A program made the position numbers and the translations under genes. Below, one piece after another: positions 1-64,000 of a stretch of DNA of 64,000 bases (positions within the stretch are counted from its first letter, which is position 1; the number at the start of each line of letters is the position of its first letter). This DNA is from Antiquaquibacter soli (GTDB lineage: Bacteria; Actinomycetota; Actinomycetes; Actinomycetales; Microbacteriaceae): positions 496,001 to 560,000 of the forward strand of contig NZ_JAUQUB010000001.1 in the NCBI RefSeq assembly GCF_030580675.1, read 5' to 3'. The notes under the pieces are model-generated. The model was not told where the DNA came from. It saw only the letters and a program-made list of their open reading frames with translations, and did no database searches.

Positions 1-1
1 G

Positions 2-325
2 GGAGTGGCGGGCATCGACCTGTCGCTCGCCGGGACGGGCACTCCTGGCGCCCACCTCTCACTGCAGGCAGCGGGCCAGGTCTACGCGACGACGATCGTC
101 AACCCCGACGGATCGTTCACGATCAACGCGACAGCCGTGCCCGGCGGGCTCTCCTCCCTCGAGCTCGTGCAGTACGTCGACCGCTCCTACCTGGCGACCC
201 TGCTGCCCGGCGGGGGAACCGTCGAGAAGCTGCTCGGCACGCTCGACGGCCTCGTCAACGCCCTCATCAAGCCGCTCGCGCTCACCGTCGGCAGCTCGCA
301 GGTCAACGTCGTGCTCGTGAACTGA
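2..325 (+). CDS. C-terminal part of a probable surface or exported protein (5' end outside window)
   Basis: The reading frame is open from the first bases and stops at 325, so only the last 107 or so codons are visible. The segment is rich in Gly, Ser, Thr, Val and Leu, has no cysteine, and contains a beta-strand-like stretch (VNPDGSFTINA) of the kind found in Ig-like or carboxypeptidase-regulatory repeats of actinobacterial surface proteins. It then runs into a hydrophobic beta-rich tail ending VNVVLVN. No sortase motif or terminal membrane anchor is visible. The GTG at position 5 could be an internal codon, and a true start there is unlikely because no ribosome-binding site can be judged. 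The function cannot be assigned from this fragment. It converges with the sdh operon across about 200 bp of GC-rich DNA in which I see no gene. Confidence 0.55.
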   Translation, partial: GVAGIDLSLAGTGTPGAHLSLQAAGQVYATTIVNPDGSFTINATAVPGGLSSLELVQYVDRSYLATLLPGGGTVEKLLGTLDGLVNALIKPLALTVGSSQVNVVLVN

Positions 326-521
326 GCGGCGGGCCGCTCGCGCCGTCGTCCGCGTTTCCGCGCGGCTTCCGGCAGAATGCGCGATGCCGCGGCACGCCAA
401 GACGTGCCGGAACTCGCAGCTGAGGCAGAGCCGGAGCGCCATGATGCGCGGGAAGTACTACGAGGTCCTCGGGCGCGCCCTGTGGGGCGCACCCTGCGGC
501 GCCATCCGGCGGGAAAAGCCC

Positions 522-1277
522 CTAGGGCTTCCCCCTGAGGATGGCCTGCTTCACCTCGGCGATGGCCTGCGTGACCTGGATGCCGCGGGGGCACGCCTCG
601 GAGCAGTTGAAGGTCGTGCGGCAGCGCCACACGCCCTCCTTGTCGTTGAGGATGTCGAGGCGCACCTGAGCGCCCTCGTCGCGGTCGTCGAAGATGAAGC
701 GGTGCGCGTTGACGATCGCGGCGGGGCCGAAGTACTGGCCGTCCGTCCAGAAGACCGGGCAGCTCGACGTGCACGCCGCGCAGAGGATGCACTTGGTGGT
801 GTCGTCGAAGCGCTCGCGGGCGACCACGGACTGCACTCGCTCCTTGCCCTTCTCGGGCTTGGACGTCGCCATGAGGAACGGGTTGATCGAGCGGTACGAC
901 TCGAAGAACGGCTCCATGTCGACGATGAGGTCCTTCTCCAGCGGAAGGCCCTTGATCGCCTCGACGTAGATCGGCTTGGAGATGTCGAGGTCCTTGATGA
1001 GGGTCTTGCAGGCGAGTCGGTTCTTGCCGTTGATCCGCATCGCGTCGGAGCCGCAGATGCCGTGCGCGCACGAGCGCCGGAAGGTCAGCGACCCGTCCTG
1101 CTCCCACTTGATCTTGTGCAGGGCGTCCAGTACGCGGTCCGTCGAGTACACCTCGACGTCGAAGTCCTGCCAGTACGGCTCGGCGTCGACGTCCGGGTCG
1201 AAGCGGCGGATGATGAGCGTCGCGGTGTAGGCCTGAACGGCGCCGACCTCGGCGGGCGCGTCGGTGACGAGAGTCAT
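522..1277 (-). CDS. sdhB: Succinate dehydrogenase iron-sulfur subunit
   Basis: This 251-residue protein carries electrons from the flavin of SdhA to the membrane quinone site in complex II. The N-terminal ferredoxin domain has the [2Fe-2S] ligands Cys70, Cys75 and Cys90, with Asp78 in the second-loop position as in many SdhB proteins. The C-terminal domain has CxxCxxCxxxC (Cys163, 166, 169, 173) and a second set (Cys219, 225, 229) for the [4Fe-4S] and [3Fe-4S] clusters. The length is normal for the family. The ATG start overlaps the sdhA stop by one base (TGATG arrangement), so the subunits are translationally coupled. It is the last gene of the minus-strand operon sdhC-sdhD-sdhA-sdhB. The identification is secure. 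Confidence 0.97.
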   Translation of the reverse strand: MTLVTDAPAEVGAVQAYTATLIIRRFDPDVDAEPYWQDFDVEVYSTDRVLDALHKIKWEQDGSLTFRRSCAHGICGSDAMRINGKNRLACKTLIKDLDISKPIYVEAIKGLPLEKDLIVDMEPFFESYRSINPFLMATSKPEKGKERVQSVVARERFDDTTKCILCAACTSSCPVFWTDGQYFGPAAIVNAHRFIFDDRDEGAQVRLDILNDKEGVWRCRTTFNCSEACPRGIQVTQAIAEVKQAILRGKP

Positions 1278-3064
1278 CAGTACTTTCTTTCCATCGGCTC
1301 GTAGCGGGTGATCGTGACCGGCTTCCAGTCGAGCCGGATGTGGTCGGCGGCGTCGGCGGAGTGCGGGTCGCCCGTGAGGTACGCCATGGTGTGCTTCATG
1401 TAGTTCGCGTCATCCCGGTTGGGGTAGTCGTCGCGCATGTGGCCGCCGCGGCTCTCCTTGCGGTTGCGGGCGGAGAACACCACGACCTCGGCGAGATCGA
1501 GCAGGAACCCGAGCTCGATCGCCTCGAGCAGGTCGGTGTTGAAGCGCTTGCCGTGGTCCTGGATCGCGATGTTCTTGTAGCGCTCGCGCAGGTCGTGGAT
1601 GACCTTGGTGACCTCGGTGAGCGACTCCTCGGTGCGGAACACCTGGGCGCTGCGGTCCATGTGGTCCTGCAGCTCCTTGCGGATGGCCGCGATGCGCTCG
1701 GTGCCGGTGGAGTTGCGCAGCGACTCGATGAGCGACCGGATGCCCGCGGCCGGGTCATCCGGAAGCGGCGTGAAGTCCACGGTCGCCGCGTACTCGACCG
1801 CGTTGTTGCCGGCGCGCTTGCCGAACACGTTGATGTCGAGAAGCGAGTTGGTGCCGAGGCGGTTGGAGCCGTGCACCGACACGCACGCGCACTCGCCGGC
1901 GGCGTAGAGGCCGGGCACGACGGTGTCGTTGTCCCGCAGTACCTCTGCCTTGACGTTGGTCGGGATGCCGCCCATCGCGTAGTGGGCCGTCGGCATCACC
2001 GGCACCGGCTCGACGACGGGGTCGACCCCGAGGTAGGTGCGCGCGAACTCGGTGATGTCGGGGAGCTTCGTCTCGAGGATCTCGGCGCCGAGGTGCGTGC
2101 AGTCGAGCAGCACGTAGTCCTTGTGGGGGCCGGCGCCGCGGCCCTCCGCGACCTCCTGCACCATGCACCGCGAGACGATGTCTCGGGGAGCGAGGTCCTT
2201 GATGGTGGGGGCGTACCGCTCCATGAAGCGCTCGCCGGATGCGTTGCGCAGGATGGCGCCCTCGCCTCGGGCGCCCTCGGTGAGCAGGATGCCCAGACCG
2301 GCGAGTCCCGTCGGGTGGAACTGGAAGAACTCCATGTCCTCGAGCGGGAGACCCTTGCGCCAGATGATGCCGACGCCGTCACCGGTGAGGGTGTGCGCGT
2401 TCGACGTGGTCTTGTAGATCTTGCCGAAGCCGCCCGTCGCGAAGACGATCGCCTTCGCCTGGAACACGTGCAGCTCACCGGTCGAGAGCTCGTAGGCGAC
2501 CACTCCGGACGGCTTGTCGCCGGTCATCACGAGGTCGAGCACGTAGAACTCGTTGAAGAAGTTGATGCCGAGCTTGACGCAGTTCTGGAACAGCGTCTGC
2601 AGGATCATGTGCCCGGTGCGGTCGGCCGCGTAGCACGCTCGGCGCACGGGGGCCTTGCCGTGGTCGCGGGTGTGACCACCGAAGCGGCGCTGGTCGATCT
2701 TGCCCTCGGGCGTGCGGTTGAACGGCAGACCCATGTTCTCGAGGTCGATGACCGCGTCGATGGCCTCCTTGGCAAGGATCTCCGCCGCGTCTTGGTCGAC
2801 GAGGTAGTCGCCGCCCTTGACCGTGTCGAAGGTGTGCCACTCCCAGTTGTCCTCCTCGACGTTCGCGAGCGCGGCAGCCATGCCGCCCTGCGCGGCGCCC
2901 GTGTGCGAGCGGGTCGGGTAGAGCTTGGAGATGACGGCCGTGCGAGCCTTCGGCCCGGCCTCGATCGCGGCGCGCATCCCGGCGCCGCCGGCGCCGACGA
3001 TGACCACGTCGAACTGGTGGTAGCGCACTCCGTCGACGGTCGTGCTCTCGTAGGGCTCGGTCAC
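1277..3064 (-). CDS. sdhA: Succinate dehydrogenase flavoprotein subunit
   Basis: This 595-residue flavoprotein oxidises succinate to fumarate in the TCA cycle. The dinucleotide-binding motif [10 protein letters not shown] lies near residues 24-33. The SHTGAAQGG motif follows, and its His54 is the expected covalent FAD attachment site. Further on are the substrate-side motif with Arg ([10 protein letters not shown]) and PTAHYAMGG with its active-site His. The open frame extends well upstream, but the GTG at 3064 gives the conventional N-terminus and sits in a GTGA overlap with the sdhD stop, so I chose it. Downstream, sdhB follows with a one-base overlap. This is a canonical member of the family. 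Confidence 0.97.
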
Positions 3065-3513
3065 TGGTTCACCGGGCAGAAGCTCGGGAGCAGATCGGCG
3101 GGCTGCCCGGCGGGGCAGGGGTCGAAGGTGTAGATCACGAGGGTTCCCAGGGTGAGGAGGACGACCGTCGAGGCGAGGATGGCCCCGAGCAGGATGCGCC
3201 GGACGGTCGGGTTGGTGGCGTAGTCGTTGACGAGGGTGCGCATGCCGTTGGCGCCGTGGATGAGCGCGAGCCACAGCAGCAGGGTGTCCCACACGACCCA
3301 GAACGGGTCGGCGAGCTTGCCCGCGACGAACGCGAAGTCGATCGCCTTGACTCCCTCTCCGGCGACGAGGTTGACGAAGAGGTGGCCGAAGATGAGCACG
3401 ACGAGCACGACGCCCGACGCGCGCATGTACATCCAGCCCCACTTCTCCCAGTTGATGCCGCGGCGGCGCTGGGGCTTGGCCGCGGGGGTGCGGGGAGCCT
3501 CGATGGTGGTCAT
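3061..3513 (-). CDS. sdhD: Succinate dehydrogenase hydrophobic membrane anchor subunit
   Basis: This 150-residue membrane protein has three predicted helices (about residues 31-51, 70-90 and 107-129). With SdhC it anchors SdhAB and forms the quinone site and haem pocket. His86 in the motif LIHGANGMR on helix 2 is the likely haem ligand. The C-terminal tail after helix 3 contains two cysteines (DPCPAG and SFCPV), which is unusual for the family but has no obvious role. The ATG at 3513 overlaps the sdhC stop as ATGA, and the gene ends in a GTGA overlap with sdhA. The longer open frame upstream is a shadow of sdhC. The role is assigned from position and helix pattern, because anchor subunits diverge strongly in sequence. 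Confidence 0.92.
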
Positions 3514-3953
3514 CACTCGCCTCCGAAGATGTGCATGAGCTGGCGCGGGATGAAGCCGGCGAGCAGAACGAGCCACAGGCCGATGACGACCCAGAACATG
3601 ACGCGCTGGTGCTTGGTGCCGACGCTCCAGAAGTCGATGAGGATGATCCGCAGTCCGTTGAGGGCGTGCAGGCCGATCGCGGCGACGAGGCCGATCTCGC
3701 CGAGGCCCATGATCGGCGTCTTGTACGCGCCGATCACGGCGTTGTACGCCTCGGGGCTCAACCGGACGAGCGAGGTGTCGAGGATGTGGACCAGGAGGAA
3801 GAAGTAGATCGCGACACCGGTGATGCGGTGCAGCACCCACGACCACATGCCCTCGCGTCCTCGATAGAGGGTGCCGGCCGGTCGCTTCGGCATTCGGATC
3901 GTGGGCGAGGCGACCGTCTCGGTCGCCAGGGTACCCGCCGATTTCTCTGGCAC
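3513..3953 (-). CDS. sdhC: Succinate dehydrogenase cytochrome b556 subunit
   Basis: This 146-residue protein is the first gene of the sdh operon. It has an N-terminal cytoplasmic segment and three helices (about residues 38-60, 82-107 and 118-136). The motif [10 protein letters not shown] (residues 41-50) is typical of SdhC, and His96 in LHALNGLR is the expected haem ligand. The GTG start is supported by a strong AAGGAGG ribosome-binding site seven bases upstream. The upstream region carries two short palindromes and a possible -10 element, so control of the whole operon probably acts there. The stop overlaps the sdhD start. Confidence 0.94.
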
Positions 3954-3960
3954 GAGGAAC

Positions 3961-3967
3961 CCTCCTT
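3961..3967 (-). promoter_or_regulatory. Strong ribosome-binding site of sdhC
   Basis: The minus strand reads AAGGAGG here with a 7-nt spacer to the GTG at 3953. This fixes the sdhC start. It is one of the few near-perfect Shine-Dalgarno sequences in the window; many other genes lack one and instead show leaderless-type promoters. Confidence 0.85.
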
Positions 3968-4026
3968 GCGAGGAATTCGGGCCGCGTCCTTGGCGGCCGA
4001 CGGACGTCTGGATTGCAGACCATCTC

Positions 4027-4070
4027 AGTGTATTTCACTCAGGGTGAACATGCGTCTTAGGCAGCCCTAA
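4027..4070 (-). promoter_or_regulatory. Candidate sdh promoter with two short palindromes
   Basis: Read on the minus strand, TACACT (4027-4032) could be the -10 of the sdh operon, about 75 nt before sdhC. Just upstream are TTCAC-N5-GTGAA (4034-4048) and TTAGG-N4-CCTAA (4057-4070). The second resembles the half-sites of DtxR/IdeR iron boxes, although the full 19-bp consensus is not met. Promoter and operator are inferred from position and symmetry only. Confidence 0.35.
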
Positions 4071-4124
4071 ATAGCTCGACTTCAAGATACTTCGCGAAAG
4101 AACACCGAATCTTGCGGCCGTCGC

Positions 4125-4130
4125 TATGCT
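4125..4130 (+). promoter_or_regulatory. Candidate -10 element for the 4160 gene
   Basis: TATGCT fits the actinobacterial TAnnnT -10 pattern and lies 29 nt before the proposed TTG start. No clear -35 is visible. Confidence 0.35.
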
Positions 4131-4159
4131 GTCGCCAGCCCCTAGAAAGTGAGTGTTCA

Positions 4160-4999
4160 TTGCAGAAGCTCCTCGTGGCCGCGGTCGCGGTCGTCGCGCT
4201 CGTCCTCGGTGCCGCCGTGCCGGCGCTCGCCATCCAGACGCAATCGTGGGAGGAGCGGCGCATCGCGACCGAAGCGTTCGACGCTGCCGCCGAGTCGGCA
4301 CTCGACGCATCCACTGACGCGGCGACTGCCGCTCAATTGCTCGCGGAGGCCCGCGAGGCCGCCGAGCCGGTGCTCGAGGATGCCCGCGCCGTCGCTGCCT
4401 CCGCGCCCGGCTACTTCGCCCCCGCCGTGCTCGACCCCCTGGTCGCCGCCGTCGCCGCGCTCGACGAGGCCCTCGCCGCGGAGGCGCCCGACGGGGCGGC
4501 CATGCCGGCGACCGAGCGGCCACAGTCGGTCGAGGAACTCCGCGCGAGCGTCGATCCGCTCCTGGAGTGGGCGGATGCCGAGGGGGAGAGGTCAGCTGCC
4601 GTCGCTGCTCTGGCTGCCGAGCTGGCCGAGGCGACCGAGGGGAGCAGCGCCGCGCTGCTCGCGCTCGCGGAGACGGTCGGGGCCGAGGCATCCACGGCGC
4701 TCGGCGCCGCGCCGCTCGCGACGCCGGAGTCCCGGTCGGCCGTCGAGGCGGCTCGCGACGCCCTGCTCGCCGCGATCGAGGACGACGAGTCGCTCGCCGA
4801 GACAGCCGCGGCCTACGCGAGCGCTGTGGCGGCGCTCCGCGCGTCGCAGCAGGCAGCGGCGGATGCGGCGGCGGAGGCTTCTCGTCAGTCTTCTGGTTCG
4901 CCCCGAGGATCTGTCGTCCTCGCCCCGTTGCCCGAGGGGTGGTTCTGCGGCGCGATCGGGTACATCAGCAGCGAGTGCCAGGCGCTCCTGAACCGCTAA
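4160..4999 (+). CDS. Alanine-rich secreted protein of unknown function
   Basis: About 279 residues. The TTG at 4160 gives a short Lys-containing N-terminus followed by a hydrophobic core and an AxA-type cleavage region (VPALA, near residue 22), which is a convincing signal peptide. The ATG at 4112 in the same frame would bury that signal behind an implausible leader, so I prefer the TTG. The mature protein is mostly Ala/Glu/Asp-rich and predicted to be helical or coiled. A short C-terminal stretch holds two cysteines (FCGAIGYISSECQ) that could form a disulfide. Similar small Ala-rich exported proteins are common in Microbacteriaceae, but I recognise no named family. It diverges from sdhC and converges with the mannosyltransferase gene with a 4-nt overlap of the ends. 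Confidence 0.6.
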   Translation: MQKLLVAAVAVVALVLGAAVPALAIQTQSWEERRIATEAFDAAAESALDASTDAATAAQLLAEAREAAEPVLEDARAVAASAPGYFAPAVLDPLVAAVAALDEALAAEAPDGAAMPATERPQSVEELRASVDPLLEWADAEGERSAAVAALAAELAEATEGSSAALLALAETVGAEASTALGAAPLATPESRSAVEAARDALLAAIEDDESLAETAAAYASAVAALRASQQAAADAAAEASRQSSGSPRGSVVLAPLPEGWFCGAIGYISSECQALLNR

Positions 5000-6114
5000 A
5001 CCCCCACCGGCGCGAGCACGCTCTCGTAGTGCCCGATGAGTTCGTCGCACACCGACTCCCACGAGCGGCCGACGACGGCGCGTCGGCCGGCTTCGCCCAT
5101 GCGCAGCCGCAGCGGCTCGTCGAGCACGAGTCCTTCCACGTAGGCGCGCAGCTGCGCGTCGAAGCGCGGGTCGAAGAGGTAGCCGTCGACGCCGTGATCG
5201 ATGAGGTCGATCGGCCCGCCGGCGCGCGGCGAGATCACGGGCAGCCCGCTCGCGTGCGCCTCCTGCACGGTCTGGCCGAAGGTCTCCTCCGCCCCGGTAT
5301 GGGCGAAGACGTCGAACGAGGCGTAGGCGACGGCGAGGTCGCGGCCCGACAGCGCTCCGAGGTAGGAGACGGGCATCCCGCGCAGTGCTTTGCGAACGGA
5401 CGGCAGGGATGGCCCGTCTCCGACGATCGCGAGTCGGACGCCGGGCATCCCGCGCAGCGCGTCGAAGCGCTCCACTTGCTTCTCGGGGGCGATCCGCCCG
5501 ACATAGCCGACGATGGTCTCGCCCCCGGGCGCCAGACGCTGGCGGAGCCGGACGACGGCGGGGTCGACCCGGTTGCGCGGGTGATAGGTAGCGAGGTCGA
5601 CGCCGCGCCCCCAGCGGCCGAGGCGCTCGACGCCCGCGGCCTCGAGATCGGCGAGCGACGCGGTCGACGGCGCGAGGGTGAGGGCGGCTCCCTCGTGCAC
5701 CCAGCGCACGACGCGCCACGCGAACTTCGTGGCGGCGCCGAGCCGGTTGCGGCGCGCGTACCCGGCGACGTCGGTCTGGAAGATGGCCACCGCGGGGATA
5801 CCGAGCCTCCTGCCGGCGTCGATCGCCTGCGCGCCGAGCAGGAACGGCGAGGCGGCGTGGATGACGTCGGGCGCGAAGTCGGCGATGAGCTTGGTCACTT
5901 GCGGGCTCGGGAGCCCCACCGGGAACTGGCGGTACGCGACGGCGGGCACCTCGTGCACCCGGAACCCCGCGTAGTCCCGCGGCGCGCCCGCGGCCGGGGC
6001 GATCACCATCGCCTCGTGCCCGCGCAGCGCCAGATGGTCGAGCACCTTGCGAACGCTCGTGGTGACGCCGTTGGTGGTGGGGAGGAAGGACTCGCTCACG
6101 ACGACTACCCGCAT
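4996..6114 (-). CDS. GT4 glycosyltransferase, GDP-mannose-dependent alpha-mannosyltransferase (MgtA-like)
   Basis: This 372-residue GT-B fold enzyme has the N-terminal acceptor domain start VVVVSESFLPTTNGVTTSV, typical of the mannosyltransferase branch that includes actinobacterial MgtA and PimB-like proteins. The C-terminal donor domain has GYVGRIAPEKQVERF and the E-x7-E-type motif GAEETFGQTVQEAHASGLPV. Enzymes of this branch transfer mannose to diacylglycerol-linked glucuronic acid or to phosphatidylinositol mannosides in glycolipid and lipomannan assembly. The exact acceptor cannot be read from sequence. The gene diverges from manC, which makes GDP-mannose, and this supports the donor assignment. 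The ATG start lies just after a GC-rich segment with no strong ribosome-binding site. Confidence 0.85.
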   Translation of the reverse strand: MRVVVVSESFLPTTNGVTTSVRKVLDHLALRGHEAMVIAPAAGAPRDYAGFRVHEVPAVAYRQFPVGLPSPQVTKLIADFAPDVIHAASPFLLGAQAIDAGRRLGIPAVAIFQTDVAGYARRNRLGAATKFAWRVVRWVHEGAALTLAPSTASLADLEAAGVERLGRWGRGVDLATYHPRNRVDPAVVRLRQRLAPGGETIVGYVGRIAPEKQVERFDALRGMPGVRLAIVGDGPSLPSVRKALRGMPVSYLGALSGRDLAVAYASFDVFAHTGAEETFGQTVQEAHASGLPVISPRAGGPIDLIDHGVDGYLFDPRFDAQLRAYVEGLVLDEPLRLRMGEAGRRAVVGRSWESVCDELIGHYESVLAPVGV

Positions 6115-6216
6115 GGCCCCAGGGTCCGCCGGGCACGTGGACGGCGGGTGAATCGTGCCTGTCGTGTCGGTGACCGATCGTCGTCCAGACCACGGCGGCT
6201 CACAGCATCCACGCCC

Positions 6217-6222
6217 TAGAAT
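6217..6222 (+). promoter_or_regulatory. -10 element of manC
   Basis: TAGAAT ends 8 nt before the manC ATG, so transcription would begin at or within two bases of the start codon. No Shine-Dalgarno fits in that space, which suggests a leaderless mRNA. Confidence 0.55.
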
Positions 6223-6230
6223 CGTCGACC

Positions 6231-7352
6231 ATGAGCCCCACCGGTGCGCCGATCGACGGTTTCTACAGCGTGATCCCGGCGGGGGGCATCGGTTCGCGAC
6301 TGTGGCCGCTGTCCCGCGCGGACGCGCCGAAGTTCCTCCACGACCTCACAGGATCGGGCCAGACGCTCCTCAAGGACACCTGGGACAGGCTCGCGCCCCT
6401 CTCCGGCCCCAGCCGCATCATGGTCGTCACCGGACGCGCCCACCGGGCCGCCGTCGAGGATCAGCTGCCCGACCTCTCCGACCCCAACGTGGTGCTGGAG
6501 AGCGAGCCGCGCGACTCGTCCGCCGCGATCGGTCTCGCCGCCGCCATCCTGGTGCGACGGGAGCCCGACGTCATCGTCGGCTCGTTCGCCGCCGACCATG
6601 TGATCCGGGATGCCCGCGGCTTCCGCCGCGCCGTGCAGGAGGGTGTGGCCGCCGCCCGAGCCGGGTTCATCGCCACCATCGGCATCACCCCGACAGAGCC
6701 CGCGATCGGCTTCGGCTACATCCACTGCGCCGGCCCGATCGCCATCGACGGGGCGCCCAACGCGGTCGCCGCCAACTCCTTCGTGGAGAAGCCCGACCTC
6801 GCCACCGCGGAGCGGTATCTGGCCGACGGCGACTATTTGTGGAACGGCGGGATGTTCATCGCCCGCGCCGATGTCTTGCTCCGTCAGATCGGTGAGTCGG
6901 ACCCCGACCTCCTCGCGGGCATCGAGCGGCTCGCCGACGCGTGGGACACCCCGGCCCGGGGAGCCGTCGTCGACAAGGAGTGGCCGCGGCTGCGGAAGAT
7001 CGCCATCGACTACACGGTCGCGGAGCCCGCCGCCGCGGCCGGTCGACTCGTCGTGATCCCCGGTGACTTCGAGTGGGACGACGTCGGCGACTTCGCCTCC
7101 ATCGCGAAGCTGCACGCCGGGGGGCGGAAGTCGGATCTGGCCATCTTGGGGGAGAACGCCCGCGTGCTCGCCGACCGCTCGACCGGAATCGTGATCAGCC
7201 AGAGCGATCGAATGATCTCCCTCGTCGGGGTCACCGATATCGTCGTCGTCGATACGCCGGATGCCCTCCTCGTGACCACCACGTCCAACGCGCAGCGCGT
7301 GAAATCCGTGGTCGACGCCCTCAAGCTCTCCGGCCGCGACGACGTGCTCTGA
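6231..7352 (+). CDS. manC: Mannose-1-phosphate guanylyltransferase
   Basis: This 373-residue nucleotidyltransferase makes GDP-mannose from mannose-1-phosphate and GTP. The signature PAGGIGSRLWPLSRADAPKF (residues 16-35) contains the Gly-rich GTP loop and the catalytic Arg/Lys residues. Later motifs are GSFAADHVI, GFGYIHC, NSFVEKPD and LWNGGMFI, all in the family order. It lacks the C-terminal isomerase domain of bifunctional ManC/AlgA proteins, which is normal for the actinobacterial form. The product feeds the neighbouring mannosyltransferase and cell-envelope glycans. A short hairpin (TCCCGG-N4-CCGGGA, 7365-7380) follows the stop but lacks a T-tract. Confidence 0.94.
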   Translation: MSPTGAPIDGFYSVIPAGGIGSRLWPLSRADAPKFLHDLTGSGQTLLKDTWDRLAPLSGPSRIMVVTGRAHRAAVEDQLPDLSDPNVVLESEPRDSSAAIGLAAAILVRREPDVIVGSFAADHVIRDARGFRRAVQEGVAAARAGFIATIGITPTEPAIGFGYIHCAGPIAIDGAPNAVAANSFVEKPDLATAERYLADGDYLWNGGMFIARADVLLRQIGESDPDLLAGIERLADAWDTPARGAVVDKEWPRLRKIAIDYTVAEPAAAAGRLVVIPGDFEWDDVGDFASIAKLHAGGRKSDLAILGENARVLADRSTGIVISQSDRMISLVGVTDIVVVDTPDALLVTTTSNAQRVKSVVDALKLSGRDDVL

Positions 7353-7470
7353 GGTCAGGGAATGTCCCGGTCAGCCGGGATATGTGTCGAGCGCGTTTCG
7401 GCGCCGTCGCGAGTGTGTAACCTTTCGGCCACGGCCTCCGATTGGCCGTTCCGGCGCTCGTAACTTTAGG

Positions 7471-7531
7471 TAACGTGTACTCCACTATGTCCCAGCTATC
7501 CCGCTGGGCTGCATCTTGGAGGACACCTTGA
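7471..7531 (+). promoter_or_regulatory. Leader of the nucleoside-transport operon with a 14-codon upstream ORF and hairpin
   Basis: A TAnnnT hexamer (TAACGT, 7471-7476) precedes an ATG at 7487. That ATG opens a 14-codon frame ending in TGA at 7529-7531, overlapping the lipoprotein TTG start (7528) as TTGA. The frame includes two Trp codons and rare CTA, AGG and ACA codons. A CCCAGC-N6-GCTGGG hairpin (7491-7508) lies inside it, and the GGAGG of the lipoprotein gene (7518-7522) sits at its end. Translational coupling or attenuation is inferred. Confidence 0.4.
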
Positions 7532-8625
7532 GCATCATCTCCCGCGGCCGCGTTCTCAGCGGCCTTGCGCTCGTCGGAACGGGCGCACTCGTGCTCGCCG
7601 GCTGCGCCGCAGCACCCGAGGAGACCGACGGCGGCGAGGCCGCAGTCGACTTCCTTCCCTGCATGGTCTCCGACGCCGGCGGCTTCGACGACAAGTCGTT
7701 CAACCAGCTCGGCTACGAGGGCCTGACGGAGGCCGCCGCCGAGATCGGCGTCGAGCCCATCACCGTCGAGTCCGCCTCCGAGACCGACTACGCGCCCAAC
7801 ATCGAGAGCCTCCTCGGCCAGGGCTGCGACCTCATCGTCACCGTCGGCTTCGCGCTCTCGGCCGCGACCCTCGAGGCCGCCGCCGCGAACCCCGACGTCA
7901 ACTTCGCCCTCATCGACGACGCGGCGGACGCCGACTTCGACGGCAAGCCCGACTACGACAACGCCAAGCCGATCGTCTTCAACACGGCCGAGGCCGCGTT
8001 CCTCGTCGGCTACGCCGCGGCGAGCTACACCAAGACCGGCACGGTCGCGACGTGGGGCGGCATGAACTTCCCGACCGTCACGATCTTCATGGACGGCTTC
8101 GCCCAGGGTGTCGCGTACTACAACGAGCAGAAGGGCACCGCGGTGCAGGTGCTCGGCTGGACCGGCGACGGCGAGACCTCGTCGTTCACCGGTGGCTTCG
8201 AGGCGAACGACCAGGCGAAGGCCGTGGCGCAGGGCTTCATCGACCAGGGAGCAGACATCCTGCTCCCCGTCGGCGGCCCGATCTACCAGAGCGCCGTCGC
8301 GGCCATCGCGGACTCCGGCAAGGACATCGCGCTGCTCGGTGTCGACGCCGACCTGTTCGAGACCGACCCGTCGACCGCTGACATCATCCTTACGTCGATC
8401 CTCAAGGGCATCAAGAACGCGACCCACGACGTCGTCGCGGCGGCGGCCGCCGATGATTTCACGAACGAGGCCTACGTGGGCACGCTCGAGAACGAGGGTG
8501 TGGGCTACGCGCCGTTCCACAACTTCGAGTCGCTCGTCTCGCCCGACCTGCAGGGTGAGCTCGACGAGATCCAGGCTGGCATCATCGATGGCAGCATCAC
8601 GGTGACCTCGTACCTCGCGGGCTAG
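7528..8625 (+). CDS. BMP/PnrA-family nucleoside-binding lipoprotein of an ABC importer
   Basis: This is a 365-residue extracytoplasmic substrate-binding protein. The TTG at 7528 is preceded by GGAGG at a 5-nt spacing and yields a signal peptide with lipobox LAGC (Cys26), so the mature protein is membrane-anchored by lipid. The body has PnrA/Bmp family features: MVSDAGGFDDKSFNQ near the start, GLTEAA, and GFALSAATLEAA. Members bind purine or pyrimidine nucleosides. The downstream ABC ATPase and two permeases, then cytidine deaminase and thymidine phosphorylase, fit a nucleoside uptake role. A strong hairpin terminator follows the gene and would let the binding protein be made in excess over the transporter. 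An alternative TTG at 7516 in the same frame lacks a ribosome-binding site. Confidence 0.9.
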   Translation: MSIISRGRVLSGLALVGTGALVLAGCAAAPEETDGGEAAVDFLPCMVSDAGGFDDKSFNQLGYEGLTEAAAEIGVEPITVESASETDYAPNIESLLGQGCDLIVTVGFALSAATLEAAAANPDVNFALIDDAADADFDGKPDYDNAKPIVFNTAEAAFLVGYAAASYTKTGTVATWGGMNFPTVTIFMDGFAQGVAYYNEQKGTAVQVLGWTGDGETSSFTGGFEANDQAKAVAQGFIDQGADILLPVGGPIYQSAVAAIADSGKDIALLGVDADLFETDPSTADIILTSILKGIKNATHDVVAAAAADDFTNEAYVGTLENEGVGYAPFHNFESLVSPDLQGELDEIQAGIIDGSITVTSYLAG

Positions 8626-8640
8626 TCACCAGCAGTACTC

Positions 8641-8683
8641 GGTCGGGGAGGCCAGCTCAGTGCTGGTCTCCCCGACCTTTCTT
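8641..8683 (+). terminator. Intrinsic terminator or attenuator after the binding-protein gene
   Basis: A 16-bp stem (8641-8656 with 8662-8677, one G-U pair) with loop TCAGT is followed by TTTCTT. It is the clearest rho-independent terminator in the window. It separates the lipoprotein gene from the ABC ATPase gene, so the latter depends on read-through or on its own promoter at 8728. Confidence 0.85.
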
Positions 8684-8727
8684 AACCCACAATGAGAAGC
8701 GAGACGCGGCCGACGAAGTCCGCCGAT

Positions 8728-8733
8728 TAGATT
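8728..8733 (+). promoter_or_regulatory. -10 element of the ABC ATPase gene
   Basis: TAGATT ends 7 nt before the ATG at 8741. There is no Shine-Dalgarno. A leaderless transcript downstream of the terminator is likely. Confidence 0.55.
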
Positions 8734-8740
8734 GGTTCAT

Positions 8741-10261
8741 ATGAAGCTCGAACTTCGCGGGATCACCAAGAGGTTCGGTTCGCTGGTCGCCAACGACCAC
8801 ATTGACCTCACGGTCGAACCGGGCGAGATCCACTGCCTCCTGGGCGAGAACGGCGCAGGAAAGTCCACCCTGATGAACGTGCTCTACGGCCTCTACCAGG
8901 CCGACGAGGGCGAGATCCTGCTGAACGACGAGGTCCAGCACTTCTCCGGCCCCGGTGACGCGATGAATGCGGGCATCGGTATGGTGCACCAGCACTTCAT
9001 GCTGATCCCGGTGTTCACGGTCGCGGAGAACGTCATGCTGGGGCACGAGCAGACGAAGTTCGGCGGCCTCCTCAACCTCGACGACGCCCGCGCGAAGGTG
9101 CGCGAGATCTCCGCACGATTCGGCTTCGACGTCGACCCGGATGCTCTCGTGGAGGACCTCCCCGTCGGCGTCCAGCAGCGCGTCGAGATCATCAAGGCGC
9201 TCTCGCGCGACGCGAGCGTCCTGGTGTTCGACGAGCCGACCGCCGTGCTCACGCCTCAGGAGACCGACGAGCTCATGGCGATCATGCGCCAGCTCAAGCA
9301 GAGCGGCACGTCGATCGTCTTCATCACCCACAAGTTGCGCGAGGTGCGGGAGGTCGCGGACCGCATCACCGTCATCCGACTCGGCAAGGTCGTGGGCGAG
9401 GCATCCCCGACCGACACGAACGAAGAGCTCGCGTCCCTCATGGTCGGCCGCGCCGTCGACCTCATGATCGACAAGGGGCCGGCGAAACCGGGCGAGGTCG
9501 CGCTCCGCGTCGAGGGACTCTCCGTCATCGACCACCGCAACCAGCTCGTCGTCAACAACGTGAGCTTCGACGTGCGAGAGGGCGAGGTGCTCGCGATCGC
9601 CGGAGTCCAGGGCAACGGCCAGACCGAACTCACCGAGGCGATCGTCGGCCTCCAGCCCAAGGTCACCGGGTCGATCAGCCTCGGCGGTCGGTCGCTGCGC
9701 GGCTTGAGCGTGCGCCAGACCCTCGACGCGGGCGTCGGCTTCGTTCCCGAGGACCGCAAGATCGACGGCCTCGTCGCGGAGATGACGATCGCCGAGAACC
9801 TCATGCTCGACCGCTCGGAGGGCGAGCCCTTCGTCAAGGCGGGTACTCTCCAGCTGAAGTTCCGTTCGGAGTTCGCCGAGGAGAAGGTGCGGGAGTTCGA
9901 CATCCGCGCCCAAGGCATCGACACCCACGTCGGGCGGCTGTCCGGCGGCAACCAGCAGAAGGTCGTGCTCGCGCGCGAGCTCAGCCGCGAGCTGCGCCTG
10001 CTCGTCGCGGCGCAGCCGACGCGCGGCCTCGACGTCGGTTCCATCGAGTTCGTCCACACCCGGATCGTCGAGGCCCGGGATGCGGGGGTGCCGGTCATCG
10101 TCGTCTCGACCGAGCTCGACGAGGTCGTCGCGCTCGCCGACCGCATCGCGGTCATGTACCGCGGCGGCATCGTCGGCATCGTGCCCGGCGATACCCCGCG
10201 CGAAGTGCTCGGCCTCATGATGGCCGGCGAGCACCCCGACACGGCAGGAGAAGCGGCATGA
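8741..10261 (+). CDS. Nucleoside ABC transporter ATP-binding protein (two fused ATPase domains)
   Basis: This 506-residue duplicated ATPase resembles NupO/YufO and RbsA. The first domain has a full Walker A (GENGAGKST, residues 35-43), signature LPVGVQQRVEI, and Walker B VLVFDEPTAVLTP. The second domain has a degenerate Walker A (GVQGNGQTE, no Lys) with signature LSGGNQQKVVLAREL. This asymmetric arrangement is usual in the sugar/nucleoside importer family, where the second site is impaired. The upstream extension to TTG 8732 is less likely than the ATG at 8741. The stop overlaps the next start as ATGA, so the ATPase and the first permease are coupled. Confidence 0.93.
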   Translation: MKLELRGITKRFGSLVANDHIDLTVEPGEIHCLLGENGAGKSTLMNVLYGLYQADEGEILLNDEVQHFSGPGDAMNAGIGMVHQHFMLIPVFTVAENVMLGHEQTKFGGLLNLDDARAKVREISARFGFDVDPDALVEDLPVGVQQRVEIIKALSRDASVLVFDEPTAVLTPQETDELMAIMRQLKQSGTSIVFITHKLREVREVADRITVIRLGKVVGEASPTDTNEELASLMVGRAVDLMIDKGPAKPGEVALRVEGLSVIDHRNQLVVNNVSFDVREGEVLAIAGVQGNGQTELTEAIVGLQPKVTGSISLGGRSLRGLSVRQTLDAGVGFVPEDRKIDGLVAEMTIAENLMLDRSEGEPFVKAGTLQLKFRSEFAEEKVREFDIRAQGIDTHVGRLSGGNQQKVVLARELSRELRLLVAAQPTRGLDVGSIEFVHTRIVEARDAGVPVIVVSTELDEVVALADRIAVMYRGGIVGIVPGDTPREVLGLMMAGEHPDTAGEAA

Positions 10262-11550
10262 CCGACCCGAAGGTCACCCAGAGCGAGCCGGCCCCCGGCT
10301 CGACCGACACCCAGCTCGAGCCGGGCCAGGCCCGCAACGAGGTCGCCCCGCCGTCGCGGTCCCAGCAGGTGCTCCGCGACATCCTCGGCGGCAGTGCGAT
10401 GATCTCGGTGCTCGCGGTCGTGCTCGCCCTCCTCGCAGGCGGCATCCTCATCGCCCTCACCGACAAAGACGTGCAGGCGGCAGCCGGATACTTCTTCTCC
10501 CGCCCGGCCGACACCTTCCGCGCGATCTGGGACGCCGTCGCCGGTGCCTACGTCGCCCTGTTCCAGGGGTCGATCTACAACTTCCGCGCGGACGATTTCG
10601 TGCGGGGCATCCGGCCGCTCACGGAGACGCTCAAGTTCGCCACCCCGCTCATCACGGCGGGTCTCGGCGTCGCGCTCGCGTTCCGCGTCGGGCTGTTCAA
10701 CATCGGTGGCCGCGGGCAGATGCTCGTCGCCGCCGGTGCGGCCGGCTACATCGGCTTCGCCGTGCCGCTGCCGCCGGGCATCCATCTCGTCGTCGCGGTG
10801 CTGGTCGGGATGCTCGCCGGCGCGATCTGGGGCGGAATCGTGGGGCTCCTCAAGGCCCGCACCGGTGCGCACGAGGTCATCGTGACCATCATGCTCAACT
10901 ACGTCGCCTTCTACCTGATCTCCTACCTGCTGACGCAGCAGTGGGCGCTGCAGGCACCGGGATCGACGAACCCGAAGTCGGCCGCGATGCTGCCCACCGC
11001 GGTGTTCCCGAAGATCCTCGGCGAGCAGTTCAACCTGCACCTCGGCTTCATCGTCGCCATCGCCGCGACGATCTGGTTCTGGTACTTCATCAACCGGTCG
11101 AGCATGGGCTTCCGTTTCAGGGCGGTGGGGGAGAACCCGAACGCCGCACAGGTCGCCGGCATCAAGGTGAAGAGCGTCTATGTCTGGGCGATGGTGTTCT
11201 CCGGTGCACTCGTCGGCCTCGCGGGCGTCAACCAGGTGCTCGGCACCGTGACGTCAGGGTTCACCGCGACCATCGATGCGTCGATCGGATTCGACGCCAT
11301 CACGGTCGCGCTGCTCGGCCGCTCGCGACCCGTCGGCGTCTTCGTCGCGGGAGTGCTGTTCGGCGCCCTCAAGGCCGGCGGTTACTCCATGCAGGCGGCG
11401 CAGGGCGTGCCGATCGACATCGTCCTCGTCGTGCAGTCGCTCATCGTGCTGTTCATCGCCGCGCCGCCGCTCGTGCGGGCGATCTTCCGACTGCCCGTTC
11501 CCGGCACCGCGCCGAAATCCCGTACCCGCAAGCTGGAGGTCGCCAAGTGA
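10258..11550 (+). CDS. Nucleoside ABC transporter permease (NupP/YufP-like)
   Basis: This 430-residue membrane protein of the BPD_transp_2 family has a roughly 45-residue hydrophilic N-terminus and then about nine hydrophobic segments. The cytoplasmic loop contains GENPNAAQVAGIKV, the EAA-like coupling motif of this permease class, and the preceding FNIGGRGQML motif is also characteristic. It pairs with the permease encoded next. The ATG overlaps the ATPase stop by four bases, and the stop overlaps the next GTG start as GTGA. Substrate assignment rests on the operon context. Confidence 0.91.
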   Translation: MTDPKVTQSEPAPGSTDTQLEPGQARNEVAPPSRSQQVLRDILGGSAMISVLAVVLALLAGGILIALTDKDVQAAAGYFFSRPADTFRAIWDAVAGAYVALFQGSIYNFRADDFVRGIRPLTETLKFATPLITAGLGVALAFRVGLFNIGGRGQMLVAAGAAGYIGFAVPLPPGIHLVVAVLVGMLAGAIWGGIVGLLKARTGAHEVIVTIMLNYVAFYLISYLLTQQWALQAPGSTNPKSAAMLPTAVFPKILGEQFNLHLGFIVAIAATIWFWYFINRSSMGFRFRAVGENPNAAQVAGIKVKSVYVWAMVFSGALVGLAGVNQVLGTVTSGFTATIDASIGFDAITVALLGRSRPVGVFVAGVLFGALKAGGYSMQAAQGVPIDIVLVVQSLIVLFIAAPPLVRAIFRLPVPGTAPKSRTRKLEVAK

Positions 11551-12842
11551 GCGTCGCAACTGGCTCCGTGACCCCGTCCTCGGCTCCCATCGAGCTCGAG
11601 AAGGCTGTCGTCCGCAACTGGAAGCCGCCGATCGGCCTCGGTATCTTCGCCCTCATCGGCATCCTCCTGTTCGTTGTGTTCGCCCGGCCCGGCGCAACCT
11701 CGTTCCGCTTCTCCACGGACGGCGACCAGATCCAGATCCCCATCTGGGTCGTCGACGCCGGTGCGGTCTACATCGTCGTCACGATCCTGCTGATCGCGAT
11801 CGCCGCCGTCTCCGCGTTCCTCGCCTACCGCGCGCGGCGCACGCCGATCTGGCTCATCGCGGTGTTCGCGGCGCTGTTCATGTTCGGGTTCCTCACGTGG
11901 GCGGCGGCCGGGGCATCCCTGCCGGTGCAGATCGCGAGCCTGCTCGTCGGCGCGGTCAGCCTGTCCGTCCCGCTCGTGTTCGGCGCCCTCGGCGGCGTCA
12001 TCTCCGAGCGCGTCGGCGTCGTGAACGTCGCCATCGAGGGGCAGTTGCTCGCGGGCGCGTTCGTCTCGGCGCTCGTGGCGTCCGCGACGGGAATGCAGTT
12101 CCTCGGACTGCTCGCCGCCATGGTGGCGGGAGTGCTCGTCTCGTTCGTGCTCGCCGCGTTCTCGATCAAGTACTTCGTCGACCAGGTCATCGTCGGCGTC
12201 GTGCTCAACGTGCTCGTCGTGGGACTCACGAGCTTCCTCTTCTCGACCCTCCTCGCGCCGAACGCCGCACTGCTGAACAGCCCGCCGCGGTTCGACCGCA
12301 TCGAGATCCCGCTGCTGAGCCAGATCCCCATCATCGGTCCGGTGTTCTTCCGGCAGACGATCATCGTGTACCTCGTCTACATCGCGGTCTTCGTGGTGTG
12401 GTTCGCGCTCTTCAAGACCCGGTGGGGCCTGCGCCTGCGCTCCGTGGGGGAGCACCCGCAGGCGGCAGACACCGTGGGCATCAACGTCGCGCGCACTCGC
12501 TTCTGGAACGTCTCCCTCGCGGGGGCGATCGCCGGTCTGGGTGGCGCGTACTACACGCTCGGCTCGGTGGGGGCCTTCAACAAGGAGATGACGGCGGGGG
12601 CGGGCTTCATCGCGCTCGCGGCGGTCATCTTCGGTCGCTGGGACCCCATCCGCGCGACCCTCGCAGCGCTCCTCTTCGGGTTCGCGCTCAACCTGCAGTA
12701 CGCGCTCTCCGTCATCGGCTCGCCGGTGCCGAGCGAGTTCATGCTCATGGTTCCCTACCTCGTGACGATCTTCGCCGTCGCGGGTCTCGTCGGATACGTG
12801 CGCGGCCCGGCTGCCGCGGGAAAGCCCTACGTGAAGTCATGA
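11547..12842 (+). CDS. Nucleoside ABC transporter permease (NupQ/YufQ-like)
   Basis: This 431-residue second permease of the importer also belongs to the BPD_transp_2 family. An extra pair of hydrophobic segments precedes the conserved core. The core motifs are ERVGVVNVAIEGQLLAGAF and the coupling-loop segment GEHPQAADTVGINVAR. The GTG start is set by GGAGG at 11534-11538 and the GTGA overlap with the preceding gene; the longer open frame upstream overlaps that gene and is spurious. The stop overlaps the cytidine deaminase ATG. Together with the lipoprotein, the ATPase and the first permease it makes a complete ABC importer. Confidence 0.91.
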   Translation: MSVATGSVTPSSAPIELEKAVVRNWKPPIGLGIFALIGILLFVVFARPGATSFRFSTDGDQIQIPIWVVDAGAVYIVVTILLIAIAAVSAFLAYRARRTPIWLIAVFAALFMFGFLTWAAAGASLPVQIASLLVGAVSLSVPLVFGALGGVISERVGVVNVAIEGQLLAGAFVSALVASATGMQFLGLLAAMVAGVLVSFVLAAFSIKYFVDQVIVGVVLNVLVVGLTSFLFSTLLAPNAALLNSPPRFDRIEIPLLSQIPIIGPVFFRQTIIVYLVYIAVFVVWFALFKTRWGLRLRSVGEHPQAADTVGINVARTRFWNVSLAGAIAGLGGAYYTLGSVGAFNKEMTAGAGFIALAAVIFGRWDPIRATLAALLFGFALNLQYALSVIGSPVPSEFMLMVPYLVTIFAVAGLVGYVRGPAAAGKPYVKS

Positions 12843-13267
12843 CGTCGCCGTACACTCCGCAGTCCGACGCCGACTGGGATGCCCTCCGCGGCGTCGCCAA
12901 GGAAGCCCTCGCCCACGCCTACGTGCCGTACTCGAACTTCCCGGTCGGTGTCGCCGCGATCGTGGACGACGGTCGTGTCATCTCCGGCGCCAACGTCGAG
13001 AACGCCTCGTACGGGCTCACCCTGTGCGCGGAGTGCGCGCTCGTGTCATCCCTGCACATGACCGGCGGCGGCAAGCTCGTGGCGTTCACGTGCGTCGACG
13101 GGCACGGCAATGCCCTCATGCCATGCGGGCGCTGCCGCCAGCTGCTCTTCGAGCACTCGGCGGAGGGAATGCTCCTCGAGACGGTCTCCGGCATCAAGAC
13201 GATCGACGAGGTCATCCCCGACGCGTTCGGTCCGCGCACCCTCGCCGCCTACCGAGCCGCGGACTGA
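12839..13267 (+). CDS. cdd: Cytidine deaminase
   Basis: This 142-residue enzyme hydrolyses cytidine and deoxycytidine to uridine and deoxyuridine. The zinc site is Cys63-Ala-Glu65 (catalytic Glu) with Cys96 and Cys99 in PCGRC, the pattern of the short homotetrameric class. The substrate-binding motif GANVENASYG precedes it. The ATG overlaps the permease stop (ATGA), and the stop shares one base with the thymidine phosphorylase start. The order transporter-cdd-deoA indicates that imported pyrimidine nucleosides are deaminated and then cleaved. Confidence 0.96.
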   Translation: MTSPYTPQSDADWDALRGVAKEALAHAYVPYSNFPVGVAAIVDDGRVISGANVENASYGLTLCAECALVSSLHMTGGGKLVAFTCVDGHGNALMPCGRCRQLLFEHSAEGMLLETVSGIKTIDEVIPDAFGPRTLAAYRAAD

Positions 13268-14553
13268 TGGCCGTCGAACCCTTCGACGTCGTCGACCTCA
13301 TCCGCACCAAGCGCGACAAGGGGACGCTGTCGACGGAGCAGCTGTCGTGGCTCGTCGACGCCTACACTCGCGGCTACGTCGCGGACGAGCAGATGTCCGC
13401 GATGACGATGGCGATCTTCCTCAACGGGATGACGCGCGACGAGATCCGCGACCTCACGCTCGCGATGATCGCCTCGGGCGAGACGCTCTCGTTCGAGGGG
13501 CTCGGCAAGCCGACGAGCGACAAGCACTCCACCGGGGGCGTGGGCGACAAGATCACCCTTCCGCTCGCCCCGCTCGTGGCCTCCTTCGGCGTAGCGGTGC
13601 CGCAGCTCTCGGGTCGCGGACTCGGTCACACCGGCGGCACGCTCGACAAGCTGGAGAGCATCCCCGGCTGGCGGGCGAAGCTGTCGAATGACGAGTTCTA
13701 CGCGCAGTTGCGCGACGTCGGCGCCGTGGTGTGCGCGGCGGGAGCGGGCCTCGCCCCGGCCGACGGCAAGCTCTACGCGCTACGCGACATCACCGGGACC
13801 GTGGAGGCGATCCCGCTCATCGCCTCGTCGATCATGTCCAAGAAGATCGCCGAGGGCACGGCCGCGCTCGTGCTCGACGTCAAGTTCGGCTCTGGCGCGT
13901 TCATGCAGGACCCGGCGCGCAGCAAGGAGCTCGCCGAGACGATGGTGCAGCTCGGCAAGGACGCCGGCGTGAAGACGGTTGCGCTCCTCACCAACATGAA
14001 CGTGCCGCTCGGGCTCGCGATCGGCAACGCCAACGAAGTCCGCGAATCGGTGGAGGTGCTCGCCGGCGGCGGCCCGGCCGATGTCGTCGAGCTCACGCTG
14101 TCCCTCGCGCGGGAGATGCTCGCGCTCGCCGGGCAGCCCGACGCCGACGTCGAGGGCGCGCTCGCGAACGGTCAGGCGATGGACACGTGGCGCCGGATGA
14201 TTGAGGCGCAGGACGGCGACCCGGATGCCCCGCTCCCGACCGCGAAGGAGTCGCACACGGTAGTCGCGGAGGCGGACGGCATCCTCGCCACTCAGGAGGC
14301 ACTGCCCTTCGGTATTGCGGCCTGGCGGCTGGGAGCCGGCCGCGCGCGCAAGGAGGACCCGGTGCACCACGCCGCGGGAATCGACCTGCACGCCAAACCG
14401 GGCGACGCGGTGACCCAGGGCCAGCCCCTCTTCACGATGCACACCGACGAGCCGGCTCGCTTCGAGCGCGCCTTGGAGGCGCTCGACGGCGCCTACTCGA
14501 TCGGCGCGTCAGCCCACGACTACGGTCCCCTCATCGCGGGTCGTGTGGACTGA
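13267..14553 (+). CDS. deoA: Thymidine (pyrimidine-nucleoside) phosphorylase
   Basis: This 428-residue enzyme cleaves thymidine or uridine with phosphate to base and (deoxy)ribose-1-phosphate. The phosphate-binding motif DKHSTGGVGDK and the family signature SGRGLGHTGGTLDKLE lie in the N-terminal third. The C-terminal domain ends with a barrel-sandwich-like segment (GIDLHAKPGDAV), as in pyrimidine-nucleoside phosphorylases. The start is the ATG in the TGATG overlap with cdd, and the upstream open frame is a shadow. It is the last gene of the uptake operon, and the sugar phosphate it releases could be isomerised by the PGM2-like mutase encoded about 5 kb away. It converges with the nucleoside hydrolase gene at a 6-nt gap without a visible terminator. 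Confidence 0.95.
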   Translation: MAVEPFDVVDLIRTKRDKGTLSTEQLSWLVDAYTRGYVADEQMSAMTMAIFLNGMTRDEIRDLTLAMIASGETLSFEGLGKPTSDKHSTGGVGDKITLPLAPLVASFGVAVPQLSGRGLGHTGGTLDKLESIPGWRAKLSNDEFYAQLRDVGAVVCAAGAGLAPADGKLYALRDITGTVEAIPLIASSIMSKKIAEGTAALVLDVKFGSGAFMQDPARSKELAETMVQLGKDAGVKTVALLTNMNVPLGLAIGNANEVRESVEVLAGGGPADVVELTLSLAREMLALAGQPDADVEGALANGQAMDTWRRMIEAQDGDPDAPLPTAKESHTVVAEADGILATQEALPFGIAAWRLGAGRARKEDPVHHAAGIDLHAKPGDAVTQGQPLFTMHTDEPARFERALEALDGAYSIGASAHDYGPLIAGRVD

Positions 14554-14559
14554 GCTAGC

Positions 14560-15507
14560 TCAGGGCTCCACCGCGCCGATGCGCTCCAGAGCGTCGACCA
14601 CGAGGCCCCAGAACTTGGCGTGGTCGAGGTTTCGGGCGACCTGGGTGGTGCAATCATCCGGAGCGGGGGCCCGGAAGTCGGCGACGGTCATCCCGAGTGT
14701 CAACGTGCCCGAGAGCTCGACGTCGAGCGGCACCCTCACCGTCTCCATCACCGAGTCGTCGATGACGTAGGCGACGGCGCACGGGTCGTGGACGGGCGGA
14801 TGCTCGAACCCCTGCTGATCCTTGTAGGTCTCGCCGAAGAACTCGAGGAGCTCGCCGACGAACCGGGCGGGCGCCGTGCCCACGGCAGCGATCGAGGCGG
14901 CGACCTCCGGCGTTGCGAGCGCCTCGTGGGTGAGGTCGAGCCCGACCATCGTGAGCGGCCAGGCCTCGTTGAAGACGATGTGAGCGGCCTCCGGATCGAT
15001 GACGATGTTGAACTCGCTCGTCGCCGACCAGTTGCCGACATTGACCCCGCCGCCCATCAGCACGACCTCGCGCACCCGGGAGGCGATGCGCGGCTCCTTG
15101 CGCACGGCGAGAGCGATGTTCGTGAGCGCGCCGGTCGGCACGAGGGTGATCTCGCCGGGCTCAGACGCCATGACGGTGTCGATGATGAAGTCGACGGCGT
15201 GCCGCGCGTCGAGTTCGAGGGTCGGCTCGGGCAGCGCGGGCCCGTCGAGTCCCGATTCGCCGTGGATGGACTCGGCCACCTCGACCTGCCGTACGAGCGG
15301 GCGGTGGGCGCCCCGGGCGAAGGGCACGCCCGTGATGCCGGCGACTCGCGCGACGGCGAGCGCGTTGCGCGTGACCTTCTCGATCGTCTGGTTGCCCATC
15401 ACCGTCGTCACGCCCACGAGGTCGATCTCCGGGTTTCCCCAGGCGAGCAGCATCGCGATGGCGTCGTCGTGTCCGGGGTCGCAGTCGAGGATGATCTTTC
15501 GAGCCAT
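14560..15507 (-). CDS. Ribonucleoside hydrolase
   Basis: This 315-residue inosine-uridine preferring nucleoside hydrolase family enzyme cleaves ribonucleosides to base and ribose. The calcium-binding cluster DCDPGHDD at residues 8-15 is intact. The central motif MGGGVNVGNWSATSEFNI and the late HDPCAVAY motif, with its metal-binding Asp, are present. The ATG at 15507 lies exactly 6 nt after a TACACT hexamer, which supports this start over the ATG 18 nt further upstream. It diverges from the SAH-hydrolase-like gene across only 62 bp holding a shared palindrome. Preference between purine and pyrimidine substrates cannot be told from sequence. Confidence 0.92.
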   Translation of the reverse strand: MARKIILDCDPGHDDAIAMLLAWGNPEIDLVGVTTVMGNQTIEKVTRNALAVARVAGITGVPFARGAHRPLVRQVEVAESIHGESGLDGPALPEPTLELDARHAVDFIIDTVMASEPGEITLVPTGALTNIALAVRKEPRIASRVREVVLMGGGVNVGNWSATSEFNIVIDPEAAHIVFNEAWPLTMVGLDLTHEALATPEVAASIAAVGTAPARFVGELLEFFGETYKDQQGFEHPPVHDPCAVAYVIDDSVMETVRVPLDVELSGTLTLGMTVADFRAPAPDDCTTQVARNLDHAKFWGLVVDALERIGAVEP

Positions 15508-15569
15508 GAGGCGAGTGTAGTGCATCCCTGCATATATGAAATCAGGATTCGTATGTGTAGAGTGCTGCC
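15508..15569. promoter_or_regulatory. Divergent leaderless promoters with a central 21-bp palindromic operator
   Basis: On the minus strand TACACT (15514-15519) ends 6 nt before the hydrolase ATG. On the plus strand TAGAGT (15558-15563) ends 6 nt before the ATG at 15570. Between them lies ATATGAA-N7-TTCGTAT (15534-15554), an interrupted palindrome in an AT-rich patch that would overlap both -35 regions. The nearby IclR-family regulator is the natural candidate to bind it, though this is inference. Confidence 0.6.
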
Positions 15570-16739
15570 ATGTCAGACCTCGTCTCCCGCGGAGCCGCTC
15601 GCGTCGAATGGATCCGCTCTCGAATGCCCCTGCTCGCCCGAACCCGGGCCGAGTTCGCGGCATCCCGCCCGTTCGCGGGCCACCGCATCGGCATGTCGCT
15701 GCACCTCGAGCCGAAGACCGCAGTGCTGCTCGAGACCCTCGCCGCGGGGGGCGCCGACATCGTCGCGACCGGCAACCACGGCTCCACCCAGGACGACATC
15801 GTCGCGTTTCTGCGCAGCCAGGGCATGGAGGTGCACGGAACCCGGGATGACTCGCTCGACCAGCACCACGCGAACGTGGCCGCGGTGGCCGCGGCGCGAC
15901 CCGACATCCTCCTCGACAACGGTGCGGACCTCGCCGCGCTCGCCGCAGCGGATCCGTGGCCCATCGTCGGCGGCACCGAGGAGACGACCTCCGGAGGCCT
16001 GCGTCTCCGCGACGAGCTCGAGGGGCGCATCCCGTTCCCGGTCATCGTCATCAACGACTCGCGGCTCAAGGCGATCGGCGAGAACCGGCACGCGGTCGGC
16101 CAGTCCGTCGTCGAGAGCTTCATGCGCATCACGAATCTGATGATCCCGGGTCGTCGCTTCGTGGTGGCGGGCTACGGCTGGTGCGGCAGCGGCGTTGCCC
16201 ACTACTTGCGGGCGCTCGGCGGCAAGGTCGCCGTCGTCGAGGTGGACGAGCTCAAGGCGTTCGAGGCGGCGATGGACGGCTTCCGGGTCGGCAGCCTCGA
16301 CGACCTCGCCGAGTGGGGCGAGGTGTTCATCACCGCTACCGGTCACCCCGGCGTCCTCACTGAGGCGTTCTTCCGGAGGGTCGCCGATGGCGCGGTGCTC
16401 GCGAACTGCGGACACTTCCCCTGGGAGATCGACGTCGCCGCCCTCCGCGCCTACTCCTCGGGAGCCACGCAGCTGGATGACGCGATCGAGCGCATCGACC
16501 TGCCGGACGGCCGCCACGTGATCCTCATCGCCGACGGGCGCATGTTCAACCTCGCCGGCCGCGAGCCCAAGGGCAACTCCCTCGAGTCGATGGATCTCGG
16601 CTTCCTCCTCCAGTCGCTCTCGCTCGAGCGGGTCGCCACGGATCCGGGCAGCCTCGTTCCGGGCGCCCAGCCCGTGCCCGACGACATCGACCGCGAGATC
16701 GCCCGCCGGATGCTCGCCGCGATGGCCGCGCACCGCTGA
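15570..16739 (+). CDS. Divergent S-adenosylhomocysteine hydrolase-like enzyme (possible S-inosylhomocysteine hydrolase)
   Basis: The 389 residues are shorter than typical SAH hydrolase (about 420-490). The NAD-binding motif AGYGWCGSGVA (residues 200-210) and HLEPKTA (45-51) match the archaeal/thermophile subfamily. EETTSGG (137-143), Lys167 in the NDSRLK segment and His282 in NCGHFPWEID are kept. Compared with classical SAH hydrolase, the catalytic Asp of DDGGD is Asn117, the Asp four residues after the Lys is Glu171, and the GHPS motif that packs on the adenine is absent (replaced around residues 333-337). The substrate may therefore differ. It shares a promoter region with a nucleoside hydrolase, its stop overlaps the IclR start, and adenosine deaminase follows. 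Confidence 0.75.
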   Translation: MSDLVSRGAARVEWIRSRMPLLARTRAEFAASRPFAGHRIGMSLHLEPKTAVLLETLAAGGADIVATGNHGSTQDDIVAFLRSQGMEVHGTRDDSLDQHHANVAAVAAARPDILLDNGADLAALAAADPWPIVGGTEETTSGGLRLRDELEGRIPFPVIVINDSRLKAIGENRHAVGQSVVESFMRITNLMIPGRRFVVAGYGWCGSGVAHYLRALGGKVAVVEVDELKAFEAAMDGFRVGSLDDLAEWGEVFITATGHPGVLTEAFFRRVADGAVLANCGHFPWEIDVAALRAYSSGATQLDDAIERIDLPDGRHVILIADGRMFNLAGREPKGNSLESMDLGFLLQSLSLERVATDPGSLVPGAQPVPDDIDREIARRMLAAMAAHR

Positions 16740-17410
16740 TGGCCGAGGCCGCCGCACCCAACCAGCCCGAGTACTCCGCCCCCGCCCTCGACAAGGGCCT
16801 CGACATCCTGGAGTTGCTCGCCGACCAGCCGGGCGGGCTCAGCCAGTCGGAGATCGCCGAGGCGGTGGGTCGCAGCGTCGGCCAGATCTTCCGAGTGCTC
16901 GCTACCCTCGAGCGCCGCGGCTACGTGGCGCGGGATCGGCAGTCGGGACTGTACTCGTTCTCGATGAAGCTCTTCGACCTCGCCCACCGGCACCCACCGC
17001 TGCGCGGGCTGATCGCAGTGGCGACGGCGCCGATGCGCGACCTCGCTGAGCGCGTCCGCCAGTCGTGCAACCTGAGCGTGCTCGACGCCGGTCGAGTGCG
17101 TGTCATCGCGCAGGTGGAGAGCCCGGCGGACTTCGGCTACCGGGTGCGCGTCGGCGCCCTCTTCGACGTCGAGTCGACGGCGACTGGCGCAGTGCTCACC
17201 TCGGGCGAGGCGGTGGTGCGGCCCGACGCCCTGCAGCCCGGGATCACCGATGTCGTGGTGCCGGTGCGCGATGCATCCGGCACCGTCGCCGCGCTGACCG
17301 TGCCCTACGTCGCGACCACCTTCAGCGCCACCCCGGAGGGCGACGTGGTCGCCGCCGCCACCGCGACCGCCTCAGCGATCTCCCGACTTCTCCGGGGCGA
17401 ACCCCGGTAG
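16739..17410 (+). CDS. IclR-family transcriptional regulator
   Basis: This 223-residue regulator has an N-terminal winged helix-turn-helix (about residues 16-75), with ALDKGLDILELLADQ and the recognition segment SQSEIAEAVGRSVGQIFRVL. A C-terminal effector domain follows that is shorter than usual (family members are commonly 240-270 residues). The ATG overlaps the stop of the SAH-hydrolase-like gene (TGATG). It probably controls the divergent promoter region at 15508-15569 in response to a nucleoside or related ligand, but the ligand is not evident. Its TAG stop is the first half of the -10-like hexamer of the adenosine deaminase gene. Confidence 0.88.
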   Translation: MAEAAAPNQPEYSAPALDKGLDILELLADQPGGLSQSEIAEAVGRSVGQIFRVLATLERRGYVARDRQSGLYSFSMKLFDLAHRHPPLRGLIAVATAPMRDLAERVRQSCNLSVLDAGRVRVIAQVESPADFGYRVRVGALFDVESTATGAVLTSGEAVVRPDALQPGITDVVVPVRDASGTVAALTVPYVATTFSATPEGDVVAAATATASAISRLLRGEPR

Positions 17411-17413
17411 ATT
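17408..17413 (+). promoter_or_regulatory. -10 element of the adenosine deaminase gene, using the IclR stop codon
   Basis: TAGATT begins with the TAG stop of the regulator gene and ends 6 nt before the ATG at 17420. A weak GGAG lies in the gap, so the gene could be translated from a leaderless transcript and also by read-through from upstream. Confidence 0.5.
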
Positions 17414-17419
17414 GGAGCC

Positions 17420-18541
17420 ATGAACGCGGCTGCCGACGAGTACCTGATGCCGGGGGGCGGAGCGAGCATCACCGCCCTGCCCAAGGTGTCCCTGCACGAC
17501 CACCTCGACGGCGGCTTGCGGCCGCAGACGATCATCGAGCTCGGCGAGGAGATCGGCCTCGAGCTGCCCGCGACGGATGCTCCGGCGCTCGCCGAGTGGT
17601 TCGCCGAGAAGAGCGACTCCGGGTCGCTCGTCGAGTACCTCAAGACGTTCGACATCACGACCGCGGTCATGCAGACTCAGCACGGTCTCGCCCGCGTGGC
17701 CCGCGAGTTCGTCCAGGACCTCGCCGCCGACGGAGTGATCTACGGCGAGATCCGCTGGGCGCCCGAGCAGCACGTCGCGCGCGGTCTCACCCTCGACCAG
17801 ACCGTCGAGGCGGTGCAGGAGGGGCTGGATCAGGGCGTCGAGGATGCCCGTGCCGCCGGCCACAGCATCCGCGTCGGCCAGCTCGTCAGCGCTATGCGCC
17901 ACGCCGACCGCGGCCTCGAGATCGCGGAGCTCGCGTCCCGCCACTACGGTCGCGGCGTGGTCGGCTTCGACATCGCCGGGGCGGAGGCGGGGTTCCCCGC
18001 CGGAAACCTGCGCGACGCGTTCGACTTCCTCGCGCAGCACTACATCCCCGCGACCGTGCACGCCGGTGAGGCCGACGGGCTCGACAGCATCCGGGGAGCC
18101 CTTTTCGACGGCCGCGCGCTTCGGCTCGGACACGGGGTGCGTCTCGCCGAGGACGTGCACACCGCTCGCGAGGACGACGAGAACACGTACGTCACCCTCG
18201 GCCCCCTCGCGCAGTGGGTCAAGGATCGCGAGATCGCCCTCGAGCTCTCGCCGTCGTCGAACCTGCAGACGGGCGCCATCGAGCAGTGGGGCGACGACCT
18301 CGTCGACCACCCCTTCGACCTGCTGTACCAGCTCGGGTTCCGCGTGACGGTCAACACCGACAACCGACTCATGAGCGCGACCTCGCTGAGTCGCGAGCTG
18401 TTCCTGCTCGCCGAGACGTTCGGCTACGACCTCACCGACCTCGCCGTCTTCCAGCTCAATGCGGCCGCGTCGACCTTCCTGCCGCTCGAGGACCGCGAGG
18501 AGCTCGCCGATCGCATCGCCACGGGCTTCGACGAGGCCTGA
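17420..18541 (+). CDS. add: Adenosine deaminase
   Basis: This 373-residue amidohydrolase converts adenosine and deoxyadenosine to inosine and deoxyinosine. The zinc ligands are His26 and His28 in SLHDHLDGG. The later motifs are TVHAGEADG (metal-binding His and catalytic Glu), LGHGVRLAED, and VNTDNRLMS, which carries the zinc-binding Asp. The length and motif order match the actinobacterial adenosine deaminase type. Whether it also deaminates SAH cannot be told from sequence, but the SAH-hydrolase-like neighbour makes the question relevant. PTS IIA and IIB genes follow within a few bases. Confidence 0.93.
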   Translation: MNAAADEYLMPGGGASITALPKVSLHDHLDGGLRPQTIIELGEEIGLELPATDAPALAEWFAEKSDSGSLVEYLKTFDITTAVMQTQHGLARVAREFVQDLAADGVIYGEIRWAPEQHVARGLTLDQTVEAVQEGLDQGVEDARAAGHSIRVGQLVSAMRHADRGLEIAELASRHYGRGVVGFDIAGAEAGFPAGNLRDAFDFLAQHYIPATVHAGEADGLDSIRGALFDGRALRLGHGVRLAEDVHTAREDDENTYVTLGPLAQWVKDREIALELSPSSNLQTGAIEQWGDDLVDHPFDLLYQLGFRVTVNTDNRLMSATSLSRELFLLAETFGYDLTDLAVFQLNAAASTFLPLEDREELADRIATGFDEA

Positions 18542-18543
18542 GC

Positions 18544-18987
18544 ATGAGCCTGCCCCCGCTCCCGGAGAGCGCGATCGTCATCGGCGCCACCGCCGACGAC
18601 TGGCGCTCCGCAGTGACCCTCGCGGCTGAGGCCCTCGCCGCGAGCGGCGCGGCGAAGCCCGAGTACGCGCGCGAGATGATCCGGATGATCGAGGAGCACG
18701 GCCCGTACGTCGTCATCGCTCCGGGCCTCGCGCTCGCCCACGCGCGCCCCGGGCCGACTGTGCTGCAGGATGGGCTGTCGATCGTCACCCTGCGGGAGCC
18801 GGTGCGGTTCGGGCATCCCTACAACGACCCCGTGTCGGTGATCCTGGGTCTGGCGATCGCGACCCCGGATGCCCACCTCGCGGCGGTCGCGGCCGTCGCC
18901 AACGTCTTCAACGACTCCTCGGCGATCGCCGATCTGGCGGCGGCGACCACCGTCGACGAGGTGCAGCGGATCATGGGCACCGCGTGA
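18544..18987 (+). CDS. PTS IIA component, ascorbate/fructose-type (PTS_EIIA_2)
   Basis: This 147-residue phosphocarrier has the probable phosphorylated residue His66 in APGLALAHARPG. The region around it (ARPGPTVLQDGLSIV) matches the UlaC/SgaA group. The ATG lies 2 nt after the adenosine deaminase stop, so the gene is in the same transcript, and its end overlaps the IIB start as GTGA. In a complete system it would pass phosphate from HPr to the IIB next door. No IIC permease gene is present in the neighbourhood, so the pair may serve an unlinked permease or act in regulation. Confidence 0.87.
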   Translation: MSLPPLPESAIVIGATADDWRSAVTLAAEALAASGAAKPEYAREMIRMIEEHGPYVVIAPGLALAHARPGPTVLQDGLSIVTLREPVRFGHPYNDPVSVILGLAIATPDAHLAAVAAVANVFNDSSAIADLAAATTVDEVQRIMGTA

Positions 18988-19256
18988 AGATCGTGACGAT
19001 CTGCGGTGCCGGTATCGGCAGCTCGGGCATCCTCAAAGTCAACGCGGAGCGGGTGCTGCGCAAGCTCGACATCCCGGCGACCGTCGTCGCGGCCGACATC
19101 TCCTCGGTCGCGGAGGCGGCGGCGGACGCGCAGGTCATCCTCACGTCGATCGAATTCGTCGACGCGATCGGAAAGACCTTCGCCGACGTCATCGTCATCG
19201 ACAATTACTTCGACACCGCGGAGCTCACCGAGAAGCTCGACGCCGCGCTGGGGTAG
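18984..19256 (+). CDS. PTS IIB component, ascorbate-type
   Basis: This 90-residue protein of the lactose/ascorbate IIB family has a P-loop-like phosphocysteine motif at the N-terminus. Cys7 in ICGAGIGSSGILKVN is the expected phosphorylation site. The GTG start overlaps the IIA stop by four bases. The gene ends 14 nt before the convergent sugar-phosphate mutase gene. A membrane IIC subunit, normally the next gene in such operons, is absent. Confidence 0.88.
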   Translation: MKIVTICGAGIGSSGILKVNAERVLRKLDIPATVVAADISSVAEAAADAQVILTSIEFVDAIGKTFADVIVIDNYFDTAELTEKLDAALG

Positions 19257-19270
19257 CGAGCGAGGGGCTG

Positions 19271-20914
19271 CTAAGCCAGCAGCTCTCGCATCCCCGCATC
19301 CAGCTCCGCCACGATCGCGGTCGCCGCTGCGATGCGCGCCGCGCCGTCGCCGTCGCTCGACGACGCGTCGATGTACACCTTGAGCTTCGGTTCGGTGCCG
19401 CTCGGCCGCACGATCACCCGAGCGCCCCCCGCGAGGTGGACGCGCAGGATGTCCCCGGGCGGGTATTCCTCGAAGCCATCGATGAAGTCGTCGATGCGCT
19501 CGACCGCGATGCCGCCGACCTCGGCCGGGGGAGCCGAGCGCAGCCCCGCCATCATCCGCCCGATGTCCGCGAGGTCGTCGACGCGCAGGGAGATCTGACC
19601 AGACGCGAAGCCCCCGAACTTCTCGGCGAACGCCAGGAGGTGCTTCTCTACGGTCGATCCGGTGGCCTTGAGCTCGGAGGCGAGAGCGAGGAAGTCGACG
19701 GCGGCCGAGATGCCGTCCTTGTCGAGCACCTTGGCCGGGTCGACGAGGTAGCCGAGGGCCTCCTCGTAGCCGAAGCTCAGGCCCGGTACTCGCGAGATCC
19801 ACTTGAAGCCCGTGAGCGTGTCTTTGTAGTCCAGTCGGTAGTGCTGGGCGACGGCCCGCAGGCCCGGCGACGAGACGATGGATGCTCCGAGCACGCCGTC
19901 GACGCCCGCACGCTCCGCGGCGCGCCACCCCAACAACCAGCCCACCTCGTTGCCGCTGAGCCGCCGCCAGCCCGTCGACGCGGGGATCGCGACCGCGAGA
20001 CGGTCGGCGTCGGGGTCGTTGGCGATCGCGAGATCGGCCCCGATCTCCGCCGCCTTCGCGAGTACGAGGTCCATGGCACCGGGCTCCTCGGGGTTGGGGA
20101 ACGCGACCGTCGGGAACGCGGCATCCGGCTCGAGCTGCTCCGGCACGACCGCCGGTTCGCCGAATCCCGCCGCCGCGAAGACGGCTCGTGCGGTCTCCCA
20201 ACCGACGCCGTGCATGGGCGTGTACGCGAACGTGAGCGGGGCGGGGGAGTTGCCGAGGGATGCCGTGAGCCGCACGTACTCGTCGACGACCGAGTCATCC
20301 GCCACGACGAAGTCGGTGGACCGGGGCAGCTCGTCGATCGGGGCGAGCGCCACCTGGTGGATGGCCCGGGCGATGTCGGCGTCCGCGGGCGGCACGATCT
20401 GCGAGCCTCGGTCGGCCCCGCCGAGGTACACCTTGTACCCGTTGTCGCGGGCGGGATTGTGTGACGCGGTGACCATGACGCCCGCGCTCGCGTCGAAGTG
20501 GCGCACCGCGAACGCGAGCACCGGGGTCGGCAGGTGCCGGGGGAGCAGGGTCGTGCGCACTCCCGCGCCCGCCATGATGACGGCGGTGTCGCGGGCGAAG
20601 ACCTCGGAGTTCGTGCGGCCGTCGTAGCCGATGACGATGCTCGGGCTCGGCTCGCGCGACAGCAGGTAGGCGGCGAGCCCACCCGCGGCCTGGCTCACGA
20701 GGACGCGGTTCATGCGGTTGGGGCCGGGGCCGAGCTCGCCGCGGAGTCCCGCCGTGCCGAACTCGAGGCGCGAGGCGAACCAGTCGGCGAGCTGCGACTG
20801 CGCCCCGGCGTCTCCCGCCTCGGCGGCCGCGATCGCGGTCTCGAGCTGCTCGCGGGTGGTGGCATCCGGGTCCTGGGCAGCCCAGCCCTTCTCCACCTCG
20901 AACGCGCCTGTCAC
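19271..20914 (-). CDS. Phospho-sugar mutase, PGM2-like (probable phosphopentomutase)
   Basis: This 547-residue alpha-D-phosphohexomutase superfamily protein has the active-site serine loop TASHNPARDNGYKVY, metal loop DPDADRLAVAIP, sugar-binding loop GYEEALGYLV and phosphate-binding loop RPSGTEPKLKVYI. The DNGYKVY extension after the serine loop is typical of the PGM2 branch, whose known members act on ribose-1-phosphate and deoxyribose-1-phosphate as well as glucose-1-phosphate. The start overlaps the end of the purine nucleoside phosphorylase gene by 4 nt, so the two are coupled. This supports a job in converting the pentose-1-phosphate released by PNP and thymidine phosphorylase to the 5-phosphate. 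The exact specificity is inference. Confidence 0.88.
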   Translation of the reverse strand: MTGAFEVEKGWAAQDPDATTREQLETAIAAAEAGDAGAQSQLADWFASRLEFGTAGLRGELGPGPNRMNRVLVSQAAGGLAAYLLSREPSPSIVIGYDGRTNSEVFARDTAVIMAGAGVRTTLLPRHLPTPVLAFAVRHFDASAGVMVTASHNPARDNGYKVYLGGADRGSQIVPPADADIARAIHQVALAPIDELPRSTDFVVADDSVVDEYVRLTASLGNSPAPLTFAYTPMHGVGWETARAVFAAAGFGEPAVVPEQLEPDAAFPTVAFPNPEEPGAMDLVLAKAAEIGADLAIANDPDADRLAVAIPASTGWRRLSGNEVGWLLGWRAAERAGVDGVLGASIVSSPGLRAVAQHYRLDYKDTLTGFKWISRVPGLSFGYEEALGYLVDPAKVLDKDGISAAVDFLALASELKATGSTVEKHLLAFAEKFGGFASGQISLRVDDLADIGRMMAGLRSAPPAEVGGIAVERIDDFIDGFEEYPPGDILRVHLAGGARVIVRPSGTEPKLKVYIDASSSDGDGAARIAAATAIVAELDAGMRELLA

Positions 20915-21747
20915 AACTTCCCCACGATCTCGGCGAGGAGCGCGCTGATGCGCCCTTCGGCTTCGCGGCCGGCCTCGATGACCTCCTCGTGGCTGAGGGG
21001 AGTCTTCTGGATGCCCGCAGCGAGGTTCGTGATGAGGGACATCCCGAGGATCTCCATGCCGGCCTGCCGCGCCGCGATCGCCTCGAGCGCCGTGGACATA
21101 CCGACGATGTGACCGCCGATCGTCTTGGCCATCTGCACCTCGGCGGGGGTCTCGTAGTGCGGCCCCCGGAACTGGCAGTACACGCCCTCGTCGAGGCTCG
21201 AGTCGACGGTGCGGGCGAGATCGCGCAGGCGACTCGAGTACAGGTCGGTGAGGTCGATGAATGTCGCGCCCTCGAGCGGCGAGTCGGCGGTGAGGTTGAT
21301 GTGGTCGCTGATGAGCACGGGCGTACCCGGCTTCCAGTGCTCCTTGATGCCGCCCGCTCCGTTGGTGAGGATCATCGTGGATGCCCCGGCCGCCGCCGCG
21401 GTCCGCACCGAGTGCACGACGCGTCGAACGCCGTGCCCCTCGTAGTAGTGCGTTCGGGCCCCGATGACGAGCGCGCGCTTGCCGCTCGGCAGCAGGACCG
21501 AGCGCAGCGTCCCAACGTGGCCCTCGAGCGCGGGCTTCGAGAATCCGGTGATCTCCGACGCGGGGATCGTGGCTGTCGTCTCTCCGATGAGGTCCGCCGC
21601 CTTGGCCCAGCCCGAACCGAGCGTGAGGGCGATGTCGTGGCGCTCGACACCGGTGCGATCAGCGAGCTCGGAGGCGGCGACTCGAGCGATCTCGAAGGGG
21701 TCGACGGCGGGGTCGTCGAGGGGGTGGGGCGTGGTCAACTGCGACAT
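20911..21747 (-). CDS. punA: Purine-nucleoside phosphorylase
   Basis: This 278-residue trimeric-class PNP cleaves inosine and guanosine with phosphate to base and ribose-1-phosphate. The motifs are LGSGWAKAAD (phosphate loop), THYYEGHG, TNGAGGI, the long family signature around ISDHINLTADSPLEG, and GMSTALEAIAARQAGME. The ATG at 21747 lies 6 nt after a TAGGCT hexamer. The gene heads a two-gene operon with the PGM2-like mutase. It would act on inosine made by the adenosine deaminase encoded about 2.4 kb away. Confidence 0.95.
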   Translation of the reverse strand: MSQLTTPHPLDDPAVDPFEIARVAASELADRTGVERHDIALTLGSGWAKAADLIGETTATIPASEITGFSKPALEGHVGTLRSVLLPSGKRALVIGARTHYYEGHGVRRVVHSVRTAAAAGASTMILTNGAGGIKEHWKPGTPVLISDHINLTADSPLEGATFIDLTDLYSSRLRDLARTVDSSLDEGVYCQFRGPHYETPAEVQMAKTIGGHIVGMSTALEAIAARQAGMEILGMSLITNLAAGIQKTPLSHEEVIEAGREAEGRISALLAEIVGKL

Positions 21748-21895
21748 TTCCCCAGCCTAACGATTTGGGTGCGAAACGGAACGGAGCAGTCGCGCTCGTT
21801 CGCGCGTTCGGATGCCTCCCCTCGTGATCGTTGACAGCGACTACCTCGACGTCTAGCCGCCCGGTCGCACGTCCCAGGCGTGACACAATTTACGC
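21748..21895. promoter_or_regulatory. Divergent promoter region punA / flavoprotein reductase
   Basis: On the minus strand TAGGCT (21754-21759) ends 6 nt before the punA ATG. On the plus strand CACAAT (21884-21889) ends 6 nt before the ATG at 21896, with no Shine-Dalgarno. A perfect TTGACA (21831-21836) lies upstream on the plus strand, but the hexamer 17 nt after it (TAGCCG) is weak, so its use is uncertain. Confidence 0.5.
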
Positions 21896-23332
21896 ATGGC
21901 CTACGAGTTCGAGCGCAAGCAGCGGATCACGGTACTCGGAGGCGGCCCGGGCGGCTATGAAGCAGCGCTCGCGGGGGCTCAGCTGGGCGCCGAGGTGACA
22001 CTCGTCGAGCGTGCCGGCGTCGGCGGCTCGGCGGTGTTGACCGACGTGGTCCCCTCGAAGACCCTCATCGCGACGGCGGAGGCGACCAACGCGGTGGGTG
22101 AGGCCGCCGACCTGGGCGTCCAGTTCTTCAGCCGCACCGAAGAGGGCCGCGCAGTCCGCCCCGAGATCACCGTGAACCTGGCCGCGGTCAATGCCCGACT
22201 CCTGAGGCTCGCGCGCCAGCAGTCCGAGGACATGAAGTCGCAGCTCATCAAGGCGGGCGTCAAGGTCATCACGGGCGAGGGCCGCCTCGACGGTCCGAAC
22301 CGCGTGGTGGTGTCGACCGGCAAGGGCAAGTCGGCCGTCGACTTCGACGAGTGCGACGCCGACACCATCGTCGTGTCCGTCGGCGCTCGGCCCCGCATCC
22401 TCGACACGGCCAAGCCGGACGGCGAGCGCATCCTCACCTGGACTCAGCTCTATGCATTGCAGGAGGTCCCCGAGCACCTCATCGTCGTCGGATCGGGCGT
22501 GACCGGTGCGGAGTTCGCTTCGGCGTACCGCGCGCTCGGCGCCGAGGTCACGCTCATCTCCTCGCGCGACCAGGTGCTTCCCGGCGAGGACGCCGATGCG
22601 GCCCGCGTCATCGAGGACGTCTTCAAGCGCAACGGGATGACCGTGCTCTCGAAGTCCCGCGCCGACTCCGTCACGCGCACCAAGACCGGAGTGGTGGCGA
22701 CCCTCTCCGACGGGCGCACCGTCGAGGGATCCCACTGCCTCATGGCCGTCGGGTCGCTGCCCAACACCGAGGACATCGGGCTCCGGGAGGCGGGCGTCCA
22801 GCTGACCGAATCCGGTCACATCCGGGTCAACCGAGTCGCGCGCACCTCGGTGCCCTCGATCTACGCGGCGGGTGACTGCTCCGACTTCCTGCCCCTCGCA
22901 TCCGTCGCTTCGATGCAGGGCCGCACGGCTGTCTTCCACGCGATGGGCGACGCGGTGAACCCCACCGAGCTGCGCAACGTGACGTCCAACATCTTCACCC
23001 AGCCGGAGATCGCGACCGTCGGCTGGTCGCAGAAGCAGATCGAGGACGGCATCGCCCAGGGAGACATCTACAAGCTCCCGCTCGCCTCGAACCCGCGCGC
23101 CAAGATGATGGGCATCAAGGACGGCTTCGTGAAGCTGTTCGCGCGCACCGGTTCCGGCACCGTCATCGGCGGCGTCATCGTCGCCCCACACGCGTCCGAG
23201 CTCATCCTGCCGGTCTCCCTCGCGGTCGAGCACCGCCTCACGGTGGACCAGCTGGCCCGCGCCTTCTCGGTGTACCCGTCGCTGACGGGCAGCATCACGG
23301 ATGCCGCGCGCGCGATGCACATCGTGAACTAG
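21896..23332 (+). CDS. NAD(P)H-quinone dehydrogenase / LpdA-type flavoprotein disulfide reductase
   Basis: This 478-residue class I pyridine nucleotide-disulfide reductase fold protein has the FAD motif GGGPGGYEAALAGAQLG (about residues 13-29), the NAD(P) motif VVGSGVTGAEFASAYRALGA, the second FAD motif YAAGDCSDF, and a C-terminal dimerisation domain. The redox-active CxxxxC pair of lipoamide dehydrogenase is missing: the position reads GGSAVLTDVVPSKTL. This matches the actinobacterial LpdA-like quinone reductases rather than true lipoamide dehydrogenase. Automated names such as dihydrolipoamide dehydrogenase would be misleading here. It is divergently transcribed from punA with no obvious functional link. 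Confidence 0.85.
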   Translation: MAYEFERKQRITVLGGGPGGYEAALAGAQLGAEVTLVERAGVGGSAVLTDVVPSKTLIATAEATNAVGEAADLGVQFFSRTEEGRAVRPEITVNLAAVNARLLRLARQQSEDMKSQLIKAGVKVITGEGRLDGPNRVVVSTGKGKSAVDFDECDADTIVVSVGARPRILDTAKPDGERILTWTQLYALQEVPEHLIVVGSGVTGAEFASAYRALGAEVTLISSRDQVLPGEDADAARVIEDVFKRNGMTVLSKSRADSVTRTKTGVVATLSDGRTVEGSHCLMAVGSLPNTEDIGLREAGVQLTESGHIRVNRVARTSVPSIYAAGDCSDFLPLASVASMQGRTAVFHAMGDAVNPTELRNVTSNIFTQPEIATVGWSQKQIEDGIAQGDIYKLPLASNPRAKMMGIKDGFVKLFARTGSGTVIGGVIVAPHASELILPVSLAVEHRLTVDQLARAFSVYPSLTGSITDAARAMHIVN

Positions 23333-23447
23333 CGCCACCGTTCCCTCCCGCAAGGGCACACCTCCCTCGCGGCGGCGCGGGTGACACCGCGCGCCATCCA
23401 CACTCACGCGCGCCCTCGCTGGATCCACAAATTGACCCCGGGCATGG

Positions 23448-24437
23448 ATGGACCGAGCGTCGATTCGGGATGCTTCGACCATGCCGTTCTCCGAGAACCC
23501 GCCCTGGCTCCACCGCGTCGTCCTTGCGTCCGCTGCACGTCGGTCGGGCACCTCCTCCCAGCTGTATCGCTCGGCTGCGCGCGGTGCGTACGAGCGACTC
23601 GCTGAGGGCGTCTACCTTCCGGCCTCGACGTGGGCGACACTCGGGCCCGACGACCGTTTCCTCGCCCGAATTCATGGCCTTGTGTTATCCGGGAGGGATG
23701 ATCTTGTCTTCTCGCACACGTCGGCCGCAGCATTGTGGCGACTCCCCATCATCGGGTCGTGGCCCCTGCTACCGGAGGTGACGGTTGGCGCGACCCCTGG
23801 CGGTCAGACCAGACGGGCGTACACCTCGCGCAAGTACCCTCTGCCATCGGAGCTCGAGAACATTGACGGAGTACTGGTCACCCCGCTTGCCCGCACGCTC
23901 GTGGATGTGGGCCGCACCTCGCCGATGAGCGTAGCTGTCGCGATGGTGGACCGTGTGCTCGCGGCGAAGGATGACTCGGAAGTCGGGGTTCGTGGCATCT
24001 GCCTGTCCGAGGCCGTCCTTGCGACGGAAGTGGCGTCGGTCGAGTCGAAACGGGGTATGCGCCGCTGCAGGACCGCGATCGACTTCGCCGACGGGCGGTC
24101 CGGCTCGCCGGGGGAGTCGCTCAGCCGTGTGGCCATGCATGTCGCGGGCTTGCCGCGGCCGGAGTTGCAGCATCCGGTCTATGACGGCGAGGGGCTCATC
24201 GGGATCACCGATTTCTGGTGGCCAGAGTTCGGGCTGGCCGGGGAGTTCGACGGCCACGGAAAGTACCTCCGGGAGGACCTGCGCGACGGCAGATCACCTG
24301 CCGAGGTCGTCATCGCCGAGAAGGTCCGTGAGGACCGCATGCGAGCCACGGGAATAGGGATGGTGCGCTGGGGGTGGTCGGTGGCTCGGTCGATTCCGGC
24401 GATCACGGCACACCTGCGCCGCGCCGGACTCCGCTAG
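23448..24437 (+). CDS. AbiEi-like / PD-(D/E)xK nuclease-like protein
   Basis: About 329 residues. The N-terminal part resembles the winged-helix antitoxin-like domain of AbiEi-type proteins (SSQLYRSAARGAYERLAEGVYLP, then FSHTSAAALWRLP). The C-terminal part has spaced acidic residues as in Vsr/DUF559-like nucleases: GESLSR, GITDFWWPEF and GEFDGHGKYL, with a later Lys (VIAEKVRED). Proteins with this architecture are scattered through Microbacteriaceae genomes, often as isolated genes, and no activity is proven. Base composition is lower in G+C than its neighbours (TTG, TTA and ATT codons occur), consistent with transfer. No partner AbiEii toxin gene lies next to it. The start is uncertain; an in-frame ATG at 23481 is an alternative. 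Confidence 0.55.
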   Translation: MDRASIRDASTMPFSENPPWLHRVVLASAARRSGTSSQLYRSAARGAYERLAEGVYLPASTWATLGPDDRFLARIHGLVLSGRDDLVFSHTSAAALWRLPIIGSWPLLPEVTVGATPGGQTRRAYTSRKYPLPSELENIDGVLVTPLARTLVDVGRTSPMSVAVAMVDRVLAAKDDSEVGVRGICLSEAVLATEVASVESKRGMRRCRTAIDFADGRSGSPGESLSRVAMHVAGLPRPELQHPVYDGEGLIGITDFWWPEFGLAGEFDGHGKYLREDLRDGRSPAEVVIAEKVREDRMRATGIGMVRWGWSVARSIPAITAHLRRAGLR

Positions 24438-24531
24438 AACTGCTCCCCTTAGGGCGCCTCCCCGTTGCACGAGCGTCGAGGAGACCCCGCGCCTGTGCAA
24501 CTGCGGTGTGCCCTTGCGGGAAAGACCGGAC

Positions 24532-26286
24532 CTAGTCGGTGATCGACAGCAGCACGTGGCCCGAGGAGACCGTGGCGCCGACCGTGGCGTTCACGCCCGT
24601 GACGGTGCCGTCCTTGTGGGCGACGATCGGCTGCTCCATCTTCATGGCCTCGAGCACGAGCAGCTGGTCGCCCTTCACGACGACGTCGCCCTCGGCGACG
24701 GCGAGCTTGACGATCGTCGCCTGCATCGGCGCGGCTACCGAGTCACCGGTGACGGTTGAGACGGATGACGCGGCACGCCGGCGCGGTGGTGCGGCGAGGG
24801 CCGTTCCGCCACCCGTCGACGGCACGAGCTTCGTCGGGAGGGACACCTCGACCCGCTTGCCGTCGACCTCGACGACGACGTTGTGGCGCGCGGCCGCCGG
24901 CGCGCTGTCCGGGAGCGACCCGCTCCACGGCTCGATGTCGTTGTCGAACTCGGTCTCGATCCAGCGGGTGTAGACGCCGAAGGGCTCGCCGGTGAACGCA
25001 GGGTCGCGCACGATCTTGCGGTGGAAGGGCAGCACCGTGGGCAGGCCGGCGACTTCGAACTCGTCGAGCGCACGGCGGGAGCGCTCGAGCGCGTCCTCGC
25101 GCGACGAGCCGGTGACGATCAGCTTCGCGAGGAGGGAGTCGAACGCGCCCGAGATGACGTCGCCCGTGGTGACTCCGCTGTCGACGCGCACGCCGGGGCC
25201 ACCGGGGAATCGGAGTGCGTTGACCGGTCCGGGGGAGGGGAGGAAGTTCATCCCGGGGTCCTCGCCGTTGATGCGGAACTCGAACGAGTGACCCTGGGGC
25301 ACCGGGTCGCCGTACTCGATCGCGCCGCCCTCCGCGATGCGGAACTGCTCGCGCACGAGGTCGATGCCGGTGACCTCCTCGGACACCGGGTGCTCCACCT
25401 GGAGCCGGGTGTTGACCTCGAGGAACGAGATCGTGCCGTCCTTGGCGACGAGGAATTCGCACGTGCCGGCGCCGACGTAGCCGACCTCCTTGAGGATCGC
25501 CTTGGATGCCTCGTAGAGCGCGCGGTTCTGCTCCTCGGTCAGGTACGGCGCCGGCGCCTCCTCGACGAGCTTCTGGTGACGGCGCTGCAGCGAGCAGTCG
25601 CGCGTGGAGATGACGACGACGGTGCCGTGACTGTCGGCGAGGCACTGGGTCTCGACGTGACGCGGCTGGTCGAGGTACTTCTCGACGAAGCACTCGCCGC
25701 GACCGAACGCCGCGACCGCCTCGCGGGTCGCGGACTCGAAGAGCTCGGGGACCTCGTCGCGCGTGCGGGCGACCTTGAGGCCGCGACCGCCTCCGCCGAA
25801 GGCCGCCTTGATGGCGACGGGGAGGCCGTGCTCGTCGACGAACTCGAGCACTTCGTCGGCGCCTGAGACGGGGTTGAGGGTGCCGGGGGCCAGCGGCGCC
25901 CCCACCTTCTCGGCGATGTGCCGCGCACTGACCTTGTCGCCGAGCGCCTCGATCGCTGCGGGGGAGGGGCCGATCCAGATGATGCCCGCGTCGATGACGG
26001 CCTGGGCGAACTCGGCGTTCTCGGCGAGGAAGCCGTAACCGGGGTGGATCGCGTCGGCGCCGGAGCGCTTGGCGATCGAGAGGATCTTCGGGATGACGAG
26101 ATAAGTCTCGGCGCTCGTCGTGCCGTCGAGGGAGTAGGCCTCGTCGGCGAGCTTGACGTGCCGGGCATCCCGGTCCTGGTCGGCGTAGATCGCGACGGAC
26201 GCGATGCCGCTGTCCTTGGCGGCGCGGATGACCCGCACTGCGATCTCCCCGCGGTTGGCGATCAGGACCTTCGTGATGCGAGCCAT
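24532..26286 (-). CDS. Acyl-CoA (acetyl/propionyl-CoA) carboxylase alpha subunit: biotin carboxylase plus biotin carrier domain
   Basis: This 584-residue protein carboxylates its own biotin using ATP and bicarbonate. The N-terminal biotin carboxylase domain starts [20 protein letters not shown] and includes [14 protein letters not shown], an ATP-grasp Gly-rich loop ([14 protein letters not shown]), and the catalytic [18 protein letters not shown] region. The C-terminal biotinyl domain carries EAMKMEQP with Lys549 as the biotin site. This is the actinobacterial AccA3/BccA arrangement, which partners with separate beta and epsilon subunits. Those lie about 5.5 kb downstream on the same strand of the map (31829-33636), and a biotin ligase gene follows them. 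The complex supplies malonyl- or methylmalonyl-CoA for lipid synthesis. Confidence 0.95.
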
Positions 26287-26294
26287 AGCTCCCT

Positions 26295-26300
26295 AGCCTA
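26295..26300 (-). promoter_or_regulatory. -10 element of the carboxylase alpha-subunit gene
   Basis: The minus strand reads TAGGCT, ending 8 nt before the ATG at 26286. An AGGGAG lies within the 8 nt, too close to act normally, so a leaderless or near-leaderless transcript is likely. Confidence 0.45.
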
Positions 26301-26375
26301 GGGGCGCGCCGTCGACCCGCTGTGGGGGCGCCGGACAAAAACGAGCGGCCGAAGCTGTGGGTGCCTACAAGGACG

Positions 26376-27017
26376 TCAGTGGGCTGTTCGATTCCACAGC
26401 GAGTGCCACGGGATGCCCAGCTCCCGCACCAGTGAGCGGGTGAGCGACACGGACAGGCCGACGACCGCGTGCGGGTCGCCGTCGACGGCCGTGATGTACG
26501 CGGAGCCGAGGCTGTCGATCGTGAAGGCGCCCGCGACCTGCAGCGGCTCACCGGTCGCGATGTACGCGTCGAGCTCGTCGTCGTCGATGTCGGCGGCGAA
26601 GGTCACGCGCGCGGTCGACACCCCGCCCCGGGCATTTCCGGCGACCCCGCCGCGGTGGTCGATCACCCAGTGCCCCGAGTGCAGGAGCCCGGATGCCCCG
26701 CGCATGCCGTCCCACCGCTCGCGGGCCACCTCGGCCCGGTGCGGCTTGCCGTAGATCGCGCCGTCGAGCTCGAACAAGGAGTCGCCGCCGAGGACGATGC
26801 CGTCGATGGGCTCGCCGCCGACGAGCGAACCGGCGACGGCCTCGGCTTTCGCCCGCGCGAGCACCTGCACGGCCTCCGCGGCCGGGAGCGGTCCCGCCGC
26901 CGCGGCGACGGCGTCCTCGTCGACGTTCGACGGCACGAGAATCGGTTCGATTCCCGCGGCGCGCAGCGTAGCGAGCCGGGCGGGGGAGGTCGACGCGAGG
27001 TAGAACCGCAACGGCAC
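26376..27017 (-). CDS. maf: Maf-family nucleoside triphosphate pyrophosphatase
   Basis: This 213-residue protein has the Maf signature LASTSPARLATLRAAGI at the N-terminus, which forms part of the nucleotide site. The acidic and Lys motifs ARAKAEAVAG and GGDSLFELDGAIYGKPH hold the catalytic Asp and Lys. Maf proteins hydrolyse non-canonical or modified pyrimidine nucleotides and are linked to septum formation. The GTG start at 27017 is used here, and a TTG six bases downstream would give an equally typical N-terminus. The start is only 15 bp from the divergent methyltransferase start. It runs toward the carboxylase alpha gene on the same strand. Confidence 0.92.
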   Translation of the reverse strand: MPLRFYLASTSPARLATLRAAGIEPILVPSNVDEDAVAAAAGPLPAAEAVQVLARAKAEAVAGSLVGGEPIDGIVLGGDSLFELDGAIYGKPHRAEVARERWDGMRGASGLLHSGHWVIDHRGGVAGNARGGVSTARVTFAADIDDDELDAYIATGEPLQVAGAFTIDSLGSAYITAVDGDPHAVVGLSVSLTRSLVRELGIPWHSLWNRTAH

Positions 27018-27020
27018 TCC

Positions 27021-27026
27021 TATGCT
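27021..27026 (+). promoter_or_regulatory. -10 element of the TRAM methyltransferase gene
   Basis: TATGCT ends 6 nt before the GTG at 27033. The whole core promoter therefore lies between the two divergent genes or inside maf, and the mRNA would be leaderless. Confidence 0.55.
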
Positions 27027-27032
27027 CGAGAG

Positions 27033-28262
27033 GTGGGTGAACTACTGGGCCGAGAGCTCGAACTCGACGTTACCAACATCGCGCACGGCGGCGTCGCCGT
27101 CGCCCGCCACGAGGGACGGGTGGTGTTCGTCTCCGATGCGATCCCCGGCGAACGGGTGCGCGTTCGGGTCTCGAACGATTCGAAGAAGTCGTTCCTGCGG
27201 GCCGACACGCTCGCCGTGGTCGAGCCGAGCCCTCACCGGCAGCCGCACGTGTGGGCAGAGGCGGCAGTCGAGCGCGACCCTGCCGACCGGGCGGGTGGTG
27301 CCGAGTTCGGGCACATCGTGCTCGCTCATCAGCGCGAGCTGAAGCGCCAGGTCGTCGCCGACTCGCTCGCGCGCATGGCCCGGATCGAGTCCGCCGTCGA
27401 GGTGGAGCCGGTCCCCGCAGAGACCGAGGATGGCACGGGTTGGCGAACTCGGGTGCGGCTGCACGTCGGCCCCGACGGGCGCCCCGGTCCCTTTGCCGCG
27501 CGCAGCCACCGTGTCATCCCGGTCTCCTCGCTTCCGCTCGCCGTGGACGAGCTGGCTCAGGCCGCGCCGCTCGCCGAGTCGTTCGCCGGTCACACGTCGG
27601 TCGACGTCATCGCCCCGTCGACGGGCGGCGTGCGGCTCGTGGTCGGCGCGCAGAAGCCGTCCACCATCACCGAGGTCGTGGGGGCGCGGGAGTTCCGGCT
27701 CGCCGACACGGGGTTCTGGCAGGTGCACCGGGGGGCGGCATCCGTCCTGTCCGCCGCGGTGCAGTCGGCGATCGACGCGGACGCCTTCGACCCGACGGCG
27801 ATGAATCTCGACCTCTACGGTGGAGTCGGGCTCCTCGCGGCGGCGGTCGCTGACCGGTTCGGCCCGACGACTCGGATCACGAGCGTGGAGAGCGACCCGA
27901 CGGCCACCGATTTCGCCTCGGAGAACCTCAGCGAGTGGGTCGGCGCCCGCGCCGAGACCGGTCGGGTGGAGCGCTGGATCGCGGCGCTCTCCGCGTCGGC
28001 GTCCGCATCGGAGCGGGAACGGCTCGCGCGCGGGACCATCGTGCTCGACCCTCCCCGCTCAGGGGCCGGCCGTGAGGTGGTCGAGTCGATCGCCTCCCTC
28101 GACCCGGAGCAGGTCGTCTACGTGGCGTGCGACCCGGTGGCCTTCGCGCGCGACGTTGACTTCTTCGCCTCCCACGGCTACCGGCTGGACGCCGTGCGCG
28201 CCTTCGATCTGTTCCCCCACACGCACCATGTCGAGGCGGTCGGAACCCTCCGCCGATCCTGA
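27033..28262 (+). CDS. TRAM-domain class I RNA methyltransferase (TrmA/RlmD-like), without iron-sulfur cysteines
   Basis: This 409-residue SAM-dependent uracil-C5 RNA methyltransferase family member has an N-terminal TRAM RNA-binding domain (about residues 1-60). The SAM-binding motif LDLYGGVGLLAAAVADR, the motif VLDPPRSGAGREVVE and the catalytic cysteine Cys366 in VYVACDPV complete the methyltransferase domain. The [4Fe-4S] cysteine cluster of RumA/RlmD is absent: the CGGC-type position reads AGGAEFGHI and there is no cysteine in the N-terminal half. The start was chosen from the family N-terminus and from the -10 element 6 nt upstream. Whether the target is tRNA U54 or 23S rRNA cannot be decided. 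Confidence 0.88.
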   Translation: MGELLGRELELDVTNIAHGGVAVARHEGRVVFVSDAIPGERVRVRVSNDSKKSFLRADTLAVVEPSPHRQPHVWAEAAVERDPADRAGGAEFGHIVLAHQRELKRQVVADSLARMARIESAVEVEPVPAETEDGTGWRTRVRLHVGPDGRPGPFAARSHRVIPVSSLPLAVDELAQAAPLAESFAGHTSVDVIAPSTGGVRLVVGAQKPSTITEVVGAREFRLADTGFWQVHRGAASVLSAAVQSAIDADAFDPTAMNLDLYGGVGLLAAAVADRFGPTTRITSVESDPTATDFASENLSEWVGARAETGRVERWIAALSASASASERERLARGTIVLDPPRSGAGREVVESIASLDPEQVVYVACDPVAFARDVDFFASHGYRLDAVRAFDLFPHTHHVEAVGTLRRS

Positions 28263-28307
28263 GTCCACAGGTCGGGGATGTCTCGCCGCCCAGGCGGAGT
28301 GCTTGAC

Positions 28308-28313
28308 TACAAT
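28308..28313 (+). promoter_or_regulatory. -10 element of the two-component operon
   Basis: TACAAT is a near-consensus -10. Transcription would start about 28320, giving a short 5' leader with an AGGA ribosome-binding site before the ATG at 28341. No clear -35 is visible. Confidence 0.55.
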
Positions 28314-28340
28314 TGGGGAGAGCTACGAGACAGGATGCCC

Positions 28341-29045
28341 ATGGCCCAACAGGCAGCCACCCAGGCCGACAACCCGATCGGGTCGTCGACGGTGCGTGTC
28401 GCGGTCGTCGACGACCACGAATCCGTGCGCCTCGGTCTCAAGGCCGCGTTCCTCGATGAGGGCTACGACTTCGTGCTGGCCGCCCCCACCGTCCAGGAGC
28501 TCATCGACGGGCTCGGAGCGAAGCGCGTCGACGTCGTCGTCCTCGACCTCTCCCTCGGCGACGGTTCGACGGTGACCGACAACGTCAAGCGGGTACAAGC
28601 CACCGGAGCGGCCGTGCTCGTGCACTCGATCGCCGACCGAGTGGCCAGTGTCCGCGAGGCCCTCGCCGCGGGAGCGGCGGGAGTCATCCCCAAGTCGTCG
28701 GCGACCAAGACCGTTCTCGCGGCGGCCGCTACGGTCGCTCGCGGCGAGGTTCTCAACAACCTCGAGTGGGCGACCGCCATCGACGCGGACCGCGACTTCG
28801 CGAAGGCCCAGCTCGGCCGTCGCGAGCGCGAGATCCTGCACCTGTACGCCTCCGGCCTTCCGCTCAAGCTCGCAGCGCAGCAGCTGGGCATCGGGTTCTC
28901 CACCGCACGCGAGTACCTCGACCGCATCCGTGCCAAGTATGTGGAGGTAGGCCGGCCAGCGCCCACCAAGGTGGACCTGCTGCGCCGTGCCGTGGAGGAC
29001 GGGATCCTGCCTGGTCTCGATCCGGATGGCGGAGATGGTCGCTAG
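28341..29045 (+). CDS. Response regulator, receiver plus LuxR/NarL-type HTH
   Basis: This 234-residue regulator has a receiver domain that begins VRVAVVDDHESVRLGL with acidic residues Asp24 and Asp25. The probable phosphorylated residue is Asp69 in VVVLDLSLGDG, and the Lys of the switch region is in GVIPKSSATKT. The C-terminal HTH (about residues 165-225) contains LGRREREILHLYASGLPLK, and LAAQQLGIGFSTAREYL is the recognition region. The ATG at 28341 has an AGGA ribosome-binding site at 5 nt; another ATG six bases earlier and a longer frame from 28278 are less likely. The gene overlaps the sensor kinase start by about 20 nt. The regulated genes are unknown. Confidence 0.9.
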   Translation: MAQQAATQADNPIGSSTVRVAVVDDHESVRLGLKAAFLDEGYDFVLAAPTVQELIDGLGAKRVDVVVLDLSLGDGSTVTDNVKRVQATGAAVLVHSIADRVASVREALAAGAAGVIPKSSATKTVLAAAATVARGEVLNNLEWATAIDADRDFAKAQLGRREREILHLYASGLPLKLAAQQLGIGFSTAREYLDRIRAKYVEVGRPAPTKVDLLRRAVEDGILPGLDPDGGDGR

Positions 29046-30327
29046 GGCGACCGCGATCCCCGCCGTTCCGCAGGGCAAGCAGCCCAGGAACCCGATCAGC
29101 CGCAAGCAGGTCGAGAATGTCATCTCGCGCTCTGTCGCGGTGTTCGGCATCGTTTTCGGCGCCCAGACGATCCCGTGGCTGCTCGGCCAGCTCGACGAGG
29201 CTTACCCGGTGTGGCTGTGGGTGGTCGTTCCCGCCCTGTTCGGCACCCTGGTCGTCGTGCTCGTGCTCTCGTTCGCGAAGGTGTGGGTCAGGCAGGCGCA
29301 CAGCACGTTCGCCATCATCTTCCTCATCGCCCTCGTGAGTTGGCCCTTCACGATCGCCCCCGGGGCAGAGGTCTACACCGGTCCCCACTGGCTGTACTAC
29401 TTGATCACCGTGGCGACAGCGATGGCGTCGATCGGCTTCAACACCGTGTTCGGCACCATCTACTTGTTCCTCGCCCCGCTCGTCTACCTCGTGATCCGGG
29501 CATCGCCCGCCGGGGGCAGCGCGGGGTGGCAGCTCGCGACCCTCGAGTCCGTCTACTCGATCATCCTGGGCGGTGCCGTGATGATCATCGTCACGATGCT
29601 CCGCCAGGCGGCGTCGTCGGTCGACAACGCGCAGGCAACCGCGCTCGACCGGTACGGCCACGCGGTGCGCCAGCATGCGACCGAGGTCGAGCGCGTGCAA
29701 GTGGACTCGATCGTGCACGACAGCGTGCTTACGACCTTGCTTTCAGCAGCGCGGGCATACACGCCGCAGGCGAAGGAGCTCGCCGCCGTCATGGCGGGCA
29801 ACGCGATCGGCCACCTGCGGGATGCGGCGGCGGCATCCCCCGACGACGGAACGATGGTGCGGTTCACGACGCTCGTCGACCGGATCACGGATGCCGCGGC
29901 CGCCCTCTCGAGCCCCTACGAGATCCGCGTCCGCAGCGTCGGCACTCGATCGCTTCCCGTCCACGCCGCCGAGACCCTGTACTCCGCGGCGGTCCAGGCG
30001 ATGGTCAACAGCCTCCAACACGCCGGCGAGTCGGGTGTGTCGAGGTGGGTGGCGATTCGAGGGATCCGACCCGACGGGATCGAAATCGTGGTCGGCGATA
30101 CGGGTAGCGGGTTCCTTTTCTCCGAGATTCCCACGGAGCGACTCGGCGTTCGCGTCTCGATTGTGGAGCGGGTCGCGAACGCGGGCGGGCGCGCGGTCAT
30201 CCAATCCGCACCGGGGGAGGGCACGATCGTGAGCATCCGCTGGCCGCACGGGTCCGGAACCTCTGACAACGGCGTCCCCAGCGAAGTCCTTCAAGTGCTG
30301 GAGCCGGGCGACGGGGGTGCGCGATGA
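29026..30327 (+). CDS. Membrane-bound sensor histidine kinase partner of the upstream regulator
   Basis: About 433 residues with an N-terminal block of five to six hydrophobic segments (about residues 35-200). A cytoplasmic helical segment follows with the probable phospho-acceptor His in DSIVHDSVLTTLL. The HATPase domain comes last, with N-box AMVNSLQHAGES, G1 box VGDTGSGF, and GEGTIVSIRW near the end. The His region resembles the HisKA_3-type dimerisation helix used with LuxR-family regulators. No periplasmic sensor domain is evident, so the signal is probably sensed in the membrane. The start at 29026 (or the ATG at 29035) overlaps the end of the regulator gene, and the stop overlaps the next gene as ATGA. 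Confidence 0.87.
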   Translation: MAEMVARATAIPAVPQGKQPRNPISRKQVENVISRSVAVFGIVFGAQTIPWLLGQLDEAYPVWLWVVVPALFGTLVVVLVLSFAKVWVRQAHSTFAIIFLIALVSWPFTIAPGAEVYTGPHWLYYLITVATAMASIGFNTVFGTIYLFLAPLVYLVIRASPAGGSAGWQLATLESVYSIILGGAVMIIVTMLRQAASSVDNAQATALDRYGHAVRQHATEVERVQVDSIVHDSVLTTLLSAARAYTPQAKELAAVMAGNAIGHLRDAAAASPDDGTMVRFTTLVDRITDAAAALSSPYEIRVRSVGTRSLPVHAAETLYSAAVQAMVNSLQHAGESGVSRWVAIRGIRPDGIEIVVGDTGSGFLFSEIPTERLGVRVSIVERVANAGGRAVIQSAPGEGTIVSIRWPHGSGTSDNGVPSEVLQVLEPGDGGAR

Positions 30328-31349
30328 GCATCGGAGTACCCCGGTATCTGATCGTCGGCATGGCGGCGCTGTTCTCCACGTACCACCTCATCCTCGCGCT
30401 CTACACGATCGATGTGCCGCGCAATCCCGTGCCTGTCTTCGTAGCGATGGCCCTCTACGCGATCGCGACGATCATCAGCCTGCTCCCGGTCGGTCCCACC
30501 CGCATGCCGGTGTGGATGGCGGCGTTCAACTTCGCGATCGTCGTGGCCATCACATTCCTCGTCTCAAATGAGCTGGATTTCTCCGACCCGGGGCGAGTCG
30601 GCTACTCGAGCTGGTACGTGGCGGCGAGCGGCACGCTCCTCACCATCACGTCGACGCGCCAAAGGCACACGTTCGCGTGGCTCGGCATCGGGTTCCTCGT
30701 GGTGCAGAGCGCTGCGGTCGTGGGTCCGGGGCTGTTCGCCCTCGGCATCACCGGGTGCGTCACGTGGGTGGCCGTCTCGCACGTGCTGAGCAGCGCCCTC
30801 GCGAAGGCGTCGAAGGATGCCCACCGCTTCGCCCTCGCGGAGCGCGAGGCGACCGACTGGCAGGCCGCCCAGGAGGCGCACGTCTATGAGAGGCAGTTCC
30901 GCCTCGGTCAGACGAGCGCGATGGCGCTCTCGATGCTGCGCACGATCCAAGAGTCCGGCGGCGACCTCACGGAGGAGCAACGCCTCGAGTGCCTGCATCT
31001 CGAAGGAGCGATCCGCGACGAGATCCGGGGCAGGAAGCTGCTCAACGACGCCGTTCGCGAGGAGGTCATGAACGCGCGTCGCCGGGGCGCTACGGTCACC
31101 CTGCTCGACGAGGGCGGAATCGACGACCTCTCCGACGACAACCTGGAGCGCGTGCTCAACCGGCTCGCCCTCGCCATCCACGAGACGACGGCCGACAAGG
31201 TCATCGCCCGGACTGTGCCCGAGGGGTCCGATATCGCGGTGACCGTCGTCGGTCTGCGTACGGTAGACGACGACGCCCTGGCTCTCGGCCAGGATTCCCT
31301 CGAGGATGACGAGGTCGATCTCTGGCTCGAGATCCCGCGCACCGTCTGA
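30324..31349 (+). CDS. Kinase-like membrane protein lacking an ATPase domain, third gene of the two-component operon
   Basis: This 341-residue protein has about five N-terminal hydrophobic segments (residues 8-160) and a cytoplasmic helical region rich in charged residues (FALAEREATDWQAAQEAHVYE, about residues 170-195). A C-terminal domain of about 130 residues follows. The layout copies the sensor kinase next door, but the phospho-acceptor His, N-box and G-boxes are missing; the end of the protein (GSDIAVTVVGLRTVDDD) may be a degenerate ATPase-like fold. The ATGA overlap with the kinase gene implies tight co-translation. It may be a signal-receiving partner or regulator of the kinase. I know no named family for it. 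Confidence 0.65.
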   Translation: MSIGVPRYLIVGMAALFSTYHLILALYTIDVPRNPVPVFVAMALYAIATIISLLPVGPTRMPVWMAAFNFAIVVAITFLVSNELDFSDPGRVGYSSWYVAASGTLLTITSTRQRHTFAWLGIGFLVVQSAAVVGPGLFALGITGCVTWVAVSHVLSSALAKASKDAHRFALAEREATDWQAAQEAHVYERQFRLGQTSAMALSMLRTIQESGGDLTEEQRLECLHLEGAIRDEIRGRKLLNDAVREEVMNARRRGATVTLLDEGGIDDLSDDNLERVLNRLALAIHETTADKVIARTVPEGSDIAVTVVGLRTVDDDALALGQDSLEDDEVDLWLEIPRTV

Positions 31350-31396
31350 GCGGCCCGGTGACGGCGGCCCGAGCGCGAGCGGCGGGTTAGATCAGC

Positions 31397-31475
31397 CGAG
31401 GACCGGAGAGTAATCTCATCCGGTCCTCGAAACTGACTCGGGTCAGGGCGATAACCCGAATATCGCCCTGACCCG
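31397..31475. terminator. Two tandem hairpins downstream of the two-component operon
   Basis: The first stem is 11 bp perfect (31397-31407 with 31419-31429, 11-nt loop). The second is 15 bp perfect (31439-31453 with 31461-31475, 7-nt loop ACCCGAA). No T-tract follows, as is common for actinobacterial terminators. Their position between convergent operons suits bidirectional termination. Confidence 0.7.
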
Positions 31476-31484
31476 CCCCCAAGA

Positions 31485-31613
31485 CATTGGACCGCTTACC
31501 CTAGTCGTCCAATGCAAGGCGGTGTACTCAGTGAGACACCTAGCACTATCTATAGTGCCCCCTTTGTGTGGGGGACGCTAGTCATCACTTTGGGGGACAC
31601 CGGATTGTCCCCC
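31485..31613. repeat. Array of further inverted repeats in non-coding DNA
   Basis: Five more inverted repeats follow the two hairpins. They are CATTGGAC/GTCCAATG (31485-31492, 31507-31514), GGTGT-a-CTCA-g-TGAG-ACACC (31521-31540), GCACTAT-ct-ATAGTGC (31543-31558), CCCCC/GGGGG (31558-31562, 31570-31574) and GGGGGACA/TGTCCCCC (31592-31599, 31606-31613). The last shares GGGGGAC with 31570-31576. I see no gene in 31350-31828; a 7-bp hairpin at 31697-31714 is the only other symmetry of note there. The function is unknown. Confidence 0.6.
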
Positions 31614-31828
31614 GTTTCCTCGAGGGTCAATATACCGGGCCAGTTGCGGTGCCTCGGACCTTGACTGCCGTATTTTCGGGGTACACCCGGCGGTGGGCAG
31701 ACGAATCCGTCTGCGTGCGGGGGCCAGAACGGTCTGTTTCAGCCGTCGGGGGTGCGGATTCAGTGGTCGAATATGCGGCAGGGCGAACGCAACCGTGTGC
31801 GGGGTGCCACACGACCGCCGTGATCGCT

Positions 31829-32041
31829 CTAGAACGCCCTCCAGGCACCCGGTGCGGGGCTCAGCGGCTGCCTCAGCGACCGGCGGCTGCGCATCCAGGC
31901 CGACTCGGCCGCGGGCTCGGCGCTCTGTGCGTCCGCGAGCTCCTCGAGGGTCGCGGAAACGACCGCGGTCACTGCGGCGATTTCCAGCGCCGTCGCGCCC
32001 TTCGACACAACCCGGATCTCCGGCGGCGTCTGCTCGGTCAC
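31829..32041 (-). CDS. Acyl-CoA carboxylase epsilon subunit
   Basis: This small 70-residue protein starts [20 protein letters not shown] and ends in a Trp/Arg-containing segment ([12 protein letters not shown], then GAWRAF). This matches the short epsilon subunits of actinobacterial acyl-CoA carboxylases, which bind the beta subunit and stabilise or activate the holoenzyme. It lies directly after accD and its GTG start overlaps the accD stop as GTGA, the usual arrangement. The longer open frame through the accD region is a shadow. It ends next to the inverted-repeat-rich intergenic region. Confidence 0.87.
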
Positions 32042-33636
32042 AGGGGGATGTTCCCGTGCTTCTTCGGCGGGAGGCTCGCGCGCTTCGTGCGCAGCGCACG
32101 CAGAGCCTTGATCACCGCGACGCGGGTCGCCGCCGGCTCGATCACTCCGTCGAGCTCCCCGCGCTCCGCCGCGAGGAACGGGGATGCGACGTTGTAGGTG
32201 TATTCGTTGGCGAGGCGGGTGCGTACCGCCGCGACATCCTCGCCCGCCTCCTCGGCAGCCTTGATCTCGCCGCGGTAGAGGATGTTGACCGCACCCTGGC
32301 CGCCCATCACCGCGATCTCCGCGGTCGGCCACGCGTAGTTGAGGTCGGCCCCCATCTGCTTCGAGCCCATGACGATGTAGGCGCCGCCGTAGGCCTTGCG
32401 CGTGATGACCGTCACGAGCGGGACGGTCGCTTCGGCGTAGGCGTAGAGGAGTTTCGCACCGCGACGGATGACTCCCGTCCACTCCTGGTCGGTGCCGGGC
32501 AGGTAGCCCGGGACGTCGACGAGAGTGAGAATGGGGATCGAGAACGCGTCACAGAAACGGAGGAAGCGGGCCGCCTTCTCACCGGCGTCGATGTTGAGAG
32601 TGCCCGCCATCGACTGCGGCTGGTTGGCGATGACGCCGACCGTGCGGCCCTCGACTCGCCCGAAGCCCACGACGATGTTCGGGGCGAAGAGCGGCTGGGT
32701 CTCGAGGAAGTCGCCGTTGTCGACGATGTGCTCGATGATGCTCGTCACGTCGTACGGCTGGTTGGGCGAGTCGGGCACGATCGTGTTGAGCTTGCGGTCC
32801 TCATCGGTGATCTCGAGTTCGATCTCGCTGTCGTACACCGGCGGGTCCGACAGGTTGTTGTCGGGCAGGAAGCTGATGAGCGTGCGGGCGTAGTCGAGGG
32901 CGTCGTCCTCGTCGCTGGCCAGGTAGTGCGCTACCCCGGAAACCTTGTTGTGGGTGAGTGCGCCGCCGAGTTCCTCCATGCCGACGTCCTCGCCGGTGAC
33001 TGTCTTGATCACGTCGGGACCGGTGACGAACATCTGGCTCGATTTGTCGACCATGATCACGAAGTCGGTGAGAGCGGGGGAGTACACGGCACCGCCCGCG
33101 GCCGGGCCCATGATGATCGAGATCTGCGGGATCACCCCCGACGCCTGGGTGTTTCGGCGGAAGATCTCGCCGTACTTGCCGAGCGCGACGACGCCCTCCT
33201 GGATTCGCGCGCCACCCGAGTCGAGCAGGCCGATGATGGGAACGCCGGTCTTGATGGCGTGGTCCATGACCTTGATGATCTTCTCGCCGGCCACCTCGCC
33301 GAGCGAGCCGCCGAAGATCGTGAAGTCCTGGGAGTACACCGCGACCTGGCGTCCGTGGATCGTGCCGAGACCCGTCACGACGGCGTCGCCGTAGGGGCGC
33401 TTGTTCTCCATGCCGAAGGCGTGGGTGCGGTGCCGCACGAACTCGTCGAGCTCGACGAACGATCCGTGGTCGAGGAGCGCCTCGATGCGCTCGCGAGCGG
33501 TCTTCTTGCCCTTCGCGTGCTGCTTCTCGATCGCGGCCTGGCCGCTCGCGGTGACGGCTTCGTGGTACCGCGCCTTGAGGTCGGCGATCCGGCCGGCAGT
33601 CGTGGAGAGGTCGGGCGAGTGCGTGGAGTCGGTCAC
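32038..33636 (-). CDS. Acyl-CoA (propionyl-CoA type) carboxylase beta subunit, carboxyltransferase
   Basis: This 532-residue crotonase-fold carboxyltransferase moves CO2 from carboxybiotin to acetyl- or propionyl-CoA. The two conserved halves are visible: [13 protein letters not shown] and [16 protein letters not shown] in the N-terminal half, and [15 protein letters not shown] and [13 protein letters not shown] in the C-terminal half. The GTG at 33636 lies 7 nt after a TAAAGT hexamer, which fits a leaderless start; another GTG 9 nt upstream is possible. The biotinylated alpha subunit is encoded at 24532-26286. Acyl chain preference cannot be fixed from sequence alone. Confidence 0.94.
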
Positions 33637-33643
33637 GCCTGCC

Positions 33644-33649
33644 ACTTTA
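33644..33649 (-). promoter_or_regulatory. -10 element of the carboxylase beta/epsilon operon
   Basis: The minus strand reads TAAAGT, ending 7 nt before the GTG at 33636. This suggests a leaderless transcript and supports the chosen start. Confidence 0.45.
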
Positions 33650-33716
33650 CCCACCGCCCCGCCGTCGCTCCTCGTGCACATCTACAGGGCTGCCGCCGTT
33701 TTATTGGTCGCTGGCC

Positions 33717-33722
33717 TAGGTT
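33717..33722 (+). promoter_or_regulatory. -10 element of the DUF2804 gene
   Basis: TAGGTT ends exactly 6 nt before the ATG at 33729. No Shine-Dalgarno is present, so the transcript is probably leaderless. Confidence 0.55.
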
Positions 33723-33728
33723 GGCAGC

Positions 33729-34739
33729 ATGATCCTGACCGAGTCGGAGCTCACCGCTCCCGTCGAGCTCGTCACCGCCGACGGCCTACTCAACCCCGCG
33801 GCCGTGGGCTTCACCCGCACCCCGTTCCACGACACCTCCGGGGTGGGAGCCCGCACGGGCTGGGGCCGCAACAAGCGCTGGGAGTACTGGGGCGTCGTCG
33901 GCCCCGACTTCCTCGTCGGGCTGACGGTGGCATCCGTCGACTACGCCGCGGTGAGCGAGGTGTGGGTCTTCGAGCGCGCGACCGGTCGAGAGTGGGGCCG
34001 GTCGGGCATCCGCCCCTTCGGCCGCGGGGTGGAGCTGCCGCCGAGCCTCGGCGACGGACCGGCGAGAGCGCGAGCCGCGGGGCTGGAGATCGACATCGAG
34101 GATGCTGCGGACGGCTCCTCCCGCCTGCGGGCCGCCATCGCGGGCGCCGCCGTGGACATCCTGGTGCCGCTGCCCGCCGGACACGAACGCCTCGGCGTCG
34201 TCGTGCCCTGGAGCGATCGCACGTTCCAGTACACCGTGAAGGATGTCGCGCGGCCGGCGAGCGGCTCGATCGAGGTGGACGGGGTACGGCATGAGCTCGC
34301 GGCGGGCGAGAACTGGGCAATCCTCGACCACGGTCGCGGCCGCTGGCCCTACGACGTGGAGTGGAACTGGGCTGCGGCGAGCGGCCGGAGCGATGGCCGC
34401 ACGATCGGCCTCCAGCTCGGCTCCCGCTGGACCCACGGAACGGGAGCGACCGAGAACGCCCTCGTCGTCGACGGGCGCCTCACCAAGAACAGTGAAGAGC
34501 TCCGCTGGGACTACGACCCCTCGGCGTGGCTCGAGCCGTGGACCATCCGAGGGGAGACGGCGGACATCGTCTTCACGCCCTTCCACGACAAGGCCTCCCG
34601 CACCCGGCTGGGCGTGATCAGCACGAGGACGGACCAGTGCTTCGGCACCTTCGCCGGCTGGATGCTCGACGAGCACGGGATGCGCGTGCCCTTCCGTGAT
34701 CTCCTCGGCTGGGCGGAGGACGTGCACAACCGCTGGTGA
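33729..34739 (+). CDS. DUF2804 family protein
   Basis: This 336-residue protein has no signal peptide and no membrane segment. It carries the aromatic-rich motifs of the DUF2804 family: GWGRNKRWEYWGVVGPDF, RGRWPYDVEWNWAAASG, GLQLGSRWTHGTGATENAL and TPFHDKASRT. The fold is expected to be a beta-rich lipocalin- or hydroxysteroid-isomerase-like barrel, and no enzymatic role is established. It is followed almost directly by the biotin ligase gene, but no functional connection is evident. The assignment to the family is from recalled motifs, without a search. Confidence 0.75.
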   Translation: MILTESELTAPVELVTADGLLNPAAVGFTRTPFHDTSGVGARTGWGRNKRWEYWGVVGPDFLVGLTVASVDYAAVSEVWVFERATGREWGRSGIRPFGRGVELPPSLGDGPARARAAGLEIDIEDAADGSSRLRAAIAGAAVDILVPLPAGHERLGVVVPWSDRTFQYTVKDVARPASGSIEVDGVRHELAAGENWAILDHGRGRWPYDVEWNWAAASGRSDGRTIGLQLGSRWTHGTGATENALVVDGRLTKNSEELRWDYDPSAWLEPWTIRGETADIVFTPFHDKASRTRLGVISTRTDQCFGTFAGWMLDEHGMRVPFRDLLGWAEDVHNRW

Positions 34740-34740
34740 G

Positions 34741-34746
34741 TAGCCT
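34741..34746 (+). promoter_or_regulatory. -10 element of birA
   Basis: TAGCCT ends 7 nt before the GTG at 34754. This favours that GTG over the one at 34736, which overlaps the DUF2804 stop. Confidence 0.45.
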
Positions 34747-34753
34747 GGGGGGC

Positions 34754-35503
34754 GTGCGCGTCCAGTGGCTTCCCGAGATCGACTCCACCAATCGCGAACT
34801 CGTGCGGCTCGCCGCGCTGGGGGGCGTCGAGCACCTGACGGCGCTCGCGACGACCAACCAGACGGCCGGTCGAGGCCGCCTCGGTCGCACGTGGACGGCC
34901 CCGGCCGGCACCACGATCGCCGTGTCCGTCTTCATCGCGGGCGGGCCGGATGCCCCCGCCTTCGCCACCCGGATGGCGTGGCTCCCCCTCGCCGCGGGGC
35001 TCGCCATGACCCGGACGGTGCGGTCCCTGCTGCCGGGGCGACCCGTGTCCCTCAAGTGGCCGAACGACGTGCAGGTCGACGGACTCAAGGTGTCCGGCAT
35101 CCTCGGCGAGATCGTGCCCGCGGCGGGCGCGGTGCTCGGCGCGGGCCTCAACCTCACGATGTCGCGGGAGCAGCTCCCGGTCGCGACCGCCACCTCACTC
35201 ACCCTCGAGGGTGCCGGACCCGAGGACCTCGTCGAGCGTGCCGCGTCCGCCTACCTCTCCGAGCTCGAGTCCGCGTGGCGCGCGTTCGAGGAGGCCGGCT
35301 TCGACCCCGAAGCCGGCCTCCGGGCATCCGTCTCGGCCGTCTGCGGCACGATCGGCCGGGACGTCAGGGTGGAACTGCCCGACGGGTCGGAACTGTTCGG
35401 CGTGGCCGAGGCGATCGACGCCGAGGGACGACTCGTCGTCGGCGACGAGTCCGGCCGTCGCGCGGTTGCGGCCGGGGATGTCACGCACTTGAGGCACCGG
35501 TGA
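34754..35503 (+). CDS. birA: Biotin--[acetyl-CoA carboxylase] ligase
   Basis: This 249-residue enzyme attaches biotin to the carrier domain of biotin enzymes through biotinyl-AMP. The motifs are DSTNRELVRLAA, TNQTAGRGRLGRTW (the Gly-Arg-rich adenylate loop), LKWPNDVQVDGLKVSGIL (biotin-binding Lys and Asp) and GAGLNLT. The N-terminal DNA-binding domain of bifunctional BirA is absent, as usual in actinobacteria, so it is not expected to be a repressor. Its natural substrate is Lys549 of the carboxylase alpha subunit encoded nearby. The start is uncertain between GTG 34754 (used) and GTG 34736. The stop overlaps the next gene. Confidence 0.93.
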   Translation: MRVQWLPEIDSTNRELVRLAALGGVEHLTALATTNQTAGRGRLGRTWTAPAGTTIAVSVFIAGGPDAPAFATRMAWLPLAAGLAMTRTVRSLLPGRPVSLKWPNDVQVDGLKVSGILGEIVPAAGAVLGAGLNLTMSREQLPVATATSLTLEGAGPEDLVERAASAYLSELESAWRAFEEAGFDPEAGLRASVSAVCGTIGRDVRVELPDGSELFGVAEAIDAEGRLVVGDESGRRAVAAGDVTHLRHR

Positions 35504-35994
35504 GCGTCCTGCCCTCCGCCGAACCCGAGCGGGTCCTCGCGAGGGTCCATTCGCACGCCCGCGCGATGGTGCTGCCGAGCCTGTTCCTCCTGGCGGTGTG
35601 CGCCGGTCTCGGTTACATCGGCGGCAGACTGCCGGAGGCGTGGCAGAACCTCGCGGTACTCGGTCTCGCCGCGCTCCTCGTCGTGGTCGGCTGGCTGGTT
35701 CCCCTCGTGCGCTGGCTCGCGCGCACCGTCACGATCACGAGCCGCCGCGCGGTGCTGCGCAGCGGAGTAGTCGTGCGCACGCGCCAGGAGGTGCTGCACA
35801 GTCGCATCTACGAGGTGACGGTTCGCAAGTCCGCGATGCAGTCCCTCGTGGGCAGCGGCGACGTTCTTCTCGGCGTCGGCGCCGGCCGCCCCGTCGTGCT
35901 GCGGGACATCCCCTCACCGGACCTCGTCGCCGACGCTCTGCACGAGCTCATGGACGCCACCCGACCGACCGGAGACGTTAACCGGTTCGGATAG
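35500..35994 (+). CDS. PH-domain membrane protein (YdbT/DUF304-like)
   Basis: This 164-residue protein has two N-terminal hydrophobic segments (about residues 25-43 and 49-70), followed by a cytoplasmic bacterial PH domain of the bPH2 type. The PH-domain landmarks are TVTITSRRAVLRSGVVVRTRQEV and the Arg/Ile-rich LHSRIYEVTVRKSAMQSLVG segment. Such proteins occur widely in actinobacteria next to birA and purK; a role in membrane stress is suspected but not known. The GTG start overlaps the birA stop as GTGA. The TAG stop forms the start of the ugd -10-like hexamer. Confidence 0.85.
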   Translation: MSVLPSAEPERVLARVHSHARAMVLPSLFLLAVCAGLGYIGGRLPEAWQNLAVLGLAALLVVVGWLVPLVRWLARTVTITSRRAVLRSGVVVRTRQEVLHSRIYEVTVRKSAMQSLVGSGDVLLGVGAGRPVVLRDIPSPDLVADALHELMDATRPTGDVNRFG

Positions 35995-35997
35995 GGT
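35992..35997 (+). promoter_or_regulatory. -10 element of ugd, using the upstream stop codon
   Basis: TAGGGT begins with the TAG stop of the PH-domain gene and ends 6 nt before the GTG at 36004. The intergenic gap is exactly 9 nt. Confidence 0.5.
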
Positions 35998-36003
35998 TGT
36001 GCG

Positions 36004-37305
36004 GTGAGAATCTCGGTCATCGGTTGCGGTTACCTGGGCGCCGTGCACGCGGCATGCATGGCGGAATTGGGCCACGAGGTCGTCGGCGTCGACGTGGACG
36101 AGAACAAGATCGCCCAGCTGTCCGCGGGGCGCGCCCCCTTCTTCGAGCCCGGCCTTCCCGAAGTGCTCGATCGCGCCATAGCCAGCGGTCGGCTGCGGTT
36201 CACGACCGACATCGCCGAGGCCGCCGGGGCATCCGTGCACTTCGTCGCCGTCGGCACCCCCCAGGTTGTCGGCAGCGACGCCGCCGACCTCCGATTCGTG
36301 GACGCCTCGTTCTCCGCGCTGGCCGCCCACCTCGCCCCCGGCGACCTCGTCGTGGGGAAGTCGACCGTACCGGTCGGCACCGCGGCGCGCCTCTCGGAGC
36401 TCGTCGAGGCCACCGGCGCGAGCCTCGCGTGGAACCCCGAGTTCCTCAGGGAGGGCTTCGCCGTCGGCGACACCCTGAGCCCGGACCGCCTCGTCTACGG
36501 AGTGCGCGCCGGGGATGACGCGGCCGTCGCCGCGCTCGACGAGGTGTACAGCGCCGCGCTCGCCGCCGGCACCCCCCGACTCGTCACGGACTACGCGACG
36601 GCGGAGCTCGTCAAGGTCGCCGCCAACGCCTTCCTCGCGACCAAGATCTCGTTCATCAACGCCATGGCCGAGGTCGCCGAGGCGACGGGCGCCGATGTGA
36701 CCCAGCTCGCAGACGCGATCGGTCACGACGCCAGGATCGGTCGGCGCTTCCTCAACTCCGGCCTGGGCTTCGGCGGTGGCTGCCTCCCGAAGGACATCCG
36801 CGCGTTCATGGCTCGCGGCGACGAGCTCGGGGTGGGAGAGTCCTTGGCGTTCCTCCGCGAAGTGGACGCCATCAACCTGCGCCGCCGCACGCGAGTGGTC
36901 GACCTTGTGGCCGCTGCGCTCGACGGGGATGTCGCCGGTCGTCGGATTGCGGCGCTCGGCCTCGCCTTCAAGCCCGACTCCGACGACGTCCGTGACTCGC
37001 CCGCTCTCGAGGTCGTGCAGCGTCTCACCGAGCTCGGTGCCGCCGTGGTCGCGACGGATCCCGAGGCCATTGAGACGGCGCGGCGCTCGAAGCCCGACGT
37101 CCACTACGCGCCCACGGTGGAGGAGGCGGTCGACGGGGCCGAGTGCATCGTCGTGCTGACCGAGTGGCGCGAGTACCGCGAATTCACCCCGGAGAGCCTC
37201 GGACGGATCACGACGGCGCGACGTATCGTTGACGCCCGGAACTGCCTCGATCCGAAGCAGTGGCGTGATGCGGGGTGGACCTACAGCGCCCCCGGTCGTC
37301 CCTGA
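36004..37305 (+). CDS. UDP-glucose 6-dehydrogenase
   Basis: This 433-residue enzyme oxidises UDP-glucose to UDP-glucuronate with two NAD. The NAD-binding N-terminus is ISVIGCGYLGAVHAACMAEL. The catalytic cysteine is Cys260 in GLGFGGGCLPKDIRAF, and the C-terminal UDP-binding domain has GLAFKPDSDDVRDSPALEV. The product feeds the UDP-xylose synthase encoded by the convergent operon. The GTG start has no Shine-Dalgarno and lies 6 nt after a -10-like hexamer. The gene ends one base before the convergent GtrA gene. Confidence 0.94.
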   Translation: MRISVIGCGYLGAVHAACMAELGHEVVGVDVDENKIAQLSAGRAPFFEPGLPEVLDRAIASGRLRFTTDIAEAAGASVHFVAVGTPQVVGSDAADLRFVDASFSALAAHLAPGDLVVGKSTVPVGTAARLSELVEATGASLAWNPEFLREGFAVGDTLSPDRLVYGVRAGDDAAVAALDEVYSAALAAGTPRLVTDYATAELVKVAANAFLATKISFINAMAEVAEATGADVTQLADAIGHDARIGRRFLNSGLGFGGGCLPKDIRAFMARGDELGVGESLAFLREVDAINLRRRTRVVDLVAAALDGDVAGRRIAALGLAFKPDSDDVRDSPALEVVQRLTELGAAVVATDPEAIETARRSKPDVHYAPTVEEAVDGAECIVVLTEWREYREFTPESLGRITTARRIVDARNCLDPKQWRDAGWTYSAPGRP

Positions 37306-37306
37306 G

Positions 37307-37859
37307 CTAGTCCGAGTCCGCGTCTCGGCTCGCGGCGCTCTCGTCCTCGAAGAGCACGAGTGCCGCCGCCTCGGCCTTGTGGGTCCGAGCGTGCAGGCCG
37401 TCGCGACGGTGATGTCCGTAGACCCAGAACCGGAACAGGAAGAACCGGAACGCCGTCGCGAGCACGAAGCCGATGACGTTGGTCGAGATGTTGTCCGCCA
37501 GCAGAGTGCGGAAGCCGAGCACGTAGTGCGAGACCCACAAGCACAGCAGCACGACGAGCAGTCCGCCAGCCGACACGACGATGAACTCGAGAAGCTCCAG
37601 CAAGTAGTTGTCGCGCCGATTCTCGCGGAACGTCCAGTAGCGGCTGCCGAGCCACGTCACGAGGGTGCCGAAGACGACCGCGACGGCCTTCGCGCCGATC
37701 GGGTTGTCGCCCATGACCGTGACGCGGAGCAGGTTGAAGACGCCCACGTCGACGACGTAGCCGACGATGCCCACGACGCCGAACTTGAGCGCGTACCGGA
37801 GAAGGCTCACCCACAACGTGGTGAGGGCACCCAGCGCCCGATCGCGCAGCGTGCCCCTG

Positions 37860-37873
<14 letters not shown>
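37307..37873 (-). CDS. GtrA-family membrane protein
   Basis: This 188-residue protein has four hydrophobic segments (about residues 20-45, 50-70, 88-110 and 115-140). The GtrA/DPMS motif [19 protein letters not shown] opens it, and [15 protein letters not shown] follows the second helix. GtrA proteins help move polyprenyl-linked sugars across the membrane or associate with glycosyltransferases. The chosen ATG gives the usual N-terminus and overlaps the end of the UDP-xylose synthase gene by 14 nt. It is the last gene of a minus-strand operon that begins with a dolichyl-phosphate-sugar-synthase-like GT2 at 41282. A hydrophilic acidic tail of about 35 residues extends beyond the last helix. Confidence 0.88.
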
Positions 37874-38806
<933 letters not shown>

Positions 38807-38810
<4 letters not shown>

Positions 38811-40171
38811 TCCGTGTGCGCCTTCCGGGGGATGAAGGAGACCGTTATCACGATCACCGAGAATGCAGTGAACCACAGGATGAGCGCGGGCGTGGCGGTA
38901 ATGCGGTCATAGCTCGTGCCGAGCCACCATTCCAGCCGGCTGCTCGAAGCGCCCAGCACATAGGTCAGGGCGATGATCGCCACGATCGACACCCAGCTCC
39001 CCGCGAGCACGACTGACTGGCGAACCGATCGCCCCGTGGGGCTGACGATGAGCAGCAGCGCGACCAGCAGGGCGAGCCCCACGATCGCCGGGATGAAGGC
39101 CGTGCCGAGCTTGAGAGCGGCGAGCTCCTGCAGAGTCGCCCAACCCGCGCTCGACGGGTCGAGCAGTTCAGGCAGCCGGTCGACGACTCCCGCGGAATCG
39201 GACTCGCCGGGTGCGCCCACTGCGCTCGCGAACACCCTGCTGGCAACGAAGGCGAGCCCGAGGCCGGCAAAGGGAAGTGCGGTGGGCCAGGAGTACTGGC
39301 GGAAGCTTGCCACGGCGAACCAGAGCAGCACCGCGAGGGCGAACCACACCCCCTCCTGCTTGACGGACACCGCGGCGACGGCCGCGACGGCCGCGAGGGA
39401 CGCCCACCGCCAGCCGAGCGGCTGCCCGAGCCCCGGTATGAGCAGGGCCAGGAGCAGGATGACGGTCCCCGCCTGCAGCGCGTCCACGTACCCGCTCGAC
39501 GCGAGGCCGCCCCCCACCGAGACGGTCGCGCCGACGAAGAGCGCGAAGGCGGGGATGGCGGCGCCCGGCCGCGCTCGGGGCGCCAGCCGCTCGAGCGCCG
39601 TCGATGCGGCGAGAGCCCCCGTCAGCGTCGTGAGGATCGCGATCACGCGCAGGCCGAGTACGAGATTCTCTCCGCCGGTGGCGCTCCACACCGTCGCCAC
39701 CGCCGCGGGTGCGAGCAGCGGATAGCCCGGGTGGGAGAAGAGCAGGGCCGGATTCGATTGCGCGTCGAGGTACGCCGATGGCGCGGCGTCGAGCCACGAC
39801 GCGTGGAACAACCAGATGCTGCGGGCATCCCACTCCGTCGGCGGGCCGGGCAGCGCCACGAGGAACATCACGATGATCGCTGTGACGGCGAGCTGGACGA
39901 ACTGGCCCTGCGTCGGACGCGTGCGCACCCGGGACACGAGCGTGCGGCGCAGACGCGGGATCGCGGCGATTGCCGCGTACGCGACCGCGACCAGCAGGAT
40001 CCACGCCGCGACCATAGGCATCCCCGTCGTGAGGTGCAGAGGCACCGCGACGATGGCGATCAGGCCGGCGAGGAGGGCGCTCGCGAAGAGTGCAGGAACC
40101 CAGTCCCACACCAGCAGCGCGATGGGCAGGACGAGCAGCACGAACAGGACGAGCCCGAGGATGCCGATCAT
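38807..40171 (-). CDS. Polytopic membrane protein, putative GT-C glycosyltransferase
   Basis: This 454-residue protein is mostly hydrophobic, with about eleven predicted helices. The first extracytoplasmic loop contains [17 protein letters not shown], in which the acidic residue and flanking aromatics resemble the metal/phosphate loop of GT-C enzymes that use polyprenyl-phosphate sugars. A later loop [14 protein letters not shown] and the EGVW motif also fit the fold. It lies in an operon with a polyprenyl-phosphate sugar synthase-like GT2 and GtrA, which would make and flip its donor. No close family name is offered. The ends overlap both neighbouring genes by four bases. Confidence 0.65.
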
Positions 40172-40587
40172 CCTTCGACCACCCAGATCACGCGACCCCC
40201 GCAGACCTGTTCGATGAGCGCGTCGTCGGAGTCGCTCGGGGGATCATCGGTGACCCTCACGATGTAGTCGCTCGCCGCGGGCTCCTCCGAGACACCGAGC
40301 CTCGGATAGGCGATCTCGGCGATCCGCTGATAGGAGAAGGAGTCGTCGCCGTCGACATCCACGGTGACCGTCGAGCCGGTCGGGACGGTGCTGACCACCG
40401 CCTCGTAGCACTCGATGACCCGCAGCCTGCCGCTCTCCTCCGGCGTATAGCGCACCATCACTCGGGAGAAGAAGCCGCCCGTGTAGGGCGAGAGCGTGAT
40501 CTGGCCGAGGGCGGGCCCGAAGAGCAGCAGGGAGAACCCCAGTGCGACGGCGCTGATCGCCGCCGCCATCCGGGTTCGCGGGGACAT
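40168..40587 (-). CDS. Small exported or membrane-anchored protein of unknown function
   Basis: 139 residues from the ATG at 40587. One hydrophobic helix (about residues 10-32) is followed by an extracytoplasmic domain with two cysteines (VIECYEAV and EQVCGGRV) that could pair. A repeated acidic pattern (VDVDGDDSF, TDDPPSDSDD) is seen. The gene sits between the GT2 and the GT-C-like protein with minimal spacing, so the protein probably assists or modifies that glycosyl transfer. I do not recognise the family. The longer open frame upstream overlaps the GT2 gene and is unlikely. Confidence 0.55.
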   Translation of the reverse strand: MSPRTRMAAAISAVALGFSLLLFGPALGQITLSPYTGGFFSRVMVRYTPEESGRLRVIECYEAVVSTVPTGSTVTVDVDGDDSFSYQRIAEIAYPRLGVSEEPAASDYIVRVTDDPPSDSDDALIEQVCGGRVIWVVEG

Positions 40588-40589
40588 CC

Positions 40590-41282
40590 CTACCGCCGAC
40601 CCAGGTTGTACTTGAGGATGCAGTAGATCGCGCGGAAGCCGTCCTTCCACCCGATCTTCTTGCCCTCGGCGTAGGTGCGTCCGTTGTACGAGATTCCGAC
40701 CTCGTAGATCCGTGAGTCGGTTCGCGCGATCTTCGCGGTGATCTCCGGCTCGAACCCGAAGCGGTTCTCCTGGATCGTGATGCCCTGGATGATCTCGCGG
40801 CGGAAGACCTTGTAGCAGGTCTCCATGTCCGTGAGGTTGAGGTTGGTGAACATGTTCGACAGCCGGGTCAGGAAGGCGTTGCCGACGGAATGCCAGTAGT
40901 AGAGGACGCGGTGGGCGTCGCCGCCCATGAAGCGGCTGCCGTACACGACGTCGGCCCGGTCGGCGAGGATCGGGGCGAGCAGCTTGGGGTACTCGTTCGG
41001 GTCGTACTCGAGGTCGGCATCCTGGATGATCACCAGGTCGCCCGTGGCGAGGCCGATGCCGGTGCGGAGTGCGGCACCCTTGCCCTGGTTGACCGAGTGG
41101 GACTCGAAGACGTCGACGAGGTGGCTGAGGTCGGCGCGGATCTTGTCACCGGTGCCGTCCGTCGAGCAGTCGTCGACGAGGATGATCTCCTTGTCGGGGT
41201 ACGGAGAGTTTCGTACCGCGAGAAGCACTTCCTCAATGGTCTTCGCTTCGTTGTAGCACGGGATGACGACCGAGAGCTTCAC
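40590..41282 (-). CDS. GT2 glycosyltransferase, polyprenyl-phosphate hexose synthase-like
   Basis: This 230-residue GT-A enzyme has the N-terminus [19 protein letters not shown], nucleotide-binding [12 protein letters not shown], the metal-binding [11 protein letters not shown], and the acceptor-side motif [20 protein letters not shown]. These match the DPM1/GtrB-like enzymes that transfer a sugar to undecaprenyl or decaprenyl phosphate. It lacks C-terminal membrane helices, which the GtrA protein at the end of the operon could supply. The GTG start at 41282 gives the canonical N-terminus. It heads the minus-strand operon and diverges from purK across a 106-bp promoter region. Confidence 0.9.
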
Positions 41283-41336
41283 GGACCTGCCTGTCGACGG
41301 CCGCGCGGGCCGCGGCGGGGAAGGGACACCAAATGC

Positions 41337-41343
41337 TACTGTA
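41337..41343. promoter_or_regulatory. Overlapping divergent -10 elements between the GT2 operon and purK
   Basis: The plus strand reads TACTGT (41337-41342) and the minus strand TACAGT (41338-41343), so one 7-bp core could serve both directions. An AGGAG ribosome-binding site (41375-41379) precedes the purK ATG. Confidence 0.4.
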
Positions 41344-41388
41344 CGAGTTCGCCGCGCGCGTTCGCGCTGGGGATAGGAGAGCGGGGTC

Positions 41389-42495
41389 ATGAGCCCTACT
41401 GTCGGAGTGATCGGGGGCGGGCAGCTCGCCCGCATGATGGTTCCCCCGGCCGTCGAGCTCGGGCTCGGCATCGCCGTGCTCGCCGAGTCGGAGGGCTCGA
41501 GCGCCTCGATCGCCGCGACGGCGGTCGGCGACTACCGAGACGCGGAGACCGTGCTCGAGTTCGCTCGCGGTGTCGACGTGATCACGTTCGACCACGAGCA
41601 CGTGCCACAGGATGTGCTCCGCGCCCTCCTCGCGGCGGGGGTGGCCGTGCATCCCGGCCCCGATGCCTTGCTCTACGCGCAGGACAAGCTGCTCATGCGC
41701 GAGCGGCTCAGCGACCTGGGACTGCCCGTGCCCGAGTGGGCCCGCGTGACAGACCCCGCCGAACTCGACGCGTTCCTCGCCGGGCACGGCGGCCGGGGCG
41801 TCGTCAAGACGCCCCGAGGCGGCTACGACGGCAAGGGAGTGCGCGTGGTCTCCGCAGCCTCCGATGTCTCGGACTGGTTCGTGGCGGGCGAGTCGCTCCT
41901 CGTCGAGGAGCTCGTGGAATTCCGTCGGGAGCTCTCGCAGGTGCTCGCGCGCCGGCCCTCGGGAGAGATCGCGTTGTGGCCCGTCGTCGAGTCGATCCAG
42001 CGTGATGGCGTCTGTGCCGAGGTCATCGCTCCGGCACCGGGCTCCGCCGGTCGGATCGCGGATGTCGCGGCCGACGTCGCCACGTCCATCGCGGAGAACC
42101 TCGGCGTGACGGGGGTGCTCGCCGTCGAGCTGTTCGAGACCACTGACGATCGTGTGCTCGTGAACGAACTCGCCATGCGCCCCCACAACAGCGGTCACTG
42201 GAGCATCGACGGCTCGACGACGAGCCAGTTCGAGCAGCACCTCCGGGCGGTGCTCGACCTCCCGCTGGGGGCGACGGGATGCCGCGACCCCTGGTCGGTC
42301 ATGGTGAACGTCTTCGGCGGCCTCGCCCCCGAGCGCGTGCCGCTCGCCCTCGCCGACCAGCCCGCGGTCAAGGTGCACGGCTACGGCAAGGAACCGCGGC
42401 CCGGTCGCAAGGCGGGCCACGTGACGGCGGGCGGCGAGGAGCTCGAGGACGTCGTGTTCCGGGCGCGCGCCGCAGCAGCGTTCTTTGAGGATTGA
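41389..42495 (+). CDS. purK: N5-carboxyaminoimidazole ribonucleotide synthase
   Basis: This 368-residue ATP-grasp enzyme makes N5-CAIR from AIR, ATP and bicarbonate in purine synthesis. The motifs are [20 protein letters not shown], the Gly-rich ATP loop [13 protein letters not shown], and [17 protein letters not shown], which carries metal ligands. An AGGAG lies 9 nt upstream of the ATG. It is followed directly by purE, the mutase that uses its product, and then by an LCP gene. This purK-purE-LCP order is common in Micrococcales. Confidence 0.96.
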
Positions 42496-42499
42496 CCCA

Positions 42500-42505
42500 T
42501 ACCCT
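42500..42505 (+). promoter_or_regulatory. -10 element of purE
   Basis: TACCCT ends exactly 6 nt before the GTG at 42512, in the 16-bp purK-purE gap. purE may have its own leaderless transcript in addition to read-through. Confidence 0.4.
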
Positions 42506-42511
42506 TGTCGG

Positions 42512-43018
42512 GTGACTGAACCCGCAACCGTCGCCGTCGTGATGGGCTCCGATTCCGACTGGAGCGTCATGTCGGCCGCGACCGAGGCTCTCGCGGAGTT
42601 CGGCATCCCGTTCGAGGTCGAGGTCGTCTCCGCGCACCGGACCCCGGAGAAGATGATCGCTTTCGGCAAGGCAGCCGCGGCGCGCGGCATCCGGGTCATC
42701 ATCGCCGGTGCGGGTGGGGCCGCGCACCTTCCTGGCATGCTCGCGTCGGTCACCTCGCTCCCCGTCATCGGGGTGCCGGTTCCGCTCGCGAAGCTCGACG
42801 GACTGGACTCGCTCCTGTCCATCGTGCAGATGCCCGCGGGCATCCCGGTCGCCACCGTCTCCATCGGGGGGGCTCGCAACGCCGGGCTCCTTGCTGCGCG
42901 CATCCTGGGCTCCGGCGATGCGGAGCTCACCGCCCGACTCGACGCTTTCGCTGCCGGACTCGCGGAGCTCGTCGAGCAGAAGAACGACGCCCTGCTGCGG
43001 AGCATCAAGGGCCAGTGA
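42512..43018 (+). CDS. purE: N5-carboxyaminoimidazole ribonucleotide mutase
   Basis: This 168-residue class I PurE converts N5-CAIR to CAIR. The phosphate-binding motif [11 protein letters not shown], the catalytic His in SAHRTPEKM, and [14 protein letters not shown] are all present. The GTG start is supported by the family N-terminus and the hexamer 6 nt upstream. The stop overlaps the LCP start as GTGA. It acts directly after PurK. Confidence 0.96.
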
Positions 43019-44391
43019 GCAGCTACGGCGTGAGCGCCTCTCCGGTCCGCACCCCGGATGCCGCGAACCCGCACGGAATGACGAAGCGGGCGTGGTGGCT
43101 CGTCGGCCTCAACATTCTCATCCCCGGCTCGGCCCAGCTCCTGGCAGGCTCCCGCCGTCTCGGCCGGTTCGGGGTCGGTGCGACGTTCGTGCTGTGGGCT
43201 GTCGTCGCGGTCGCGATCCTCGTCTGGTTCGTGTGGCCCACCGCCCTGCTCACCGTCGTCACCTTCAGCGCGAGCCTGTGGATTCTCGCCGCAGCGCTCG
43301 TCTTCTACGCCGCCCTCTGGGTGGTGCTGACTCTCGATACCCTGCGCCTCGTCCGGCTCGTGCGCACGACGCCCTCCGCCCGCGGGTGGATCGCCGGACT
43401 CGCGACCATCAGCCTCGTCCTGTTCTCGGGCGGCGCCGGCTACGCCGCCTTCCTCGCGAGCACGGCGGGCGGATTCGTCTCCGACGTGTTCGTCGTCGCC
43501 CCGCCGAAGGAGCCCGTCGACGGTCGCTACAACTTCATGCTGCTCGGTGTCGACTCCGGTCCGGACCGCGAGGGACTCCGACCCGACTCGATCACCGTGG
43601 TCAGCGTGGATGCCACGACCGGTGCCGCAACGATGATCGGCATTCCGCGCAACCTCGAGAACGTGCCCTTCCCTGAGGACTCGCCGCTCTACGCGAAGTA
43701 CCCGAACGGCTACGGCGCCGACGACGGGTGCGAAGTCGACGTCTGCTACATCAACTCGGTCTACACCGAGGTCACGCTCACGAGCCCGGAGATGTACCCG
43801 AACGCGACGGCGGAGGGCAGCGACCCCGGCATCGAGGCCGTGCGGGATGCCGTCGAAGGGGTCACCGGCCTCACCATCCAGTACTACGCGCTCATCGAGA
43901 TGCAGGGGTTCATCGACCTCGTGGACGCGCTCGGCGGCGTCGACGTCACCGTCGAGACCGCCGTGCCGATCCACACCGATGACACCTTCACGGAAGTGGC
44001 CGAGTGGATCGGCCCGGGTGTGGTGCACCTCGACGGCTACCACGCGCTGTGGTACGCCCGATCGCGGCACGACACCACCGACTACGACCGGATGCAGCGC
44101 CAGCATCAGCTGCAGCAGGCGATCATCGAGCAGTTCAGCCCCGCCAACGTGCTCAGCAAGTTCCAAGCCGTGGCCGCGGCCGGGGCGCGGCTCGTGGAGA
44201 CGGACATCCCGCAGTCCGCGCTCGGCTATTTCGTCGACCTCGCGGGCAAGACGCGCGAACTGCCGATCGCGCAGCTCGAGCTCACGCCCGTCAACGACGT
44301 GGACCCCGAGTACCCCGACTACCCCTATATTCACCAGCTCGTGGCGGACGCGACCGCCCCGATCGAGGTCGAGGAGACCCCGGCCGGCTAG
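43015..44391 (+). CDS. LytR-CpsA-Psr (LCP) family cell-wall glycopolymer ligase
   Basis: This 458-residue protein has an N-terminal block of three to four hydrophobic segments (about residues 25-160), more than the single helix of simple LCP proteins. The extracytoplasmic LCP domain contains [10 protein letters not shown], the Arg/Asp residues in [20 protein letters not shown], and the late [19 protein letters not shown] motif. LCP proteins move polyprenyl-linked teichoic acids or polysaccharides onto peptidoglycan. Its place in the envelope-glycan region suits that role. The GTG overlaps the purE stop, and the stop abuts the convergent GT4 gene with no gap. Confidence 0.92.
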
Positions 44392-45519
44392 TTACAGGTC
44401 GGCGTGCAGCTGCCACACCTGCTCGGCGGCGCCCCGCCACGTGAACGCCTTGGCCCGGTCGAGCCCGATGTACTTGAGTCGCTCGGCGAGCGCGTCGTCC
44501 GAGAGCACCGTGTTGATGGCGTCCGCGATGCGTACGGGGTACTCGTCCCCGTCCCGCTCGACCGTGAGGCCGGAGTCGGCGGCGAGCTCCACGAGCGCGG
44601 GAGCGTCGGAGTGGATGACCGGTGTGCCGTGCGCGAAGGCCTCGAGCATGGGCATCCCGAACCCCTCCTCGAGATTCGGGTAGGCGAAGACGGTCGCTCG
44701 GGAGAGCGCCACCGCGAGATCGGGATCGCTGAGCGTGCCGAGGCTGCGGACGCGGCCCTCGCCGAGGCCGGCGTCCGCTGCGGCGGCCGCGACGGCCTCG
44801 TCGGTCGAGCCGTGGCCGGCGAGCAGGAGCGGGATCGAGTCGTGGACCCGGGTCATCGCCTTGATGAGCTGGTCGATCCCGCGGCGGGGCTCGATGCCGC
44901 CGACGGCGAGCACGTACTTCTCCGGGAGGCCGAGGGCGGCGGCGCGGTCGTCGGCGTCGGCCGGCAGCTCGAGCGAGGAGCTCGGGGCACCGGCGATCAC
45001 GCGCACCCGATCGCCGAGGTCGGCGATCTCGGCGATCTGCGCCGCAACCGTGTGGCTCGGCACCACGATGGCGTCGGCGTACTTCTCTGCTCGCTTCAGC
45101 ATCGACTTGTGCCAGGAGACCTGGCGCGGGCTCAGCGACTCGGGGTGCGACCAGGCGATCGTGTCGTGGACGGTGACGGCGATCTGGTCTCCGTCGTTGA
45201 GCCGATCGTGACGACTCAGCGGGGCGAACAGGCTCGTCGCGTGGAGCATCCCGGTGCCGGGGAGGCGGGTGAAGCCGTGCTGCCAGGCCGCGAGGAGCTC
45301 GCGGCGGGCCAGGGCGCTCTTGTGCAGCGCGGCGAGGCCGGGGAGGCGCTCCGCGATGCGCTGGTAGTCGGGCTCGGGAGAGGCTGCGACGAACCCCTCG
45401 ACGGTGCATCCGCGCGGCGCGGTGCGGATGAGGGCGGCGGCGAGCTCTTCGGTGTATCGCGCCGTTCCACCCGGTGTCGGCGAGAGCATGTCATCGATGA
45501 TGACGCGAAGAGTTGTCAC
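44392..45519 (-). CDS. GT4 glycosyltransferase
   Basis: This 375-residue GT-B fold protein has the Gly-rich N-terminal motif GGTARYTEELAAAL. The donor-binding region is YVLAVGGIEPRRGIDQLI, and the E-x7-E-like motif is NLEEGFGMPMLEAFAHGTPV. It lies downstream of rmlB and rmlD, so rhamnose transfer is a reasonable guess, although donor and acceptor cannot be told from sequence. The GTG start is 6 nt after a TAAGGT hexamer whose TAA is the rmlD stop. It converges with the LCP gene with no intervening base. Confidence 0.87.
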   Translation of the reverse strand: MTTLRVIIDDMLSPTPGGTARYTEELAAALIRTAPRGCTVEGFVAASPEPDYQRIAERLPGLAALHKSALARRELLAAWQHGFTRLPGTGMLHATSLFAPLSRHDRLNDGDQIAVTVHDTIAWSHPESLSPRQVSWHKSMLKRAEKYADAIVVPSHTVAAQIAEIADLGDRVRVIAGAPSSSLELPADADDRAAALGLPEKYVLAVGGIEPRRGIDQLIKAMTRVHDSIPLLLAGHGSTDEAVAAAAADAGLGEGRVRSLGTLSDPDLAVALSRATVFAYPNLEEGFGMPMLEAFAHGTPVIHSDAPALVELAADSGLTVERDGDEYPVRIADAINTVLSDDALAERLKYIGLDRAKAFTWRGAAEQVWQLHADL

Positions 45520-45525
45520 GGATTC

Positions 45526-45531
45526 ACCTTA
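45526..45531 (-). promoter_or_regulatory. -10 element of the GT4 gene, using the rmlD stop codon
   Basis: The minus strand reads TAAGGT, whose TAA is the rmlD stop, and it ends 6 nt before the GTG at 45519. The gap between the genes is exactly 9 nt. Confidence 0.45.
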
Positions 45532-46383
45532 GGGGAGTCGGAGGGCCCCGGACGCCGCGGCGGCGTCGAGGGCCTCGCGCCACGGGCGCAAGGGGGGAAG
45601 GCCTGCGGCGGCCCATCGATCGTGTCCCAGAACAGAGTACGCGGGTCGGGGCGCCGGCCGCACGAAGGCGGAGCTGTCGGTGGGCGTGATCCGCTCCGGA
45701 TCGAGGCCCTGGGACTCGAGCACCGCGCGGGCGAAGTCGAACCAGCTCGCCTCGCCCGAGTTCGTGCCGTGGTAGACGCCCGCGGGCGCGTCGGAGTCGA
45801 GGAGAGCGACGATCTGACGGGCGAGATCGCCCGTCCACGTCGGCTGTCCCACCTGATCGGTCACGACGCCGATGGTGTCGCGGTCGGCGGCCAGGCGCAG
45901 CATCGTCTTCGCGAAGTTCGGGCCGTCCGCCCCGTAGAGCCACGCCGTGCGCACGATGTAGTGGCCATCCGGGTGAGCGCGCTCGACGAGCTCCTCGCCG
46001 AGCGCCTTCGACCGCCCATAGGCCGACACCGGGTGGCGCGGGGCGTCTTCGCGGTAGGGGCTCGTCGCCGTGCCGTCGAACACGTAGTCGGTCGAGACCT
46101 GCACGATGCGGGCGCCATGCCGCGCGGCGGCCTCCGCGAGGATGCCTGCCGCCGTGCCGTTGATGAGTGTCGCGGCATCCTCGTCCGACTCCGCGTCGTC
46201 GACCTTCGTGTAGGCGGCGGCGTTGATGACGACGTCGTGCCCGGCGACCGCGGCGTCGACCGCCGCGGCGTCGGAGATGTCGAGGTCGGCGCGCGCGAGC
46301 AGGGTGGCGTCCCGGCCCTCGAGGGCCCGGGAGAGGTCGGCGCCGAGCATCCCGCCCGCGCCGGTCACGAGGTAGCGGGTCAC
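45529..46383 (-). CDS. rmlD: dTDP-4-dehydrorhamnose reductase
   Basis: This 284-residue SDR enzyme is the last step of dTDP-L-rhamnose synthesis. The motifs are LVTGAGGMLGADLSRAL, NAAAYTKVDDAESDED, VSTDYVFDG (Thr/Asp/Tyr region) and YGRSKALGEELV (YxxxK). The GTG start overlaps the rmlB stop. The long open frame further upstream is an antisense-free shadow over rmlB. RmlA and RmlC are encoded about 4-5 kb away on the opposite strand. Confidence 0.95.
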   Translation of the reverse strand: MTRYLVTGAGGMLGADLSRALEGRDATLLARADLDISDAAAVDAAVAGHDVVINAAAYTKVDDAESDEDAATLINGTAAGILAEAAARHGARIVQVSTDYVFDGTATSPYREDAPRHPVSAYGRSKALGEELVERAHPDGHYIVRTAWLYGADGPNFAKTMLRLAADRDTIGVVTDQVGQPTWTGDLARQIVALLDSDAPAGVYHGTNSGEASWFDFARAVLESQGLDPERITPTDSSAFVRPAPRPAYSVLGHDRWAAAGLPPLRPWREALDAAAASGALRLP

Positions 46384-47363
46384 AGTGCGGCGCGCGCCTT
46401 CAGCGGCTCCCACCACGCGCGGTTGTCGCGGTACCACTGCACGACGTCGGCGAGGCCCTGCTCGAACGGCACCTGCGGCTCGTAGCCGAGCTCGGCCCGG
46501 ATCTTCGAGATGTCCACCGAGTAGCGCAAGTCGTGTCCGAGGCGGTCGGCCACCCGGTCGACGTACGACCAGTCCTTGCCCGTGGCCTCGAGGAGCAGTT
46601 CGGTGAGCTCCTTGTTGGTGAGCTCGGTACCGCCGCCGATGTTGTAGATCTCGCCCGCGCGGCCGCGCGTGAGCACCATCGCGATGCCGCGCGTGTGGTC
46701 GTCGACGTGCAGCCAGTCGCGGATGTTGTTGCCCTCGCCGTACAGCGGCACGTGCTTGTCGTCGATGAGGTTGGTGACGAAGAGCGGGATGACCTTCTCG
46801 GGGAAGTGGTAGGGGCCGTAGTTGTTCGAGCAGCGCGTGATCGACAGGTTGAGGCCGTGGGTGCGGAAGTAGCTCCGGGCGAGCAGGTCGCTGCCGGCCT
46901 TCGAGGCCGAGTAGGGGGAGTTGGGCTCGAGGGGGCGGTTCTCGTCCCACGATCCCTCCGCGATCGAGCCGTACACCTCGTCGGTTGAGACGTGCACGAA
47001 GCGGGCGGTGCCGTGGCGCAGCGCGGCGTCGAGGAGCCGCTGGGTGCCGAGCACGTTCGTCTCGACGAAGATGCCGGAGTCGCGGACCGAGCGGTCGACG
47101 TGCGACTCGGCCGCGAAGTGCACGATCGCGTCGACGCCCGGGAGGGTGTCGTCGAGCTTCGCCGCGTCGCGGATGTCGCCCTGGACGAAGCTGTAGCGCG
47201 GGGAGTCCGCGACGGGTGCGAGGTTCTCGAGGTTGCCCGAGTAGGTGAGCGCGTCGTACACGACGACCTCGGCGCCCTCGAGGCCGGGGTAGGCGTCCTG
47301 GAGAGTGCGGCGGACGAAGTTGGAGCCGATGAAGCCGGCACCGCCGGTGACGAGGATTTTCAT
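46380..47363 (-). CDS. rmlB: dTDP-glucose 4,6-dehydratase
   Basis: This 327-residue extended SDR enzyme converts dTDP-glucose to the 4-keto-6-deoxy sugar. It starts [21 protein letters not shown] and contains VSTDEVYGSI, YSASKAGSDLLARSY (catalytic Tyr and Lys), and NNYGPYHFPEKVIPLFVTNL, all diagnostic of RmlB. It forms an operon with rmlD and the GT4 gene, and the GT2 gene upstream ends 3 nt before its start. The ATG start is not in doubt. Confidence 0.96.
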   Translation of the reverse strand: MKILVTGGAGFIGSNFVRRTLQDAYPGLEGAEVVVYDALTYSGNLENLAPVADSPRYSFVQGDIRDAAKLDDTLPGVDAIVHFAAESHVDRSVRDSGIFVETNVLGTQRLLDAALRHGTARFVHVSTDEVYGSIAEGSWDENRPLEPNSPYSASKAGSDLLARSYFRTHGLNLSITRCSNNYGPYHFPEKVIPLFVTNLIDDKHVPLYGEGNNIRDWLHVDDHTRGIAMVLTRGRAGEIYNIGGGTELTNKELTELLLEATGKDWSYVDRVADRLGHDLRYSVDISKIRAELGYEPQVPFEQGLADVVQWYRDNRAWWEPLKARAAL

Positions 47364-47366
47364 GAG

Positions 47367-48311
47367 TTACCAGATACCAATCGTTATGAGCAGTCCAATT
47401 ATCCGTTGATCGCGCGGCCGCCGCCGCAACCGGCGGCTCTCTCGGGCGAGAGCGAAGCGGGATCGCGCCCCCGGAGTGGTCAGGAGGGAGAGGATGCGCG
47501 CGAGCTCCGCCCGCCCCGGCCCCTCCGGGGCGACGTGCAGTGCGACGCGCGTCAAGTGCGTGGAGTGCTGGCGCAGCCAGTGCTCGCGGATGAGTCGCAA
47601 CCGCTCGCGAGCCGCCGCGAGACCGACGTTCGAGCCCATGACGTTGCCCCCGTGCTGGCGGTAGTCGACGCTCGGCCAGCCGTCGATGCGCCAGCGCCAG
47701 CCGCGACCGCGGGCGACCGCGTAGATGAGCGAGTCGTGGAAGTCGACGGCGCGCGCGTCGGGGGAGTCCCGGAGCACCTCCGCAGTGAGGCGGAGCAGTC
47801 GCGGGGTGATGAGGAACGTGCATCCGGGGCCCGGGCTCTCGAGGAGGTAGTCGAGCTCCCGCTGCGGGTAGTCCTTGCGCACGAGGGTGCGATCGCCCTC
47901 CGCGGTGAAGGAGGTGACGCTCGACGACACGCCGTCGACGCCCTCGGCGATGAGCGAGGCGTGGCGGGCGAGCTTGCCGGGGAGCCAGACGTCGTCCTGA
48001 TCGGCGAAGGCGACGAGAGTGTCGTCGGGCACGTCGACGCGCTGGATGAGCCGCGCGAAGTTCTTCGCGGAGCTGCCGCCCGTGCCGTCATCGGGGAGCA
48101 CCGTGATGCGCGCGTCGTCCGCCGCGCGATCGACGAGCCACTGCGCGGTGCCGTCCGTGGAGGCGTCATCGAGGGCGACGATCGACACCGCGACTCCTTC
48201 TTGAGCCAGGATGCTGTCGACCTGCTGCGGGAGGAAGCGGAGCCCGTTGTGGGTGGCGAGGAGCACGACGACCCGGGACGCTCCCGCGGAGTGGTTGCGA
48301 GCCTCGCGCAT
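47367..48311 (-). CDS. GT2 glycosyltransferase, rhamnosyltransferase-like
   Basis: This 314-residue GT-A enzyme has the N-terminal motif VVVLLATHNGLRFLPQQVDSI, DDASTDGTAQWL, and the metal motif ADQDDVWLPGKLARH. These are typical of the WbbL/WcaA-like family-2 enzymes, many of which add rhamnose. SVDYRQHGGNVMG is a further family mark. It is the first gene of the rmlB-rmlD-GT4 operon, which would supply dTDP-rhamnose. Donor identity is inferred from this context. Confidence 0.85.
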   Translation of the reverse strand: MREARNHSAGASRVVVLLATHNGLRFLPQQVDSILAQEGVAVSIVALDDASTDGTAQWLVDRAADDARITVLPDDGTGGSSAKNFARLIQRVDVPDDTLVAFADQDDVWLPGKLARHASLIAEGVDGVSSSVTSFTAEGDRTLVRKDYPQRELDYLLESPGPGCTFLITPRLLRLTAEVLRDSPDARAVDFHDSLIYAVARGRGWRWRIDGWPSVDYRQHGGNVMGSNVGLAAARERLRLIREHWLRQHSTHLTRVALHVAPEGPGRAELARILSLLTTPGARSRFALARESRRLRRRPRDQRIIGLLITIGIW

Positions 48312-48319
48312 GACTGACC

Positions 48320-48343
48320 ATGATAGTGCCGGGGACGTAGGAT
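48320..48343. promoter_or_regulatory. Divergent -10 elements between the GT2/rml operon and the protease gene
   Basis: On the minus strand TATCAT (48320-48325) ends 8 nt before the GT2 ATG at 48311. On the plus strand TAGGAT (48338-48343) would start transcription near 48350, giving a leader of about 40 nt with a GGGGG ribosome-binding site before the GTG at 48391. Confidence 0.45.
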
Positions 48344-48390
48344 CGCTGCGGGCTCGAAAACCGAGTGCAGCTCAAATCGGGGGTCACAAC

Positions 48391-50721
48391 GTGTCGATCA
48401 TCATGCGTTCTTGTGCGGCGGGAGCCGCCGTTCTGCTCAGCGCGGGCCTGCTCAGCGCCCCCGCCATCGCCTTCGCGGAGGATCCGGCGCCTGCTCCTGT
48501 CGAGTCGATGGACGAGTTCTCTCCCTCGGACTATGCGGCCGAGGCGGCCGAGCTCCCGATCGAGCTCGCGGATGCCGTCGCTCGCGATCTGGGCATCTCC
48601 CCCGAGGAGTACCTCGCCCAAGGCGCGGCAGCGGTGCAGGCGGTCGAGGTCGTGTCCTCCCTCGAGGGCGCCGGAGTCACGGTTCTCGGTTCGCGACTCG
48701 AGGGGACGGAGCTCGTCGTCAACGTCGAGGACGGCGCTGACGCCGCTCTCGTCGAGTCTGCCGGCGGCGTCGCCGAATACGGTGAGCCGGCCCCGGCGTG
48801 GGATCCGACGGACCTCGTCGCCGAGCCGGCTGCTGACGTGTACGACGGGCTCGGCTGGGTGTGGAGCGACGGCACCTACCTCCACCAGTGCTCCGTCGGT
48901 TACACCGGCTACCTCGTGTCCACCGGCGCCAAGCAGTTCGCGACGGCGGGGCACTGCACGGAAGACATGACGGGCACCGCTCGGATCTGGACACAGTCCG
49001 CTCCGGGCCAGTCGGGCTCCCTGGGCGCGACGCTCGGCCAGAAGATCGCCGGCACCATCACCTTCGGCAACGGTATCGACGTGGGTCGCATCGACACCGG
49101 CGCGAACGTGCAGAAGGCCAGCGCCGTCACATGGGGCTTCGGCACGGGGGCACCGCTCTCGAGCACCCCCCGGATCCTCACCGGCGACGCGGCTCCGATC
49201 GTCGGCGCCGACGTGTGCAAGTCCGGCAGCCGCACCGGATGGCGCTGCGGCGAGATCGTGGACGTCGACTTCGAGACGAGTGTGAGCGGGAACCTCGTCA
49301 ACTCCGTCGTGACGACGGCGTGCGTCATGCCCGGCGACTCCGGCGGCACGGGAATCATGGGTTCGAAGGGGATCGGCATCACCTCGTGGGTGAGCTGGAA
49401 CTCGGGAACGCTGCCCCCCATCGAATCGCGGACGTGCGCCAACGTCGCCTACTCCGGGTACTTCCAGATGGTGTCTCCCGGATCGCAGGAGAGCGTCGCG
49501 AGCGTGTACGGCAACACGTGGGAGATGGCGGCGACCGTCTCGGCGCCCACGATCACCTCGATCTCGGGGTCGTCCACCGACCAGACGGCGATCAACGGCA
49601 CCGTCGCGAACGCCGGCCGCAATTACAAGGTCGACGTCTTCATCGACGGCAGCACGACGGCATTCGCCACGGCGACGGTGAACGCGAGCAGCGGCCAGTG
49701 GAGCGTCAGCACGACATCGCTCCCGGCGGGCATCCACTCGTTCAGCGCCGTCGCGCGCTACGGCACCTGGTCGAAGTCGACCGCGACGACGGGCATCATC
49801 AAGCGCTCCATGACGGTGACGCGCATCGACGGTGCGAACCGCTTCGAGGTGGGCGTCAAGATCGCCCAGGCCCGTTACCCCAGCGGCGGCGCGCCCGTCA
49901 TCTACGTCACAACCGGTAACAACTATCCCGACGCGCTGTCCGCCGCGCCCGCCGCGGCCATCCAGGAGGGGCTGCTGCTTCTCACCGAGAACGGCGGGCT
50001 TCCGGCTAACGTCCGCGCCGAGATCGTCCGGCAGGCTCCCGGCGAGATCATCGTGGTCGGCGGGGTGAACTCCGTCTCCACGGCGGTCTACAACGACCTG
50101 CGCACCATCCAGCCCAACATCCGTCGACTCGGTGGGTCGGACCGCTTCGAGGCCTCGCGCAACATCGTCGCGGATGCCTTCACGGGGCTCAATCCGTCGA
50201 CCGCCTACATCGCGACCGGATACAACTTCCCGGACGCGCTGAGCGCGAGCGGTGCGGGCGGAGCGTTCGGGTACCCTGTCATCCTCGTTCCGGGCAACGC
50301 GTCCGGCGTCGACTCCGCCACCCTGGAACTGCTGAACAGCCTTGGTGTCACGGAGATCAAGATCGCCGGCGGCCCCGCCTCCGTCAGCAACGGCATCCTG
50401 AACAGCCTCAAGGTGATCGACCCCACGCCCACTCGCCTTTCCGGGGCTGACCGCTTCGAGGCGTCAGCGAACATCGCGCTAGACGCCTTCGGTGCAACGA
50501 GCCCCTCCCAGGCGTACATCGCTACCGGCTACAACTTCCCCGACGCGCTCGCCGGAGCGCCGCTCGCGGGGGGCACCTCGTCTCCGCTCATCGTCGTCCC
50601 TACGACATGCATCCCCGCCGGGACGATGTCGGTTCTGGCGCAGTTCGGGACGAGCTCGATCACGCTCCTGGGTGGGCCGGCCTCCCTGACGCCCGACGTC
50701 CAGGCGCTGCGCTCCTGCTAG
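48391..50721 (+). CDS. Secreted S1-family serine protease with three C-terminal cell-wall-binding type-2 repeats
   Basis: 776 residues. A signal peptide (cleavage near residue 29) precedes a prodomain-like segment (30-150) with LGISPEEYLAQ, as in alpha-lytic-type proteases. The catalytic domain has His188 (FATAGHC), Asp230 (NGIDVGRID) and Ser317 (CVMPGDSGGTG), with cysteines at 167/189, 276/286 and 311/349 placed for disulfides. An Ig-like domain (about 375-470) follows. Three CWB2 repeats, each opening with an R-GG/SG-DRFEAS-type motif, end the protein at a terminal Cys. The repeats should hold the protease on wall-linked glycopolymer. The GTG start has a GGGGG site upstream; ATG 48403 is an alternative. 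The gene sits inside the dTDP-rhamnose region. Confidence 0.88.
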   Translation: MSIIMRSCAAGAAVLLSAGLLSAPAIAFAEDPAPAPVESMDEFSPSDYAAEAAELPIELADAVARDLGISPEEYLAQGAAAVQAVEVVSSLEGAGVTVLGSRLEGTELVVNVEDGADAALVESAGGVAEYGEPAPAWDPTDLVAEPAADVYDGLGWVWSDGTYLHQCSVGYTGYLVSTGAKQFATAGHCTEDMTGTARIWTQSAPGQSGSLGATLGQKIAGTITFGNGIDVGRIDTGANVQKASAVTWGFGTGAPLSSTPRILTGDAAPIVGADVCKSGSRTGWRCGEIVDVDFETSVSGNLVNSVVTTACVMPGDSGGTGIMGSKGIGITSWVSWNSGTLPPIESRTCANVAYSGYFQMVSPGSQESVASVYGNTWEMAATVSAPTITSISGSSTDQTAINGTVANAGRNYKVDVFIDGSTTAFATATVNASSGQWSVSTTSLPAGIHSFSAVARYGTWSKSTATTGIIKRSMTVTRIDGANRFEVGVKIAQARYPSGGAPVIYVTTGNNYPDALSAAPAAAIQEGLLLLTENGGLPANVRAEIVRQAPGEIIVVGGVNSVSTAVYNDLRTIQPNIRRLGGSDRFEASRNIVADAFTGLNPSTAYIATGYNFPDALSASGAGGAFGYPVILVPGNASGVDSATLELLNSLGVTEIKIAGGPASVSNGILNSLKVIDPTPTRLSGADRFEASANIALDAFGATSPSQAYIATGYNFPDALAGAPLAGGTSSPLIVVPTTCIPAGTMSVLAQFGTSSITLLGGPASLTPDVQALRSC

Positions 50722-50732
50722 TGGCAGCCCGG

Positions 50733-50738
50733 TAGACT
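50733..50738 (+). promoter_or_regulatory. -10 element of the rmlC operon
   Basis: TAGACT ends exactly 6 nt before the GTG at 50745. A leaderless transcript is expected for the long plus-strand operon that begins here. Confidence 0.55.
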
Positions 50739-50744
50739 CACCCG

Positions 50745-51353
50745 GTGCAGATTCGCGAGCTCTCCGTCCCCGATTCGTACGAGATCACCCCGATCATCCG
50801 TTCCGATGACCGCGGGGTCTTCCTTGAGTGGTACCGGTTCGACAAGCTCGCGGAGGTGACGGGGCACCCCATCGTGCTGCGGCAGGCCAACACCTCGGTG
50901 TCGAAGAAGGGCGTCGTGCGAGGCATCCACTTCGCGGACGTCCCACTCGGGCAGGCCAAGTACGTGACGGTGACCCACGGCGCGGTTCTCGACTACGTCG
51001 TCGACATCCGCGTCGGCTCGCCGACGTTCGGTACCTGGGACTCGGTGCTTCTCGACGACGTCGACCGTCGTGCGATCTACCTCTCCGAGGGGCTCGGCCA
51101 CGCCTTTGTCGCGCTGACGGATGACGCGGTCGTGAGCTACCTCGTCACGGACACCTACAACCCGACCGCGGAGCACGGGATCGACCCGCTCGACCCGCAG
51201 ATCGGCCTGGTCTTCCCGCCGGAGGCGGGAGAGCCGCTGCTCAGCCCGAAGGACACGGATGCCCCGACTCTCGCCGAGGCTGCGGAGCAGGGCCTCCTCC
51301 CCGACTACGAGGCCGTGCGGGCCTTCTACGCGACGCTGAACGAGGGGAAGTAG
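50745..51353 (+). CDS. rmlC: dTDP-4-dehydrorhamnose 3,5-epimerase
   Basis: This 202-residue cupin-fold epimerase has the catalytic His region [20 protein letters not shown], then [16 protein letters not shown] and [22 protein letters not shown], which match RmlC. The later EHGIDPLDP segment carries the acidic residues of the active site. It acts between RmlB and RmlD, which are encoded on the opposite strand 3-7 kb away. The GTG start lies 6 nt after the -10-like element, and rmlA starts 2 nt after the stop. Confidence 0.95.
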
Positions 51354-51355
51354 CG

Positions 51356-52231
51356 ATGCGCGGCATCATCCTGGCCGGCGGGTCCGGCACGCGGCTCTGG
51401 CCGATCACCAAGGGCATCTCGAAGCAGCTCATGCCCATCTACGACAAGCCGATGATCTACTACCCCCTGTCGACGCTCATGATGGCGGACATCCGCGAAA
51501 TCTTGATCATCACAACCCCCGAGTACAACGACCAGTTCCGCGCCCTCCTCGGGGACGGCTCCGACCTGGGCATCCGTCTCGAGTACGCGGTGCAGCCGAG
51601 CCCCGACGGCCTCGCGCAGGCGTTCATCATCGGCGAGGAGTTCATCGGCGACGAGTCGGTCGCGCTCGTGCTCGGCGACAACATCTTCCACGGCACCGGG
51701 CTCGGCAGCTCGCTGCGCTCGAACGGGGAGATCGAGGGAGGGCTGATCTTCGCCTACCAGGTCGCCAACCCGACCGCGTACGGCGTCGTCGAGTTCGACG
51801 AGAACAACGTGGCGGTGTCGATCGAGGAGAAGCCCGCGAAGCCCAAGAGCAATTACGCGGTGCCGGGTCTGTACTTCTACGACAACGAGGTCGTGCAGAT
51901 CGCGAAGACGATCGAGCCGAGCGCTCGCGGCGAGCTCGAGATCTCGACGGTCAATGAGCGCTACCTGCAGTCGGGCCGACTGCAGGTGCAGGTGCTCGAC
52001 CGTGGAACGGCGTGGCTCGACACGGGGACCTTCGAGTCGATGATGCAGGCGTCGGAGTACGTCCGCGTCATCGAGGACCGCCAGGGGTTCAAGATCGGCT
52101 GCATCGAGGAGATCGCCTGGCGAGCCGGCTGGATCGATGACACGCAGCTCGCCGTGCTCGCCGCCCCGCTGCAGAAGAGCGGCTACGGGACCTACCTCCA
52201 ACGACTGCTCGCGGGTCGCGATGACTCCTGA
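51356..52231 (+). CDS. rmlA: Glucose-1-phosphate thymidylyltransferase
   Basis: This 291-residue nucleotidyltransferase makes dTDP-glucose from glucose-1-phosphate and dTTP. The N-terminal signature [20 protein letters not shown] includes the catalytic Arg and the Lys. Further motifs are [32 protein letters not shown], and [16 protein letters not shown]. It has a GAGG-containing leader within the end of rmlC. The end overlaps the start of the next gene by 11 nt, suggesting coupled translation. Confidence 0.96.
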
Positions 52232-53597
52232 GCCGCGACGCGCGCTCATCGTGGGCCGCGGAGTCGCGGGCACGTCCCTCGCCGCAGCGGTCGAGAGCAA
52301 GGGCGACACCGTCGTAGGTTTCTTGGATGACCGCGTTCGTGCTGATGACGTCATCGGCACCCTTGCGGACGTGAACGATGCGATCGTCTCCCACGACGTC
52401 GACGTCGTCTACTTCGCCATTCCCTCCGTGGACGCGGCGACCGTCCGTGAGTTCCTGATGAGGATCGAGACCGACAGGGTCGACATCGCCATCATTCCGA
52501 GAACCTACGGAATCCTCGCCAAGGAGCAGGTGAGCATCGACGATCTCACCGACGTGGACGTGCTCGACCTGATCGGTCGCGAGCCCGTCAAACATGATCT
52601 GGTCGAGGCTCGTGACTTCATTGACGGCAAGGTCGTCCTGGTCACGGGGGCGGCCGGGTCGATCGGTTCGCGCCTGGTCCGCCAGCTCCTGGAGCTCGGC
52701 GCGAGAACAGTGGTCGGGTTGGACTTCAGCGAGGCCGGCATCTTCACCCTCGCGTCAGATATCCCGGATCGCCCCCAGCTGCAGCTCCACGTCGCTGATG
52801 TGCGGGACCCGCTCGTGCTACGCAAGCACTTCGAGCGCTACCGGCCGGATGTCGTATTCCACGCCGCGGCTTACAAGCACGTCCCGTTGATGCAAAGCAA
52901 CCCGGTAGAGGCGTTCAACAACAACGTCGGAGGCTCGCTGGAGGTCATGCGGGCTGCCCGCGAGGTCTCGGTCGGAGCCCTCGTGTACGTCTCCACCGAC
53001 AAGGCCGTCAATCCTGCCAACGTGATGGGGGCGACGAAGAGGATCGGGGAGATGATCCTCGATGCGCTGGCCCAGTCCGGACCGACGCGGTTCACGGCGG
53101 TGAGGTTCGGCAACGTGATCGAGAGCAGCGGAAGCGTGATGCAGACCTTCCGTCGTCAGATCGCTCGGAAGCAGCCGCTCACGGTCACCGATCCTGAGGT
53201 GACTCGATTCTTCATGACCCTCGACGAGGCCGCCCAGCTCGTCATCCAGTCTGCCTTCGTTGGCGAAAACGGAGACCTGTTCGTCCTCGACATGGGCCAA
53301 CCGGTACGGATCCTCGACCTCGCGAAGGCTCTTGTGAGGCTCGTGGATCCGACCCTCCCCATCGAGATCACCGGATTGCGACCCGGTGAGAAGATGTTCG
53401 AAGAGCTCAGCTACGAGCCAGACTCGATCGGGCGGACCGCCAACGGCAAGATCTTCGTCGTTCGCGATGCTGTCAACGACGATCCGAATGAGTTCCTCTC
53501 CCGAATCGAGGAGTTGCTGGCCCGATCGAGATCGTTCGCTCTCAGCGACGACGAGCTGGTCGCAGAGCTCCGTGCGATGGGGTTCCCGGTTCAGTGA
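52221..53597 (+). CDS. CapD/FlaA1-like nucleotide-sugar 4,6-dehydratase without membrane helices
   Basis: 458 residues. The N-terminal Rossmann domain (about 1-115, [20 protein letters not shown]) corresponds to the CoA-binding-like domain of PglF/WbpM proteins. The C-terminal SDR domain has [38 protein letters not shown], and [20 protein letters not shown], with Met in place of the usual Tyr of YxxxK, as in FlaA1 and WbpM. Relatives commonly carry four or five N-terminal membrane helices; none is present here. The product is probably a 4-keto-6-deoxy-HexNAc nucleotide. The ATG is inside the end of rmlA, and the stop overlaps the next start. Confidence 0.85.
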
Positions 53598-54436
53598 CCC
53601 GCCGCCTCCTTCTGACAGGCGCGTCAGGCCGGCTGGGAAGTCATGTGGTTCCCGAGCTGCAATCGCGGGATTTCGAGCTCATTGCGCCCGGCCTCGCGGG
53701 GATGCCCGCTCGAGTCGATCTGGCCTCGCCCGGCGGCTCGCGTGCAGCGGTCCTCGCCAGTCAGCCCGAGATCGTCGTCCACCTAGCTGGTGCGGTTCCG
53801 GGACGGGGGCGGCGTTTCGAGGAGAACGAGTCGGTCACCGCGGAGCTCGCGGCGGCCGCCGCCGAAGCCGGGGCGCGACTTCTCGTATTCATCTCCTCCG
53901 CGGCGGTGTACGGAGATCGGCGCACCTGGCCGCTCGTCGAGTCCGAGGCGCTCGAGCCCTCGTCGGACTACGGCCGGTCCAAGGCTGCAGCTGAGCGGGC
54001 GCTCGCGAGTAGCGGCGTTCCCGCCGTCGTGCTGCGGGTCTTCAATGTGTACGGCACGGGTTTCGATGACTCTCTCGTCAACCGGCTCGTCGCGTCGACC
54101 CCGGACCGCCCTGTTGAGCTTCGGGGCCTCGGGGGCTTTGTTCGTGACTACGTCTCCGCCGCGGACGTGGCCAGAGCGGTCGCCTCGGCCGCGCTCGTCG
54201 AGCCACAAGATGGCTTCGTAGCGATGAACATTGGCAGTGGAGTGCCGCGCAGCAACCGCGAGCTGCTTGATGAGCTGTCGCAATACTGCGAGGTGCACTG
54301 GACAGACGTCGGCGGCCCGACGACGACGAGCGTCGCCGACATCGGCCGGGCGCAGCGGATGATCGCGTTCGCGCCCACAGCATCACTCGATCTTGGTGGG
54401 CTGCTCCCGCGGTCGGGCTCTCTCGACCACGGTTAG
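53594..54436 (+). CDS. NAD-dependent epimerase/dehydratase
   Basis: This 280-residue extended SDR protein has LLLTGASGRLGSHVVPEL at the N-terminus, SSAAVYGDRRTWPLVE, the catalytic pair in DYGRSKAAAERAL, and RVFNVYGTGFDDS. It is shorter than typical UDP-sugar epimerases (about 310-340), with a small C-terminal domain. The preceding gene makes a keto sugar, so this enzyme is probably the reductase or epimerase that follows it. The GTG start overlaps the upstream stop as GTGA. Its TAG stop begins the hexamer before the next gene. Confidence 0.82.
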   Translation: MTRRLLLTGASGRLGSHVVPELQSRDFELIAPGLAGMPARVDLASPGGSRAAVLASQPEIVVHLAGAVPGRGRRFEENESVTAELAAAAAEAGARLLVFISSAAVYGDRRTWPLVESEALEPSSDYGRSKAAAERALASSGVPAVVLRVFNVYGTGFDDSLVNRLVASTPDRPVELRGLGGFVRDYVSAADVARAVASAALVEPQDGFVAMNIGSGVPRSNRELLDELSQYCEVHWTDVGGPTTTSVADIGRAQRMIAFAPTASLDLGGLLPRSGSLDHG

Positions 54437-54439
54437 GCT
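54434..54439 (+). promoter_or_regulatory. -10 element of the 54446 gene, using the upstream stop codon
   Basis: TAGGCT begins with the TAG stop of the epimerase gene and ends 6 nt before the GTG at 54446, leaving a 9-nt intergenic gap. Confidence 0.45.
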
Positions 54440-54445
54440 TGATCG

Positions 54446-55255
54446 GTGTCCGCGACCTCCTCCCTGCTCTCTATCGCCAAGCGACCGGTCAAAGAAGTGC
54501 TCAAACGCCGGATGCTGGCGGGGGAGTTCTCGCCGACCGTGACGATCGGCGCTCGCGACCCGCGCCGCGCTCAAGTCTTCATGTGCCTGTACAACAGGCC
54601 CGACCGGATTCACCGGGTGCTGGAGCTCCTTGCGGGACAATCGAACGTGGAGGGCGTCGACCTCCACTTGTGGAACAACAACCGACGCGATCACGCCGTG
54701 TACGAGCGGGCCGTTCGCGACTTTGGCAGCACCGGGGCACTGCGATCGGTCCGCCTCATCCGGTCACCCTTCAATTTGGGTTCGATCGCCCGCTTCTACC
54801 CGGTACGGCAGCTCGCGGCGAGCGGGTATTCGGGTCCCATCGTCGTGCTCGATGACGACGAGGAGATTCGGAGTGACTTCCTGAGCCGGGCTCTCGAGGA
54901 GTACGACGCCGAGGCGATCACGGCCTGGTGGGCGTTCGAGGTCAACGACGCATACTGGGATCGCTCCCCCTCGCGGCCGGGCGGAAGGGTCGATCACATC
55001 GGTCCCGGGGGAATGGTCTGCTCCGCAGCGCTCTTCCTCGACGACGATTTCTTCACCGAGCTCCCCCAGAAGTACTGGTTGCTCGACGATCTCTGGCTGA
55101 CGTACTTCGCCAAGAGCCGCGGGCTCGCTCTCCGCAAGCTCGATGTCGAGATCGACTTCGTTCTCCCCGAGACGAATCAGCACCACCTCAATCCGCTCAA
55201 GGACGAGTTCTTCCGCTACTTGTACCCTGAGGGCGAGACCGACACGACCCGCTAG
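54446..55255 (+). CDS. Putative GT-A fold glycosyltransferase
   Basis: 269 residues with no signal peptide or membrane segment. A sequence of GT-A landmarks is visible: FMCLYNRPDRIHRVLELLAG, LHLWNNNRRDHA, and IVVLDDDEEIRSDFLSRALE, which supplies an acidic metal site. LLDDLWLTYFAKSRGLALRKL has the late acidic motif. It does not match the common GT2 profile closely, so the family is uncertain. Its place in the rml/exporter operon supports a role in building the exported glycan. Confidence 0.65.
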   Translation: MSATSSLLSIAKRPVKEVLKRRMLAGEFSPTVTIGARDPRRAQVFMCLYNRPDRIHRVLELLAGQSNVEGVDLHLWNNNRRDHAVYERAVRDFGSTGALRSVRLIRSPFNLGSIARFYPVRQLAASGYSGPIVVLDDDEEIRSDFLSRALEEYDAEAITAWWAFEVNDAYWDRSPSRPGGRVDHIGPGGMVCSAALFLDDDFFTELPQKYWLLDDLWLTYFAKSRGLALRKLDVEIDFVLPETNQHHLNPLKDEFFRYLYPEGETDTTR

Positions 55256-55277
55256 AACCGTCGACGACGGCCGGTCG

Positions 55278-55322
55278 CCAGTTACCCTAGAAGAACTGGT
55301 GTCGACTTGGGGGTACAGATGA
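55278..55322 (+). promoter_or_regulatory. Promoter and leader of the second cell-wall-binding protein gene
   Basis: TACCCT (55283-55288) is a candidate -10, and it lies inside an inverted repeat CCAGTT (55278-55283) / AACTGG (55294-55299). A GGGGGT ribosome-binding site follows. A 7-codon GTG frame (55299-55322) ends in a TGA that overlaps the gene's ATG as ATGA. Confidence 0.35.
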
Positions 55323-57088
55323 CCGGCCGCGAACCACGGGCACGTCGAGTGGGCCTCAGGGCCGTGCTCGCCCTGTTGCTGCCCGCTACCGTGCTGTCGA
55401 CCCTCTTGGTGGGTGTCGCCCCCGCCACCCGGGTGGACGCCGCGGCGACGTTCGATCCCGGCTACATCATCAGTGATGCCCAGTTCTACGACTCGGACGC
55501 GATGACCGAGTCGGAGATCCAGGCATTCCTCGAGTCGAAGGTTCCGACGTGCCGGGTGGGCTACGTGTGCCTGAAGGACTTCACCCAGACCACCCAGTCC
55601 AAGGGCGCCGACCCGATGTGCACCGCCTACACCGGAGCGGCCAATGAGCGCGCTTCCCGGATCATCTACAAGGTTGCTCAAGCCTGCGGCATCAGCCCTC
55701 GCGTCATCCTCGTCACATTGCAGAAGGAGCAGAGCCTCGTCACCGACGACTGGCCGACGGCAGGGCAGTATCGAGCGGCGATGGGCGCGGGATGCCCCGA
55801 TACTGCGGGTTGCGACCCCGCCCAGGCTGGCTTCTTCCAGCAGGTCTATTTCGGTGCGTGGTACCTGATCAGGTACGGGAACCCGCCGGGTACCGGTCCG
55901 GGCACCCCGTGGTCCACGAACTTCGCGTGGAAGTTTGCGCCCGGCCGGACGGTCGACATCCAGTACAACCCGAACACGGCCTGCGGCACGAAGTCGGTGA
56001 CCATTCGCAACCAGCCGACCGCGAGCCTGTACATCTACACGCCGTACACGCCGAATGCCGCTGCGCTCGCCAATCTCGGCGGAATCGGCGATGCTTGCTC
56101 CTCGTACGGGAACCGCAACTTCTGGGACTACTACAACCGGTGGTTCGGAGACCCCACAGCGGGTCTCGACGGGGCCACCGTGACCCGGATCAGCGGCATC
56201 GATCGATACGAGGTAGCGGTGTCGATCTCTCAGCAGTCCTTCCCCTCACCCGCGACTGCCCCGGTTGTCTACGTAGCCACGGGGACGAACTATCCGGATG
56301 CACTGTCCGCTGCCCCCGCCGCGTTCCGTCAAGGCGGCCCCCTCCTCCTGGTGCCGCCGGGGACCGCGCTTCCCGCACCGATCGCGGCAGAGATCCAGAG
56401 GCTCAGGCCCGGCAAGATCGTCGTGGTCGGGGGCCCGGACTCCGTGTCGGAGGGCATGTTCACCCAGCTGAGCGCGCTCGCGCCTGCGGGCCAGACGGTG
56501 CGCCTCGGCGGCGCCGACCGCTACGAGGCGTCGCGGGCAATCGTCGACTATGCGTTCGACTCCGCTACCCGGGTGTATGTCGCCACAGGCGCGAACTTCC
56601 CCGACGCGCTGAGCGCGGGTAGTCCGGGTGGAGTCTTCGGGGTTCCGACCGTGCTGGTTCGGGGCACCGACAGCGCCGTCGATGACGCCACTCGGGAGTT
56701 CCTGATCGGACTCGGGGTGACCCAGATCACCATCGTCGGAGGGCCCAACTCGGTGTCGCAGGCAATGCAGACCTCGCTCGCCACGATCGCGCCGACAACC
56801 AGGCTGAGTGGAGCAGACCGAATGGAGGCCTCGCGCAATATAGCGGTCGACGCGTTCGGCTCGACGGGCTCGACAGAAGCGTTCATCGCGACGGGGTACA
56901 ACTTCCCGGATGCGCTGGCGGGAGCGGTGCTCGCGGCTAAGAGATCCGCCCCCCTCATCGTCGTTCCGGGTTCCTGCGTGCCCTCCGAAACACGGGCCGC
57001 TCTCAAGGCAATGGGTGTGACGAAGGTGACCCTCCTGGGCGGACCGGCATCGCTGTCGCGAAATGTCGAGTACTTCATGCCGTGCTGA
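55319..57088 (+). CDS. Secreted protein with a lysozyme-like N-terminal domain and three cell-wall-binding type-2 repeats
   Basis: 589 residues. A long signal peptide (cleavage near residue 42, VDAAAT) is followed by a roughly 240-residue domain with ISDAQFYDSDAMTESEIQAF and CGISPRVILVTLQKEQSLVT. The Glu in LQKEQS, the surrounding helical pattern and several Cys resemble a transglycosylase/lysozyme-type fold; this is inference. Three CWB2 repeats (about residues 290-589) end the protein with a terminal Cys, exactly as in the serine protease at 48391. The ATG at 55319 is used; an in-frame TTG 12 nt upstream is possible. The protein probably acts on, or crosslinks to, peptidoglycan next to the exported polymer. 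Confidence 0.8.
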   Translation: MTGREPRARRVGLRAVLALLLPATVLSTLLVGVAPATRVDAAATFDPGYIISDAQFYDSDAMTESEIQAFLESKVPTCRVGYVCLKDFTQTTQSKGADPMCTAYTGAANERASRIIYKVAQACGISPRVILVTLQKEQSLVTDDWPTAGQYRAAMGAGCPDTAGCDPAQAGFFQQVYFGAWYLIRYGNPPGTGPGTPWSTNFAWKFAPGRTVDIQYNPNTACGTKSVTIRNQPTASLYIYTPYTPNAAALANLGGIGDACSSYGNRNFWDYYNRWFGDPTAGLDGATVTRISGIDRYEVAVSISQQSFPSPATAPVVYVATGTNYPDALSAAPAAFRQGGPLLLVPPGTALPAPIAAEIQRLRPGKIVVVGGPDSVSEGMFTQLSALAPAGQTVRLGGADRYEASRAIVDYAFDSATRVYVATGANFPDALSAGSPGGVFGVPTVLVRGTDSAVDDATREFLIGLGVTQITIVGGPNSVSQAMQTSLATIAPTTRLSGADRMEASRNIAVDAFGSTGSTEAFIATGYNFPDALAGAVLAAKRSAPLIVVPGSCVPSETRAALKAMGVTKVTLLGGPASLSRNVEYFMPC

Positions 57089-57117
57089 TGCCGACTCGGA
57101 GTTCTTCAGAGGCGGAC

Positions 57118-57176
57118 TAGTCTTAGGGGGCATGTGTCGTCGCACCGCGACGCGTTTACCACCCGAGGATCGATGA
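57118..57176 (+). promoter_or_regulatory. Exporter promoter with a 14-codon upstream ORF containing a rare TTA codon
   Basis: TAGTCT (57118-57123) is a candidate -10. An ATG at 57132 opens a 14-codon frame whose TGA (57174-57176) overlaps the permease ATG at 57173 as ATGA. The ninth codon is TTA, a codon rarely used in high-GC actinobacterial genes. A competing reading is that the permease itself begins at the in-frame GTG at 57134. Confidence 0.4.
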
Positions 57177-58009
57177 ACTACATCAAGGAATTGCTCGCTT
57201 CGCGCGAACTCCTTGTCAACCTCACGCTTCGCGAGGTCAAAGGCAAGTACCGGCGTACGATCTTTGGTCAGCTCTGGTCGTTGGCGAATCCGCTGGCCGC
57301 CATGCTCGTGTACACCTTCGTTTTCTCGTTCATCTTCCAGATTCGTCCGGACAAGGGCGATCCGAGCGGCCTCAACATCTTCGCGCTGTGGCTGCTGTGC
57401 GGGCTGCTCCCCTGGCTCTTCTTCTCGAACGTGCTCAGTCTGGGCGTGAGCTCGTTGGTGTCCAACGCCGCGCTCATTCAGAAGGTCTACTTCTCGCGAG
57501 TCGTTCTGCCGCTGTCGCAGGTCGCGGCCCGCGCGTTCACGTGGCTCTTCGAGATGGGAGTCCTCGTGGTGGCGCTGGCGATCGTCGGCTCCTTCGTCTG
57601 GCCGTGGCTGCCGCTAGTGCTGGTAGTGATGCTCCTCTTGGCTCTCTTTGCAGCGGGGGTCGCCCTCGCCCTCGCCGTGATGAACGTGTACTTCCGCGAC
57701 ACCGAGCACTTCCTGACGATCATCCTTCAGATCTGGATGTACCTGACTCCGATCATCTACCCGATCTCGTTGGTGGAAACGCAGTCCCACAACGTCGGCG
57801 GGATATTCGGGACGCCGATCACGGTTCTCGATCTGTACTCGTTGAACCCCATGGTGCACTTCGTGCAGGTCTTCCGCGAGCTCCTGTATGACAACCGGTG
57901 GCCGTCCGGCGATGCGATGCTCGCGTGCGTGCTGTGGGCGATCGGATCCTTCACCCTCGGTCTGATCATCTTCCGGCGCAATGAGAAGGGACTGGCGGAG
58001 GCGCTATGA
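57173..58009 (+). CDS. ABC-2 type polysaccharide/teichoic-acid export permease (Wzm/TagG-like)
   Basis: This 278-residue membrane protein has six hydrophobic segments. A cytoplasmic N-terminal amphipathic segment (LTLREVKGKYRRTIFGQLWSL) is typical of Wzm/TagG and is followed by NPLAAMLVYTFVFSFIF. The loop VYFSRVVLPLSQV and the late motif YLTPIIYPISLV complete the pattern. With the ATPase encoded next it would export a lipid-linked glycan across the membrane. GAGGA just upstream of ATG 57173 supports that start over GTG 57134. The stop overlaps the ATPase start as ATGA. Confidence 0.92.
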   Translation: MNYIKELLASRELLVNLTLREVKGKYRRTIFGQLWSLANPLAAMLVYTFVFSFIFQIRPDKGDPSGLNIFALWLLCGLLPWLFFSNVLSLGVSSLVSNAALIQKVYFSRVVLPLSQVAARAFTWLFEMGVLVVALAIVGSFVWPWLPLVLVVMLLLALFAAGVALALAVMNVYFRDTEHFLTIILQIWMYLTPIIYPISLVETQSHNVGGIFGTPITVLDLYSLNPMVHFVQVFRELLYDNRWPSGDAMLACVLWAIGSFTLGLIIFRRNEKGLAEAL

Positions 58010-58743
58010 GCGAAGCAGTCCGAATCGAGGATGTGAGCAAGAAGTTCCGGCTCTACCACGAGAGGAATCAGACCCTGAAGTCGGCGATCATGCGTCGCCG
58101 CAGGTCTGTGCATGAGGATTTTTGGGCCCTTCAGGACGTGAGCTTCTCCGTTCCGCAGGGTTCGACCTTCGGCCTGATCGGCAGCAACGGGTCCGGCAAG
58201 TCGACACTGCTCAAGTGCCTCGCGAAAATCTATTGGCCCGACAAGGGGAGCATCGCCTACGACGGCCGGATGGCGGCGCTCCTGGAGGTGGGCTCCGGGT
58301 TCCACCACGAGTTGTCGGGCCGAGAGAACATCTATCTCAACGGTTCCATACTCGGCATGTCGAAGAAGGAGATCGACCGCAAATTCGACGAGATCATCGA
58401 TTTCTCGGGGGTCGAGAAGTTCATCGACCAGCCGGTGAAGAACTACTCGTCAGGCATGTATGTGCGGCTGGGATTCTCGGTCGCCATCAGCGTCCAGCCG
58501 GACATCCTCATCGTCGACGAGGTGCTCGCCGTGGGGGATGCCGAGTTCCAGGAGAAGTGCTTCGCGAAGTTCCGCGACTACCGCGAACAGGGGCGAACTG
58601 TGGTGCTCGTGAGTCACTCGATGGGGTCTGTTCGGGCCATGTGCGACCAGGTCGCCTGGCTGAACAAGGGGCACATCATGCAGGTGGGGGAGACGGCATC
58701 CACCATTGCTGCGTACGAGAAGTCGCTCGACCTGGGGCGCTAG
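58006..58743 (+). CDS. ABC polysaccharide/teichoic-acid export ATPase (Wzt/TagH-like, short form)
   Basis: This 245-residue ATPase has Walker A GSNGSGKST (about residues 60-68), a Q-loop region at GSGFHHELSGRENIYLNG, signature YSSGMYVRLGFSVA and Walker B DILIVDEVLAVGD. The N-terminal extension before the Walker A (FRLYHERNQTLKSAIMRRR) is typical of the Wzt/TagH group. The protein ends soon after the nucleotide-binding domain and has no C-terminal carbohydrate-binding domain. Export therefore should not depend on a Wzt-type end-cap recognition domain. It is coupled to the permease by a 4-nt overlap. Confidence 0.93.
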   Translation: MSEAVRIEDVSKKFRLYHERNQTLKSAIMRRRRSVHEDFWALQDVSFSVPQGSTFGLIGSNGSGKSTLLKCLAKIYWPDKGSIAYDGRMAALLEVGSGFHHELSGRENIYLNGSILGMSKKEIDRKFDEIIDFSGVEKFIDQPVKNYSSGMYVRLGFSVAISVQPDILIVDEVLAVGDAEFQEKCFAKFRDYREQGRTVVLVSHSMGSVRAMCDQVAWLNKGHIMQVGETASTIAAYEKSLDLGR

Positions 58744-58772
58744 GGGATTTGCTGCCGTATTCCGGCTCCCGA

Positions 58773-58778
58773 TAGATT
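58773..58778 (+). promoter_or_regulatory. -10 element of the DUF616 gene
   Basis: TAGATT ends exactly 6 nt before the ATG at 58785, with no Shine-Dalgarno in between. Confidence 0.55.
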
Positions 58779-58784
58779 CTGGCA

Positions 58785-59687
58785 ATGACCCGAGGCACCG
58801 AAGCCCGCACTTCGACGGCTCCCAAACGAGTCGTGTACACGGCCGTCGTCGGTGGCTACGAGCAACTCAACGACCAGCCAGTCGCGAAAGAAAGCGGCAC
58901 CGATTTCGTGTGCTTCACGGACGACCCGGATCTTCGAAGCGATACGTGGCAGTTGCGTGTGATCGAGCCCCGGTTTCCGCTCGATCCCATCCGCAGCGCA
59001 CGATTCCTCAAGTGCCGCGGAACCGAGCTGCTTTCGGACTACGACGAGTCTTTGTGGATCGACAACAGCGTGAGGTTGAAGCGCGATCCGAGCCGGCTCT
59101 TCGACGATTGGCTCTCGGATGCCGATCTGGCTGTCCCCCGGCACAGTCTGCGGGGCAGCGTCATCGCCGAGTTCGAGGCCGTGGCAACGCTCGGCTACGA
59201 CGATTCGGCTCGCGTCTATGAGCAGCTCATCCACTACACGCAGCTCAACGAGCGGGTTCTCCACGATGTTCCCTTCTGGACGGCTCTCATCGCCCGGCGC
59301 CATGCGGCCCCGGTTCTCGACAGAATGGAACTCTGGTACGACCATCTGCTGCGGTACTCACGTCGCGATCAGCTGTCGGTGAACTTCGTTCTCGCCGATG
59401 CCCCGTTCGAGATCCGCGTCATCGAGGTCGACAACGCTGAGTCCGACTTCCACGAGTGGCCCGTCCACAACAACCGGAACTGGTCGCTCACCCGCGGAAG
59501 CTTCTCCCGCGCGCTGCGGATCCCGCTGGCTGAAGTGGGTGAGAGGGACAACCTCATCCGCGAGCTCCAAGAGCGGCTCGCCGACGAGCGCGATCGCGCG
59601 GTGCGAATCGAGGAGTCCTACCAGAAGTCGTTCTCCTGGCGGGTGACGCGCCCTGTGCGCGCGGTGCGCGATTTCCTCAAGCGCTGA
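58785..59687 (+). CDS. DUF616 / TOD1-like glycosyltransferase
   Basis: This 300-residue cytoplasmic protein matches the DUF616 family: VVYTAVVGGYEQLNDQPVA at the N-terminus, FVCFTDDPDLRSDTWQLR, ARFLKCRGTELLSDYDESLWIDNSV, and the acidic WIDNS motif that is the family hallmark. Related eukaryotic and bacterial proteins are glycosyltransferases with a GT-A-like fold. The C-terminus is a helical, charged tail (RDNLIRELQERLADERDRA), possibly a coiled coil for membrane or partner contact. It follows the exporter genes and is probably one of the transferases that build the exported polymer. Donor and acceptor are unknown. Confidence 0.78.
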   Translation: MTRGTEARTSTAPKRVVYTAVVGGYEQLNDQPVAKESGTDFVCFTDDPDLRSDTWQLRVIEPRFPLDPIRSARFLKCRGTELLSDYDESLWIDNSVRLKRDPSRLFDDWLSDADLAVPRHSLRGSVIAEFEAVATLGYDDSARVYEQLIHYTQLNERVLHDVPFWTALIARRHAAPVLDRMELWYDHLLRYSRRDQLSVNFVLADAPFEIRVIEVDNAESDFHEWPVHNNRNWSLTRGSFSRALRIPLAEVGERDNLIRELQERLADERDRAVRIEESYQKSFSWRVTRPVRAVRDFLKR

Positions 59688-59717
59688 CTCACCGGGATAG
59701 CTCAGGGAGAGCATTGC

Positions 59718-59723
59718 TACGAT
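59718..59723 (+). promoter_or_regulatory. Candidate -10 element before the GT2-GT4 fusion gene
   Basis: TACGAT (extended as TTGCTACGAT) would start transcription near 59730, giving a leader of about 44 nt that contains AAGGAG (59757-59762), 11 nt before the ATG at 59774. Confidence 0.45.
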
Positions 59724-59773
59724 AGCCCAGTCCTCCGAACCTCCCTCGGGGTGCATAAGGAGTATCGGCTTTC

Positions 59774-62251
59774 ATGTCTCACACGATCCCCGGACTCGTC
59801 TCCGTGGTCCTCGTCAACTTCCGCGGCACGGATGACACCCTCGAGGCGGTCCGCGTCCTGCGCGGAGTCGACTGGCCGGCCGAGAGGCTCGAGATCGTCG
59901 TCGTCGAGAACGGATCCGGGGATGACAGCGCCGAGCGCCTCGCCCGCGAGGCCGAGGGCATCACGCTCGTCGTGTCGAACGAGAACCTCGGGTTCACGGG
60001 TGGGTCGAACCTCGGCGTCGCCCGCTCGCGCGGGGAGTTCGTCGCGTTCCTCAACAACGACGCCAAGCCGGACCCTGCGTGGATCAAGACCGCGGTGGCA
60101 CGGTTCGGCAAGTCGAGCCGCATCGGCGCGATCGCGAGCCGGGTCCTGGATTGGGACGGCAAGCACGTCGACTACATCGGCTCGGCGATGACGTGGTACG
60201 GCATGGGCTTCAAGCCGCACACTGCCGAGCGCGTGCCCTCGGGCGCCCAGACGGTCAAGGACGTCCTGTTCGGCACGGGATCGGCCATGTTCGTCCGCCG
60301 GTCGGTCTTCGACGAGGTCGGCGGCTTCGACGAGCGCTACTTCATGTTCTTCGACGACGTCGACCTCGGCTGGCGGATCAACCTCGCCGGTTACCGCGTC
60401 GTCTACGAGCCCGCTTCCCTCGCCTTCCACAAGCACCACGCGTCGATGAGCTCGTTCGGCGCGCACAAGGAGACCTACCTCCTCGAGCGCAATGCCCTGT
60501 ACACGCTGTACAAGAACATCGGGGAGGAGTCCGTCGGCACCGCCGTCCAGGCGGCGATGTCGCTCGCGATCCGTCGCGCGGTCACCAAGGGCGGCCTGGA
60601 CTCCACGGAGTTCGACCTGCGGGGCACGGGCAGCAACGAGCCGCGGGTCGAGACCTCGTCCGAGCTCGTGGCGACGGCCTATGCGATCGACCAGTTCGTC
60701 GAGAACCTGCCGTCGTTCACCGAGACTCGCGAGAAGATCCAGGCGGACCGCCAGGTGTCGGAGGCGCGGATCTGGAAGCTCTTCGAGATGCCGGATGCGC
60801 CGGTCTACCAGGAGCACGACTACCTCGTGGGCTACGAGAACATCGTCACCACCTTCGACGTCTCCGAGCCGCCGGTCACGACGAAGGTCGTGATCGTCAC
60901 GGGCGACCCGATCGGCGCGAAGCTCGCCGGCCCCGCCATCCGCGCCTGGAACATGGCCGAGCTGCTCTCCCGCACGACCGCGGTGACGCTCGTGAGCCTC
61001 ACCGGAGTCGAGGACGTCGACGCGCCCTTCGACGTCGTCCATGTGCCGATCGGCGACGACCGGGCATTCTCCAAGCTCGAGGCCGCCGCGGACATCATCG
61101 TCTTCCAGGGCCACGCGATGGCCGTCTTCGACTCCCTTCGCAAGTCGAAGAAGATCCTCGTCGTCGACTTGTACGACCCGATGCACCTCGAGCAGCTCGA
61201 GCAGGGCCGAGAGCTTCCCCCCGCCCAGTGGGACCGCCAGGTGAGCGACGCGACGGACACCCTCAACGACCAGATCGCGCGCGGAGACTTCTTCCTTTGC
61301 GCTTCGGAGCGGCAGCGGCTGTTCTGGCTCGGCCAGCTCGCGGGGCTCGGTCGGATCAATCCGCAGAACTACATCGGCGACCCCGATCTCGAGGGGCTCA
61401 TCGCTGTCGCGCCCTTCGGCCTCTCGTCGACCCCGCCGACCCACTCGCGCGACGTGCTCAAGGGAGTCCTCCCGGGAATCTCCCGCGATGACAAGGTCCT
61501 GCTGTGGAGCGGGGGGCTGTACAACTGGTTCGACCCGAAGACGCTCATCCGAGCCGTCGCGGCCCTCTCGAAGAAGCGGGGCAACGTCCGCCTGTTCTTC
61601 CAGGGCACCAAGCATCCCCACCCCGGTGTACCGGAGATGGAGATCGTCGGCCAGTCCCGCTCCCTCGCGCGGGAGCTCGACGTGCTCGACAGCTCGGTGT
61701 TCTTTAACGCCTCGTGGGTGGACTACGCCGATCGCGGCAACTACTTGCTCGAGGCCGACGCCGGGGTGAGCACGCACTTCTCGCACATCGAGACGACGTT
61801 CTCCTTCCGCACCCGTATCCTCGACTACCTGTGGGCGGAGCTCCCGATGGTGGTCACCGAGGGCGACCACTTCGCCGAGCTCGTCGCCCGCGAGAAGCTG
61901 GGCATCGTCGTGCCGGCGGAGGATGTGAAGGCGCTCGCCGCCGCCCTCGACAAGGTGCTCTTCGACGAGAAGTTCATCGAGCAGGCGCGCAAGAACATCC
62001 GCCGCGTGCGCGAGCAGTACTACTGGGAGGCTGCACTCGCTCCGCTTCTCGATTTCGTCGCGGCGCCGCACCACGCCCAGGACAACGCGGGCCTCGCCGC
62101 AGGCATCACCAAGCCCGCGCGGCCGCGCCAGCGACCCAACCGCCACAAGTCCGCTCTGCGGCGCGACCTCGGGCTCGTTGCCCACTACTTGAAGAACGGC
62201 GGACCGCGGCTGGTGCTCTCCAAGATCCGCCGTCGGCTCGGGCGCGGGTGA
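59774..62251 (+). CDS. Bifunctional glycosyltransferase, GT2 plus GT4 domains
   Basis: 825 residues with two complete catalytic modules. The N-terminal GT-A domain (about 1-260) has VSVVLVNFRGTDDTLEAVRV, ENLGFTGGSNLGVARSRGEF, the acidic NNDAKPDP and FMFFDDVDLGWRINLAGYR. The C-terminal GT-B module (about 370-790) has IGAKLAGPAIRAWNMAELL, the nucleotide-binding WSGGLYNWFDPKTLIRAV and a late donor-site region at TRILDYLWAELPMVV. A linker of about 110 residues joins them. Such fusions usually add two successive sugars to one acceptor. A 30-residue basic C-terminal tail may bind membrane. An AAGGAG lies upstream of the ATG, and the next GT2 gene starts 1 nt after the stop. Confidence 0.88.
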   Translation: MSHTIPGLVSVVLVNFRGTDDTLEAVRVLRGVDWPAERLEIVVVENGSGDDSAERLAREAEGITLVVSNENLGFTGGSNLGVARSRGEFVAFLNNDAKPDPAWIKTAVARFGKSSRIGAIASRVLDWDGKHVDYIGSAMTWYGMGFKPHTAERVPSGAQTVKDVLFGTGSAMFVRRSVFDEVGGFDERYFMFFDDVDLGWRINLAGYRVVYEPASLAFHKHHASMSSFGAHKETYLLERNALYTLYKNIGEESVGTAVQAAMSLAIRRAVTKGGLDSTEFDLRGTGSNEPRVETSSELVATAYAIDQFVENLPSFTETREKIQADRQVSEARIWKLFEMPDAPVYQEHDYLVGYENIVTTFDVSEPPVTTKVVIVTGDPIGAKLAGPAIRAWNMAELLSRTTAVTLVSLTGVEDVDAPFDVVHVPIGDDRAFSKLEAAADIIVFQGHAMAVFDSLRKSKKILVVDLYDPMHLEQLEQGRELPPAQWDRQVSDATDTLNDQIARGDFFLCASERQRLFWLGQLAGLGRINPQNYIGDPDLEGLIAVAPFGLSSTPPTHSRDVLKGVLPGISRDDKVLLWSGGLYNWFDPKTLIRAVAALSKKRGNVRLFFQGTKHPHPGVPEMEIVGQSRSLARELDVLDSSVFFNASWVDYADRGNYLLEADAGVSTHFSHIETTFSFRTRILDYLWAELPMVVTEGDHFAELVAREKLGIVVPAEDVKALAAALDKVLFDEKFIEQARKNIRRVREQYYWEAALAPLLDFVAAPHHAQDNAGLAAGITKPARPRQRPNRHKSALRRDLGLVAHYLKNGGPRLVLSKIRRRLGRG

Positions 62252-62252
62252 G

Positions 62253-63248
62253 GTGACCCGCGTCTCGGTCGCGCTCTGCACCCACAACGGGGCGCGGTTC
62301 GTCGGAGCGCAGGTTCAGAGCATCCTCTTGCAGTCCCGCGTGCCCGAGGAGATTGTCCTGTCGGACGATGCGTCGACGGATGACTCGGTCGACATCGTCG
62401 AGCGCGCAGTGGCGGGCACCGGCGTCCACCTCGTCGTGCTGCGCAACCCGACCGCCCTCGGCTACGTCGCCAATTTCGAACAGGCCCTCGCTGCGACGAC
62501 CGGCGACCTGGTCGCGCTGTGCGACCAGGACGACGTGTGGCACCCGAACAGGATCGAGCGCGCCCTCGAGCTCTTCGAGGCCGACCCCGAGTTGCTCCTC
62601 GTCCACTCCGACGCTCGCCTCGTCGATGCCGACGGCGTGCCGCTCGGGCACACCCTCTTCGACGCCCTCGGCCTCTCGCCGCAGGAGCGCGCGGAGGCGG
62701 CCTCCGGGGACGAGCTCGCAGTCCTCCTGCGCCGGAATCTCGTCACGGGCGCGACGGCCATGGTGGGCCGCCGGGCAGTCGACCTCGCGATGCCGTTCCC
62801 CGAGCACTGGGTCCACGACGAGTGGCTCGCCATGATCGCGGTGAGTGCCGGCACGGGCATCCTTCTGGATGAGTCCCTCGTCGACTACCGGCAGCACGGC
62901 TCCAACCAGATCGGCGTGACGCGACTGGGCCTGCGCGGCAAGATCGGTCGCATTCTCGAACCCCGCAATGGCCGCAACGTCTACCTGGAGGCCCGCGCGC
63001 GCGTCCTTGCCAATCGACTGCACGCGCTCGGCGATGCCGTGCGTCCGGATGCGGTTCGCCGCGTGGATGAGAAGCTCGAGCACCTGTCCGTCCGGGCGAC
63101 CTTCGCGCGGTCGCGCTGGCGGCGCATCCGTCCGGTCCTGCGGGAGGTCCGGACGGGCCGCTACGCCCGCTACAGCCGGGGCTGGGGCGACGTCCTGCGC
63201 GATCTCCTGCAACCCGCTGGAGTTCTCCCCGGCGTCGGAGGCGAGTGA
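62253..63248 (+). CDS. GT2 glycosyltransferase, rhamnosyltransferase-like
   Basis: This 331-residue GT-A enzyme has VSVALCTHNGARFVGAQVQSI, DDASTDDSVDIVERA, and the metal motif CDQDDVWHPNRIERALELF. SLVDYRQHGSNQIGV matches the motif seen in the GT2 at 47367, so the two are paralogues. The family includes many dTDP-rhamnose-using enzymes. The GTG start begins almost at the stop of the fusion glycosyltransferase gene, so the two are co-translated. The end of the protein is basic and helical. Confidence 0.86.
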   Translation: MTRVSVALCTHNGARFVGAQVQSILLQSRVPEEIVLSDDASTDDSVDIVERAVAGTGVHLVVLRNPTALGYVANFEQALAATTGDLVALCDQDDVWHPNRIERALELFEADPELLLVHSDARLVDADGVPLGHTLFDALGLSPQERAEAASGDELAVLLRRNLVTGATAMVGRRAVDLAMPFPEHWVHDEWLAMIAVSAGTGILLDESLVDYRQHGSNQIGVTRLGLRGKIGRILEPRNGRNVYLEARARVLANRLHALGDAVRPDAVRRVDEKLEHLSVRATFARSRWRRIRPVLREVRTGRYARYSRGWGDVLRDLLQPAGVLPGVGGE

Positions 63249-63261
63249 TACTCGAGGATGC

Positions 63262-63267
63262 TAGCCT
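63262..63267 (+). promoter_or_regulatory. Candidate -10 element of the last gene
   Basis: TAGCCT ends 9 nt before the ATG at 63277. No Shine-Dalgarno is evident. Confidence 0.35.
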
Positions 63268-63276
63268 GGCGCGGGT

Positions 63277-64000
63277 ATGAGTGATTCACCTTCCGGCCCG
63301 CCGGCACGAGCATCCCGCCGGCGCTGGGTCGTCGTCGGAGCACTGGCCGTCGCCACGGCGATCGGCGTCGCCATCCACGTCGCGGGAGGCGCACCGTTCG
63401 TGCTCGGCGCGGTCGCGGTGTGCGCCCTCGTCATCGCCGTCGGTCAGCGGGCGTCCTGGGCGGTCGCGATCGTCTTCAGTGTCTCCGTGCTGCTGGCCGG
63501 GTACGCCGTGACCCTGCGACTGCTCCAGCCGATCCCCGCGGGACTCGCCGAGAAGAACGCCGTGCTCCTGACCCTGGTCGCGGCGCTCGCCATCGTGCGG
63601 GTTGCGCGCTCGACGCCGCTCCGTCTTCCTCCGTTGCGCTCCACGCTGGCGCTCGGCACGGCGACCCTGCCGGTCGTGGCTCTGAGCGCGGGCGCGCTCG
63701 TGACGGTCGCGGTGGGCGCGGGGGAGCGGCTCGTGTGGTCGATGCAGAACGACGCGATCTGGAACACCATGGTCGCGCGGTTCCTCTGGGAGGACGGCGG
63801 TGTCGCGGTCGACCGGCCCAACGTGTCCCCACTCGTCTCCGGGCTGCTCGCGGGGGCGTTCGCGCCGGGTCGCGCCGCGACCGCCCCCCTTGGTCTGCTC
63901 GAGCACGACCTCGTGCGCCAGGCCGAGCTGTGGATCCTGCTCGTCGCCGCCACGGGCATCCTCGCGGCCGTCGTCGCGTGGCGCGAGCTGCCCAGGCTCT
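63277..64000 (+). CDS. Polytopic membrane protein, putative GT-C glycosyltransferase (3' end outside window)
   Basis: The frame opens at ATG 63277 and stays open to the last base, giving at least 241 residues. After a short basic N-terminus (SRRRWVVVGALAVATA) there are about five hydrophobic segments. A loop then reads LVWSMQNDAIWNTMVARFLWEDGGV. The acidic residue between aromatics resembles the first extracytoplasmic loop of GT-C enzymes that use polyprenyl-phosphate sugars, as in the protein at 38807. It continues the envelope-glycan operon. Family and substrate are uncertain because the C-terminal half is missing. Confidence 0.6.
   Translation, partial: MSDSPSGPPARASRRRWVVVGALAVATAIGVAIHVAGGAPFVLGAVAVCALVIAVGQRASWAVAIVFSVSVLLAGYAVTLRLLQPIPAGLAEKNAVLLTLVAALAIVRVARSTPLRLPPLRSTLALGTATLPVVALSAGALVTVAVGAGERLVWSMQNDAIWNTMVARFLWEDGGVAVDRPNVSPLVSGLLAGAFAPGRAATAPLGLLEHDLVRQAELWILLVAATGILAAVVAWRELPRL

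Follow-up and report, generated by a model that had tools for sequence, protein, structure and literature searches.

An adenosylhomocysteinase-like gene with an altered active site and its own IclR-family regulator gene in a nucleoside-salvage cluster of Antiquaquibacter soli

The S-adenosylhomocysteine hydrolases (SAHHs) closest to the gene described here are the archaeal-type enzymes for S-adenosylhomocysteine (SAH) and S-inosylhomocysteine (SIH). HxTxE(Q) has been reported as the SAH-type base motif and HxExK as the fingerprint of SIH-preferring enzymes (PMC10978960). In SAHH, Asp131 has been described as the acid/base position for C4', and His353 as making a main-chain contact with the base (PMC4647836). 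A 2026 review calls the catalytic residues of SAHH invariant throughout evolution (PMC13406329). Moreover, SAHH has been reported to cleave the N-glycosidic bond of 2'-deoxyadenosine via a 3'-keto form (PMC6063907). The second system of relevance is uridine utilisation in Corynebacterium, which involves UriT, UriH and a ribokinase, and the available portion of its account names no SAHH-like gene (PMC3350403). A search of a limited paper collection found no paper on an adenosylhomocysteinase together with a nucleoside hydrolase and IclR, or together with uridine, a nucleoside hydrolase and a ribokinase.

In the present study, the window, that is, the whole analysed stretch of 64,000 nucleotides of A. 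soli, was found to carry an SAHH-family gene of type A within a nucleoside-catabolism setting (Table 1). The 389-aa product matched PF00670 (140.6 bits) and PF05221 (73.7 bits), both above cut-off, and passed the NCBI adenosylhomocysteinase model NF004005 with 374.1 bits (cut-off 275); it scored 348.9 bits with TIGR00936, below the cut-off of 497.6, and three further AHCY models also remained below their cut-offs. The AlphaFold model (pLDDT 89.8) gave 7r39 as the best Foldseek match (TM 0.89), and the TM values to the archaeal-type enzymes of Pyrococcus furiosus (7R37) and Methanococcus maripaludis (7R3A) were 0.88 and 0.89. Fold and curated family score thus place the protein in the AHCY superfamily. 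The canonical bacterial AHCY of the same genome belongs to this superfamily as well and differs in that its base motif reads HMTVQTA and its catalytic residues are the normal ones. This second gene, whose presence the initial annotation had left to be checked, was located at G000:C1:586095-587525 (489.3 bits against PF05221, where the window gene reaches 62 bits in this comparison), and the SAHH-like gene was accordingly rejected as the sole housekeeping SAHH of the genome.

Table 1. Positions of the features discussed, numbered within the window
Feature	Position	Strand	Remarks
Nucleoside hydrolase, UriH-type (rih)	14560..15507	-	UriH model 521.6 bits, cut-off 450; read from ATG at 15507
Operator-like palindrome	15534..15554	.	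ATATGAA-N7-TTCGTAT, 1 mismatch to consensus
SAHH-like gene, type A, 389 aa	15570..16739	+	SAHH fold, altered active site: H45-x-E47-x-K49, N117, K167, E171, N336
IclR-family regulator	16739..17410	+	Overlaps SAHH-like stop codon (TGATG)
Adenosine deaminase (add)	17420..18541	+	Starts 9 bp after iclR

The window protein shares with the archaeal-type hydrolases the lack of a 40-aa insert and the presence of the HxExK motif, the NAD domain, the catalytic Lys and the gate His (H282), and departs from them at several positions of the active site, with protein starts in this comparison assigned by a simple rule. The HLEPKTA motif noticed in the initial annotation is present at residues 45-51, so that the base motif reads HLEPK, which is of the HxExK and not the HxTxE(Q) form. 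The DNGAD sequence at residues 116-120 had been regarded as a departure from the catalytic DDGGD; the change of the second Asp to Asn is indeed odd, whereas GAD is ordinary, as the archaeal 7r37 and 7r3a read DDGAD. The residue concerned, N117, aligns with Asp128 of P. furiosus and Asp131 of mammals, and thus Asn occupies the C4' acid/base position of a functional SAH hydrolase. Lys186, which serves the 3'-OH, is kept as K167, and Asp190 near the 2'-OH is replaced by Glu, as had been noted, in the pair E171-N172. The GHP motif is replaced by PKGNS (333-337), that is, GNS with a two-residue insertion; however, because His353 contacts the base via its main chain, the absence of the His side chain carries little information by itself. 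The C-terminus is also shorter than in the archaeal-type enzymes.

These substitutions are a trait of the subfamily, which was found in Actinomycetota and Pseudomonadota. Among 104 distinct A/B/V sequences, the C4' Asp was Asn and the GHP His was Asn in every one, and the Asp near the 2'-OH was Glu in 103; the base motif HxExK extended across these relatives, with HxDxK in 4 rows. Furthermore, H45, E138 and H282 were kept in 104/104 type A rows and K167 in 94/104.

The neighbours proved to be those named in the initial annotation: rih lies divergent to the SAHH-like gene across a 62-bp spacer, and iclR and add follow downstream. In 13 of 27 genomes without a type A gene, however, rih lies directly next to add in divergent orientation; at the empty sites of G048 and G049 rih directly adjoins add, and the TAGATT leader found shortly upstream of the add ATG in the window is likewise present at empty sites. 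A purpose-built SIH pathway formed by rih and add with the SAHH-like gene was therefore rejected, and since the nucleoside cluster exists without the SAHH-like gene in related genomes, the presence of its genes reveals little about function. Most simply, a cassette comprising the palindromic operator, the SAHH-like gene and iclR would have been inserted between rih and add, which would explain why these two lie close together in the window; as a reading of the arrangement, insertion of the cassette appears simpler than its loss.

In 77 of 80 loci, the gene immediately downstream of the SAHH-like gene is an iclR. With at most one mismatch to ATATGAA-N7-TTCATAT, the palindrome of the window is the sole site in its own genome, and a single site, each time just upstream of the SAHH-like gene, was present in 23 of 27 carriers scanned; no such site was detected in the other four carriers or in four Salinibacterium genomes without type A, and a reversed-pattern control gave 0 sites in the 31 genomes scanned. 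When up to two mismatches were allowed, the palindrome was found upstream in 46/80 loci versus 0/1511 control windows. Where IclR is lacking, in three loci, the palindrome had 6-8 mismatches. A second form, TGCAAAA-N5-TTTTGCA, was also considered, the controls covering the ATATGAA form only, and 25 of the 80 loci matched neither form at the thresholds used. An inverted-repeat search with exact-seed settings found none, the window palindrome being imperfect, and no sigma-70 promoter or terminator match was obtained in 15300-18600. That the SAHH-like gene is accompanied both by a regulator gene and by a specific site suggests a self-regulated cassette with a candidate operator, against which the loci and carriers with no matching site must be set.

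Gene settings in other genomes, in which part of the neighbour names were read by eye, are often nucleoside-catabolic. A UriH-type hydrolase is divergent to the SAHH-like gene in 53/80 loci. The pair of SAHH-like gene and iclR also occurs in Mesorhizobium, where a cytidine deaminase gene is frequently close by, and six of the 80 loci, all from Mesorhizobium, have a cytidine deaminase together with a sodium:solute symporter nearby. In Paraburkholderia (L149), the SAHH-like gene lies in a uridine-utilisation-like locus with a nucleoside hydrolase-like gene, a LacI-type regulator, UriT (606.2 bits, cut-off 600) and a ribokinase-like gene, all of which are shared with the Corynebacterium system, whereas in the window only the UriH-type hydrolase lies beside the SAHH-like gene. 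The Mesorhizobium and Paraburkholderia settings point to pyrimidine nucleosides. In Kaistia, genes that by eye resemble a phn operon come after the pair, a lead that stayed weak.

The combination of an altered SAHH-like gene and its own regulator in nucleoside clusters, with canonical ahcY elsewhere in the genome, suggests that a hitherto undescribed enzyme acts on an unusual nucleoside, and not ordinary SAH recycling. The reading that we tentatively favour, as quite possible, is an inducible, NAD-dependent catabolic enzyme acting on an oxo-base nucleoside and encoded by a horizontally spread, self-regulated cassette. In the window, this cassette is flanked by a uridine-type nucleoside hydrolase gene on one side and add on the other, within a Microbacteriaceae nucleoside-salvage cluster; its horizontal spread and self-regulation are suggested by the arrangement. 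The compound processed would most likely be an unusual oxo-base nucleoside imported from outside, in whose presence the IclR regulator would turn the gene on. Because the window protein keeps the fold of SAHH together with its NAD-binding domain and the residues for the ribose 3'-OH, NAD+ would most likely oxidise the 3'-OH of the bound nucleoside, and the HxExK pocket would suit a base whose edge carries NH-C=O, with hypoxanthine as one candidate and uracil as another suggested by the neighbours. With the Asp that serves C4' in SAHH missing, 4',5'-elimination of homocysteine would be unlikely to run as usual. Two outcomes may be considered: the compound would be converted to an ordinary ribonucleoside, on which the nucleoside hydrolase would act, or its base would be released via a 3'-keto intermediate, in line with the cleavage of 2'-deoxyadenosine by SAHH (PMC6063907). 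The bolder proposal that the SAH-hydrolase fold has given rise to a new class of enzymes, in which NAD-dependent members spread between phyla would cleave or remodel unusual oxo-pyrimidine (uridine-type) nucleosides by transient 3'-oxidation, working with UriH-type hydrolases under their own IclR switch, is conceivable and on the unlikely side.

Another reading, which we consider unlikely, is a hydrolase of SIH or another 5'-thioinosine, releasing a thiol (homocysteine or other) and inosine for cleavage by rih, with SAH-type precursors deaminated first. The motif HxExK is the published mark of SIH preference (PMC10978960) and as such counts against the favoured nucleoside-catabolic reading; retention of H45, K167 and H282 and the position of add directly downstream also agree with SIH hydrolysis. 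Sulfur-metabolism neighbours, namely a Cys/Met-metabolism PLP gene in four Agromyces loci (L090, L100, L101, L136), a downstream O-acetylhomoserine sulfhydrylase-like gene in Glaciihabitans (L131) and a divergent sulfur dioxygenase Blh in M. huakuii (L151), might faintly fit a sulfur-containing substrate better. Against this reading stand the Asn at the C4' position throughout the family, the adjacency of add, most simply due to insertion, and the loss of the Lys in one clade under purifying selection. In the tree, which was midpoint-rooted and gave long-branch warnings, A, B and V lay together on the opposite side of a branch (support 99/91) from the Mma, Pfu and Paenibacillus sequences, so that in the comparison proposed in the initial annotation no grouping with archaeal SIH-preferring enzymes was recovered. 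For an SAH deaminase of the DadD type, a search with a single amidohydrolase as query yielded no close homologue in the genome of the window (top score 48.1 bits), where an ADA-type add is present, and returned nothing at E 1e-3 for five carriers that lack canonical ahcY (G006, G010, G011, G012, G016). The SIH route first proposed therefore keeps the canonical ahcY elsewhere, the HxExK motif and the nucleoside-catabolism setting, and loses ground on the add link, the tree, the lost Asp, the one clade that has also lost the Lys, and the pyrimidine-leaning settings.

More doubtful is a pseudo-enzyme that binds NAD and a nucleoside non-catalytically as a ligand sensor, perhaps with the co-translated IclR, or in another regulatory role. 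Animal AHCYL1/IRBIT provides the comparison for such a role. The catalytic Asp is lost throughout, the gene overlaps iclR at the stop and start codons, and, of the 24 type A sequences L003-L026, seven carry Thr in place of the catalytic Lys; these seven form one Salinibacterium clade under strong purifying selection (dN/dS 0.05-0.11), with the palindrome intact in the six genomes scanned. A decayed gene copy was rejected, as dN/dS was 0.05-0.26 in computable pairs and the palindrome was retained. The Lys-less clade also weighs against the nucleoside-catabolic reading, since such proteins cannot easily perform 3'-oxidation. A non-catalytic role in general is opposed by the retention of K167, H45, E138 and H282 in the proportions given above, and by L147 and L149, which keep the SAHH-like gene in nucleoside loci without IclR.

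A replacement SAH hydrolase, performing housekeeping SAH breakdown in Salinibacterium species without canonical ahcY, is improbable. Canonical ahcY was present in 10 and absent in 14 of 24 type A carriers, as against absence in 0/10 genomes without type A (four of which carry type B), although most losses fall within one clade and the counts are therefore not independent. Seven of these 14, each 99% complete, had no LuxS, MTAN match or type C partner, and six of the seven had a single PF01048 gene. A purely catabolic role does not explain the 14 absences. Nevertheless, canonical ahcY is retained by the window genome and by 14/14 carriers reached through loci (among which G109 and G035 are one strain), four of the seven genomes (G006, G011, G016, G018) carry the Lys-less version, and the base motif is not of the SAH type. 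Finally, an NAD-dependent epimerase may be considered, in which 3'-oxidation would allow inversion at C2' or C4', so that the hydrolase would receive a ribonucleoside made from an arabinonucleoside or another sugar epimer. This would fit both the changed residues, with the C4' Asp lost and the acid near the 2'-OH lengthened, and the company of nucleoside hydrolase and ribokinase-like genes, but its chemistry is drawn by analogy and we regard it as very improbable.

In contrast to the claimed invariance of SAHH catalytic residues, the present data describe an apparently mobile and locally regulated subfamily with one fixed altered catalytic set. Its members are likely annotated as adenosylhomocysteinase because the NF004005 cut-off is passed; if they act on other nucleosides, new nucleoside chemistry would be hidden under routine annotation. 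In the Salinibacterium genomes without canonical ahcY, LuxS and MTAN, the route of SAH removal becomes directly testable.

The subject of this analysis is an SAH hydrolase (SAHH)-like gene for which the initial annotation had reported an altered active site, and that observation stands. AlphaFold predicted the structure of its product with a pLDDT of 89.8 and a pTM of 0.85 (alignment of 14 rows), and the top Foldseek matches of the model were archaeal-type SAHHs (7r39, TM 0.89; 7r37, TM 0.88). Moreover, alignment with archaeal SAHH chains confirmed the active-site residues previously listed: N117 stands where Asp128 of the P. furiosus enzyme and Asp131 of the mammalian enzyme are, E171 occupies the position of Asp190, and the GHP motif is changed to GNS plus a two-residue insertion. 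In SAHH, Asp131 is described as the proton donor to C4', Lys186 as serving the 3'-oxygen of the substrate, Glu156 and Asp190 as holding the 2'-OH, and His353 as contacting the base via its main chain (PMC4647836). The change of Asp131 to Asn is the chemically telling one, because Asp131 gives the C4' proton and His353 uses its main chain.

Features of the SAHH-like locus in the window
Feature	Position	Strand	Remark
rih, UriH-type nucleoside hydrolase	14560-15507	-	divergent
Operator-like palindrome	15534-15554		1 mismatch to ATATGAA-N7-TTCATAT
SAHH-like ORF (type A, 389 aa)	15570-16739	+	full-length SAHH-family protein
iclR	16739-17410	+	overlaps SAHH-like ORF
add, adenosine deaminase	17420-18541	+	

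The aligned set comprised 123 rows: 104 of type A (24 from one search and 80 from a second), 8 of type B (Salinibacterium and relatives, Rhizobiaceae plasmids), 2 of type V (Vibrio and Photobacterium plasmids), 5 of the separate type C and 4 others. Types A, B and V together made 114 rows and 104 distinct sequences, ten type A sequences being present twice. His45, Lys49, Asn117 and Asn336 occurred in 114/114 of these rows and Glu171 in 113 (L016 has Asp), and at site 47, 110 rows had Glu and four had Asp (L013, L124, L132, L139). Normal residues were found in the canonical gene of the same genome (L001) and in a Paenibacillus plasmid protein (L158). As judged from these sequences, the altered active site is a trait of the subfamily formed by types A, B and V. 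In an IQ-TREE analysis of 57 rows, a branch with support 99/91 separated the 42 rows of this subfamily from the SIH (S-inosylhomocysteine)-preferring archaeal Mma and Pfu enzymes with L158, and from the crenarchaeal, cyanobacterial, canonical and type C rows. The tree is midpoint-rooted; the branches at which V and B attach, and one type C row, are among those that the program flagged as long. In this tree, the window gene stands apart from the archaeal SIH-preferring enzymes. The L158 protein itself (L158:8956-10227, Paenibacillus cellulosilyticus, after bshC) is an archaeal-type SAHH that is perhaps an SIH-preferring enzyme in Bacillota, since it has HxExK with normal catalytic residues. In Nonomuraea (L157:7246-10233), a canonical-type ahcY is directly followed by an archaeal-like HxTxE SAHH gene.

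The initial annotation had suggested that rih, the SAHH-like gene and add could act together as one pathway; the arrangement fits a cassette better. The iclR gene directly follows the SAHH-like gene in 77/80 loci (exceptions L107, L147, L149), while rih is divergent beside it in 53 and add lies downstream in 55. In 13/27 genomes without type A, the coordinates place rih and add directly side by side in divergent orientation, and they also adjoin in G048 and G049, whose SAHH-like gene sits elsewhere; the other 14 of the 27 either lack a close rih or carry it at another place, and one of them (G040) lacks add. The ten cassette-less rih-add loci that were read have spacers of 29-69 bp without the palindrome (best, 5 mismatches), and TAGATT stands just before the add ATG in nine of them (TAGGTT in L229), as it does in the window. 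The simplest reading is that the pair of SAHH-like gene and iclR was inserted between rih and add, the alternative being clean loss elsewhere. In L124, L132 and L139, the pair is placed after add in the same cluster.

The upstream regions of SAHH-like genes share ATATGAA-N7-TTCATAT. In the window, the tabulated site was the sole match at up to 2 mismatches, and none arose in 100 shuffles. In whole-genome scans at up to 1 mismatch, 23 of 27 carriers had one palindromic site, each just upstream of the SAHH-like gene; none was found in carriers G014, G049, G054 and G105 or in four Salinibacterium genomes without type A (G004, G013, G020, G024), and a reversed-pattern control gave no site in any of the 31 genomes. 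Furthermore, the palindrome occurred upstream with up to 2 mismatches in 46/80 loci versus 0/1511 random windows (2/1511 with 3). Nine further loci, all Mesorhizobium, had TGCAAAA-N5-TTTTGCA at up to 1 mismatch, a form without a control, and 25/80 had neither form at these thresholds. The iclR-less L107, L147 and L149 showed 8, 7 and 6 mismatches. We infer that IclR binds the palindrome. LysR-type genes adjoin those of type B in rhizobia and of type V in Vibrio/Photobacterium (annotated in L156; by eye in L153, L160, L193, L194, L155), so every subtype may be paired with a regulator of its own.

The occurrence of type A at 67-71% identity in Kaistia, Mesorhizobium and Paraburkholderia suggests that the gene has moved from one phylum to another. 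Among 398 Pseudomonadota genomes, five matches had E <1e-150 (one being the centre), by sequence three of type A and two of type B (L193, L194); two at 1e-113 to 1e-115 were type V (L195, L196), and the next match was at 1e-76. Six of the 80 loci, all Mesorhizobium, have a divergent sodium:solute symporter with a cytidine deaminase beyond. The order in Paraburkholderia L149 is a nucleoside hydrolase-like gene (best model RihC, 210.3 bits, below its cut-off), a LacI-family regulator (RbsR, 149.5 bits, below cut-off), the SAHH-like gene, the uridine transporter UriT (606.2 bits; cut-off 600) and a ribokinase-like gene (278.6 bits, below 299.65); the uridine route of Corynebacterium is described as UriT, UriH and ribokinase (PMC3350403). 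Against a purely nucleoside reading count the sulfur-linked neighbours, namely a cystathionine-gamma-lyase/synthase-like gene near four Agromyces loci (L101, L136 and L100 scored; L090 by eye), an O-acetylhomoserine sulfhydrylase-like gene in L131 and a divergent sulfur dioxygenase Blh in L151 (747.8 bits; cut-off 625). In Kaistia L120 and L126, the pair lies, by eye, directly upstream of phosphonate (phn) operon-like genes. The contig L075, labelled as an Acidobacteria MAG and probably mis-binned, contains the cassette within a nucleoside locus resembling those of Microbacteriaceae.

A canonical ahcY, which the initial annotation had proposed to look for, is present outside the window (G000:C1:586095-587525), scoring 489.3 bits with PF05221 versus 62 for the window gene. 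Type A was found in 24/34 genomes, 10 with and 14 without canonical ahcY; all 10 genomes without type A had it, as did 14/14 carriers reached through loci (G109 is the same strain as G035). Among the carriers without it, G037 has LuxS and an MTAN, and G001, G021, G025 and G026 have type C plus its amidohydrolase. In seven 99% complete Salinibacterium genomes (G005, G006, G010, G011, G012, G016, G018), no canonical ahcY, LuxS, MTAN match or type C partner was found; in G009 and G048 (87% complete) LuxS was not found, and G009 has a sub-cut-off MTAN-model match.

The type C gene adjoins amidohydrolase and ABC-transporter genes (L039-L042, L053, L056, in G054, G057, G030, G043, G001, G025; also G021, G026), and strong amidohydrolase matches (>550 bits) occurred in 8/30 genomes searched, the same eight that have type C. 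Asp131, Lys and Asp190 are retained in rows L039-L043, from which His55 and the gate His are missing. Some type C loci contain a Cupin_5 (PF06172) gene (L040:11954-12451), and one lies near a type B gene (L160:11162-11650). For a route of SAH/SIH-like uptake and deamination, type C is perhaps a better candidate than the window gene, for which SIH hydrolysis, as originally proposed, is possible and is not the best reading.

In Salinibacterium L016, L018-L022 and L025, the catalytic Lys is replaced by Thr, and all but L016 also carry D120G, N162D and S164N. The five of these rows included in the tree group together as a single clade (100/99). Pairwise dN/dS among the seven was 0.048-0.105 (20 computable of 21 pairs), that of the Lys-bearing sister group 0.060-0.074 (6 pairs) and that of other Salinibacterium 0.117-0.255 (15 pairs), with dS near saturation in several pairs. 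The six genomes scanned of the seven (G006, G011, G016, G018, G021, G025) have the palindrome with 0 mismatches. None of the explanations considered fully accounts for this clade.

The predicted fold, residues, gene order, palindrome and neighbours were observed here. For the mechanism, we infer a chemistry in which NAD+ would oxidise the nucleoside 3'-OH and the HxExK pocket would read the NH-C=O edge of the base. Uracil has an NH-C=O edge similar to that of hypoxanthine. In the P. furiosus enzyme, Glu and Lys read this edge of hypoxanthine, and Koeppl et al. report that free nucleobase is formed as a by-product (PMC10978960); SAHH can also cleave 2'-deoxyadenosine at its N-glycosidic bond via a 3'-keto form (PMC6063907). 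Without the C4' acid/base, base release via the 3'-keto form might become the main reaction; alternatively, such a protein might remodel the sugar. In conclusion, these genes constitute a mobile, apparently self-regulated SAHH-like subfamily whose active site is altered and whose members mostly occur in nucleoside-catabolism settings.
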